NCBI GenBank assembly: GCA_945889645.1 | Contig: CAMDCA010000021.1 | Span: 1-34,382 of the forward strand | DNA length: 34,382 nt | DNA from: Rhizobium sp. Q54 | Lineage (GTDB): Bacteria; Pseudomonadota; Alphaproteobacteria; UBA2966; CAIVPW01 | Direction: 5' to 3' | In this document: piece by piece, positions 1 through 34,382 of the stretch | How the letters are laid out: every line of letters begins with the position of its first letter | How positions within the stretch are numbered: position 1 is the first letter of the stretch | Notes under the pieces: generated by a model | The model's input: the letters and a program-made list of their open reading frames with translations, nothing else | Told to the model about the DNA's origin: nothing | Databases searched by the model: none | Translations under genes and position numbers: made by a program

Positions 1-39
1 CCCCCCGCCGCTCCCTTCCCCCGACCCCGCAGAAGCGCA

Positions 40-1284
40 ATGAACAGCACCTTCCTGCTTCTGCTGCTGGTCCTTCTCACCGCCGGCGCGTTCGTCTTCG
101 GACGCGCCCGGGCCGCGGCGATGGCCCCCGCGGGCGCCATCTCGCGCCGCTCCAAGCTGCATTCCTTACCCGCACAGCACGGCGCCCTGGTCGCCCTGTG
201 GGCCGGCATCCCCGCCGGATTGGCGCTCCTTGCCTGGAGCATCCTGGTGCCGCGCTTCGGCGCCGACTCCGAGGCCGCGTTCACCGCCTGGGCGCGCACC
301 GCCGTCGTGGTTGCCGTCGGGGTCGCCGGCATCGCCTTTGCCGCGGCGCGCATCGCGCCGCAGTTCCGCGCCCGCAATCACGTCGAGACGATCGTCCGCA
401 CCATTCTGCTGCTGGCGTCCGCCGTCGCGGTTCTGACCACGATCGGCATCGTCCTGTCGCTGCTATTCGAATCGCTGCGCTTCTTCGCCCTGGTGCCGCC
501 GCAAGACTTCTTGTTCGGCCTCACCTGGAGCCCGCAGACCGCCATCCGCGCCGACCAGGTCGGCTCGTCCGGTCAATTCGGCGCCGTGCCGGTGTTCACC
601 GGCACGTTGCTGATCTCGGCCATCGCCATGGCGGTTGCGGCTCCGATCGGACTGATGGCCGCCATCTATATGGCTGAGTACGCCGACGAGCGCGTGCGCA
701 CCACCGTGAAGCCGATCCTCGAGATTCTCGCCGGCGTGCCGACCGTCGTGTACGGCTTCTTCGCCGCTCTCACCGTGGCGCCGATCATCAAGAGCGTCGG
801 CCAGTATCTGGGTCTCGATGTGGCAAGCGAAAGCGCGCTTGCCGCCGGCGCCGTGATGGGCGTCATGATCCTGCCCTTCGTTGCGTCGATCTCCGACGAT
901 GTTATTCGCGCCGTTCCCATCGCACTCCGTCACGGTTCGATGGCGATGGGTGCCACCCGGTCGGAGACCATCCGCCGCGTGGTGTTCCCCGCCGCGCTGC
1001 CGGGCATCGTCGGCGGCCTTCTGCTCGCGGTGTCGCGCGCCATCGGCGAGACCATGATCGTCGTCATGGCGGCCGGCTTGTCCGCCAATCTGTCGTTCAA
1101 TCCGCTGGCGGCGGTCACCACCGTAACGGTGCAGATCGTCGGCCTGCTCACCGGCGATCAGGAATTCGACTCCGCCAAGACCCTGTCCGCGTTCGCACTC
1201 GGCCTGGTGCTGTTCTTCGTCACACTGATGCTGAACATCCTCGCGCTGCAGGTGGTGCGCCGCTACCGCGAGGCATACGAATGA
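40..1284 (+). CDS. pstC: phosphate ABC transporter permease PstC
   Basis: PstC is one of the two inner-membrane subunits of the high-affinity phosphate importer PstSCAB. The 414-residue product begins with a hydrophobic segment (about residues 3-25), has two more in the N-terminal third (about 50-70 and 80-105), and then shows the conserved binding-protein-dependent permease core. The EAA-type loop lies around residues 300-335, with GATRSETIRRVVFPAALPG followed by GETM. The N-terminal extra region is typical of alphaproteobacterial PstC. The start at 40 gives the complete N-terminal membrane segment, although the ribosome-binding site is weak. The stop overlaps the pstA start in an ATGA. PstS would be expected upstream, outside the window. 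Confidence 0.93.
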   Translation: MNSTFLLLLLVLLTAGAFVFGRARAAAMAPAGAISRRSKLHSLPAQHGALVALWAGIPAGLALLAWSILVPRFGADSEAAFTAWARTAVVVAVGVAGIAFAAARIAPQFRARNHVETIVRTILLLASAVAVLTTIGIVLSLLFESLRFFALVPPQDFLFGLTWSPQTAIRADQVGSSGQFGAVPVFTGTLLISAIAMAVAAPIGLMAAIYMAEYADERVRTTVKPILEILAGVPTVVYGFFAALTVAPIIKSVGQYLGLDVASESALAAGAVMGVMILPFVASISDDVIRAVPIALRHGSMAMGATRSETIRRVVFPAALPGIVGGLLLAVSRAIGETMIVVMAAGLSANLSFNPLAAVTTVTVQIVGLLTGDQEFDSAKTLSAFALGLVLFFVTLMLNILALQVVRRYREAYE

Positions 1285-2582
1285 GCGCTGCTCCCAATCC
1301 TGTCGTCCACGCCACGCGCGCCCGCGTTGCGGCGTCGCTCGTCCGCCGCCATCGCAACGAGCAGATTTTCCACGGCCTTGGCCTCGGGGCCATCGTGCTC
1401 TCGCTGCTGGCGCTGGCCAGCCTCATCACCGACGTGGTCGGCAAGGGCTACTCGGCGTTCACCCAGACCCACATTGCGCTGATCGTCACGCTCGACCCGG
1501 CGGTGATCGATCCCGACGGCACCCGCGATCCCGCGGCCCTTCTGCGCGCCGACTTCCAAACGCCGGTGCGCGACGCGCTGCGCGCGCGCTTTCCGGACGT
1601 CACCAGCAACGCCGAGCGCCGTCAACTCTACGCGCTCATCAGTCCCAGCGCGCCCTACATCCTTGCCGCCCAGGTAGCGGACGATCCGTCGCTCCTCGGG
1701 CGCACCCTTGAACTCGACCTGCTGGCCGGCGACGAAGTCGATACCCTCGTCAAAGGCTCCATCTCGCGCGACGTGCCCGAAGACCAGCGCCGCATCACCG
1801 ACCGCCAGATCGGCTGGGTCGACGCGCTGACCGCCGCGGGTGAAGTCTCGACTCCGTTCAACTGGGCGTTCTTCACCGGCGGCGACTCACGCGATCCAGA
1901 ATCGGCCGGCATCCTCGGTGCCGCCGTCGGTTCCGCGCTGACCCTCGCGGTCGCCTTGGTGCTGTCGTTCCCGCTCGCCGTCGCGGCCGCGGTGTATCTG
2001 GAAGAGTTCGCGCCCGACAACCGCTGGACCTACGTGATCGAGGTCAACATCAACAACCTCGCCGCGGTCCCCAGCATCATCTTCGGCTTGCTCGGCCTCG
2101 CTGTGTTCCTCAACTTCTTTGGCCTGCCACGCTCGGCGCCGCTGGTCGGCGGCCTGGTGCTGGCGCTGATGACCCTGCCGGTCATCATCATCGCCGCGCG
2201 CGGCGCCATCGCCGCGGTACCGCCGTCGATCCGCGAGGCGGCGATGGGCATCGGCTCCTCGCCGGTCCAGGTCGTGTTCCACCACGTCGTGCCGCTGGCG
2301 CTGCCCGGCATTCTCACCGGCACCATCATCGGTATGGCGCGCGCGCTCGGCGAGACTGCGCCGCTGCTGATGATCGGCATGGTCGCCTTCATCGTCGACG
2401 TCCCGCACTCGGTCACCGATGCCGCTACTGTTCTGCCGGTACAGATCTTCCTGTGGGCCGACTCGTCCGAGCGTGCGTTCGTCGAGCGCACCGCGGCGGC
2501 AACCTTGGTGCTGCTGGCCTTCCTGCTGATCATGAATGCCACGGCCGTGTACCTGCGGCGGCGCTTCGAAGTACGCTACTAG
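1281..2582 (+). CDS. pstA: phosphate ABC transporter permease PstA
   Basis: PstA is the second membrane subunit of the phosphate importer. The 433-residue protein has one N-terminal membrane segment (about 33-55), then a region of about 130 residues outside the membrane (the DUF3333-type insertion found in many proteobacterial PstA proteins), and a C-terminal permease domain from about residue 210. The EAA-type motif reads [20 protein letters not shown], followed by LPG and later GETAPLL. It is translationally coupled to pstC by a 4-base overlap (ATGA), and pstB follows 22 bases downstream. The length and insertion fit the family. Confidence 0.93.
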
Positions 2583-2604
2583 GGCCAAAGGACCACTGGG
2601 CACC

Positions 2605-3459
2605 ATGAGGAACATGACCGTGATCGATCGCAGCCGCAGCGGGCAGACCGCGGATGTGCCCGGAGGCAGCGAGCCGAGTGTGGCGCCTGCCGCCTCCAGC
2701 AAGGAACACAAGTTTCAGGCCCGCAAGGTCGCCGTCTACTACGGCACCAAGCGCGCCCTGAACCACATCGACCTCGACATCGGCAAGGGTGAGGTGACGG
2801 CGCTCATCGGTCCCTCCGGCTGCGGCAAGTCGACCTTCATCCGCTGCCTCAACCGCATGAACGATCCGATTGCCAATTGCCGGGTCGAAGGCCAGATTCT
2901 GCTCGACGGCATGGACGTCAACGCGCGCGAAGTCGATCCGGTCGAATTGCGCGCCCGCGTCGGCATGGTGTTCCAGAAGCCGAATCCGTTCCCCAAGTCG
3001 ATCTGGGAGAACGTCGCCTACGGCCCGCGCATCCACGGCCTTTCGTCGACCAAGGTGGAGCTCGATGAGATCGTCACGCTCAGCCTGCAACGCGCTGCGC
3101 TGTGGGACGAGGTCAAAGACCGCCTGCAGGAATCCGGCACCAGCCTGTCTGGCGGCCAGCAGCAGCGCCTGTGCATCGCCCGCGCGCTCGCCGTGGACCC
3201 CGAGGTAATCTTGATGGACGAGCCGTGCTCGGCCCTCGATCCGATCGCCACCGCCAAGATCGAAGAGCTGATCGACGAGCTGTCCGGCAACTACACCATC
3301 GTCATCGTCACCCACTCGATGCAGCAGGCCGCGCGCGTGTCTGACATGACGGCGTTCTTCCATCTCGGCGACCTGGTGGAAACCGGGCCGACCGACAACA
3401 TTTTTACCACACCGCGTGATGAGCGTACCGAAGGCTACATCACCGGCCGCTTCGGTTGA
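2605..3459 (+). CDS. pstB: phosphate ABC transporter ATPase PstB
   Basis: PstB hydrolyses ATP to power phosphate import. In this 284-residue reading the Walker A motif GPSGCGKST lies at residues 69-77. The signature [14 protein letters not shown], Walker [14 protein letters not shown] and the switch histidine in IVTHSMQQA follow in order. The N-terminus carries about 35 low-complexity residues before the ATPase domain, slightly longer than E. coli PstB. The longer reading that starts inside pstA at 2536 has no support. ATG 2605 or the in-frame ATG 2614 are both possible, and the GAGG just before 2614 could serve either weakly. The next gene, phoU, has its ribosome-binding site across this stop codon. 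Confidence 0.95.
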
Positions 3460-3470
3460 GGAACTCCGCC

Positions 3471-4190
3471 ATGGCACAGCACATTGTCAAAGCGTTCGAC
3501 GAACAACTGAACCAGCTCGACGCCAAGATCGCCGAGATGGGCGGCCTGGCAGAGTCGCTGCTCGCCGACGCCATCGAAGCGCTGTCCAAGCGCGACGCTG
3601 AGGTCGCCGCCGACGTCGTTACCGGCGACCGCAAGCTCGACCAGCTCGAGGACGAGGTCAACGATCTGGCGTTGCGTCTGCTGGCGCTGCGCCAGCCGAC
3701 CGCCACCGACCTGCGCGCCGTGCTCGCCGCCCTGAAGATCTCCAGCGACCTCGAACGCGCCGGCGACCTGGCCAAGAACATCGCCAAGCGCGCCATCACC
3801 ATCGCCAAGGCGTCGCCGATCGCGCCGGTCACCGGCATCGTCGGCCTCGGTGCCCTGGTGCAGGGCCGCATCAACACCGCCATCGATGCGTTCGTCGCGC
3901 GCGACGCCAAACTCGCCATGGACGTGTGGAGCTCCGACGAAGAAGTCGACCAGCTGCACACCAGCCTGTTCCGCGAGTTGCTGACCTACATGATGGAGGA
4001 TCCGCGCAACATCAGCGCGTGCGCCCACCTCCTGTTCATCGCCAAGAACATCGAACGCATCGGCGATCACGTCACCAATATCGCCGAACGCATCGTCTTC
4101 CTGGTGCGTGGCAAGGCGCCCGAGCGCGAGCGCCACAAGGAAGACGAGTCGAGCTCCACGGAGGTACGGCCGTTAAAGAAGGAAAATTGA
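3471..4190 (+). CDS. phoU: phosphate signalling protein PhoU
   Basis: PhoU links the Pst transporter to the PhoR/PhoB two-component system and represses the Pho regulon when phosphate is plentiful. The 239-residue protein has the expected two related three-helix repeats; the family E/DxxxD metal-binding patterns appear as DLERAGDLAKNIAKR (first repeat) and NIERIGDHVTNIAER (second repeat). The start at 3471 is chosen because GAGGA at 3458-3462 sits 8 bases upstream and overlaps the end of pstB. The stop overlaps the phoB start by one base (TGATG). The acidic, charged tail beyond the last repeat (after about residue 215) is typical of alphaproteobacterial PhoU. Confidence 0.95.
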   Translation: MAQHIVKAFDEQLNQLDAKIAEMGGLAESLLADAIEALSKRDAEVAADVVTGDRKLDQLEDEVNDLALRLLALRQPTATDLRAVLAALKISSDLERAGDLAKNIAKRAITIAKASPIAPVTGIVGLGALVQGRINTAIDAFVARDAKLAMDVWSSDEEVDQLHTSLFRELLTYMMEDPRNISACAHLLFIAKNIERIGDHVTNIAERIVFLVRGKAPERERHKEDESSSTEVRPLKKEN

Positions 4191-4873
4191 TGATTCTCGT
4201 CGTTGAGGACGAGGCCCCGCTCGCCGAGGTGCTGCGCTACAACCTCGAGGGCGAAGGGTTCCGGGTCACCGTTGCGCCCGATGGCCGTTCAGCGCTGGAA
4301 AAACTAGAAGAAGCCCCGCCCGACCTCGTCGTGCTGGACTGGATGCTGCCCGAAGTCTCCGGCCTGGAAATCTGCCGCACCATGCGGCGGCGGCCAGAGT
4401 TGCGCGGCGTTCCGGTGATCATGCTCACCGCCAAGGGCGAGGAATCCGACCGCGTGCGCGGCCTCGACGCCGGCGCCGACGACTACATGGTCAAGCCGTT
4501 CTCGCCCAAGGAGCTGATTGCCCGTGTGCGCGCGGTGCTGCGCCGCACCAAGGCAGGCGCCTCCGGCGAACCCCTGCGCGCCGGCCCGATCGAGATGGAC
4601 CTGGAAACCCACCGCGTCCGCCGCGACGGCGTCGAAGTGGCGCTGGCGCCGACCGAGTTCCGCCTGCTGCGCGTCTTGTTGGAACGCCCCGGCCGCGTCT
4701 ACTCGCGCGAACAGCTGCTGGATTTGGTCTGGGGCCGCGACATCTACGTCGAAGCCCGCACGGTCGACGTCCACATCCGCCGCCTCCGCGTCGCCCTCAA
4801 CGCCAACGGCGCCAAAGACGTCATCCGCACCGTCCGCTCCGAAGGCTACGCATTGGAACCCGAAGGCGCGTGA
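4190..4873 (+). CDS. phoB: phosphate regulon response regulator PhoB
   Basis: PhoB is the transcription activator of the Pho regulon. The 227-residue protein has a receiver domain with the acidic pair E6-D7, phosphoacceptor D50 (VVLDWMLPE), the conserved Thr in MLTAK and Lys in VKPFSP. A linker of about 10 residues leads to an OmpR-type winged helix ending in HIRRLRVAL and RTVRSEGYAL. ATG 4190 overlaps the phoU stop, and AAGGAAA lies just upstream. It closes the pst operon; the partner kinase PhoR is not in the window and may lie left of pstS. A longer reading beginning inside phoU is not credible. Confidence 0.95.
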   Translation: MILVVEDEAPLAEVLRYNLEGEGFRVTVAPDGRSALEKLEEAPPDLVVLDWMLPEVSGLEICRTMRRRPELRGVPVIMLTAKGEESDRVRGLDAGADDYMVKPFSPKELIARVRAVLRRTKAGASGEPLRAGPIEMDLETHRVRRDGVEVALAPTEFRLLRVLLERPGRVYSREQLLDLVWGRDIYVEARTVDVHIRRLRVALNANGAKDVIRTVRSEGYALEPEGA

Positions 4874-4882
4874 CCCGCTATT

Positions 4883-4920
4883 CCCTCCCCCCTTGAGGGT
4901 GAGGGTGAGGGTGGGGGGCG
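4883..4920. repeat. dispersed repeat, family A, copy 1 (C-run/G-run hairpin at a convergent junction)
   Basis: A stretch of CCCTCCCCCC is followed by three GAGGGT units and a G run, so it can fold into a C-rich/G-rich hairpin. The same word pattern recurs at 15395-15441 and 22561-22582. It fills the gap between the convergent ends of phoB and the gene at 4937, where it could act as a bidirectional transcription stop, although no T tract follows. Confidence 0.6.
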
Positions 4921-4936
4921 GGACGCACGCGGACTA

Positions 4937-5800
4937 TCAGAGCGCATCCCGCGCCGCCGCCAGAATCCTCACCGCCTCCGCGTTCATCAGCCCCGGGCAG
5001 CTCCACAGATTGGCCGGCACGGTCGCGACATGCTGCGCCAGTCCAGCCCGCCGCACCGCCGGGTGGCGCAGCATCTGTTCGGCGATCGACGGGCGGCCTG
5101 CGACATATTCCGGCGACACCACCAGGTCAGGTCGCAGCACTAGCAGTTCTTCGAGCGACAGGTGGCCGTACGCCCGGATGCCTGTCTCGCCCGCGACATT
5201 GGCGAGACCAGCCGCTGTCAGAATCTCGTGCTCGAAGCTCCCTGGCCCCGCGGTGAACCCACCTGGCTGAAACACCGCGGCACGCTTCGCCGCGACCCCC
5301 GGCTTCGGTGCCGCAGCAGCGAGCGTCGCATCCATCTCCGCCAGCGCTGCGTCGGCATTGCCGCGTTCGCGCAACAGATCGCCGACCAGGCGCACCTGGG
5401 CGCGCAGCGACTCCAGCGTGGTGGGCGCGTCCAACACTTCGACGTTGTACCCGGTGCGGCGCAGCATCCGCACCGTGAACGGCGTGATGTAGGCACCGGC
5501 CAACACCAAATCGGGATTGAGCGGAAGAATCTCCTCCGCTGCGCCGTGGTTGATCCTCGGCACGCGCGCCGCGCGATCGGCAAGCACGGCGCTGCGCGGG
5601 TCGGTGGCGAGCCACGTCACCGAGGCGACGTTCTCCGGCTTGGCGAGCGCCAGCACCATCTGGTCGAGGCACAAGTTCAGCGAGACGACGCGGGTCGGTC
5701 GCCCGCGCGCGCCAAACTCCTGCCCCGGCGGAAGCTGTGCCAGGCTCGCGGCAGCGAGCAGCGTCAGCGCGAGAGCGGCTAAGGGGAGTGGCCAGCGCAT
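4937..5800 (-). CDS. periplasmic binding protein of the BtuF/FecB (TroA-like) fold, orphan
   Basis: The 287-residue protein has an N-terminal signal peptide (about residues 1-21, cut near SLAQ). It then shows the pattern of ABC-type vitamin B12 or iron-siderophore binding proteins: RVVSLNLCLDQMVLALA, later EEILPLNPDLVLAG and LEELLVLRPDLVVSPEY. Two Cys residues (in NLCLDQ and LWSCPG) are at positions that are often paired in BtuF-like proteins. It should capture a corrinoid, heme or ferric chelate in the periplasm, but no permease or ATPase of the BtuCD/FecCD type is adjacent, so the substrate cannot be named. It is convergent with phoB. Its 5' region contains a 25-base tandem repeat. Confidence 0.8.
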   Translation of the reverse strand: MRWPLPLAALALTLLAAASLAQLPPGQEFGARGRPTRVVSLNLCLDQMVLALAKPENVASVTWLATDPRSAVLADRAARVPRINHGAAEEILPLNPDLVLAGAYITPFTVRMLRRTGYNVEVLDAPTTLESLRAQVRLVGDLLRERGNADAALAEMDATLAAAAPKPGVAAKRAAVFQPGGFTAGPGSFEHEILTAAGLANVAGETGIRAYGHLSLEELLVLRPDLVVSPEYVAGRPSIAEQMLRHPAVRRAGLAQHVATVPANLWSCPGLMNAEAVRILAAARDAL

Positions 5801-5813
5801 GGCCGACGATAGC

Positions 5814-5876
5814 GCGCCGCAGGCGCGTCAACCAATGAGCGCCGCAGGCGCGTCAACCAATGAGCGCCGCAGGCGC
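5814..5876. repeat. 25-base tandem repeat upstream of the binding-protein gene
   Basis: Two complete copies (5814-5838 and 5839-5863) and a 13-base partial copy (5864-5876) are present. Each unit begins with the small inverted repeat GCGCC-GCA-GGCGC. Read on the minus strand, each full unit contains TTGACG, a -35-like word, followed by a CTATCG stretch close to the start codon of the gene at 5800. The repeat may therefore multiply a promoter element or a regulator site. Confidence 0.75.
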
Positions 5877-5934
5877 CTAGTGGGCACCCCGCTGCGGGCG
5901 TACTATTTCAGGAGAACGGGAGCCTCAGATTAGG

Positions 5935-6087
5935 TCGGTCCGGCCCAGCGCCCCCGGGGGATGGAAAGGAGCCAGGACCGGACCGAGTTGGAGGCCCAAC
6001 GATGAGAAATATGGAGTGCCAATGTGCCTGAACAAGGGCCGAAAATAGGCATTTGTGGGGCACGCAAAACGCCTTGAAAACCAAGGC
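5935..6087 (+). promoter_or_regulatory. folded 5' leader of the O-methyltransferase gene, class not recognised
   Basis: The sequence shows a 9-bp perfect stem (TCGGTCCGG 5935-5943 with CCGGACCGA 5978-5986) enclosing a loop with CCCCCGGGGG and several GGA words. A short stem GTTGG/CCAAC follows, with GGAGG between its arms, then a 10-codon ORF (6002-6031) and a second perfect hairpin GCCTTG-AAAAC-CAAGGC (6071-6087). It ends 31 bases before the methyltransferase start. A -10-like TACTAT lies at 5901-5906. I do not recognise a named riboswitch. The order of structures plus a short ORF suggests an attenuation-type or translation-coupled leader, which is inference. Confidence 0.45.
6002..6031 (+). 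CDS. possible 9-residue leader peptide (MRNMECQCA)
   Basis: The 10-codon frame ATG...TGA is preceded by a strong GGAGG at 5990-5994 with 7-base spacing, better than the site of the methyltransferase gene downstream. It contains two Cys codons separated by Gln. The GGAGG lies between the arms of a 5-bp stem, so its translation could depend on folding. No homology can be claimed for so short a peptide. Confidence 0.35.
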   Translation: MRNMECQCA

Positions 6088-6117
6088 TTAGAGCTGAAAC
6101 GGAGCAGTCAAAACGCG

Positions 6118-6789
6118 ATGTCTCGCAAGGTCGTGAACCTGACCGATAACCTGTACGACTACCTCGTGCAGGTCGGCGCGCGCGAGCATCCTGTGCTGCA
6201 GCGTCTGCGCGCCGCGACCGCGGCCGAGACGGGTGACGCGGCCGGCATGCAGATTGCCCCCGATCAAGGCGCCTTGATGGCGATGCTGGTGCGGCTGCTC
6301 GGTGCGCGCCGCACCATCGAAGCCGGGACGTTCACCGGCTACAGCGCGCTCGTCGTCGCGTTGGCGCTGCCCGACGACGGCCGCCTCGTTGCCTGCGACG
6401 TCAGCGAACAGTGGACGGCCATCGCGCGGCGCTTCTGGGCCGAGGCCGGTGTCGCGCACAAGATCGACCTGCGCCTGGCGCCTGCGATCCAAACGATGGA
6501 CGCGCTGCTCGCGGTGGGTGAGGCGGGGCGCTTCGACTTCGCCTTCCTCGATGCCGAAAAGGTCGAGTACGACGCCTACTACGAGCGCTCACTCAAGCTG
6601 CTGCGTCCCGGCGGCGTGGTCGCGGTGGACAACGTGCTGTGGAGCGGACGCGTCGCCGACCCCAAGGTCATCGACGCCAACACCCGCGCCATCCGCGCGC
6701 TGAACGAAAAGATCCGCACCGATGCGCGCGTTGACGTCGTCCTGGTGCCGGTCGCTGACGGCCTGTTCCTCGCCCGCAAGCGCGGCTAG
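6118..6789 (+). CDS. class I SAM-dependent O-methyltransferase (CCoAOMT-like)
   Basis: The 223-residue protein belongs to the caffeoyl-CoA/catechol O-methyltransferase-like family, which transfers a methyl group from SAM to a hydroxyl. It has the glycine-rich SAM motif as EAGTFTGYSALVVALAL, the acidic ribose-binding position in LVACDVSEQW, the metal-binding DFAFLDAEKVEYDAYYE, and VAVDNVLWSGRV near the end. The substrate is unknown. ATG 6118 gives the usual family length; GGAG at 6101-6104 is rather far upstream. A longer GTG reading from 6055 would run through the hairpin of the leader and is unlikely. The permease genes follow after 23 bases. Confidence 0.88.
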   Translation: MSRKVVNLTDNLYDYLVQVGAREHPVLQRLRAATAAETGDAAGMQIAPDQGALMAMLVRLLGARRTIEAGTFTGYSALVVALALPDDGRLVACDVSEQWTAIARRFWAEAGVAHKIDLRLAPAIQTMDALLAVGEAGRFDFAFLDAEKVEYDAYYERSLKLLRPGGVVAVDNVLWSGRVADPKVIDANTRAIRALNEKIRTDARVDVVLVPVADGLFLARKRG

Positions 6790-6812
6790 CGCACGCCGAC
6801 GATCTCCGCTCC

Positions 6813-7760
6813 GTGACGACCTTTCTGATTCGCCGGCTCATCGGCCTGCTCGCCGCGTTGCTGGCGGCGAGCATCGTCACGTTCGTCGCCGTCGAGATCC
6901 TGCCCGGCGATCCGGCCCGCTCTATTCTGGGCATCGGTGCCGAGCCGACGGCGGTCGCGGCGCTGCAGCACCAGCTCGGTCTCGATCAACCGGTACTCAT
7001 CCGCTACGCCCATTGGGTGTCGGGACTGGTGGGAGGCGAACTCGGTCTCAGCTGGACCTACCGCGTTCCGGTCGCCGACCTGTTGGGCCCGCGTCTGGCG
7101 GTGACCATCCCACTCGCCGTCCTCGCCATGCTGCTCACGGTCGTCGTCGGCCTCGGACTCGGCATCGTTGCGGCGTTGCGTCCCGGCACCGCGGTCGATG
7201 CGGGCGCCATGACGCTCGCCCACGCCGGCATGGCGCTGCCGAACTTCTGGCTCGGCCTGCTGCTCATCCTGCTGTTCTCCGTCCACCTGCAATGGCTGCC
7301 GGCCGGCGGCTTCCCGGGCTGGGACGCGGGTGTGGTCCGTGCGATCGGCGCGCTACTCCTGCCAGCGACCGCATTGGCTGCCGTCCAGGCCGCCATCCTC
7401 GCCCGCGTCAGCCGCGCCGCACTGCTCGATGTGGCAAAGGACGATTTCGTCCGCACCGCGCGGGCCAAGGGACTGAGCCAATCCGGCGCGCTACTGCGTC
7501 ACGCCTTGCGCAATGCCTTCGTGCCGGTGACCGCGTTGATGGGCCTGCAGTTCTCCTACCTGATCGCCGGGGCGGTGATCGTCGAGAACGTGTTCGCCCT
7601 GCCCGGCCTCGGCCGCTTCGTGTTCCAGGCGATCGCCAACCGCGATCTCGTCGTCGTCGAGTCGGTGGTGTGGCTGCTGGCGGCGCTGGTCATCGTCGTC
7701 AGCTTCGTCGCCGACGTCGCCGCGCGTCTGCTCGACCCGCGCCTAAGCGAGTCCCGATGA
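6813..7760 (+). CDS. oligopeptide/dipeptide-type ABC transporter permease (DppB-like)
   Basis: The 315-residue inner-membrane protein begins with RRLIGLLAALLAASIVTF and has the DppB/OppB pattern: a first membrane segment, VEILPGDPARSILG, and a C-terminal permease domain with the EAA loop RTARAKGLSQSGALLRHALRNAF. It should form a heterodimeric channel with the next gene product for uptake of peptides, nickel or other small molecules. GTG 6813 is used as the start because it gives the standard N-terminus. The stop overlaps the next start (ATGA). No ATPase or binding-protein gene of this system is in the window. Confidence 0.88.
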   Translation: MTTFLIRRLIGLLAALLAASIVTFVAVEILPGDPARSILGIGAEPTAVAALQHQLGLDQPVLIRYAHWVSGLVGGELGLSWTYRVPVADLLGPRLAVTIPLAVLAMLLTVVVGLGLGIVAALRPGTAVDAGAMTLAHAGMALPNFWLGLLLILLFSVHLQWLPAGGFPGWDAGVVRAIGALLLPATALAAVQAAILARVSRAALLDVAKDDFVRTARAKGLSQSGALLRHALRNAFVPVTALMGLQFSYLIAGAVIVENVFALPGLGRFVFQAIANRDLVVVESVVWLLAALVIVVSFVADVAARLLDPRLSESR

Positions 7761-8623
7761 CCCTGCGCCTCGCCACCACTGACTTCGTCTTGCCCGGGCA
7801 ACCGGCGCGCGCCCGCCTGCGCGCCTCGCCGAGTCTGGTGGTGGGTGCCGCGTGCCTCGGCGCCGCCCTGTTCGCCGCCGCCGTCTCGCTGTTCTGGACA
7901 CCGTACCCGGCCCAAGCCATCGACGTGCAGGCCCGCCTCGCCGGGCCCAGCGCCGCGCACTGGCTCGGCACCGATCCGTTCGGCCGCGACGTCGCCTCTC
8001 GCATCCTCGAGGGCGCGCGCAACGCACTGTTCGTCGGCACGGTCGCGGTGGCACTGGGTGCCGGGTTCGGTATCGCCCTCGGGCTCCTCGCCGCCGCCGC
8101 GGCGCGTTGGCTCGACGAAGCCATCGGCCGCGCCGCCGATCTGGTGTTCGCGTTCCCCGCCATCCTGTCGGCGATCTTGCTGTCGTTGTTGCTCGGCCCC
8201 GGCATGGTGACGGCGACGCTCGCCATCGCCATCTTCAACGTGCCGGTATTCGCCCGCCTGGCGCGCAGCGCCGCCGGTGTCGTGTGGCAGCGCGAGTTCG
8301 TGCGCGCCGCCGCAGCGCTCGGCAAGGGCCGCACGCGCATCACCCTAGACCATGTGCTGCCCAACATCGCCGGCTTGCTGCTGGTGCAGGCGTCCGCCAG
8401 CTTCGCCATCGCCATCCTGGCCGAAGCCGCGCTGTCCTATCTTGGCCTCGGCACCCAGGCACCCGCGGCCAGCTGGGGCCGCATGTTGTTCGAGGCGCGC
8501 ACCTATCTGGCGCAAGCCCCGACGCTGGCATTGTTCCCCGGCCTCGCCATCGCCGTCGTCGTGCTGGGCGCCAATCTGGTCGGCGACGCCCAGCGCGATT
8601 CTCTCGACCCGCGCCGGGACTAG
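7757..8623 (+). CDS. oligopeptide/dipeptide-type ABC transporter permease (DppC-like)
   Basis: The 288-residue protein has the DppC/OppC layout: an N-terminal membrane segment at about 28-48, the periplasmic LGTDPFGRDVASRILEGAR box, then permease segments with the EAA loop RAAAALGKGRTRITLDHVLPNIAG. The end AQRDSLDPRRD is typical for the family. It is coupled to the upstream permease by a 4-base ATGA overlap. Since DppD/DppF-type ATPases normally follow and are absent here, the transporter must be completed from elsewhere or borrow ATPases. Confidence 0.88.
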   Translation: MTLRLATTDFVLPGQPARARLRASPSLVVGAACLGAALFAAAVSLFWTPYPAQAIDVQARLAGPSAAHWLGTDPFGRDVASRILEGARNALFVGTVAVALGAGFGIALGLLAAAAARWLDEAIGRAADLVFAFPAILSAILLSLLLGPGMVTATLAIAIFNVPVFARLARSAAGVVWQREFVRAAAALGKGRTRITLDHVLPNIAGLLLVQASASFAIAILAEAALSYLGLGTQAPAASWGRMLFEARTYLAQAPTLALFPGLAIAVVVLGANLVGDAQRDSLDPRRD

Positions 8624-8674
8624 GCGCATCATTGCTCAGCAACCTGCCTGAGCTGCGCACGGGGGCCCCGCGAT

Positions 8675-9037
8675 ATGTCGGACGTGGTCAGTATCGAAAG
8701 TTACCTTCCCGTTCGGGTGAGCGCTGCGGCCCGGGCGGGGAGGATCAAAGAGACGGTCTTCAGCCGTCGCGAACTTGACCTGATCCTTCAGACCTATGGC
8801 CGCAACGTCGTCGCCGGCCGCTGGCGTGACTACACCCTCGACTTCACGCCGGGCTACGCCTGCTTCGCCGTTGTGCGCGGCGGTGCCCACGAAGGGCCGA
8901 CCTACCGCATCGTCAAATGGGCCGGCAAAGGCAGCGCGCCGTACGCCGTACTGGGACGCGACGGCCGCATGCTGCGGCGCGGTGACGATCTTTCCGCCGT
9001 GCTGCGCGTCCTCGACGCCAAGCCGCGGGCGGTCTGA
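8675..9037 (+). CDS. DUF2794 family protein
   Basis: The 120-residue protein matches the small DUF2794 family of alphaproteobacteria, whose function is not known. The recognisable core is FSRRELDLILQTYGRNVVAGRWRDYTLDF, then a beta-rich part with FAVVRGG and YRIVKWAGKG, and the tail DDLSAVLRVLDAKPRAV. It has no signal peptide or membrane segment and should be cytoplasmic. ATG 8675 is the only ATG ahead of the core; the upstream ribosome-binding site is poor. A strong terminator follows 13 bases after the stop. Confidence 0.8.
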   Translation: MSDVVSIESYLPVRVSAAARAGRIKETVFSRRELDLILQTYGRNVVAGRWRDYTLDFTPGYACFAVVRGGAHEGPTYRIVKWAGKGSAPYAVLGRDGRMLRRGDDLSAVLRVLDAKPRAV

Positions 9038-9050
9038 ACTCCAGGCAAAG

Positions 9051-9083
9051 AAAAGCCGGCTGGATCTCTCCAGCCGGGCTTTT
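9051..9083. terminator. rho-independent terminator, probably bidirectional
   Basis: A near-perfect hairpin is formed by AAAAGCCGGCTGGA and TCCAGCCGGGCTTTT with a TCTC loop, followed by CGTTTT. It sits after the DUF2794 gene and, read the other way, after the BI-1 family gene. The A run on the left gives a T run on the minus strand, so it can serve both convergent units. Confidence 0.9.
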
Positions 9084-9104
9084 CGTTTTCACGCTGCTTT
9101 GGCT

Positions 9105-9171
9105 ATCGGCGTTCGCCGACGGTGTCGGTTAGCGGCGTTCGCCGACGTTGTCGGTTATCGGCGTTCGCCGA
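9105..9171. repeat. 26-base tandem repeat overlapping the 3' end of the BI-1 gene
   Basis: Two full units (9105-9130, 9131-9156) and a 15-base partial unit (9157-9171) are present. The partial unit encodes the last residues of the BI-1 protein (the end of LFGERR), so the repeat looks like an outward duplication of the gene's 3' terminus. Each unit holds the palindrome-like CGGCGTTCGCCG. Confidence 0.8.
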
Positions 9172-9871
9172 ACAGGCGCAGCAGCATCATGAACAGGTTG
9201 AGGAAGTCGAGGTACAGGCTGAGTGCGCCGTACACGGCCTTCTTGGTTGCCTGGCCGGAGTCTTCGCCTTCAACGTACCATTCGCGGATCATCTGCGTGT
9301 CGTGCGCCGTCAGGCCGACGAACACCAGCACGCCGACCACCGAGATGACGAAGCCCAATCCGGTCGAGCCGAGGAAGATGTTGACGATGCTGGCGAGCAC
9401 GATGCCGATCAAGCCCATCATCAGGAACGAGCTGAACTGCGCCAGGTTGCGCTTGGTGGTGTAGCCGTACAGGCTCATCGCACCGAACGTCGCGGCGGTG
9501 GTGAAGAATACGCGCGCGACCGACGCGCCGGTGTACATCAGCAGGATCGGCGCCAGCGACAGACCCATCGTTGCGGCGAACGCCCAGAACAGCATCTGTG
9601 CGGTGGCCGGGCTGACGCGCTGGATGCCAAAGCTCAACACCAGGATGAAGGCGAACGGAGCCAACGCGATGACGAGGCCGAGGCCGCTGCCGAACAGCGA
9701 TGCCATCAGCGCTTCGTTGCTGCTGACGAAGTACGCGACGAGGCCCGAGATCGCGAGACCGCCAGCCATGTAGTTGTAGACGCGCAGCATGTAGGCGCGC
9801 AGACCCTCGTCGATGCCGGCCGAGGTGGCGCTGCTGCCGAGCGCGCCGAAGCGAACCTGAGGTTCCGCCAT
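9155..9871 (-). CDS. Bax inhibitor-1/YccA family membrane protein (YbhL-like)
   Basis: The 238-residue protein has seven likely membrane segments and the BI-1 pattern: GLRAYMLRVYNYMAGGLAISGLVAYF at the start, SLYGYTTKRNL in the middle, and GLTAHDTQMI followed by ALSLYLDFLNLFMMLLRLFG at the end. Family members are membrane proteins linked to calcium leak or interaction with proteases; the exact role here is not known. GGAG lies 12 bases before the ATG. The 5' region carries a hairpin pair (9894-9961) that fits a ybhL leader. The terminator at 9051-9083 is downstream. Confidence 0.92.
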   Translation of the reverse strand: MAEPQVRFGALGSSATSAGIDEGLRAYMLRVYNYMAGGLAISGLVAYFVSSNEALMASLFGSGLGLVIALAPFAFILVLSFGIQRVSPATAQMLFWAFAATMGLSLAPILLMYTGASVARVFFTTAATFGAMSLYGYTTKRNLAQFSSFLMMGLIGIVLASIVNIFLGSTGLGFVISVVGVLVFVGLTAHDTQMIREWYVEGEDSGQATKKAVYGALSLYLDFLNLFMMLLRLFGERR

Positions 9872-9893
9872 AGTCGAGAAACTCCTTCAAAAT

Positions 9894-9961
9894 CCCCGGA
9901 GAATCCGAAGCCGGGGCGTAGTCCCTACATGGCCCGAAAGGGCTGGCGTTTCAAGGACTAC
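9894..9961 (-). promoter_or_regulatory. candidate ybhL-type leader RNA
   Basis: On the minus strand, 23-91 bases upstream of the BI-1 start, GTAGTCC (9955-9961) pairs with GGACTAC (9918-9924), enclosing a GCCC/GGGC hairpin with a four-base loop. A second hairpin CCCCGG/CCGGGG (9911-9916 with 9894-9899) is followed by ATTTTG and then the ribosome-binding site. A structured ybhL leader has been described before this gene family in alphaproteobacteria. The assignment here rests on position and folding, not on a covariance match. Confidence 0.45.
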
Positions 9962-9983
9962 GGGTCGCGCGCGCCAGGGACCC

Positions 9984-10165
9984 GTCACGCGGGTGTCGCA
10001 AGCCTGGGCGGGAGCGGGAATCCAATAACGGCGTGGCGTGGCCGGCAGCGAGGGCCCAAGGAACCCCTGAGCTACCGGCCGCGCCACGCACGCACCTATG
10101 GGAGGTAGGCGCCACCGGACGGCGTGCAAAGGGAGTTCCCACGGCGCCCGGCGATGCAGCGTTTC
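9984..10165 (+). ncRNA. ssrS: 6S RNA candidate
   Basis: The sequence folds like 6S RNA, the promoter mimic that sequesters sigma-70 RNA polymerase. A closing stem is built from ACGC 9987-9990/GCGT 10159-10162, GTGTCG 9993-9998/CGATGC 10152-10157, CC.GGGCG 10003-10010/CGCCCGG 10145-10151 and GGGAA 10016-10020/TTCCC 10136-10140. A central bubble follows, and a long terminal stem comes from 10031-10045 with 10075-10089. GTGTCGCAAGCC near the 5' end and GGCGATGC near the 3' end resemble the conserved ends of gammaproteobacterial 6S RNAs as I recall them. The length of about 180 fits. The ends are approximate. The region from here to 10315 has only small hairpins (10156-10178, 10195-10208). Confidence 0.65.
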
Positions 10166-10315
10166 TAGGTGACGCTGCGCGCAGAAGTGTACGCCCGGCA
10201 CAAGCCGGCACAACCTCCGATTCGGGACATGTGTGGCTCTATTACAACATGAAAAGGGGCAGATTCTGGGCGGCGTGTGGCTTCCGCACCGCAGCGTGCG
10301 GCCGTCGCAACGGTG

Positions 10316-12853
10316 TTAGGCGGTGCGCAACACCGGCGCCGGGCGCTGTCCCAGCACGGTCCATGTCCCGGCCAGGCCCAAGGCGACGACCAGGGCTACT
10401 CCGCCCAGTGCCGCTTCCGCCACCGGCAGCAGCACGAAGCCGAAGTCCATCTCCATCAGGAACGTCACCGCGCCCCACGCCGCCAGCGTTCCCGCCAGCG
10501 CCGCCAGCAGCGCCGTAAGTCCCCCGAGAATCGCGTATTCCAGCACCGTCGCGCGCAGCACGTCGCCGCGCGTCGCGCCGAGCACCTTCAGGATCACCGA
10601 GTCGTACAGCCGCTGCCGCCGTCCCGCCGCCACCGCACCGGCCAGCACCAGCACGCCTGCGCTGATGGTCAGCAGCGACACGCCGCGCACTGCCGTGCCG
10701 ATCTGCGCGATCAGTCCGGTGACGCGCTCGATGATGTCGCGCACGCGGATGACCGTGACGTTGGGTAGCGCGCCGGTCACTGCGGTGAACACCGCGTTCT
10801 CCATCTCGGGTGCCACCACCGCGCTGGCGACGTGGGTCTGCGGCGCGCGCTCCAGTGCGCCGGGCGCGAAGATGACGCTGAAGTTCAGGCCCATGCCTTC
10901 CCATTCGACGCGACGCAGATTGGCGACCGTGCCGCCGATCTCGCGCCCCAGGATGGTGAACGCCACCGCGTCACCGATGTGGATGCCCAGCTCGCGCGCG
11001 ACTTCTGCATCGAGCGACACTAGCGGCGGCCCGGCGTAATCGGCCGGCCACCACGCGCCTTCGCTCAGCACCGTGGCGGCCGGCATGCGCGCGGCGTAGG
11101 TGAAGCCAACCTCCATGCGCAGCCACCAGTGCCCGCCGCGCTGGTCGCGCAACGTCTCGGCGCTGACGCCGCCGACGGACGCCACGCGGCCGCGCAACGT
11201 CGGCACGCGCTGCGGATCGGTGATGCCGGGCGTCGCCAGCATCACCGCGTCGAACGCCTCGGCCTGGTCGGCCTGGATGTCGAGGAAGAAGAACGCCGGC
11301 ACGCGCTCCGGTACTTCGCTTTGCACCTCACGGGTGAGGTTTGCGTCGAGCAACGCCACGGCCACCAGCACCGACAGCCCGGCGCCCAGCGATAGCATGA
11401 CGCTAGCAGTCGGTGCGCCCGGCCGCGTCACCGCTGCGACGGCCAGCCGCGTCATGGCATTGCGCGGCCGCGGCAGGGCGCGGAACACGCGCACCACGCC
11501 GATCGCCGCCAGGCGAAACCCTATCAGTACGGCCATCGATCCGCCGACGAACCACGCCGCGAACACCGGATTTCCGGCGCCGAAGATCGCCAGTAGAAGC
11601 AGCGTCACCGTCGCCGCCGCCAGCATCACCAAGTAGCGCGGCCGCGGTAGGCGCCGCCCCGGCGCGACAATGGCGCGGAACAATCCCGCCGCCGGAATGT
11701 CGCGCGCGCGGGCCAGCGGCCACAGCGCGAACACCGCCGTCGTCAGTACGCCGTACACGGCGGCTGCCGCCAGTGCACGCGGATGAATGGCAAACGTCAG
11801 CGGCACGGGCACGGCGTCGCCGATCAGCGGCGGGGCCAGCAGCGGTGCCAACGCGCCAAGGATCAATCCCGCCACGACGCCGATCGCCGCCAGCGCGCCG
11901 ACCTGCCAGAAGTAGATGCGGAAGATCAGCCCGCCGTCGGCGCCGAGGCACTTCAGCGTGGCGATCGTCTCGGTGCGCGCGCCGATGTAGTTCTGCACCG
12001 CGTTGGCGATGCCGACGCCGCCGACCACCAGCACGGTCAAGCCGACCAGAATCAGGAATGCGCCGAAGCGATCGACAAACCGCTGCACCGTCGGCTGCGA
12101 CGCCAGGAAGTTGCGCACGCGCCAGCCGGCATCCGGGTACGCCGCGCGCAGCGCCGCGGTCCATGCCAACACGTCTTCGGTCGGCTCCAGCCGTAGGCGG
12201 TATTCATGCGAGATCAGGCTGCCGATCTGCACCAGCCCGGTCGCCGCCAGCGCGGTGTCGCCGATCATCAGTCGGGGCCCGAGCGAGAATGGCCCCGCCG
12301 TGCGGTCCGGCTCGTCGGTGATCGCGGCCCGCAACACGAACGTCGCATCGCCCACCGCCACCGTGTCGCCAATCGCCACGCCCAGCCGGTCGAACAAGTC
12401 GCGCTCCGCCACCGCGCCCGCGACCCCGTCCTGCGCCGCGAACGCCTGCGCTAGAGTCATCGGTGGATCCAGATCAACAGTGCCGTAGAGCGGATAGCCG
12501 CCGTCCACCGCCTTCAGCTCGACCAGCGTCGGCAATCCACGCGCCACCGCGTTCGCGCCCGGTCGCGCCATGCCGCGCATGCCGCGCACGGCGCTCATCT
12601 CGATGGCGTGCGACGCCAGGTAGGCCAGCTGCTCCGCGCTCGCAGGTCCGGTGGATAGTTCGACTTCAACGTCGCCGCCCAGCAACGCGCGCGCATTGCC
12701 GCGCAACCCGTCCACCAGCGACGCCGACAGCGACCCCACCGCCGCAATGATGCTGACGCCCAGCACCAGCACCGCGACGAACACCCGGAATCCGCTCAAC
12801 CCGCCGCGCAGTTCGCGCAGCGCCAGCCGCAGAGATAGCGGCGCGCCGCTCAC
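10316..12853 (-). CDS. FtsX-like ABC transporter permease (YbbP-like)
   Basis: The 845-residue membrane protein has an N-terminal segment (LSGFRVFVAVLVLGVSIIAAVGS), a large extracytoplasmic MacB-like domain, then groups of membrane segments around residues 245-440 and at the C-terminus in two FtsX-type domains (TETIATLKCLGADGG and YDSVILKVLGATRGDVLRA). It works with the ATPase encoded just upstream, as E. coli YbbP works with YbbA; such systems are thought to export or extract lipids or hydrophobic compounds. GTG 12853 is preferred over the longer reading because it forms a 4-base GTGA overlap with the ATPase stop and removes an Arg-rich leader. Confidence 0.88.
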   Translation of the reverse strand: MSGAPLSLRLALRELRGGLSGFRVFVAVLVLGVSIIAAVGSLSASLVDGLRGNARALLGGDVEVELSTGPASAEQLAYLASHAIEMSAVRGMRGMARPGANAVARGLPTLVELKAVDGGYPLYGTVDLDPPMTLAQAFAAQDGVAGAVAERDLFDRLGVAIGDTVAVGDATFVLRAAITDEPDRTAGPFSLGPRLMIGDTALAATGLVQIGSLISHEYRLRLEPTEDVLAWTAALRAAYPDAGWRVRNFLASQPTVQRFVDRFGAFLILVGLTVLVVGGVGIANAVQNYIGARTETIATLKCLGADGGLIFRIYFWQVGALAAIGVVAGLILGALAPLLAPPLIGDAVPVPLTFAIHPRALAAAAVYGVLTTAVFALWPLARARDIPAAGLFRAIVAPGRRLPRPRYLVMLAAATVTLLLLAIFGAGNPVFAAWFVGGSMAVLIGFRLAAIGVVRVFRALPRPRNAMTRLAVAAVTRPGAPTASVMLSLGAGLSVLVAVALLDANLTREVQSEVPERVPAFFFLDIQADQAEAFDAVMLATPGITDPQRVPTLRGRVASVGGVSAETLRDQRGGHWWLRMEVGFTYAARMPAATVLSEGAWWPADYAGPPLVSLDAEVARELGIHIGDAVAFTILGREIGGTVANLRRVEWEGMGLNFSVIFAPGALERAPQTHVASAVVAPEMENAVFTAVTGALPNVTVIRVRDIIERVTGLIAQIGTAVRGVSLLTISAGVLVLAGAVAAGRRQRLYDSVILKVLGATRGDVLRATVLEYAILGGLTALLAALAGTLAAWGAVTFLMEMDFGFVLLPVAEAALGGVALVVALGLAGTWTVLGQRPAPVLRTA

Positions 12854-13584
12854 CGGTACACCGGTGGCGCGCCGCCGGACGCGACGGCGCCATCGGCCAT
12901 CAGCCGGCCGTCCTGCATGTGCAGATGACGGCGGCATTTGCGCGCCACGGTGACGTCGTGGGTGATCAGCACCAGCGTGCAGCCCACCCGCGCCTGGGTG
13001 TTGAACATCAGGTCGACGATCGACGCGCCGGTGGTCGAATCCAGGTTGCCGGTCGGCTCATCCGCCAGCACCAGTTTCGGCTCGTTGCCGAACGCGCGCG
13101 CCACCGCGACGCGCTGCTGCTCGCCGCCCGACAGTTGCGCCGGATAGTGGGTGAGGCGATGCCCCAACCCCGCCGCCTGCAAGGCGGCCTCGGCGCGCGC
13201 GAACGCATCCGCGCGCCCGGCCAGCTCCATCGGCACGGCGACGTTTTCCAACGCCGTCATGGTGGGAACTAGGTGAAACGACTGGAACACGATGCCGACA
13301 TTGGCGCGCCGGAACAGCGCCAGTTGATCCTCGTTCAACGCGCCCAGGTCGCGCCCCGCCACCTCGATGCGCCCGCGCGTCGGCCGCTCCAGCCCGGCGA
13401 TCACCGCCATCAGGGTGGACTTGCCCGACCCGGACGCGCCGGTGACGGCGACCGTATCGCCGGCCGACACGGTCAGATCGACGCCGCGCAGGATGTTGAC
13501 CGCCCCGGCGCCGCTCTCCAAAGTCAGCTCGACGCCGCTCAGACGCACCAACGGTGCGGCGGCCGCCACGACAGGTTCAGGCAT
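12850..13584 (-). CDS. ABC transporter ATPase (YbbA/LolD-like)
   Basis: The 244-residue protein has Walker A TGASGSGKST, the Q-loop region NVGIVFQSFHLVPTMTALENV (typical of the MacB/LolD/YbbA group), signature LSGGEQQRVAVARAF, Walker B LVLADEPTGNLDS and the switch His in LITHDV. It partners the FtsX-like permease in the same operon. ATG 13584 has GGAG 9 bases upstream and gives a normal length; the longer reading of about 300 residues runs into the esterase gene. A promoter with TTGACC and TATATG lies at 13611-13638. Confidence 0.92.
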   Translation of the reverse strand: MPEPVVAAAAPLVRLSGVELTLESGAGAVNILRGVDLTVSAGDTVAVTGASGSGKSTLMAVIAGLERPTRGRIEVAGRDLGALNEDQLALFRRANVGIVFQSFHLVPTMTALENVAVPMELAGRADAFARAEAALQAAGLGHRLTHYPAQLSGGEQQRVAVARAFGNEPKLVLADEPTGNLDSTTGASIVDLMFNTQARVGCTLVLITHDVTVARKCRRHLHMQDGRLMADGAVASGGAPPVYR

Positions 13585-14293
13585 GCTGGGAAGCTCCAAA
13601 GGCCACCTCGCATATAGGCAGCCCGCCGGGCGGGTCAATCGTGGCTTCGCCCTGGCCGCACGCGCGCTGGTCGTTTTGTTGGCGGTGGCAGTCACGATTC
13701 CGTGGAGCAGCGCCCGCGCCGCCACGACCATCGTCGCGTTCGGCGACAGCCTCACCGCCGGCTATGGCCTCGCCGACTCGGCGCTGTTTTTCCCGGCGCG
13801 GCTCGAGGGTGCATTGCGCGCCGTCGGCGTGGACGTGCGCCTGGTCAACGCTGGCGTCTCCGGCGACACGTCGTCGGGCGGCCTCAGCCGCCTCGACTGG
13901 TCGCTGGTCGAGACCACCGACCTCGTCATCCTGGAACTCGGCGCCAACGACGCCCTGCGCGGCATCGCCCCCGCGGTCACCGAGGCCAACCTCGACAAGA
14001 TGCTGGCCGCCCTGGCCGCCAAGGGCATTCCGGTTCTGCTCGCCGGCATGCTGGCGCCGCCCAACCTCGGCCCCGAATACGGCCAGGCGTTCAACGCCCT
14101 CTACACGCGGCTGGCGGCGAAGTACGCCGTGCCGCTGTACCCGTTCTTCCTCGATGGCGTGGCGGCCCAGAACGCGCTGCTGCAGAACGACGGCATGCAC
14201 CCGAATGCCCGGGGTGTGAACGTCATCGTCGAACGCATCGTGCCCTACGTTTTGTGGGCCCTGAAGGCCGGGCCCAAGCCGCCTGGCGCCTGA
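13583..14293 (+). CDS. TesA-like SGNH esterase/lysophospholipase
   Basis: The 236-residue protein carries the SGNH hydrolase blocks: GDSLTAGYG with catalytic Ser56, the oxyanion Gly in VSGDTSSGG, GAND with Asn122, and D203..H206 in NDGMHPNARG. A hydrophobic segment at about residues 27-46 ends with SARA and should be a signal peptide, so the enzyme acts in the periplasm on thioesters, arylesters or lysophospholipids. Its gene is divergent from ybbA-ybbP homologues, the same order as tesA in E. coli. The start is uncertain: ATG 13583 overlaps the divergent ATG and gives an unusually long n-region; no other ATG, GTG or TTG fits before the signal. Confidence 0.88.
   Translation: MLGSSKGHLAYRQPAGRVNRGFALAARALVVLLAVAVTIPWSSARAATTIVAFGDSLTAGYGLADSALFFPARLEGALRAVGVDVRLVNAGVSGDTSSGGLSRLDWSLVETTDLVILELGANDALRGIAPAVTEANLDKMLAALAAKGIPVLLAGMLAPPNLGPEYGQAFNALYTRLAAKYAVPLYPFFLDGVAAQNALLQNDGMHPNARGVNVIVERIVPYVLWALKAGPKPPGA
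13611..13638 (-). promoter_or_regulatory. sigma-70-type promoter of the YbbA/YbbP-like operon
   Basis: On the minus strand TTGACC (13633-13638) is separated by 16 bases from TATATG (13611-13616). Transcription would begin about 20 bases before the ATPase ATG, leaving room for its GGAG site. The element lies inside the apparent N-terminal coding part of the divergent esterase gene. Confidence 0.55.
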
Positions 14294-14315
14294 TCCGCGG
14301 CCCCAACAAACGCCG

Positions 14316-14344
14316 TTGATTCCGCACCGCTCGCCCCGCACAAT
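14316..14344 (+). promoter_or_regulatory. promoter of the Sel1 gene, leaderless geometry
   Basis: TTGATT (14316-14321), a 17-base spacer and CACAAT (14339-14344) precede ATG 14354 by 9 bases, so transcription should start at or within about three bases of the start codon. No ribosome-binding site is visible. The geometry repeats at several other genes in the window. Confidence 0.5.
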
Positions 14345-14353
14345 TACGCCTCG

Positions 14354-14839
14354 ATGCGCCTCGCTCTCGTTCTCGTTCTCGTTCTCCTCGCAACCGTGGT
14401 TGCCGCCGCGTTCGCCCTGTCTGCCGCCGCGCAGGAGGTGAAGGCGCCGCTGCACAACTGCGACGCCCTGGCCGGCAACCCGGTCGATCCGGGCCGCGTC
14501 GGCATTGGCGTGGCGACCGCCTCCATGCGCCCGGTGCCGGCCATCGCCGCTTGCCTAGACGCGTTGAAGCAGTTCCCCAGCGAGCCGCGCTTCATGTTCC
14601 AGCTCGGCCGCGCCTACCGCCAGGCCAGCCAGCTCGACGAAGCATTGCGCTGGTACCGCGCCGCCGCCGACAAAGGCTACGCCGGCGCGATCAACAGCCT
14701 CGGCGTCATGCACTCGCTCGGCGAAGGCGTGCCGTCCGACTGCGCCAAGGCAGCCCAGTTGTTCTCCCAGGCCGCCGCCCTCGGCTACCCGCCCGCCAGC
14801 GACAACCTGCGCACACTGGCGTGCATCCGGCAGGTCTAG
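14354..14839 (+). CDS. secreted Sel1/TPR-like repeat protein
   Basis: The 161-residue protein has a clear signal peptide (LALVLVLVLLATVVAAAFALSAAAQ, residues 3-27). The C-terminal half contains two Sel1-like helical repeats (EALRWYRAAADKGYAGAINSLGVMHSLGEGV and AAQLFSQAAALGYPPA). Such repeats mediate protein-protein contacts; the partner is unknown. Three Cys in the mature N-terminal part and two near the end could form disulfides in the periplasm. It lies 60 bases after the esterase gene and 14 bases before thpR. Confidence 0.75.
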   Translation: MRLALVLVLVLLATVVAAAFALSAAAQEVKAPLHNCDALAGNPVDPGRVGIGVATASMRPVPAIAACLDALKQFPSEPRFMFQLGRAYRQASQLDEALRWYRAAADKGYAGAINSLGVMHSLGEGVPSDCAKAAQLFSQAAALGYPPASDNLRTLACIRQV

Positions 14840-14853
14840 CGACCTGAAGTCCT

Positions 14854-15444
14854 ATGCGGTTGTTCGTCGCCGTGGAGTTGCCGGACGACATCAAGGATCG
14901 TCTATCGCATCTGTGCGCGGGCCTGCGCGGCGCCAAGTGGTCCGACCCAGAACAAATGCATCTGACCTTGCGCTTCATCGGCGACGTTGACGGCGTCACC
15001 GCCCACGACCTCGCGCTCGCGCTGTCTCAGGTTCGCGCCCCGCAATTCGACGTCGCCCTCGCCGGCCTCGGCGACTTCACCACGCGCGGCCGCGTCTCGA
15101 CCCTGTGGGTCGGCGTCCGCGCCAACCCCGACCTCGCCGCGCTGCACGCCCGCATCGAATCCGCCGTGCGCCGCGTCGGCATCCCGCCCGAGCCGCGCAA
15201 GTTCCACCCGCATGTGACCTTAGCCCGCTTCGCCACCGGCCGCCGCGACCCCACTCCCGCCCTCGGCCGATACCTCGCCGAACACGAACCGTTCTCGACG
15301 GCCCCGTTCACCGCCGAAGAATTCACCCTGTTCTCCAGCGTCCTCGGCTCCGAAGGCGCCACCCACATCCCCGAAACCGCATACCCCTTGCAGCTTCCCC
15401 CTCGCCCGCCGTCGGCGGGAGAGGGTCGGGGTGAGGGTGGGTAA
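14854..15444 (+). CDS. thpR: RNA 2',3'-cyclic phosphodiesterase ThpR
   Basis: ThpR belongs to the 2H phosphoesterase family, which opens 2',3'-cyclic phosphates at RNA ends and was first known as a 2'-5' RNA ligase. Both catalytic HxTx motifs are present: H36-L-T38 in MHLTLRF and H120-V-T122 in FHPHVTLARF. The N-terminus MRLFVAVELPDDIK is canonical. The last 15 residues (PPRPPSAGEGRGEGG) are encoded by a dispersed repeat at 15395-15441 and extend beyond the usual end of the family, so the repeat has supplied a new C-terminus and stop codon. Confidence 0.93.
   Translation: MRLFVAVELPDDIKDRLSHLCAGLRGAKWSDPEQMHLTLRFIGDVDGVTAHDLALALSQVRAPQFDVALAGLGDFTTRGRVSTLWVGVRANPDLAALHARIESAVRRVGIPPEPRKFHPHVTLARFATGRRDPTPALGRYLAEHEPFSTAPFTAEEFTLFSSVLGSEGATHIPETAYPLQLPPRPPSAGEGRGEGG
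15395..15441. repeat. dispersed repeat, family A, copy 2, read through by thpR
   Basis: CTCGCCCGCC and GGCGGGAGAG form a stem around a GTC loop, followed by GGGTCGGGGTGAGGGTGGG. The pattern matches the copies at 4883 and 22561. The hairpin is inside the thpR frame just before its stop and precedes a family B repeat. Confidence 0.65.
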
Positions 15445-15463
15445 AGAGTCCCGCGTCAACGCA

Positions 15464-15593
15464 GACAGTCTGGATTGCGTCGCGCCGCGGCCGCGCTACG
15501 CGCGCCTAGCGCGCGTTCCTGCGCAACGTCGCTCCGCTCCTCGCAGTGACATTCCTTGGTCCGTCATTGTGAGCGCATCGAAGCAATCCAGGG
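15464..15593. repeat. dispersed palindromic repeat, family B, copy 1
   Basis: The left arm begins with CTGGATTGC and ends near CTCGCAGTGAC; the right arm begins CCGTCATTGTGAGC and ends AAGCAATCCAGG. The arms are complementary, as in the copy at 22594-22669, with a GC-rich insertion between them. It lies between the convergent genes thpR and fructosamine kinase. Confidence 0.75.
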
Positions 15594-15606
15594 GTGCGGG
15601 ACGCCG

Positions 15607-16476
15607 CTAGCAGCCGTAACGCCGCAACGTCGCCTCCACCTGCCCCACATACTCGCCGCCGAACAGCCGCACGTGCACCAGCAGCGGGTACAGGTTGTAC
15701 AAATCCCGCCGCTCCTCGAAGAACCCCTCGTGGATCGGCCGCAGCTCGCTGTACCGCCGGAAGAACACCTCGCCGAACGTCCCGAACAGCGTGGTGAACG
15801 CCAACTCGATCTCTGGGTCGGCGTAGTAGATCGCCGGATCGATCAGCCCCGTCACGCGGCCATTCGCCGCCAGCACGTTGCCACCCCACAGGTCGCCGTG
15901 GATCAACGCCGGCGCCGCCGGCTCCCCGATCCATTCGCCCAACTTCCCGCACAGCGTCTCGATCCGCGCGCGCGTCCCCACCGGCAGCCGCCCCGCGCGC
16001 ACCGCGTCATCGGCCATGAAGCGCAGCCGCTGATCGCGAAAGAACGGTAGCCATTTGTCCGATGGCGGATTCGGCTGGTGCAACCCACCGATCAGCGTGT
16101 CGCGCTCCAGCCCGAAATTCGGCGCCGTGACTCCGTGCAGCGCCGCAACAATCTCGGCCGCATCACGCTCCACGCGCGCGTCGATGCCGCCGCCACTCGG
16201 CAACAGGTCCATCACCAGCAGATCGTCGGCGGCGAACAGCACGCCCGGCACCGGCACACGGCTGCGCGCACCCAACGTGCGCAGCATCCATCCCTCAAGG
16301 TCGAGCTTCGCACCCGCGCGCCCAACCTTGGCGACCGACTGCGCCTTGTCGGCAAACGTCAGCGTGTAGACTTCGGCACCAAAGTCCCTGGGCGACCCGC
16401 CCGACAGAGGCCGCAACTCGGTCGGCCGCACGCCCAGCGCGGCCTCGATGCGATCCGCTACCCCGGATCGCGCCAC
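15607..16476 (-). CDS. fructosamine/ketosamine-3-kinase family protein
   Basis: The 289-residue kinase resembles the FN3K/YniA family, which phosphorylates sugar adducts on protein lysines so that they decompose. The catalytic HGDLWGGN is at residues 193-200 and the metal-binding Asp213 is in LIDPAIYYAD. The start has SGGSPRDFGAEVYTL and the nucleotide-binding Lys is likely K50 in SVAKVG. Bacterial members often act on ribulosamines or erythrulosamines. GTG 16476 lies 4 bases after the stop of the upstream phosphatase gene, so the two are in one operon. Confidence 0.9.
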   Translation of the reverse strand: MARSGVADRIEAALGVRPTELRPLSGGSPRDFGAEVYTLTFADKAQSVAKVGRAGAKLDLEGWMLRTLGARSRVPVPGVLFAADDLLVMDLLPSGGGIDARVERDAAEIVAALHGVTAPNFGLERDTLIGGLHQPNPPSDKWLPFFRDQRLRFMADDAVRAGRLPVGTRARIETLCGKLGEWIGEPAAPALIHGDLWGGNVLAANGRVTGLIDPAIYYADPEIELAFTTLFGTFGEVFFRRYSELRPIHEGFFEERRDLYNLYPLLVHVRLFGGEYVGQVEATLRRYGC

Positions 16477-16479
16477 GCG

Positions 16480-16980
16480 CTAGACCAATCCGCGCCGGCG
16501 AACCTCGCGCAGCAATCCGCGGCTCGCGGTCTCCACCAGGTCCAGCACCGTCTCGAATCCCTCCGGCCCGCCAAAGAACGGATCCGGCACTTCGCGGTGC
16601 CGCGCCTCGGGTGCAAAATCCAGGAACAAGTGCAGCTTGCCGTCCGCCTTGGCGCCCGCGACCGCCTTCAGGTTGGACTGATTCTCGCGATCCATCGCCA
16701 GCACGAAGTCGAAGCGGTCAAAGTCCGCCGCACTCACCTGGCGGCCGCGCCGGTACGACAGATCGATGCCGCGCATCGCCGCCGCCTTCAGCGTGCGCGG
16801 GTCCGGCCCCTCGCCGATGTGATACGCGTGCGTGCCGGCCGAATCGACCTCGAACGCGTGCGCCACGCCCTCGTCGTCCAGCACCTTGCGGAACATGCCT
16901 TCCGCCGTCGGCGAGCGGCAGATGTTCCCCATGCACACGAACAACACCGACACCGGCTTCTTCTTGCTCGCGCTCGTCAT
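16480..16980 (-). CDS. low-molecular-weight protein tyrosine phosphatase family
   Basis: The 166-residue protein has the P-loop VCMGNICRS, with C16 as nucleophile and R22, and the general acid Asp in EVPDPFFGG. Members dephosphorylate phosphotyrosine, but some, including human LMW-PTP-A, also hydrolyse ribulosamine 5-phosphates on proteins. Its place between a metallopeptidase gene and a fructosamine-kinase homologue favours that second role. ATG 16980 overlaps the upstream stop in ATGA. A reading beginning at 17094 is not needed. Confidence 0.92.
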   Translation of the reverse strand: MTSASKKKPVSVLFVCMGNICRSPTAEGMFRKVLDDEGVAHAFEVDSAGTHAYHIGEGPDPRTLKAAAMRGIDLSYRRGRQVSAADFDRFDFVLAMDRENQSNLKAVAGAKADGKLHLFLDFAPEARHREVPDPFFGGPEGFETVLDLVETASRGLLREVRRRGLV

Positions 16981-17384
16981 CGGAACTCTTCGATCGCTTC
17001 CATGTCGTCGTCGGAATAGCCGAAGTGGTGTCCCATCTCGTGGATCATCACATGGCGAATGACCGCGCCCAACGGCTCGCCGGTCTCGCACCAATAGTCG
17101 AGCAAGGCGCGGCGATACAAAAAAATCATGTCCACGTTCTGCGGCACGTCGTTGACGCTCTTGCGCGTCAGATCGACCCCGCGATACAGCCCCAACAATT
17201 CAAACGGCGACTCGATCCCCATCTCGTCCAACGTCTCGTCGTCGGCGAAATCCGTCACCCGCACGACGACCGTCTGGACGCGCTCCCGCATCACCGCCGG
17301 GATCGACTGATACGCCGCATCCGCCATCACCTCGAATTCCTCGAGGGAGGGGGCCGTTGCTTGGGTCCAGTCGATCGCGGTCAC
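16977..17384 (-). CDS. zinc metallopeptidase family protein (zincin-like, COG3824 type)
   Basis: The 135-residue protein has an HEMGHHFGYSDDDME motif near its C-terminus, so H115, E116 and H119 form an HExxH zinc site. The family is a small cytoplasmic metallopeptidase with minimal-gluzincin character and no known substrate. GTG 17384 is chosen because the frame further upstream runs across a dispersed palindromic repeat (17392-17429), which cannot be native coding sequence, and because the resulting length fits the family. It starts an operon with the phosphatase and kinase genes, with a 4-base overlap to the phosphatase. Confidence 0.82.
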   Translation of the reverse strand: MTAIDWTQATAPSLEEFEVMADAAYQSIPAVMRERVQTVVVRVTDFADDETLDEMGIESPFELLGLYRGVDLTRKSVNDVPQNVDMIFLYRRALLDYWCETGEPLGAVIRHVMIHEMGHHFGYSDDDMEAIEEFR

Positions 17385-17391
17385 ACTCTCA

Positions 17392-17429
17392 CCGTCATTG
17401 CGAGGAGCGCAGCGACGAAGCAATTCAGG
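17392..17429. repeat. dispersed repeat, family B, copy 2 (half element)
   Basis: CCGTCATTGCGAGGAGCGC continues to GAAGCAATTCAGG, which corresponds to one arm of the copies at 15464-15593 and 22594-22669. It sits 7 bases upstream of the metallopeptidase start, in its 5' region, the only copy not at a convergent junction. Confidence 0.7.
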
Positions 17430-17561
17430 CTCCCGCCGCGCCACGAACCTAAGGTCGGCGACCATACCGCTGTCGGGGAGCGGGCGCCAAGCATCGCCCA
17501 CCTTCTAGCGGGCCAGACCGTGGCTTTTGTTGAACGCGTGCTGCGCGAAGCGGTGAGCGTT

Positions 17562-18443
17562 CTAGGTTTGCTGGTTGTGGGGATGACGCACCACTTGGAA
17601 GTCGAAGTGCGTACCGTCGCGGGCGTGGACGTCCACCGCGACTACTTCGACCACGAAGCCAGTGACCCGGAGGGGGGTCTTCTCGAAGGCGTCGTAGTAC
17701 TCAACTCGCCCCCAAATAAACAGGCGTTGCCGCTCCTGTCTTATCGCCGTGAGTTCGCCATCACTGATGCGGACCCACTCGGTGCGGTCCTCGTCGTGCG
17801 GGCCGATATCGACCTCCGAATAGCTACCGTCATCTCCCATTGGCTTAGGTGGACCCCAGTCGGGTCGCAAAGTGAAATCCCAGGGGCGCGGGTCCAATTG
17901 GATTGCGAGAACGAGCCCTTTGGTCGGCGTCGCCCCGTTGTTGCGCAATCTGGCAGAGACTTCCCAAATCTCGCCGCTGACCAGGCGTTTGTTCCACCCG
18001 TTCAGCCCGACATACGCGCGCGATTCGATTTGGGCGCTGTCGCGCGTTACGTGGATGATGCCGCGAGCGAAGAAGGCGGCAGATCCAGCAGCGATCAGCG
18101 TCAAGACAAGGACTAGCGCCTCGCCGAGCAGCAGCTTGAACCCGCGACGCGTCCAGTCGCGTTGGTCTTCAGCCGCATTCGCCATGCGCCACTGCTGGCA
18201 GAGGTCGGCGTAGTTGCTTTGCTCTGGGTTCTGACAGGCGCGCTCGCCGTAAACGGCGGTTGTCTCTGCGTACACCCGCGTAGCAGACTTATTGGCTTCA
18301 CTCTGGCGGCCGCTTACCTGGCCGCCTTCGGACTGACCGTCGCGGCTATGCTGGTCACCTAGGACGGCCACCATCCCGACGAACGCAACGAAAGCTACCC
18401 ATTGGATAGCCTTGGTGTAGACGCCCCCGCCCCCTGCAAACAT
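17562..18443 (-). CDS. membrane protein of unknown function with two transmembrane segments
   Basis: I do not recognise a named family. The 293-residue protein has a membrane segment at about residues 12-29 and a second at about 110-135, separated by a polar region rich in Gln, Ser and Glu. The C-terminal half looks like a beta-sandwich: SAQIESRAYVGLNGWNKRLVSGEIWEV, then LRNNGATPTKGL and later RLFIWGRVEYYDAF. Proteins with an ESRAYVG-type segment after a membrane helix are common scattered hypotheticals in rhizobia and relatives. The codon pattern appears less GC-extreme than its neighbours, a hint of transfer. ATG 18443 follows a TTGGTC/TACTCT pair by 7 bases. Confidence 0.65.
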   Translation of the reverse strand: MFAGGGGVYTKAIQWVAFVAFVGMVAVLGDQHSRDGQSEGGQVSGRQSEANKSATRVYAETTAVYGERACQNPEQSNYADLCQQWRMANAAEDQRDWTRRGFKLLLGEALVLVLTLIAAGSAAFFARGIIHVTRDSAQIESRAYVGLNGWNKRLVSGEIWEVSARLRNNGATPTKGLVLAIQLDPRPWDFTLRPDWGPPKPMGDDGSYSEVDIGPHDEDRTEWVRISDGELTAIRQERQRLFIWGRVEYYDAFEKTPLRVTGFVVEVVAVDVHARDGTHFDFQVVRHPHNQQT

Positions 18444-18490
18444 TGTAGGAAGAGTACCGCCGTGAACCTGCCCCGACCAAGCAGCACCCC

Positions 18491-18519
18491 TTGGCCTCGG
18501 CACCATCAGCGCCTACCTT
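18491..18519 (+). promoter_or_regulatory. promoter of the YkvA-like gene, leaderless geometry
   Basis: TTGGCC (18491-18496), 17 bases, then TACCTT (18514-18519) lie 6 bases before ATG 18526. The start of transcription would coincide with the start codon. The -10 word is weak, and no ribosome-binding site is seen. Confidence 0.4.
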
Positions 18520-18525
18520 TAGCCA

Positions 18526-18876
18526 ATGAAGTCGTCCACCGCCGAGTTCGATCCGACCCCGCCCGCCGGGTTCTGGGACAAGGTGCGGGCCAACCTGCAT
18601 CGGGTGCCGTTCATCGAGGACGCGATCGCGGCGTACTACTGCGCCATCGATCCGGCCACGCCGCTGGCGGTCAAGGCGGCGCTGGGCGGCGCGCTGGCGT
18701 ACTTCGTCATGCCGTTCGACCTGATCCCCGACCTGCTGCTCGGCATCGGCTTCACCGATGATGCGGCGGTGATCGCGGCGGTTGTCGCCACCATGCGCAA
18801 GTACATGACCATCGAGCACTACACCCGTGCCAAGGACTGGCTGCGCGCGGCCCAGAAGGGCATCGCACGCCGCTAA
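18526..18876 (+). CDS. YkvA/DUF1232 family protein
   Basis: The 116-residue protein carries the DUF1232 core: LAVKAALGGALAYFVMPFDLIPDLLLGIGFTDDAAVIAAVVATM. The FDLIPD motif and the two short hydrophobic stretches suggest a small membrane-associated protein. The function of the family is not known. It is divergent from the membrane-protein gene at 17562-18443, with 82 bases between the start codons. A strong promoter for the next gene follows directly after its stop. Confidence 0.85.
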   Translation: MKSSTAEFDPTPPAGFWDKVRANLHRVPFIEDAIAAYYCAIDPATPLAVKAALGGALAYFVMPFDLIPDLLLGIGFTDDAAVIAAVVATMRKYMTIEHYTRAKDWLRAAQKGIARR

Positions 18877-18884
18877 GAAAGCGC

Positions 18885-18913
18885 TAGACACGATCTGTAT
18901 CGGGATATACAAT
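18885..18913 (+). promoter_or_regulatory. strong promoter with overlapping inverted repeat before the first IalB-like gene
   Basis: TAGACA (18885-18890), 17 bases and TACAAT (18908-18913) match the sigma-70 consensus at 10 of 12 positions. ATG 18921 follows the -10 by 7 bases, so the mRNA should be leaderless. The inverted repeat TGTAT-CGGGAT-ATACA (18896-18911) overlaps the spacer and -10, a position suited to a repressor. Confidence 0.7.
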
Positions 18914-18920
18914 TCGTGTT

Positions 18921-19661
18921 ATGACTCACGCTGAATCCATCGCTCGCTCGTTCTCAGCAGTGCGCCTTCGCGGCGCCGGCGGGACCCTTTGCGCGCACCG
19001 CTCCGCCGTTCTGCACCGTTGGGAACGGCATCTACGGCCGCTGCTCACCGCCTTCACGTCGCGCCAGATACGGCGCCAATCGCCCGTACGTACGGGGCTT
19101 ACGGAGCCCGCGCGGCACCCCCGCGCCCCGGAGCCAGCTTCGAATCGCCCGTACTTACGGTGGCTACGGGCCGCCGCGTTGGCCGCCGGACTCACCATTG
19201 TCGTCCCCGTTCCGGCCGTTGCCCAGGAATGGATCGGCACCTTCGGCGACTGGAACGCGTTCCGCTACGTCGAGGCCGGGCGGCGGGTGTGCTACATCTC
19301 CACCACGCCCCTCGACATGGAGCCCAAAGGCACCCGGCGCGGCCCCACCTATGTGCGTGTGTCGCGCTCAGGCGACATGCGCGACGTGGTAAGCATCGTG
19401 CCGGGCTTCACAGTCGAGGCCGAGGGCATGGCGGTCATCACGGTGGATGCCGCCGAATTTCGCCTGCGGCCGTCGCCCGAAGGCGCGGTTGCCCAAAATG
19501 CGACACAGGATGCGGCCATGGTGCGCGCCATGATCGCTGGAACACGGCTGCAGGCGCGCGCTACCTCGGGCAGAGGCATGACGAGCAACGACACCTATTC
19601 GCTGATCGGCTTCACCGCCGCCCAGACTGCCATGAGCAACTCCTGCCGGCCGGCCGCCTGA
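18921..19661 (+). CDS. IalB-like protein with a long N-terminal extension
   Basis: The C-terminal 150 residues match the invasion-associated locus B (IalB) family: WIGTFGDWNAFRY, RRVCYISTTPLDMEP, RRGPTYVRVS, and a final Cys in NSCRPAA that can pair with the Cys in RVCY. A hydrophobic segment (about residues 83-101, ending PAVAQ) looks like a signal sequence, but about 80 mostly Arg-rich residues precede it. ATG 18921 is supported by a promoter at leaderless distance, and no other start codon lies before the hydrophobic segment. It is followed by a second IalB-like gene with a one-base overlap. Confidence 0.8.
   Translation: MTHAESIARSFSAVRLRGAGGTLCAHRSAVLHRWERHLRPLLTAFTSRQIRRQSPVRTGLTEPARHPRAPEPASNRPYLRWLRAAALAAGLTIVVPVPAVAQEWIGTFGDWNAFRYVEAGRRVCYISTTPLDMEPKGTRRGPTYVRVSRSGDMRDVVSIVPGFTVEAEGMAVITVDAAEFRLRPSPEGAVAQNATQDAAMVRAMIAGTRLQARATSGRGMTSNDTYSLIGFTAAQTAMSNSCRPAA
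19078..19169. repeat. imperfect direct repeat inside the 5' part of the IalB-like gene
   Basis: AATCGCCCGTAC followed by TACGG-rich sequence occurs at 19078-19104 and 19143-19169. The first copy contains the 14-base palindrome CCCGTACGTACGGG (19083-19096). The segment codes for the unusual N-terminal extension and does not resemble coding sequence of the family. Confidence 0.5.
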
Positions 19662-20161
19662 TGCGCCTGCTCCTGGCACTCGCGCTGCTGTTCGCCGCCG
19701 GGCCAGTATTGGCACAAGGCGCCGAACCGGCTCTGGTCGGCACGTTCAGCGACTGGACGGCCTGGACCTACATGGATGGCCGCAACAAGGTCTGCTACAT
19801 CGCCTCGACGCCGTTGGATAGGCAGCCGCGCAACGTCAATCGCGGCGACGTCTACGTCAACGTCGCCCACAAGCCGGGCGTGCGCGACGAGGTCAGTTTC
19901 ATCAGCGGCTACAGCTACGACGCCAACGCTGTCGTCGTGGTCACGGTGGACGCCACCGAATTCAAGTTGTTCGCCAAGGACGACACCGCCTGGACTTACA
20001 CCAAGGAAGACGATGCCCGCATGGCGCGCGCCATGGCTGCCGGCACGCGCATGATCGTCAAGGGCAAGTCGAACCGTGGCACCGAAACCACCGACAGCTA
20101 TTCGCTGTCCGGATTCACCGCCGCGCACCAGGCGATGGACCGCGCCTGTCCCGCGCGCTAA
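19661..20161 (+). CDS. IalB-like secreted protein
   Basis: The 166-residue protein has a clean signal peptide ([17 protein letters not shown], residues 3-19) and the IalB pattern [39 protein letters not shown] and a final Cys in DRACPAR. Relatives are periplasmic proteins first linked to erythrocyte invasion in Bartonella, but widespread in free-living alphaproteobacteria with unknown role. It is a tandem paralogue of the preceding gene (TGATG overlap) and is followed by rlmN after 13 bases. Confidence 0.88.
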
Positions 20162-20174
20162 GTCCGCCCCGCCC

Positions 20175-21323
20175 ATGAACATCGCCGACACCATCATCCC
20201 CGCAGCGCTGCGCATTCCGCACAAACCGCGCCTCGCCGGCATGTCGCGCGCCGAGCTGGCCGAGGCTGCCGTGTCGGTGGGCGAGCCGGCGCACAAGGCC
20301 AAGATGCGGGCGAGCCAGCTGTTCCACTGGATCTACTTCCGCGGCGCCCGCTCGTTCGACGACATGACGACGATCTCCAAGGAGACGCGCGTAAAGCTTG
20401 GCCAGAAGTACGACGTCGGCCGCGAGGACATTGCGCGCGCGCAACTGTCCGAGGACGGCACGCGCAAGTGGCTGGTGCGTCTCGCCGACGGTGCGTTGGT
20501 CGAAACCGTCTACATCCCGGACGAAGACCGCGCCACGCTGTGCATCTCGTCCCAGGTCGGCTGCACGCTGACGTGCAAGTTCTGCCACACCGGCACGCAG
20601 CCGTGGGTGCGCAACCTCACCACGGCGGAAATCGTCGGCCAGGTGATGCTGGCGCGCGATGAGGTCAACGAATGGCCGTCCGACCCCGACGGCCGCATGA
20701 TCACCAACATCGTGCTCATGGGCATGGGCGAGCCGCTCTACAACTACGACAACGTCGTTGCTGCGTTGCACCTGCTGACCGACAACGAGGGCATCGCCAT
20801 CTCGCGCCGCCGCATCACGGTGTCCACCGCCGGCGTGGTGCCGATGATCGGCAAGCTGGGCGAAGAAACCGGCGCCGCGCTCGCCATCTCGCTGCACGCC
20901 ACGCGAGACGAAGTGCGCGACGTCATCGTGCCCTTGAATAAGAAGTACCCGATCGCCGCGCTGCTCGACGCCTGCCGCAACTATCCGGGCAGCGCCAACT
21001 CGCGCCGCATCACGTTCGAATACGTCATGCTCAAGGGCATCAACGACTCGGTGCGCGACGCCAAGGAGCTGGTTCAGCTCATCGCCGGCATTCCCGCCAA
21101 GGTGAACCTGATCCCGTTCAACCCGTGGCCGGGCAGCCCGTACGAATGCTCGGACGACGAGTCGATCGCCAAGTTCGTCGAGATCGTCAACCGCGCCGGC
21201 TACTCGTCGCCGATCCGCACTCCGCGCGGCCGCGACATCCTCGCCGCCTGTGGCCAGCTCAAGTCCGACAGCCTGCGCGAACGCAAGTCGCGCGTGACGG
21301 CCTCGCCGTCCACCCCCGCCTAA
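20175..21323 (+). CDS. rlmN: 23S rRNA A2503 / tRNA A37 C2-methyltransferase RlmN
   Basis: RlmN is a radical-SAM enzyme that methylates C2 of adenosine 2503 in 23S rRNA and A37 of some tRNAs. The iron-sulfur cluster Cys are C130, C134 and C137 ([12 protein letters not shown]). The methyl-carrying Cys is probably C359 in [19 protein letters not shown] and [10 protein letters not shown] are also typical. The 382-residue length fits. ATG 20175 lies 13 bases after the previous stop, with little ribosome-binding signal; upstream translation may help. argG follows 21 bases downstream. Confidence 0.96.
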
Positions 21324-21344
21324 CTCGACAACTTGGAGTCTTCC

Positions 21345-22556
21345 ATGAGCGAACAGCGCAAGGTGCGCAAAGTCGTGCTCGCCTATTCCGGCGGTCTCGA
21401 CACCTCGGTCATTCTCAAGTGGCTGCAGGAGACGTACCGCTGCGAAGTCGTGACCTTCACCGCCGACCTGGGCCAGGGCGCCGAGCTTGAGCCGGTGCGC
21501 AAGAAGGCCGAGATGCTCGGCATCAAGGAGATCTTCATCGACGACCTGCGCGAGACGTTCGTCAAGGACTACGTCTTCCCGATGTTCCGCGCCAACGCGC
21601 TGTACGAAGGCCAGTACCTGCTCGGCACTTCCATCGCGCGGCCGCTCATCGCCAAGCGCCAGATCGAGATCGCGCAAGCCACCGGCGCCGACGCCGTCGC
21701 TCACGGCGCGACCGGCAAGGGCAACGACCAGGTGCGTTTCGAGTTGGCGTACTACGCGCTCAATCCGAACATCCGCGTCATCGCACCGTGGCGCGAATGG
21801 GAACTCTCCTCGCGCACCGCGCTGTTGGACTACGCTGAGAAGCACCAGATTCCGGTGCCCAAAGACAAGCGCGGCGAGGCGCCCTTCAGCCAGGACTCGA
21901 ATCTTCTGCACACCTCGTCCGAGGGCAAGATGCTTGAGGACCCGTGGATCGAGCCCGACCAGATCGTCTACTCGCGCTCGGTGGCGCCCGAAGACGCGCC
22001 CGACAACGCCACCTACGTCGAAGTCACATTCGAAAAGGGCGACGCCGTCGCCGTGGACAACAAGCCGCTGTCCCCCGCGAAACTGTTGGAGCATCTGAAC
22101 GAACTCGGCGGCGCCAATGGCGTCGGCCGCCTCGACCTGGTCGAGAACCGGTTCGTCGGCATGAAGTCGCGCGGCGTCTACGAGACCCCCGGCGGCACGA
22201 TCCTCTACGCCGCACATCGCGGCATCGAAAGCATCACGCTGGACCGCGGCGCCATGCACCTCAAAGACGAGCTGATGCCGCGCTACGCCGAGCTGGTCTA
22301 CTACGGCTTCTGGTTCTCCCCCGAGCGCGAGATGCTGCAAGCCGCCATCGACAAGAGCCAAGAGAAGGTCAGCGGCACCGTCCGCCTCAAGCTCTACAAA
22401 GGCAGCGTCAACGTGGTGGGGCGCAAATCCAAGAACTCCCTCTACGACCAAAACCTGGTGACGTTCGAAGAGGGTTCGGCTTACGACCAACACGACGCCG
22501 AAGGCTTCATCAAACTGAACGCCCTCCGACTGCGGATTCTGAAGCGCCGCGGATGA
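21345..22556 (+). CDS. argG: argininosuccinate synthase
   Basis: ArgG joins citrulline and aspartate with ATP in arginine synthesis. The 403-residue cytoplasmic enzyme has the ATP-pyrophosphatase P-loop AYSGGLDTS at the N-terminus, [21 protein letters not shown] in the middle, and the substrate loop [27 protein letters not shown] 21345 is preceded by TTGGAG at good distance. The gene converges on folD, with 116 bases of repeat sequence between them. Confidence 0.97.
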
Positions 22557-22560
22557 TCTC

Positions 22561-22582
22561 CTTCCCGCGCGGGCGGGAGGGG
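22561..22582. repeat. dispersed repeat, family A, copy 3
   Basis: CTTCCCGC and GCGGGAGG-like arms form a short hairpin just after argG. The arrangement with a following family B element is the same as after thpR. Confidence 0.55.
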
Positions 22583-22593
22583 ACCAGACTCAA

Positions 22594-22669
22594 GCGTCAT
22601 TGCGAGCGAGCGCAGCGAGCGCGGCAATCCAGACAGCCTGGATTGCTTCGCCTCCGGCTCGCAATGACG
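22594..22669. repeat. dispersed palindromic repeat, family B, copy 3 (full inverted repeat)
   Basis: CGTCATTGCGAGC...GCAATCCAG (22594-22632) is followed after a few bases by the reverse complement CTGGATTGC...GCTCGCAATGACG. The transcript would form a long hairpin from either direction. It lies between the convergent genes argG and folD and may serve as their shared terminator. Confidence 0.85.
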
Positions 22670-22672
22670 CGG

Positions 22673-23533
22673 TTAGTTGAGGGCGCGTCTCCGCTCGCAC
22701 AACATCAGCGTGTTCTGCAGCAAGCACGCGATCGTCATTGGCCCGACACCGCCTGGCACCGGCGTGATGGCGCCGGCGATCTCCACCGCCTCATCGAACG
22801 CGACGTCGCCGCGCACTTTGCCGTCGGCGCCCCGGTTGATGCCGACGTCGATGACGACGGCGCCGGGTTTGATCCAGTGTCCGCGCACCAACTCGGAGCG
22901 GCCGACGGCGGCGACCAGGATGTCGGCGCGGCGCGCGATGGCGGCGAGGTCCTTCGACTTCGAGTGGGCGATGGTGACGGTGCAGTGCTCTTTCAGCAGC
23001 AGTTGCGCCACCGGCTTGCCGACGGTGTTGGAGCGGCCGATGACGACGGCCTCCAATCCGGTCAGGTCGGTGCGCGCGAGCTTGATGAGCGCCATGCAGC
23101 CGAGCGGCGTCGCCGGCGCCACGCCGCCGCGCGCCTGGAACACCAGGCCGGCATTGGTGACATGGAAGCCGTCGGCGTCCTTGGCCGGATCGACGGCGTC
23201 GATGACGCGCTGCGGATCGACTTGCGGCGGCAGCGGCAATTGCACCAGGAAGCCGTCGATGGCGTCGTCCTTGTTGAAGGCGTCCACGGCGGCGAGCACT
23301 TCGCGCTCGGTCGCGGTCGCCGTCAGCTTCACCTCGCGGGCAAAGAAGCCGACTTCGGTCGCCGCCTTGGCCTTGTTGCGCACGTAGATCTGGCTGGCGG
23401 GGTCTTCGCCCACCAGAAGCACGGCGATGCCGGGTGTGATGCGATGCTTGGCTTTGAGTGCGGCGACTTTGGTGGCGAGCTCCGCGCGGATGCTAGCCGC
23501 GAGTGCTTTGCCGTCAAGGATGCGTGCTGCCAT
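22673..23533 (-). CDS. folD: bifunctional methylenetetrahydrofolate dehydrogenase / cyclohydrolase FolD
   Basis: FolD interconverts methylene-, methenyl- and formyl-tetrahydrofolate using NADP and supplies one-carbon units for purine synthesis. The 286-residue protein has the active-site Y50 and K54 in SQIYVRNKAKA, DGFLVQLPLP, VIGRSNTVGKP for nucleotide binding and the C-terminal ITPVPGGVGPMT. ATG 23533 is preceded by GGAGG. A ZTP riboswitch-like aptamer stands upstream, and the GGAGG can pair with a CCTTC 6 bases before it, so translation is probably switched by the purine intermediate ZTP/ZMP. Confidence 0.96.
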   Translation of the reverse strand: MAARILDGKALAASIRAELATKVAALKAKHRITPGIAVLLVGEDPASQIYVRNKAKAATEVGFFAREVKLTATATEREVLAAVDAFNKDDAIDGFLVQLPLPPQVDPQRVIDAVDPAKDADGFHVTNAGLVFQARGGVAPATPLGCMALIKLARTDLTGLEAVVIGRSNTVGKPVAQLLLKEHCTVTIAHSKSKDLAAIARRADILVAAVGRSELVRGHWIKPGAVVIDVGINRGADGKVRGDVAFDEAVEIAGAITPVPGGVGPMTIACLLQNTLMLCERRRALN

Positions 23534-23568
23534 CGGGGGGGCGCCCTCCGTCAGAGAAGGTCAGACCG

Positions 23569-23644
23569 GTGCCCAGGCGAACGGCTTTGCCAAGGTCTGC
23601 GCTTCCCGATGGTTTCCCATCCAAACTCGCCAGTCGCGCAGACC
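23569..23644 (-). promoter_or_regulatory. ZTP riboswitch (pfl motif) controlling folD
   Basis: On the minus strand a perfect 9-bp stem pairs GGTCTGCGC (23636-23644) with GCGCAGACC (23594-23602). Inside are GACTGGCG and GGGAAACCATCGGGAAGC, matching the conserved aptamer core, and the element ends with CCGTTCGCCTGGGCA, the hallmark of pfl RNAs. These sense ZMP/ZTP, which builds up when 10-formyl-THF is short. Downstream, CCTTC can pair with GGAGG just before the folD ATG, which suggests control of translation; this part is inference. Confidence 0.88.
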
Positions 23645-23667
23645 GCTTTGGTATAGGAGCAACACTG

Positions 23668-23985
23668 CTACCCGGCAAGACCGCGCAGCCACGCCTCGCA
23701 GCGCCCCAGCACGGCGCCTTCAACCAGCACGGTCTTGTGCCGCGAGGTCTCGCCGCGCTCGATCCGCACCTGGGTCTTCGGAACGCCAAGCTGCTTGGCG
23801 ATCATCTCGCACAGCGCGGCATTGGCGCGGCCATCGGTGGGTGGGGCGGTGACGCGCGCCTTGAGGACGCCATGACCGCTGGCGTCCGTCGCAACAGGCC
23901 CGAGGCCTGGTTTGCTCGCCCGCGGCTGGAGGTGGACGGCGATCAGCACGCCGTCCTTGGTGGCGGTGCAGGGGCCAGCGGACAT
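23668..23985 (-). CDS. yggU: DUF167/YggU family protein
   Basis: The 105-residue protein matches the YggU family: LIAVHLQPRASKPGLG, the LKARVTAPPTDGRANAAL core, and VRIERGETSRHKTVLVEG. The fold is known from structural genomics, but the function is not. ATG 23985 is used, 11 bases after the yggT stop; a longer reading continues through yggT in another frame and is a shadow. yggT-yggU adjacency is widespread. Confidence 0.9.
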   Translation of the reverse strand: MSAGPCTATKDGVLIAVHLQPRASKPGLGPVATDASGHGVLKARVTAPPTDGRANAALCEMIAKQLGVPKTQVRIERGETSRHKTVLVEGAVLGRCEAWLRGLAG

Positions 23986-23996
23986 GCCGCCGGCAC

Positions 23997-24281
23997 CTAC
24001 ATCGCGACGAAGACGTCTGCCAGGAGCCGCCGGGCGAAGACGATCAGCAGGATCAGGACCAGGGGCGAGACGTCCACCCCGCCAAGGTTGGGCAGCACGC
24101 GGCGGATCGGCGTAAGCACGGGCTCGGTGATGCGGTGGAAGAAGTCGCCGATCTGGTAGACGACCTTGTTGTGCGTGTTGAGGACGCCGAAGGCGACCAG
24201 CCAGCTCATCACCGCGCTGATGATGAGGGCCCACATGAACAGGTTGAGGATCGTATTGATGAGCCAGTAGAGGGCACTCAC
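23997..24281 (-). CDS. yggT: YggT family membrane protein
   Basis: The 94-residue protein has two hydrophobic segments (about 6-30 and 70-90) around the conserved loop FFHRITEPVLTPIRRVLPNLGGVDVSPLVL. YggT proteins are small inner-membrane proteins implicated in osmotic or envelope homeostasis. GTG 24281 is chosen because AGGAGA lies 8 bases upstream and it gives the full first helix. Confidence 0.92.
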   Translation of the reverse strand: MSALYWLINTILNLFMWALIISAVMSWLVAFGVLNTHNKVVYQIGDFFHRITEPVLTPIRRVLPNLGGVDVSPLVLILLIVFARRLLADVFVAM

Positions 24282-24405
24282 GACTGCTATCTCCTAGCTC
24301 GCGCTGCAGGGTCCGCCCGCGGGCGGTCGCTCTTATGTAATGGGGCGGGCGGGGGCGCACAAGCGACGGCGGCCTTGTGCCGCGTCGGGCCAAGTCGCGC
24401 TCCGG

Positions 24406-24434
24406 TTGACAGGGGTGGGGGCCCTACCCATTAT
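24406..24434 (+). promoter_or_regulatory. promoter of tRNA-Ala
   Basis: A perfect TTGACA (24406-24411) is followed by a 17-base spacer and CATTAT (24429-24434). The tRNA begins 35 bases downstream. The GC-rich stretch after the -10 (CCCGGCG) is of the type found at stringently controlled stable-RNA promoters. Confidence 0.75.
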
Positions 24435-24468
24435 CCCGGCGACTTCGCCTACGTTGGCGACAAGGTGT

Positions 24469-24544
24469 GGGGCCGTAGCTCAGCTGGGAGAGCGCGACGT
24501 TCGCAATGTCGAGGTCAGGGGTTCGATCCCCCTCGGCTCCACCA
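24469..24544 (+). tRNA. tRNA-Ala (anticodon CGC)
   Basis: All cloverleaf parts are present in 76 bases with an encoded CCA: acceptor GGGGCCG/CGGCTCC, D-stem GCTC/GAGC, anticodon stem CGACG/TGTCG with loop TTCGCAA (anticodon CGC, reading GCG), and T-arm AGGGG-TTCGATC-CCCCT. A TTTTT tract follows the CCA. No sign of an integrated element is seen next to it. Confidence 0.97.
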
Positions 24545-24595
24545 TTTTTATCCCCGCGTCCGGCGTCGTGCCAAAGGCGGTTGGACGCGTCGCAG

Positions 24596-25009
24596 CTACT
24601 GGTTCGGCTTGGACACCAAGTCTTGGGTGACCTGGCGCAGGCCACGCACCAGCACGAACAACAGATCGCGCACGAACGGTTCCGCCACGGCGAGGCGGCT
24701 GCGCAGCATTTGCTCTGGCATGACGACGCACATCGTCTCTTTGATCGCGGTGGCCGAGGCCATGCGCGGTTCGCCGTCGAGCGGCGCCATCTCGCCGAAC
24801 ACTTCGCCGCCACCGACGTAGCCGATGACGCGCTCGCCCTTGAGGCCGACCTTGGATATCTCGACGAGGCCGCTCTGCACGATGAAGGCGCGATAGCCGG
24901 GGCTGCCTTCGCAGAAGATGACGGAGCCGGCAGGGTAGCGCACCACCTCGAGCTCGGGGCCATCGGTGGGCACGTGGACTTTGCGGCTTTGGGCAGTCGC
25001 ACTACTCAT
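24596..25009 (-). CDS. cyclic nucleotide-binding domain protein without DNA-binding domain
   Basis: The 137-residue protein is almost only a CRP-type cyclic nucleotide-binding fold: RYPAGSVIFCEGSPGYRAFIVQSGLVEIS and the phosphate-binding cassette-like GGGEVFGEMAPLDGEPRMASATA with the Arg that normally holds the cyclic phosphate. A C-helix follows, then the protein ends, so there is no helix-turn-helix. It could be a small cAMP or cGMP sensor or a partner of another protein. GGAGGG lies just before ATG 25009, and TATAGT at 25048-25053 (minus strand) may be the -10. Confidence 0.85.
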   Translation of the reverse strand: MSSATAQSRKVHVPTDGPELEVVRYPAGSVIFCEGSPGYRAFIVQSGLVEISKVGLKGERVIGYVGGGEVFGEMAPLDGEPRMASATAIKETMCVVMPEQMLRSRLAVAEPFVRDLLFVLVRGLRQVTQDLVSKPNQ

Positions 25010-25123
25010 GGGCCCTCCAGAACGCGAGGGAATCTTCGCTTAGCGTCACTATACATGGCTATCCGGGCGACGCTGTAGCAACGCGTCGTGCGTCACACTC
25101 GTGGTCGTTGTGAAGGCGAGCCA

Positions 25124-26368
25124 TTACGCACCGCGATACGAGATGCGCCACACGACTTGTCCAACGTCGTCGGCAACCAGCAGGCTGCCGTCGGCCGCCA
25201 CCGCGATGCCGACCGGGCGGCCCCACACGTCGGCGCGCGCGGTGCCGCCGGCCCAGAAGCCAGTGGCAAAGTTGACGTACTCGCCGGTCGGGCGGCCGTT
25301 CTCGAACGGTACCGTGACGACCTTGTAGCCGGTCGGTTTGCCCGAGTTCCACGAGCCGTGCAGGGCGACGAAGGCCTGGCCGCGGTACTCGGCCGGGAAG
25401 GCGGTGCCGTCATAGAACGCAAGGCCCAGCGGCGCCGAGTGCGCCTCGAACAGCACGTCCGGTGCCTTGGTCAACGCGACCTGGCCGGGCTTGGCGGTGC
25501 CGAGTTGGCCGGGCGACGCGTGCGGGCCAAGGTAGGCGTACGGCCAACCTAGGAAATCGCCCTGCTGCACCCGCGTCAGGTAATCGGGCACCAGACCGTC
25601 GCCGTAGCCGTCACGCTCGTTGACCACGACGTACAGGTCGTTGCTGCCCGGCCGGTAGGCGATGCCGACCGGATTGCGCAGGCCGCTGGCGAACGTCGCC
25701 TGGTTGGCGCCGTTGATGTCGAAGCGCTGCACCGAAGCGCGTGGCGCCGGTTCCTCCGCCAAGTTGGCGCGGCTGCCGACGGCGACCATCATCGACTTGC
25801 CGTCCGGCGAGATGGCGAGGTTGCGGGTGAAGTGTCCAGCGCCGTCGCCCAGTGCGTTGCGCGCCCCGACCATCGCCGGCGGACCGCCGGCGCGGATGTC
25901 GCCGGCCTTGTACGGCACGCTGTACAGATTGGTCGGATTGCTGGCGTAGAGCACGTCGCCCAGCACGGCGATGCCGTGCACGGCGGCGATGCCCGAGACG
26001 AAGGTGCTCTTCACCTCGGCGACGCCGTCGTTGTTGGCGTCGCGCAGCAGCGTGATGCGGCCCGCCTCGGGCTCGGACAAAAACACGTCGCCGTTGGGCG
26101 CCACCGTCAGCCAGCGCGCGTTCTGCAAGCCATCGGCGAACACGTTGACCTGAAAGCCCGGCGGCACCTGCGGCAGCGTGCCGGCGGGACGCGGGATGGT
26201 GCGCGACGGGTTGGACGCCGACTGCGTCGCACCGGGTGCCGGCAGGTCAGCGAATGTGATCTTGAACTTCTGACCGGGCTGGTCGGCGGCGAACGCGCCG
26301 ATGGGCAATAGCAGCGCGGTCACGGCAACTGCGGCGGCAAGGCGCGGAAACAGCCGACGAGGGTGCAT
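25124..26368 (-). CDS. PQQ-dependent sugar/sorbosone dehydrogenase family protein, secreted
   Basis: The 414-residue protein has a signal peptide (RLAAAVAVTALLLPIGAFA) and the six-bladed beta-propeller pattern of the GdhB-like family (COG2133): PPGFQVNVFADGLQNARWLTVAPNGDVFLSE, VHGIAVLGDVLYASN, RNLAISPDGKSMMVAVGS, GLRNPVGIAYRPGSNDLYVVVNERDGYGDGL and FVALHGSWNSGKPTGYKV. It should oxidise an aldose or a related sugar in the periplasm with PQQ, though the true substrate is open. ATG 26368 is preceded by GGGAGG at proper spacing. No PQQ synthesis genes are in the window. Confidence 0.88.
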   Translation of the reverse strand: MHPRRLFPRLAAAVAVTALLLPIGAFAADQPGQKFKITFADLPAPGATQSASNPSRTIPRPAGTLPQVPPGFQVNVFADGLQNARWLTVAPNGDVFLSEPEAGRITLLRDANNDGVAEVKSTFVSGIAAVHGIAVLGDVLYASNPTNLYSVPYKAGDIRAGGPPAMVGARNALGDGAGHFTRNLAISPDGKSMMVAVGSRANLAEEPAPRASVQRFDINGANQATFASGLRNPVGIAYRPGSNDLYVVVNERDGYGDGLVPDYLTRVQQGDFLGWPYAYLGPHASPGQLGTAKPGQVALTKAPDVLFEAHSAPLGLAFYDGTAFPAEYRGQAFVALHGSWNSGKPTGYKVVTVPFENGRPTGEYVNFATGFWAGGTARADVWGRPVGIAVAADGSLLVADDVGQVVWRISYRGA

Positions 26369-26374
26369 GGCAGT

Positions 26375-26404
26375 CCTCCCGTTAGATGGCCTCCCGTTAG
26401 ATGG
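26375..26404. repeat. 15-base tandem duplication carrying the ribosome-binding site
   Basis: CCTCCCGTTAGATGG occurs twice in direct succession (26375-26389, 26390-26404). On the minus strand each copy holds GGGAGG, and only the copy nearer the ATG is at the right distance from the PQQ-type dehydrogenase gene. Confidence 0.85.
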
Positions 26405-26496
26405 GATGGGGTTGCTCGACTCTTCTTGTCTTGGTGCCAATGTGATCGCGCAGCGGGGCCACGTCGAGGCGCGTTGAAGGGGTATCCCGAATCGGC

Positions 26497-28506
26497 TCAC
26501 CCCAGCCGGCGCGGGTCCGCCGCCAGCAACGCGGCGATGGTCTGATGACTGATGTCCTCGACCTTTGCGGCGGCAGCGAACGCGACCGTCTCGTTGCCCT
26601 CCAGCGCGGCCGCCTGGATGGCTTCACCGACCGCGAACAGGCGCGTCAGGCCGAGACTGCCGGATGTACTGCGCAAGTCGTGGGCTTCGCGCCGCAGGGT
26701 ATTGATGTCGCGCGCCGCAACCGCGTCGCGCACGCGGCCGATACGATCGCGCAAATCGGTGACGTAGAGGTCAACCAGCTCGCCGGTCTTCGCCGCGCCA
26801 ATGCGCGCCGCCAGCGTGCTGACAACGGACCGGTCGATGATCTCGTCGCCCGGTTGCGGAGGAGCCTGGGCGACCGGCGGCTCCTCGCGTTCGACGGTCG
26901 CTCCGGCCCAGCGGCGCACCACAGTGCCAAGCTCGCGCGCGTCCACCGGCTTCAGGACAAAATCGTTGATGGCCGAATGGCGGTAGCGCTCGCGGTCGCG
27001 CTCGCCGGCGTCGGCCGTGACGGCGACGATCGGCACATCGCCGCGCCGGCCGCTCAATGCCCGAATGGCGGCGGCTGCTTCGTAGCCGTCGAGGCCGGGC
27101 AGCTGCACGTCCATCAGCACAAGGCCGTAGTTGCCATGACGCGCGGCATCCACCGCCTTCCAGCCTGTGTCGACGACGTCGGCGGTGTGGCCCATGCGGG
27201 CGAGCAACGCGACCAGCAGGCGGCTGTTCACCGTGTTGTCGTCCACCACCAGCACCGGTGCGCCCGCATGACGCGGTGCGTCGGTCGGCTGCGCGCGTTC
27301 CGGGACCGCCTTGGCGTCGGGCAGCGCCACCTCGAACCAGAACGTACTGCCCTGGCCGAGGGTCGAGTCGACACCGATGTCGCCCGCCATCAGGTCAACC
27401 AGGCTTTTGCACACCGCGAGGCCCAGGCCGGTACCGCCGTAGCGGCGCGCGATGGTCGAGTCGACCTGGCTGAATTTCTGGAACAGCTTGGGCCGCGCCG
27501 CCTCGCTGATGCCGATGCCGGTGTCTTCAATTTCGAAGCGGATGCGCGCGACGTGATTCTTCTTCTGCAGCAAGCGCGCCCGCACCTCGACGTGACCGCG
27601 CTCGGTGAACTTGATGGCGTTGCTGATCAGATTGAGCAGCACTTGGCGCAAGCGTCCCGGATCGCCGCTCATCGTCTTGGGCAGGCGCTCATCCGGTTCC
27701 CACTTGAGCATGAGGCCCTTGGCGGTGGCACGCGGCTCGGTGATGCGCACGGCGCCCGAGATGACGTCGGGCAGGTCGAACGGAATCTGCTCAAGCTCCA
27801 GCTTGCCGGCCTCGACCTTGGAGAAGTCGAGGATGTCGGTGACGATCTCCATCAGCGCCTGGCCGGACTCCTGCACGGTGCGCGCGAAGTCCAGCTGCTC
27901 GGCGTTGAGCGTGGTGTCGAGAAGAAGCCCGGTCATGCCGAGGATGCCGTTGATCGGCGTGCGAATCTCGTGGCTGATCGTCGCGACGAATTCCGACTTG
28001 GTGCGGTTGGCGGTCTCGGCGAGGTTGCGCGCTTCGACCAGCTCGCGCTTCAGGCGCAGCGCTTCGGTGGCGTCGCCCACCACGCCGGCGACGATGCGCG
28101 CGTCGCCGATCTGCAAGCACGGGCGCGATAGCGCGACGGTGAACTCACGCACGTCGCCTTGCGGTGTCGCCAGGCGCATCGACGTCGCGACGTCGGCGGG
28201 TACGTCGCCGGTGTAGGCGGCGCTGCGGCGCAACAGCTCGGCCAGCGTGGCGCGGTCATCTGGCGACACGAGCTCCAAGAAGTCCGGCAGCGCGAGCGAG
28301 GGGCCGGCGTCGGGCCGGCCGATCTGGGTCCAGAAGCAGGCGCCGACCGTGACGCGGTCCGAGGCGACGTTCCATTCCAGCAGCGATTGGTTGGAGGCGG
28401 CGAGCGCCCGTTCGAATACGGCTTCGCGATCGGAATGTGCGGCCGAGGCGGCGCTGCCGTTCCGTCTGGTTGGCCCCGTGCCGCGGGAGCGGCTCCGCTG
28501 AACCAT
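26497..28506 (-). CDS. soluble hybrid sensor histidine kinase with receiver and HPt domains
   Basis: The 669-residue protein has a PAS-like input region (about 25-155), a HisKA domain with H179 in [13 protein letters not shown], an HATPase domain (N-box [28 protein letters not shown]), a receiver domain with D466 in [11 protein letters not shown], and a C-terminal HPt domain with H609 in [15 protein letters not shown]. There is no membrane segment, so it should sense a cytoplasmic signal. The phosphorelay would end at a separate response regulator, which is not in the window. ATG 28506 is used; the TTG two codons upstream is less likely. It is divergent from the amidotransferase gene. Confidence 0.93.
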
Positions 28507-28580
28507 GCCCAATCAGAGCGCGAACGCGGCGGTATCGCAAGCGACACCTGCGTGGGCTCGAAACGAGGCACGGCAAGGGA

Positions 28581-28609
28581 TTGTCCGCAAAAGCCCTACC
28601 CACTATAGG
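28581..28609 (+). promoter_or_regulatory. promoter of the amidotransferase gene, leaderless geometry
   Basis: TTGTCC (28581-28586), a 17-base spacer and TATAGG (28604-28609) end 6 bases before ATG 28616. The longer reading from 28505 would place this promoter inside the gene, which supports the later start. Confidence 0.5.
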
Positions 28610-28615
28610 GATGCG

Positions 28616-29320
28616 ATGGCAGCCCGCATTCTGCTGGTTACGCACGAGCCCGCGGCCTCGCCCGGACGGGTCGAGGAAGCGTTGCATACGCGCGGTCACG
28701 CGACGGTGCGCTGCCGCACGTTTGCCGGCGACGTGCTGCCGGACGGGCGCGACTTCGACGGCGTCGTCGTGTTCGGCGGCCACATGAGCGCCAACGACGA
28801 GCACCTCGATTTCATCCGCGCCGAGCTGGAGTGGATTCCGACGCCGCTGGCGCACGGCACGCCGTACCTCGGCATCTGCCTCGGTGCGCAGTTGCTGGCG
28901 CGCGCCCTCGGCGCGCCGGTGACGCGGCATCGCGATGGACTGTACGAGATAGGGTTTGCCCGCATCGAGCCGACCGAAGCGGGCGCCGACACGTTCGTGC
29001 AGCCGATGCACGTCTATCACTGGCACGGCGAGGGCTTCGCCATCGCGCAGGGCGCGACGCGGCTGGCGACACGCGACGTATTCGAGAATCAGGCGTTTCG
29101 CTACCGCAACGCCGTCGGCGTGCAGTTCCACCCGGAAGTGACGCCGGCCATCATCACGCGCTGGGTCCGGGACAAGCCGGACCTGCGCCGGCCCGGTGCA
29201 CAGTTGCGCGAGGCGCATCTCGCGGCCGCAGCGATGCACAGCCCGGTGGTCGAGCGCTGGCTGGACGGATTCTTGGAGCGCTGGTTGCGGCGTGGGCGGA
29301 CGGACGCGGCCGCGGCGTAA
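28616..29320 (+). CDS. class I glutamine amidotransferase (GMP synthase-like) protein
   Basis: The 234-residue protein has the triad of class I glutaminases: C88 in YLGICLGAQLLA, H172 and E174 in GVQFHPEVT. FDGVVVFGGHMSANDE gives the oxyanion-region pattern. It is a stand-alone GATase domain of the type found next to many uncharacterised genes, and it may hydrolyse glutamine or gamma-glutamyl compounds, or donate ammonia to a partner that is not in the window. The stop is 7 bases from the convergent gene's stop. Confidence 0.87.
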   Translation: MAARILLVTHEPAASPGRVEEALHTRGHATVRCRTFAGDVLPDGRDFDGVVVFGGHMSANDEHLDFIRAELEWIPTPLAHGTPYLGICLGAQLLARALGAPVTRHRDGLYEIGFARIEPTEAGADTFVQPMHVYHWHGEGFAIAQGATRLATRDVFENQAFRYRNAVGVQFHPEVTPAIITRWVRDKPDLRRPGAQLREAHLAAAAMHSPVVERWLDGFLERWLRRGRTDAAAA

Positions 29321-29327
29321 GGCTTGG

Positions 29328-29762
29328 TTAGAGCGTGCGCACCGCGCTGTTGAACAGCACCTTGGCCGCGCCAGCACCGACGGCTTCGTCGGTCGCGGCC
29401 TGGAAGCGGTCGCCGAGATAGTCGAGATCCGGTGAGCGGTCCGCCGCCGCGCGCGAGTTGGAATACTCCGTCACCGCGGTGAGATAGCTGTCGTACAGGC
29501 GCGGCAGCAGCGAATTGATGCGGTCGAGGCGGTTCTTCATGATCACCTCGAGTTGCAACTCGATGCTCAACTTGCCGCGCGCCACGCCGCGGTCGAACAC
29601 CGTGACGTTCAGCGCCTGCAGCTTGATGAACACCGGCGCGTTGGGATCGGCCTTTTTGGCCCCACCAGCGTCAGCGGCATGGGCGATGGCCGGCAGCCAC
29701 AGGGGCGCCAGGGCGACGCCGGTCAGGAACGAGCGGCGGAGCAGGGGGCGAGCGGGGGTCAT
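29328..29762 (-). CDS. exported protein with FliL-like C-terminal domain and Tat-type signal
   Basis: The 144-residue protein begins with a twin-arginine type signal (RRSFLTGVALAPLWLPAIAHA, RR at residues 9-10). The mature part resembles the FliL C-terminal fold: VFIKLQALNVTVF, KLSIELQLEVIMKNRLDRINSLLPRLYDSYLTAV, then DRFQAATDEAVGAGAAKVLFNSAVRTL, where FliL has a V..VLF segment. FliL proteins act near flagellar stators, but no flagellar gene is in the window and the cytoplasmic/TM part of FliL is replaced by a signal. The similarity was judged by eye only. Confidence 0.55.
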   Translation of the reverse strand: MTPARPLLRRSFLTGVALAPLWLPAIAHAADAGGAKKADPNAPVFIKLQALNVTVFDRGVARGKLSIELQLEVIMKNRLDRINSLLPRLYDSYLTAVTEYSNSRAAADRSPDLDYLGDRFQAATDEAVGAGAAKVLFNSAVRTL

Positions 29763-29816
29763 TGCGGCAAACGTAGCACTCCTGCGGCCCGGCGGCGAGC
29801 CGCCGCGGGCGCCTTC

Positions 29817-29846
29817 TTGACCCTGCGCGAACCCCGCACCTAGTGT
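29817..29846 (+). promoter_or_regulatory. promoter of the mtnBDC operon, leaderless geometry
   Basis: TTGACC (29817-29822), 18 bases and TAGTGT (29841-29846) precede ATG 29853 by 6 bases, so the transcript should begin at the start codon. A GGCGGC-GA-GCCGCC hairpin (29791-29804) lies just upstream. Confidence 0.55.
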
Positions 29847-29852
29847 CCGGCC

Positions 29853-30500
29853 ATGAATCCAAAGGACTCGCACCGCGACGCCGCTGTCCCCGCCCGAGTC
29901 GCCGAGGACGTCATTGCCGCCGGAATCTATGTCTCGGCCAGGGGCTGGACCCCGGCGACGGCCGGCAACCTGTCGGCTCGCATCGATGCGGGGTCGATGG
30001 CCATCACGGCCTCCGGAGTGGACAAGGGCGCCCTGCTGTCCAGCGACTTGCTGGTCTACGACTTTGCCGGCGGGCGGGCGCTCGGGGGGCGCGCGTCGTC
30101 GGCCGAGACGGCCTTGCACGTCGAGCGCTACACGGCGGACGCGACGGTCGGCGCGGTGGTGCACGTCCACGCCCGCAACGCGACGGTGCTGTCGATGGCG
30201 ACGCGCGGCGACGTCATTCGCTTGGAAGGCTACGAACTCTTGAAGGCGCTCGACGGTGTGCGCACGCACGAGACGCCGGTGGACGTGCCGGTGTTCCCCA
30301 ACACCCAGGACATGGACGCATTGGCGCGCGACGTGCGCAAGCGGCTCGGCGCCGGCGGCGACGGCGCGCACACGTTTGGCTATCTTCTCGCCGGCCACGG
30401 ACTGTATGCGTGGGGACGCACCATGGCCGATGCGCTGCGCCACACCGAGGCGCTGGAATTCCTGTTGGGGTGCGAACTGGAAAGGCGAAGGGTCGCATGA
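29853..30500 (+). CDS. mtnB: methylthioribulose-1-phosphate dehydratase MtnB
   Basis: MtnB removes water from 5-methylthioribulose 1-phosphate to form the diketone of the methionine salvage pathway. The 215-residue class II aldolase-like protein has zinc ligands H104 and H106 in VVHVHARN and H182 in AGHGLYAWG. The N-terminal ATAGNLSARI and ITASGVDKG are typical. ATG 29853 lies 6 bases after a -10 element. The stop overlaps mtnD by 4 bases (ATGA). Confidence 0.93.
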   Translation: MNPKDSHRDAAVPARVAEDVIAAGIYVSARGWTPATAGNLSARIDAGSMAITASGVDKGALLSSDLLVYDFAGGRALGGRASSAETALHVERYTADATVGAVVHVHARNATVLSMATRGDVIRLEGYELLKALDGVRTHETPVDVPVFPNTQDMDALARDVRKRLGAGGDGAHTFGYLLAGHGLYAWGRTMADALRHTEALEFLLGCELERRRVA

Positions 30501-31042
30501 GCGAACTGAGGATTTTTCGCGACGACAAACCCGGCGTGCGCGAACGCACGCTGACCGACGGCAGCAAGATCGCCGACGCGCTGGCAGCCGAAGGCATCCT
30601 GTTCGAGCGCTGGAAGGCGGACGTCGAACTCGCCCCGAGCGACAGCCAGGACAAGGTGCTGGCGGCCTACGCCAAGCCGATCGACAAGCTCAAGCGTGCC
30701 AAGGGCTACGTCACCGCCGACGTCGTGCGCATGGTCCCGGACGCGCCCAACCGTGTCGAGGCGCGCCAAAAATTCCTCAAGGAGCACCAGCATGCTGAAG
30801 ACGAGGTGCGCTTCTTCGTCGAAGGCATCGGCTCGTTCTACCTGCACCTTGGTCCGCGGGTGTACCAGGTGGTCTGCGAGCGCAACGACCTCATCTCGGT
30901 GCCGGACAACACCAAGCATTGGTTCGACATGGGGCCGGCGCCGCGCTTCACTGCCATCCGTCTGTTCTCCAATCCGGACGGCTGGGTCGCCAAGTTCACC
31001 GGCGAGACCATCGCCGAGTCGTTCCCGCCGTTCGGTGAATAA
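30497..31042 (+). CDS. mtnD: acireductone dioxygenase MtnD (ARD)
   Basis: MtnD splits the acireductone with oxygen to formate and the methionine precursor 2-keto-4-methylthiobutyrate (Fe form), or along an off-path route giving CO (Ni form). The 181-residue cupin has H97, H99 and E103 in EHQHAEDEVRFFVEG and the fourth ligand H140 in NTKHWFDMG. It overlaps mtnB by ATGA and leads directly into mtnC. Confidence 0.95.
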   Translation: MSELRIFRDDKPGVRERTLTDGSKIADALAAEGILFERWKADVELAPSDSQDKVLAAYAKPIDKLKRAKGYVTADVVRMVPDAPNRVEARQKFLKEHQHAEDEVRFFVEGIGSFYLHLGPRVYQVVCERNDLISVPDNTKHWFDMGPAPRFTAIRLFSNPDGWVAKFTGETIAESFPPFGE

Positions 31043-31049
31043 GGCGGAC

Positions 31050-31763
31050 ATGAACAAGGCCGGCAATCCCGCTCCGCTGATGCGGGGTGCGGTCGCGCTG
31101 CTCGACGTCGAAGGCACGACGACGCCGATCGCGTTCGTGAAGGAGGTTCTGTTTCCCTTCGCGCGTGCGCGCATGGCGACGTTCGTCACCGAGCGCGCAT
31201 CGGAGCCGGCCGTCGCCGCCGAGATCGCCGCGGTCGCCAAAGAGCTGGGGGCGGCGCGTCCCGATCCTGCTGCGGCGGTGCACGCGCTGCTGGCGTGGTC
31301 CGACGCCGACCGCAAGGTGACGCCGCTCAAGTCGCTGCAGGGCATGATCTGGAAGCAGGGCTACGAGTCCGGCGCGCTGCAAGGTCCGGTGTTCGAGGAC
31401 GCCGTCACGCAGTTGCGGGCGTGGAAGGAGCGGGGCATTCCGGTCTTCATCTATTCGTCGGGATCGGTGACGGCGCAGACGTTGTTGTTCCGTCATTCCG
31501 ACCACGGCGACCTGTTGCCACTGCTCGCGGGGCATTTCGACACCACGGTGGGCGGCAAGCTTGAGGCGGGCTCGTACGCCACGATTGCCGGGCGCATCGG
31601 CTTCCCTGCCGCCAAGGTCACGTTCTTCTCCGACCATGCGGGCGAGGTTCGTGCCGCCGCCGAAAGCGGCATGACGGGAGTGCTACTGCGCCGCCCGGGC
31701 GAGGTTCCGCCGCCGTCCGAGCCGTGGAGCGGCACGACGGTCGTGACGTTGGCCGGGTTCTAG
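31050..31763 (+). CDS. mtnC: enolase-phosphatase MtnC (E1)
   Basis: MtnC is a HAD-family enzyme that enolises and dephosphorylates 2,3-diketo-5-methylthiopentyl-1-phosphate to acireductone. The 237-residue protein has motif I in LLDVEGTTTPIAFV, motif II Ser in YSSGSV, and the C-terminal FFSDHAGEVRAA. ATG 31050 follows AAGGCGG closely; an in-frame GTG 31035 inside mtnD is possible. With mtnB and mtnD it covers the later steps of the pathway; mtnA and the MTA-splitting enzyme are elsewhere. Confidence 0.93.
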   Translation: MNKAGNPAPLMRGAVALLDVEGTTTPIAFVKEVLFPFARARMATFVTERASEPAVAAEIAAVAKELGAARPDPAAAVHALLAWSDADRKVTPLKSLQGMIWKQGYESGALQGPVFEDAVTQLRAWKERGIPVFIYSSGSVTAQTLLFRHSDHGDLLPLLAGHFDTTVGGKLEAGSYATIAGRIGFPAAKVTFFSDHAGEVRAAAESGMTGVLLRRPGEVPPPSEPWSGTTVVTLAGF

Positions 31764-31800
31764 CCCCGGCGCGGCGTCCTCCATAAGATGGCGAATCGTC

Positions 31801-32337
31801 ATGTTCAAACTGTCCTTCCGCGCCACCCTCGTCCTTGCAGCGGCTTGCTGTGTTGCCGCCGCCCCCGCGGTAATAGCGCAGGTGCCCACCGTGGCGCCGG
31901 AGGTCGATGAGAAGGAAATGGTCGGCAACGCGCGCATCGTCGACACCGACATCCTCGAGGTGAACGGCCAGCGCTTTCAACTGTTCGGCATCGACGCGAT
32001 GGAGCAGGAGCAAAGCTGCTTCCTCAACGGCAAGCCGTGGTCGTGCGGCGCCGTCGCCTATCGCGAGATGGAAAAAATCCTGTTCGACGAGCGCGGGCCG
32101 GTGACGTGCACGCCGCGGCAGGACCCAAATCCGCAGCGCCGCGGCATGCCGTGGGGCACCTGCGCGATCAACGGCAAGGACATCGCCGAACTGATGGTGC
32201 GGCGCGGCATGGCAATCGCGGTGCGCGATCAAACGATGGACTATGTCGCCGCCGAAAAAGCCGCCGATACCGCCGGTGTGGGCGTGTGGCAAGGGCCGTT
32301 CATTCCACCCTGGGAGTACCGTCAACGTTTGCGTTGA
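31801..32337 (+). CDS. secreted SNase-like (thermonuclease fold) protein, probably altered active site
   Basis: The 178-residue protein has a signal peptide (about 1-26) and the staphylococcal-nuclease-like core: ARIVDTDILEVNGQRFQLFGIDAMEQEQ followed by NGKDIAELMVRRGMAIAV and AADTAGVGVWQGPF. By alignment by eye, the position of nuclease Arg35 is Gln (FQLFGID), and the DTPE box is DAME. The Asp and Glu positions remain. It may be a weak nuclease or a binding protein. Four Cys in the mature part suggest disulfides. No close partner gene. Confidence 0.8.
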   Translation: MFKLSFRATLVLAAACCVAAAPAVIAQVPTVAPEVDEKEMVGNARIVDTDILEVNGQRFQLFGIDAMEQEQSCFLNGKPWSCGAVAYREMEKILFDERGPVTCTPRQDPNPQRRGMPWGTCAINGKDIAELMVRRGMAIAVRDQTMDYVAAEKAADTAGVGVWQGPFIPPWEYRQRLR

Positions 32338-32386
32338 CAGGGTGAAAAGTGGTGGAACTCAAGGCGTTCAAGCACGCCCGGGCCGC

Positions 32387-32416
32387 TTGATTCACCTCGG
32401 CAATACACACTATGGT
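32387..32416 (+). promoter_or_regulatory. promoter of the TolQ-like operon
   Basis: TTGATT (32387-32392), an 18-base spacer and TATGGT (32411-32416) precede the operon. Transcription would start near 32423, inside the inverted repeat that follows. Confidence 0.6.
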
Positions 32417-32418
32417 GT

Positions 32419-32434
32419 CCGTCAGTTCTGACGG
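32419..32434. promoter_or_regulatory. perfect 16-base palindrome at the start of the TolQ-like operon
   Basis: CCGTCAGTTCTGACGG is a perfect inverted repeat (7-bp arms around TT) directly after the -10 element. It could be the operator of a dimeric repressor, or a 5' hairpin that protects the mRNA. Confidence 0.6.
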
Positions 32435-32485
32435 GGTATGGGCGCGGGCCTGAGATACTGCGTGCACTTGGGTGGGCAATACATC

Positions 32486-33280
32486 ATGAGCTCTTCTGAA
32501 CTTGCTGGCGGCGAGCGTTCTGGGCCGCGCGTGATCGTCACGCCGTTTGAGCTGCGCGACTACATGCTGCTTCTGCGTTGGCTGATCGTCGCATCACTTA
32601 TTGTGGTGGCGCTGTTCGCGGTCTTCCAGCTGGGACTCCTCCGCACGATGATCGCGGTTGACCGAACGTACTTGTCGAGCCTCGTGGTGCTGGTCTTCAT
32701 TGGCGCCACCATCCACTGCGGTTTCGCCACCGTCGCCGCTTCGCGCGAACTCAACACGGCGCGCCGTGTTGCCCGCGCCATCCGCAAGAATCCGGCCAGC
32801 TTTCGCCTTACCGAGAACGGCGAAGTTGCGCTGAACGACGGCTCGACGCTGCTGGCCGGCGTCATCACCGACCACATCCGCAACGTCATCATCAAGGCAC
32901 GCAACCCGAGCGACGAGCCGCTCGACCACACCATGCTGATGCACGCGCTCGCCGACACCTTGCGCAGCCGCCTGCAGGTCGGCGTGTTCATCGTTGATGC
33001 GCTGCCGAAGATCGGCCTCGTCGGCACGGTTATCGGCTTCATCCTCATGCTGGCGCCGATCCGCGGCATCGACAGCTTCGATCCGCTGACCCTGCGCGCG
33101 GCGATGGCCGACATGTCGAGCGGCATGGCGACCGCGTTGTCGGTCACCCTGACGGCTCTGATCGGTTCGATCATTCTGAAGCTGCAGTACTACTTCCTGG
33201 AAATCGGCACCATCGAGCTGCACTCGATCGTCGCCGAGACGACGGACATGTACGTCGTCCCTGCTCTGCAGACCGAGTAG
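32486..33280 (+). CDS. MotA/TolQ/ExbB-family proton channel protein
   Basis: The 264-residue protein has four likely membrane segments (about 33-51, 64-82, 168-190, 212-234). The last two carry the family signature: PKIGLVGTVIGFILML and DMSSGMATALSVTLTALIGSIILKL, as in TolQ/ExbB and MotA. Between the second and third segments lies a cytoplasmic region of about 85 residues. It should form an oligomeric ring that uses proton flow to move a partner. ATG 32486 is preferred (GGTGGG upstream); ATG 32438 would add 16 residues. The next gene encodes a small TolR/ExbD-like protein. Confidence 0.88.
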   Translation: MSSSELAGGERSGPRVIVTPFELRDYMLLLRWLIVASLIVVALFAVFQLGLLRTMIAVDRTYLSSLVVLVFIGATIHCGFATVAASRELNTARRVARAIRKNPASFRLTENGEVALNDGSTLLAGVITDHIRNVIIKARNPSDEPLDHTMLMHALADTLRSRLQVGVFIVDALPKIGLVGTVIGFILMLAPIRGIDSFDPLTLRAAMADMSSGMATALSVTLTALIGSIILKLQYYFLEIGTIELHSIVAETTDMYVVPALQTE

Positions 33281-33295
33281 CCGGGCCCCGTAGGC

Positions 33296-33309
33296 GAGGC
33301 TTCGGCCTC
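33296..33309 (+). promoter_or_regulatory. intercistronic UUCG-loop hairpin
   Basis: GAGGC-TTCG-GCCTC is a stable cUUCGg-type tetraloop hairpin between the channel gene and the next gene. The following AGGA is the ribosome-binding site of the second gene, so the hairpin may tune the ratio of subunits or protect the transcript. Confidence 0.6.
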
Positions 33310-33320
33310 AGGACGCACCC

Positions 33321-33938
33321 ATGAAGTCATCGGACGGCTTCTTCTACGAAGGCGAGGTGTTCTACCCGTTCCAGGACATGCTCTTTAATGCCCTGTTGAG
33401 CTTCACCTTCATGTTCTTGATCGCCTTCATGTTGATCAATCCGACCGCGCAGTCGGGCAAGATCGACCCGAAGGCGGAAGTCCTCATCACCATGAAGTGG
33501 CCGGACAATCATCCCGACGACGTCGATTTGTACGTCGAAGACCCGAACGGCGGTGTCGTGTGGTACCACGTCAAAGAAGCCGGACTGATGCACCTCGACC
33601 GCGACGATCGCGGCAACTATCGCGACACGATCGCGCTCGGCGAAAAGAAGATTCAGAACCCGCTCAACCAGGAAACCGTAACCCTTCGCGGCATCGTTCC
33701 GGGCGAGTACGTGATCAACGTGCACCACTTCCTCGCCAACGGAACCGAAGACGTTCCGGTCGAGGTAAAGGTGGAAAGGCTCAACCCGGACGTGTCTCTG
33801 GTTTTCTATACGACGCTGCATCTTGACCATAAGGGTCAGGAGCTCACCGCCGTCCGCTTCACAATGGACGAAAAGGGCGCGATCACCGACGTCAACCGTC
33901 GGCCCAAGACCCTAGTGCGCTCCAGGAAGGGAGCTTGA
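33321..33938 (+). CDS. TolR/ExbD-like membrane-anchored protein with a beta-sandwich-like domain
   Basis: The 205-residue protein has one N-terminal membrane segment (about 21-39) preceded by PFQDML; D19 stands where ExbD/TolR have their essential Asp in PFIDVML. The outside part is not a TolR domain. It has EVLITMKWPDNHPDDVDLYVEDPNGGVVWY, a DxDLxVxDPxG pattern as in DUF2135/YfaP-like domains, then TVTLRGIVPGEYVINVHHFLANG, which looks like a beta-sandwich with a possible calcium site. It probably couples proton flow through the upstream ring protein to an extracytoplasmic task. The downstream gene starts 8 bases later. Confidence 0.72.
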   Translation: MKSSDGFFYEGEVFYPFQDMLFNALLSFTFMFLIAFMLINPTAQSGKIDPKAEVLITMKWPDNHPDDVDLYVEDPNGGVVWYHVKEAGLMHLDRDDRGNYRDTIALGEKKIQNPLNQETVTLRGIVPGEYVINVHHFLANGTEDVPVEVKVERLNPDVSLVFYTTLHLDHKGQELTAVRFTMDEKGAITDVNRRPKTLVRSRKGA

Positions 33939-33945
33939 GGCGCCC

Positions 33946-34382
33946 ATGACGCTCGGTTACGTCGGAGTTATCGCGGCGTATGTCATCATCGCCGTTCTGT
34001 TGCTGAGCCTGAACATCGCGCCGCGCTGGGCGTGGTGGGTCAAGGCGACGGCGATCATCGTTACGGCGGCGTTCTTCGTCGTCACCTACTACTCGATGAT
34101 CGACCTGATGGGCTGGCCGGTGAAGGAACGCCTGCCGGAGAAGTTCCAGCTGCTGTGGGCCAAGGTCAATGAGCCCGACAAGCTGTTGAACCAGCCGGGC
34201 GCGATCTACATGTGGGTCGAGGCGCTGGACAAGAACAACGTGCCGAACGGCATTCCGCGCGCCTATCGCCTACCGTACACCCAGCCACTGGAGACCGGCA
34301 TCGAGAACGCACTAGACATGATCACCGCCGGCCAGGAAGTCGGCGGCACCGCCGAGATGTACGACCAAGAAGAGCAGGACCG
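33946..34382 (+). CDS. membrane protein of the channel operon, 3' end outside the window (partial)
   Basis: The open frame from ATG 33946 runs to the window end without a stop (145 residues). It begins with two membrane segments (about 5-25 and 31-50: YVGVIAAYVIIAVLLLSL and KATAIIVTAAFFVVTYYS), followed by a soluble region with QLLWAKVNEPDKLLNQPGAIYMWVEAL and RAYRLPYTQPLETGIENAL. I do not recognise the family. Its position 8 bases after the TolR/ExbD-like gene makes it the third member of the same operon. Confidence 0.8.
   Translation, partial: MTLGYVGVIAAYVIIAVLLLSLNIAPRWAWWVKATAIIVTAAFFVVTYYSMIDLMGWPVKERLPEKFQLLWAKVNEPDKLLNQPGAIYMWVEALDKNNVPNGIPRAYRLPYTQPLETGIENALDMITAGQEVGGTAEMYDQEEQD

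Follow-up and report, generated by a model that had tools for sequence, protein, structure and literature searches.

The window analysed here is a whole contig of 34,382 bp from a 2.33-Mb alphaproteobacterial draft genome, and three genes on the same strand lie at its end. Gene 1 (32486–33280, +) encodes a channel subunit of the MotA/TolQ/ExbB family (264 aa, four transmembrane helices), gene 2 (33321–33938, +) a putative axle-type subunit of 205 aa with a predicted helix at residues 16–39 that carries Asp19 and a TerD-like beta-sandwich modelled at residues ~54–192, and gene 3 (33946–34382, +), which is cut by the contig end, a protein with two transmembrane helices and an alpha/beta domain that is probably periplasmic. 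TolQ–TolR–TolA and MotA–MotB are both encoded elsewhere in the same genome, and the operon is a third system in this cell, distinct from TolQRA and MotAB. Because the operon is conserved in relatives, in other bacteria and in viral contigs (see below), it is real and a chance arrangement is excluded. Upstream in the window lie probable methionine-salvage genes (29853–31763; class II aldolase, acireductone dioxygenase and enolase-phosphatase, assigned by inspection) and, 5' of the operon, a gene for a secreted SNase-like protein (31801–32337), members of whose family are also found close to the module or to the PQQ cluster at no fewer than 14 alphaproteobacterial loci.

The first-pass annotation had credited the operon with dedicated control by a promoter, a palindrome and a tetraloop hairpin; the promoter stood up to comparison and the other two elements did not. 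Gene 1 is preceded by a promoter-like pair (32387–32416, +) of TTGATT (32387–32392), an 18-nt spacer and TATGGT (32411–32416), which fell below the threshold of a generic promoter scan and went unreported there; comparison by eye shows it in every one of seven relatives, where TTGATT is paired with TATGGT or TATCGT. The palindrome (32419–32434, unstranded; CCGTCAGttCTGACGG, read as CCGTCAG-TT-CTGACGG) is present in the window and absent as such from the sister genomes compared upstream of gene 1, and the UUCG-type hairpin GAGGC-TTCG-GCCTC, read from the sequence between genes 1 and 2 (33296–33309, +), was not found in the intergenic regions of the sister genomes. Both elements are probably incidental, and since neither is conserved, the data support an ordinary promoter and no further dedicated control.

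Gene 1 belongs to the MotA/TolQ/ExbB family (PF01618). Read from the ATG at 32486, it gives 264 aa (or 280 aa from another in-frame ATG, at 32438), and the protein matches the Pfam profile MotA_ExbB with 30.4 bits (E = 3.7e-7; curated cut-off 22.9). Hydropathy indicates four hydrophobic helices and the GLVGTVIGF box is present, in agreement with the earlier description of a four-helix protein of MotA/TolQ/ExbB type. The family profile of gene 1 matches solved MotA, TolQ, PomA and ExbB chains, with the top score for MotA, and in the comparison of profile with structures the threonines of helices 3 and 4 align with GLFGTV and ATAIGL of TolQ. Residues T181 (in GTVIGF), T221, G180, G184 and D59 are invariant in 60 of 60 sequences, and T181 and T221 presumably correspond to the pore threonines of the family.

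Gene 2 encodes one membrane helix that contains PFQDML with Asp19 (DVDLYVEDPNGG), a residue that the AlphaFold2 model and the alignments place at the cytoplasmic end of helix 16–39. ExbD/TolR profiles from Pfam or NCBIfam gave no match to gene 2 up to E = 10, these families were missing among those listed for 70 gene 2 homologues, and no OmpA-like or peptidoglycan-binding domain was matched in Pfam. On the lack of a profile match, and with TolQRA encoded separately in this genome, we rejected an ordinary TolR or ExbD, an outcome that would have refuted the first reading. The initial picture of a single-helix protein with an Asp19-bearing PFQDML and a domain of neither TolR nor OmpA type was upheld at the level of profiles, the domain being modelled as a beta-sandwich.

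The AlphaFold2 model of gene 2 (pLDDT 88) predicts an all-beta domain at residues 54–192, joined to the helix by a short linker. Foldseek alone gave no significant match to this model. When its top 1000 entries were taken into a structural re-alignment, TerD-family entries led the list (Z = 11.8, 9.8, 9.6 and 9.0 over 124–143 residues); all four ranked within the top six, and later rows had Z < 7. TolR, ExbD and MotB were not among the matches listed in this alignment, a list that does not exclude a TolR fold. On the sequence side, profile–profile comparison with TerD (hhalign) returned a probability below 1%, PF02342 was not matched, and the TerD-like motifs seen by eye in the head (DxD; an H..DD/DN-type motif; TETAxxF against QELTAVRF) stayed below significance. 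TerD was therefore rejected as a sequence homologue: the gene 2 head, as modelled, and TerD share the fold only. The best fold match is TerD and no adhesin, and the calcium-dependent adhesin-like domain suggested in the first-pass annotation is not supported. Proteins of the TerD family are known from tellurite resistance and stress, and bind calcium. Those aligned here differ from gene 2 in having no Asp-bearing membrane helix. Pfam hints of PPC, DUF2135 and Caleosin for the head were sub-threshold and scattered, and were discarded. Among the residues invariant in the gene 2 alignment are W60, D67, D69, D95, E118, R123 and F180, of which the acidic D67, D69 and D95 would be candidates for calcium binding.

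Gene 3 is represented in the window by 145 of ~199 residues, ~54 short of its end, as judged from a full-length orthologue of 199 aa (L028/L128). Its AlphaFold2 model (pLDDT 85) predicts two helices and an alpha/beta domain, in line with the two-helix third protein with a soluble part that had been described at first. A structure search gave no clear PDB fold match for the domain; the best viral structure match was a transmembrane protein of Rhizobium phage RHph_Y68. Hints of TrAA12 and DUF4131 were not reproduced in ten diverse members. A lipoprotein-like fourth gene, conserved in one bacterial group, lies 3' of gene 3 (L034, L218, L226, L244, L251). For the topology of the complex, we rely on the basic loop of gene 3 and on a soluble paralog of the gene 2 head (L033, 9718–10254, +, on G001:C7), which starts with a signal-peptide-like segment and is located directly after a solo gene 2 paralog; on these grounds, the heads would lie in the periplasm.

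We found gene 2 in 13 of 41 relatives, in 64 of 385 alphaproteobacterial genomes at class level and at 416 or more loci in named bacterial genomes. The 80 loci listed are mostly from marine and freshwater Alpha- and Gammaproteobacteria, a few odd taxon labels among them (Spirochaeta or Sphaerisporangium, for example) being those of MAGs that may be misassigned. Among phage records, gene 2 occurs in 27, every one from a phage of Rhizobium or Sinorhizobium, and with its family profile we found no fewer than 211 IMG/VR contigs; the window's gene 2 protein alone, used as query, retrieved nothing among viral contigs. In the viral contigs, the operon has phage genes in its vicinity, among them those for terminase large subunit, sigma factor, primase and a ClpS-like protein. 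The order 1-2-3 was found in 78 of 78 viral contigs with enough flanking sequence (three-protein profiles), in 7 of 7 named rhizobial phage loci examined and in all bacterial triplets but one (1-3-2), counts that refer to loci and not to independent events, as the set contains some duplicates and many relatives. The three genes are conserved together, and the first reading of the operon withstood this check too.

In smaller rhizobial phages (16-3 p038/p040/p042, X2_25, TM3_3_14B and NV1.1.1), small genes are interspersed in the module. A gene for a trypsin-like protease lies just 5' of gene 1 in 16-3, X2_25 and TM3_3_14B (L208 4184–5083, L027 5577–6224 and L210 3033–3743). Four further loci (L245, L246, L247 and L249) are remote two-gene relatives with a MotA-like protein and a highly divergent gene-2-like protein, and no recognisable gene 3. 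A concatenated tree of 110 loci, built with a quick method and showing long branches that make deep placements uncertain, contains three groups: (i) viral contigs and the larger rhizobial phages with one cellular row, (ii) LLRDD bacteria, to which the smaller rhizobial phages are sisters, and (iii) HLDRDD bacteria, including the window.

Every one of the 72 distinct gene 2 sequences from viruses and phages has Asp19, and so do 97 of the 118 cellular copies that could be read; the remaining 21 have A, V or S at this position (L146, L150, L154, L156, L164, L167, L169–L171, L173, L174, L179, L180, L186, L188, L194, L201, L231, L234, L238 and L241). These copies have a Lys nearby in the helix, retain the operon and still have the gene 1 threonines. 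They fall into Rhodobacterales-like and Beijerinckiaceae-like groups and one further lineage, that is, two or three alphaproteobacterial lineages have lost Asp19 (three changes on the tree). Because of this loss, proton coupling via Asp19 cannot be universal; in the lineages concerned, the work would fall to another residue, or else protons no longer pass the complex at this point. Lineages that keep the operon and lack Asp19 are a natural experiment on the need for proton flow. Their existence, the short linker between helix and head and the lack of a peptidoglycan-binding domain by Pfam would suit a gated conductance or sensor and not a motor, with the TerD-like head sensing a periplasmic ligand (a metal, or alcohol or aldehyde stress) and gating a proton leak through the ring. 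However, Asp19 is strictly retained (in every viral copy and in most cellular ones), as are the two gene 1 threonines, and this fits torque-type members equally well; we rate this reading lowest of the alternatives, as quite unlikely.

Solo copies of gene 2, with neither gene 1 nor gene 3 beside them, were found only as extra paralogs in the window's genus and family (L029–L033, L042 and L043), two of which lie in the window's own genome (G000:C15:19087–19689 and G000:C65:7078–7683; L031 and L032). One type of solo paralog is located in a PQQ-ABC region and another near guaB/guaA-like genes. When four solo paralogs were compared with the gene 2 of the window, residues 1–43 were 91–95% identical and the head only 59–62%. 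In the shared part, codon third positions are approximately as diverged as in an orthologue from another genus, which argues that the identity of residues 1–43 results from selection and not from fresh gene conversion. Such a pattern is as expected if several gene 2 heads share one ring protein, as we read these sequences.

Most of the bacterial copies closest to that of the window lie next to a PQQ alcohol dehydrogenase system on the chromosome (TIGR03075, TIGR03863/64/66; ped-type clusters). A PQQ-dependent dehydrogenase of the methanol/ethanol family (TIGR03075) lies within ~5.5 kb of 48 of 73 bacterial triplets, and a strict PQQ-system marker (TIGR03075, TIGR03863 or TIGR03866) near 56 of them, the 73 being the matches closest to the window's gene 2, relatives included, and neither random nor independent. 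Across 385 alphaproteobacterial genomes, with TIGR03075 matches counted at E < 1e-100, we found a strong match in 27 of 31 genomes with the HLDRDD module, compared to 63 of 330 module-free genomes (Fisher p ~ 3e-14, kinship ignored). Co-occurrence is weak for the LLRDD subfamily (10 of 24 genomes; p = 0.013, kinship likewise ignored), which has no constant PQQ neighbour. Near the operon itself, no PQQ-system genes were found in the window or the sister genomes; in the window's genome, the gene 2 paralog on C15 is located ~3.4 kb from a TIGR03866 gene of the PQQ system. A 2026 review of the Pseudomonas ped cluster (PMC12997753) does not name the module and contains no ExbB, TolQ or TerD. Based on the neighbourhood, we favour PQQ-dependent alcohol oxidation as the task of the main bacterial subfamily.

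The same linkage, taken with the membership of gene 1 in the ExbB/TolQ family, could also point to a TonB/Tol-like energiser that imports PQQ, lanthanide or calcium for periplasmic PQQ dehydrogenases, the gene 2/3 head replacing TonB. TonB-dependent uptake of lanthanides and PQQ is established, and the acidic TerD-like head, if modelled correctly, might bind Ca or Ln ions. Against such an import role, the module contains no TonB-like protein, no recurrent neighbour was recognised by eye as a TonB-dependent receptor, the heads are compact and have no long periplasm-spanning linker, and it is hard to see how phages would benefit from it. We judge it improbable.

The phage copies, near which no PQQ genes were found among the neighbours examined, bear on a further reading. 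Rhizobial phages of several unrelated groups carry the module, as do many environmental phages, which might be expected of a conflict system that, in the course of an infection, guards or alters the envelope (for defence or superinfection exclusion), like Zorya or Ter, its PQQ neighbourhood then being secondary. ZorAB is a defence member of the MotA/ExbB superfamily. TerD-type genes in jumbo phages have, moreover, been proposed to counter superinfecting phages, in a paper whose passages on them do not describe the module (PMC7824862). Yet no PADLOC system was found, most of the closest bacterial loci adjoin a metabolic system, and the module is single-copy in most genomes searched, small marine ones included; a conflict system is unlikely, although it leads the alternatives weighed here. 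For Zorya and other catalogued defence systems, the search returned a partial, weak match of gene 1 to ZorA (E = 3.6e-4, confined to the pore helices), and they were rejected. Gene 1 is much shorter than ZorA, gene 2 has no ZorB match, and no ZorC, ZorD or ZorE was recognised among the recurrent neighbours of the module.

Members of the superfamily are known to power flagella, gliding, outer-membrane import, Tol-Pal and one phage-defence system. The operon resembles TolQR and ExbBD in having a ring-type channel protein that falls in their Pfam family, in the adjacency of its genes and in a single-helix partner with an Asp near the cytoplasmic end; it differs from them in that gene 2 lacks an ExbD/TolR match and carries a predicted beta-sandwich of ~140 residues, and in that a conserved two-helix gene 3 stands in place of TonB or TolA. 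With MotAB and PomAB it shares the best profile score of gene 1 (against MotA) and the Asp-bearing helix, whereas the module has no OmpA-like peptidoglycan-binding domain and no flagellar neighbours were noticed. As gene 1 passes PF01618, gene 2 fails the ExbD/TolR and MotB profiles and the system is not Zorya, we count the operon as a novel member of a superfamily already known. Searches of the open-access literature turned up no account of the module; a 2025 survey of MotAB-type proteins reports generic transporters to which domains of unknown function are attached and, in its passages on them, does not describe it (PMC12505986). The early suspicion of an undescribed proton-channel-type system with a different effector, separate from TolQR, ExbBD, MotAB and ZorAB, is thus supported, with a different head and genes that are kept together almost everywhere.

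Our preferred reading, to which we give about an even chance, is a third kind of MotA/ExbB-superfamily complex, a ring with a TerD-like axle, that serves PQQ alcohol oxidation in bacteria and acts at the host envelope in phages. Gene 1 would form a ring in the inner membrane, and gene 2 would be its axle, with Asp19 inside the ring beside the conserved gene 1 threonines and the acidic TerD-like head in the periplasm. To these, gene 3 would add a further conserved subunit, with its two helices in the membrane and its domain in the periplasm. Protons passing Asp19 would set the two heads in motion or switch their state, and the heads may in turn act on a partner in the periplasm. In bacteria, such a system would most likely serve periplasmic PQQ-dependent alcohol oxidation, through handling of metal or PQQ cofactors or through gating of the pathway. 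Phages would probably use their own copies on the host envelope, which suggests an activity that is useful there more generally. Against this reading stand the lineages that lack Asp19, the LLRDD subfamily with its weak PQQ link, and the finding of no PQQ genes either near the phage copies, among the neighbours examined, or near the operon in the window and its sister genomes.

Beyond the earlier sequence-only reading, this analysis adds the phage copies, the link to PQQ alcohol oxidation, the solo gene 2 paralogs and the Asp19-less lineages. Neighbourhood connects the module with alcohol oxidation in the periplasm of abundant marine bacteria (SAR86, PS1 and Rhodobiaceae MAGs), and many phages carry it. 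More tentatively, at rather less than an even chance, an ion-driven machine of the envelope that has so far gone undescribed may be common to tailed phages and bacteria: a MotA/ExbB-superfamily complex whose axle head has the TerD fold and whose third subunit is dedicated to it. In bacteria it would be a working part of periplasmic alcohol oxidation that depends on PQQ (and metal), and in phages a host-takeover device. A superfamily member of this kind, whose head and third subunit are new, would bring proton-driven membrane machines a new job and phages such a machine of their own.
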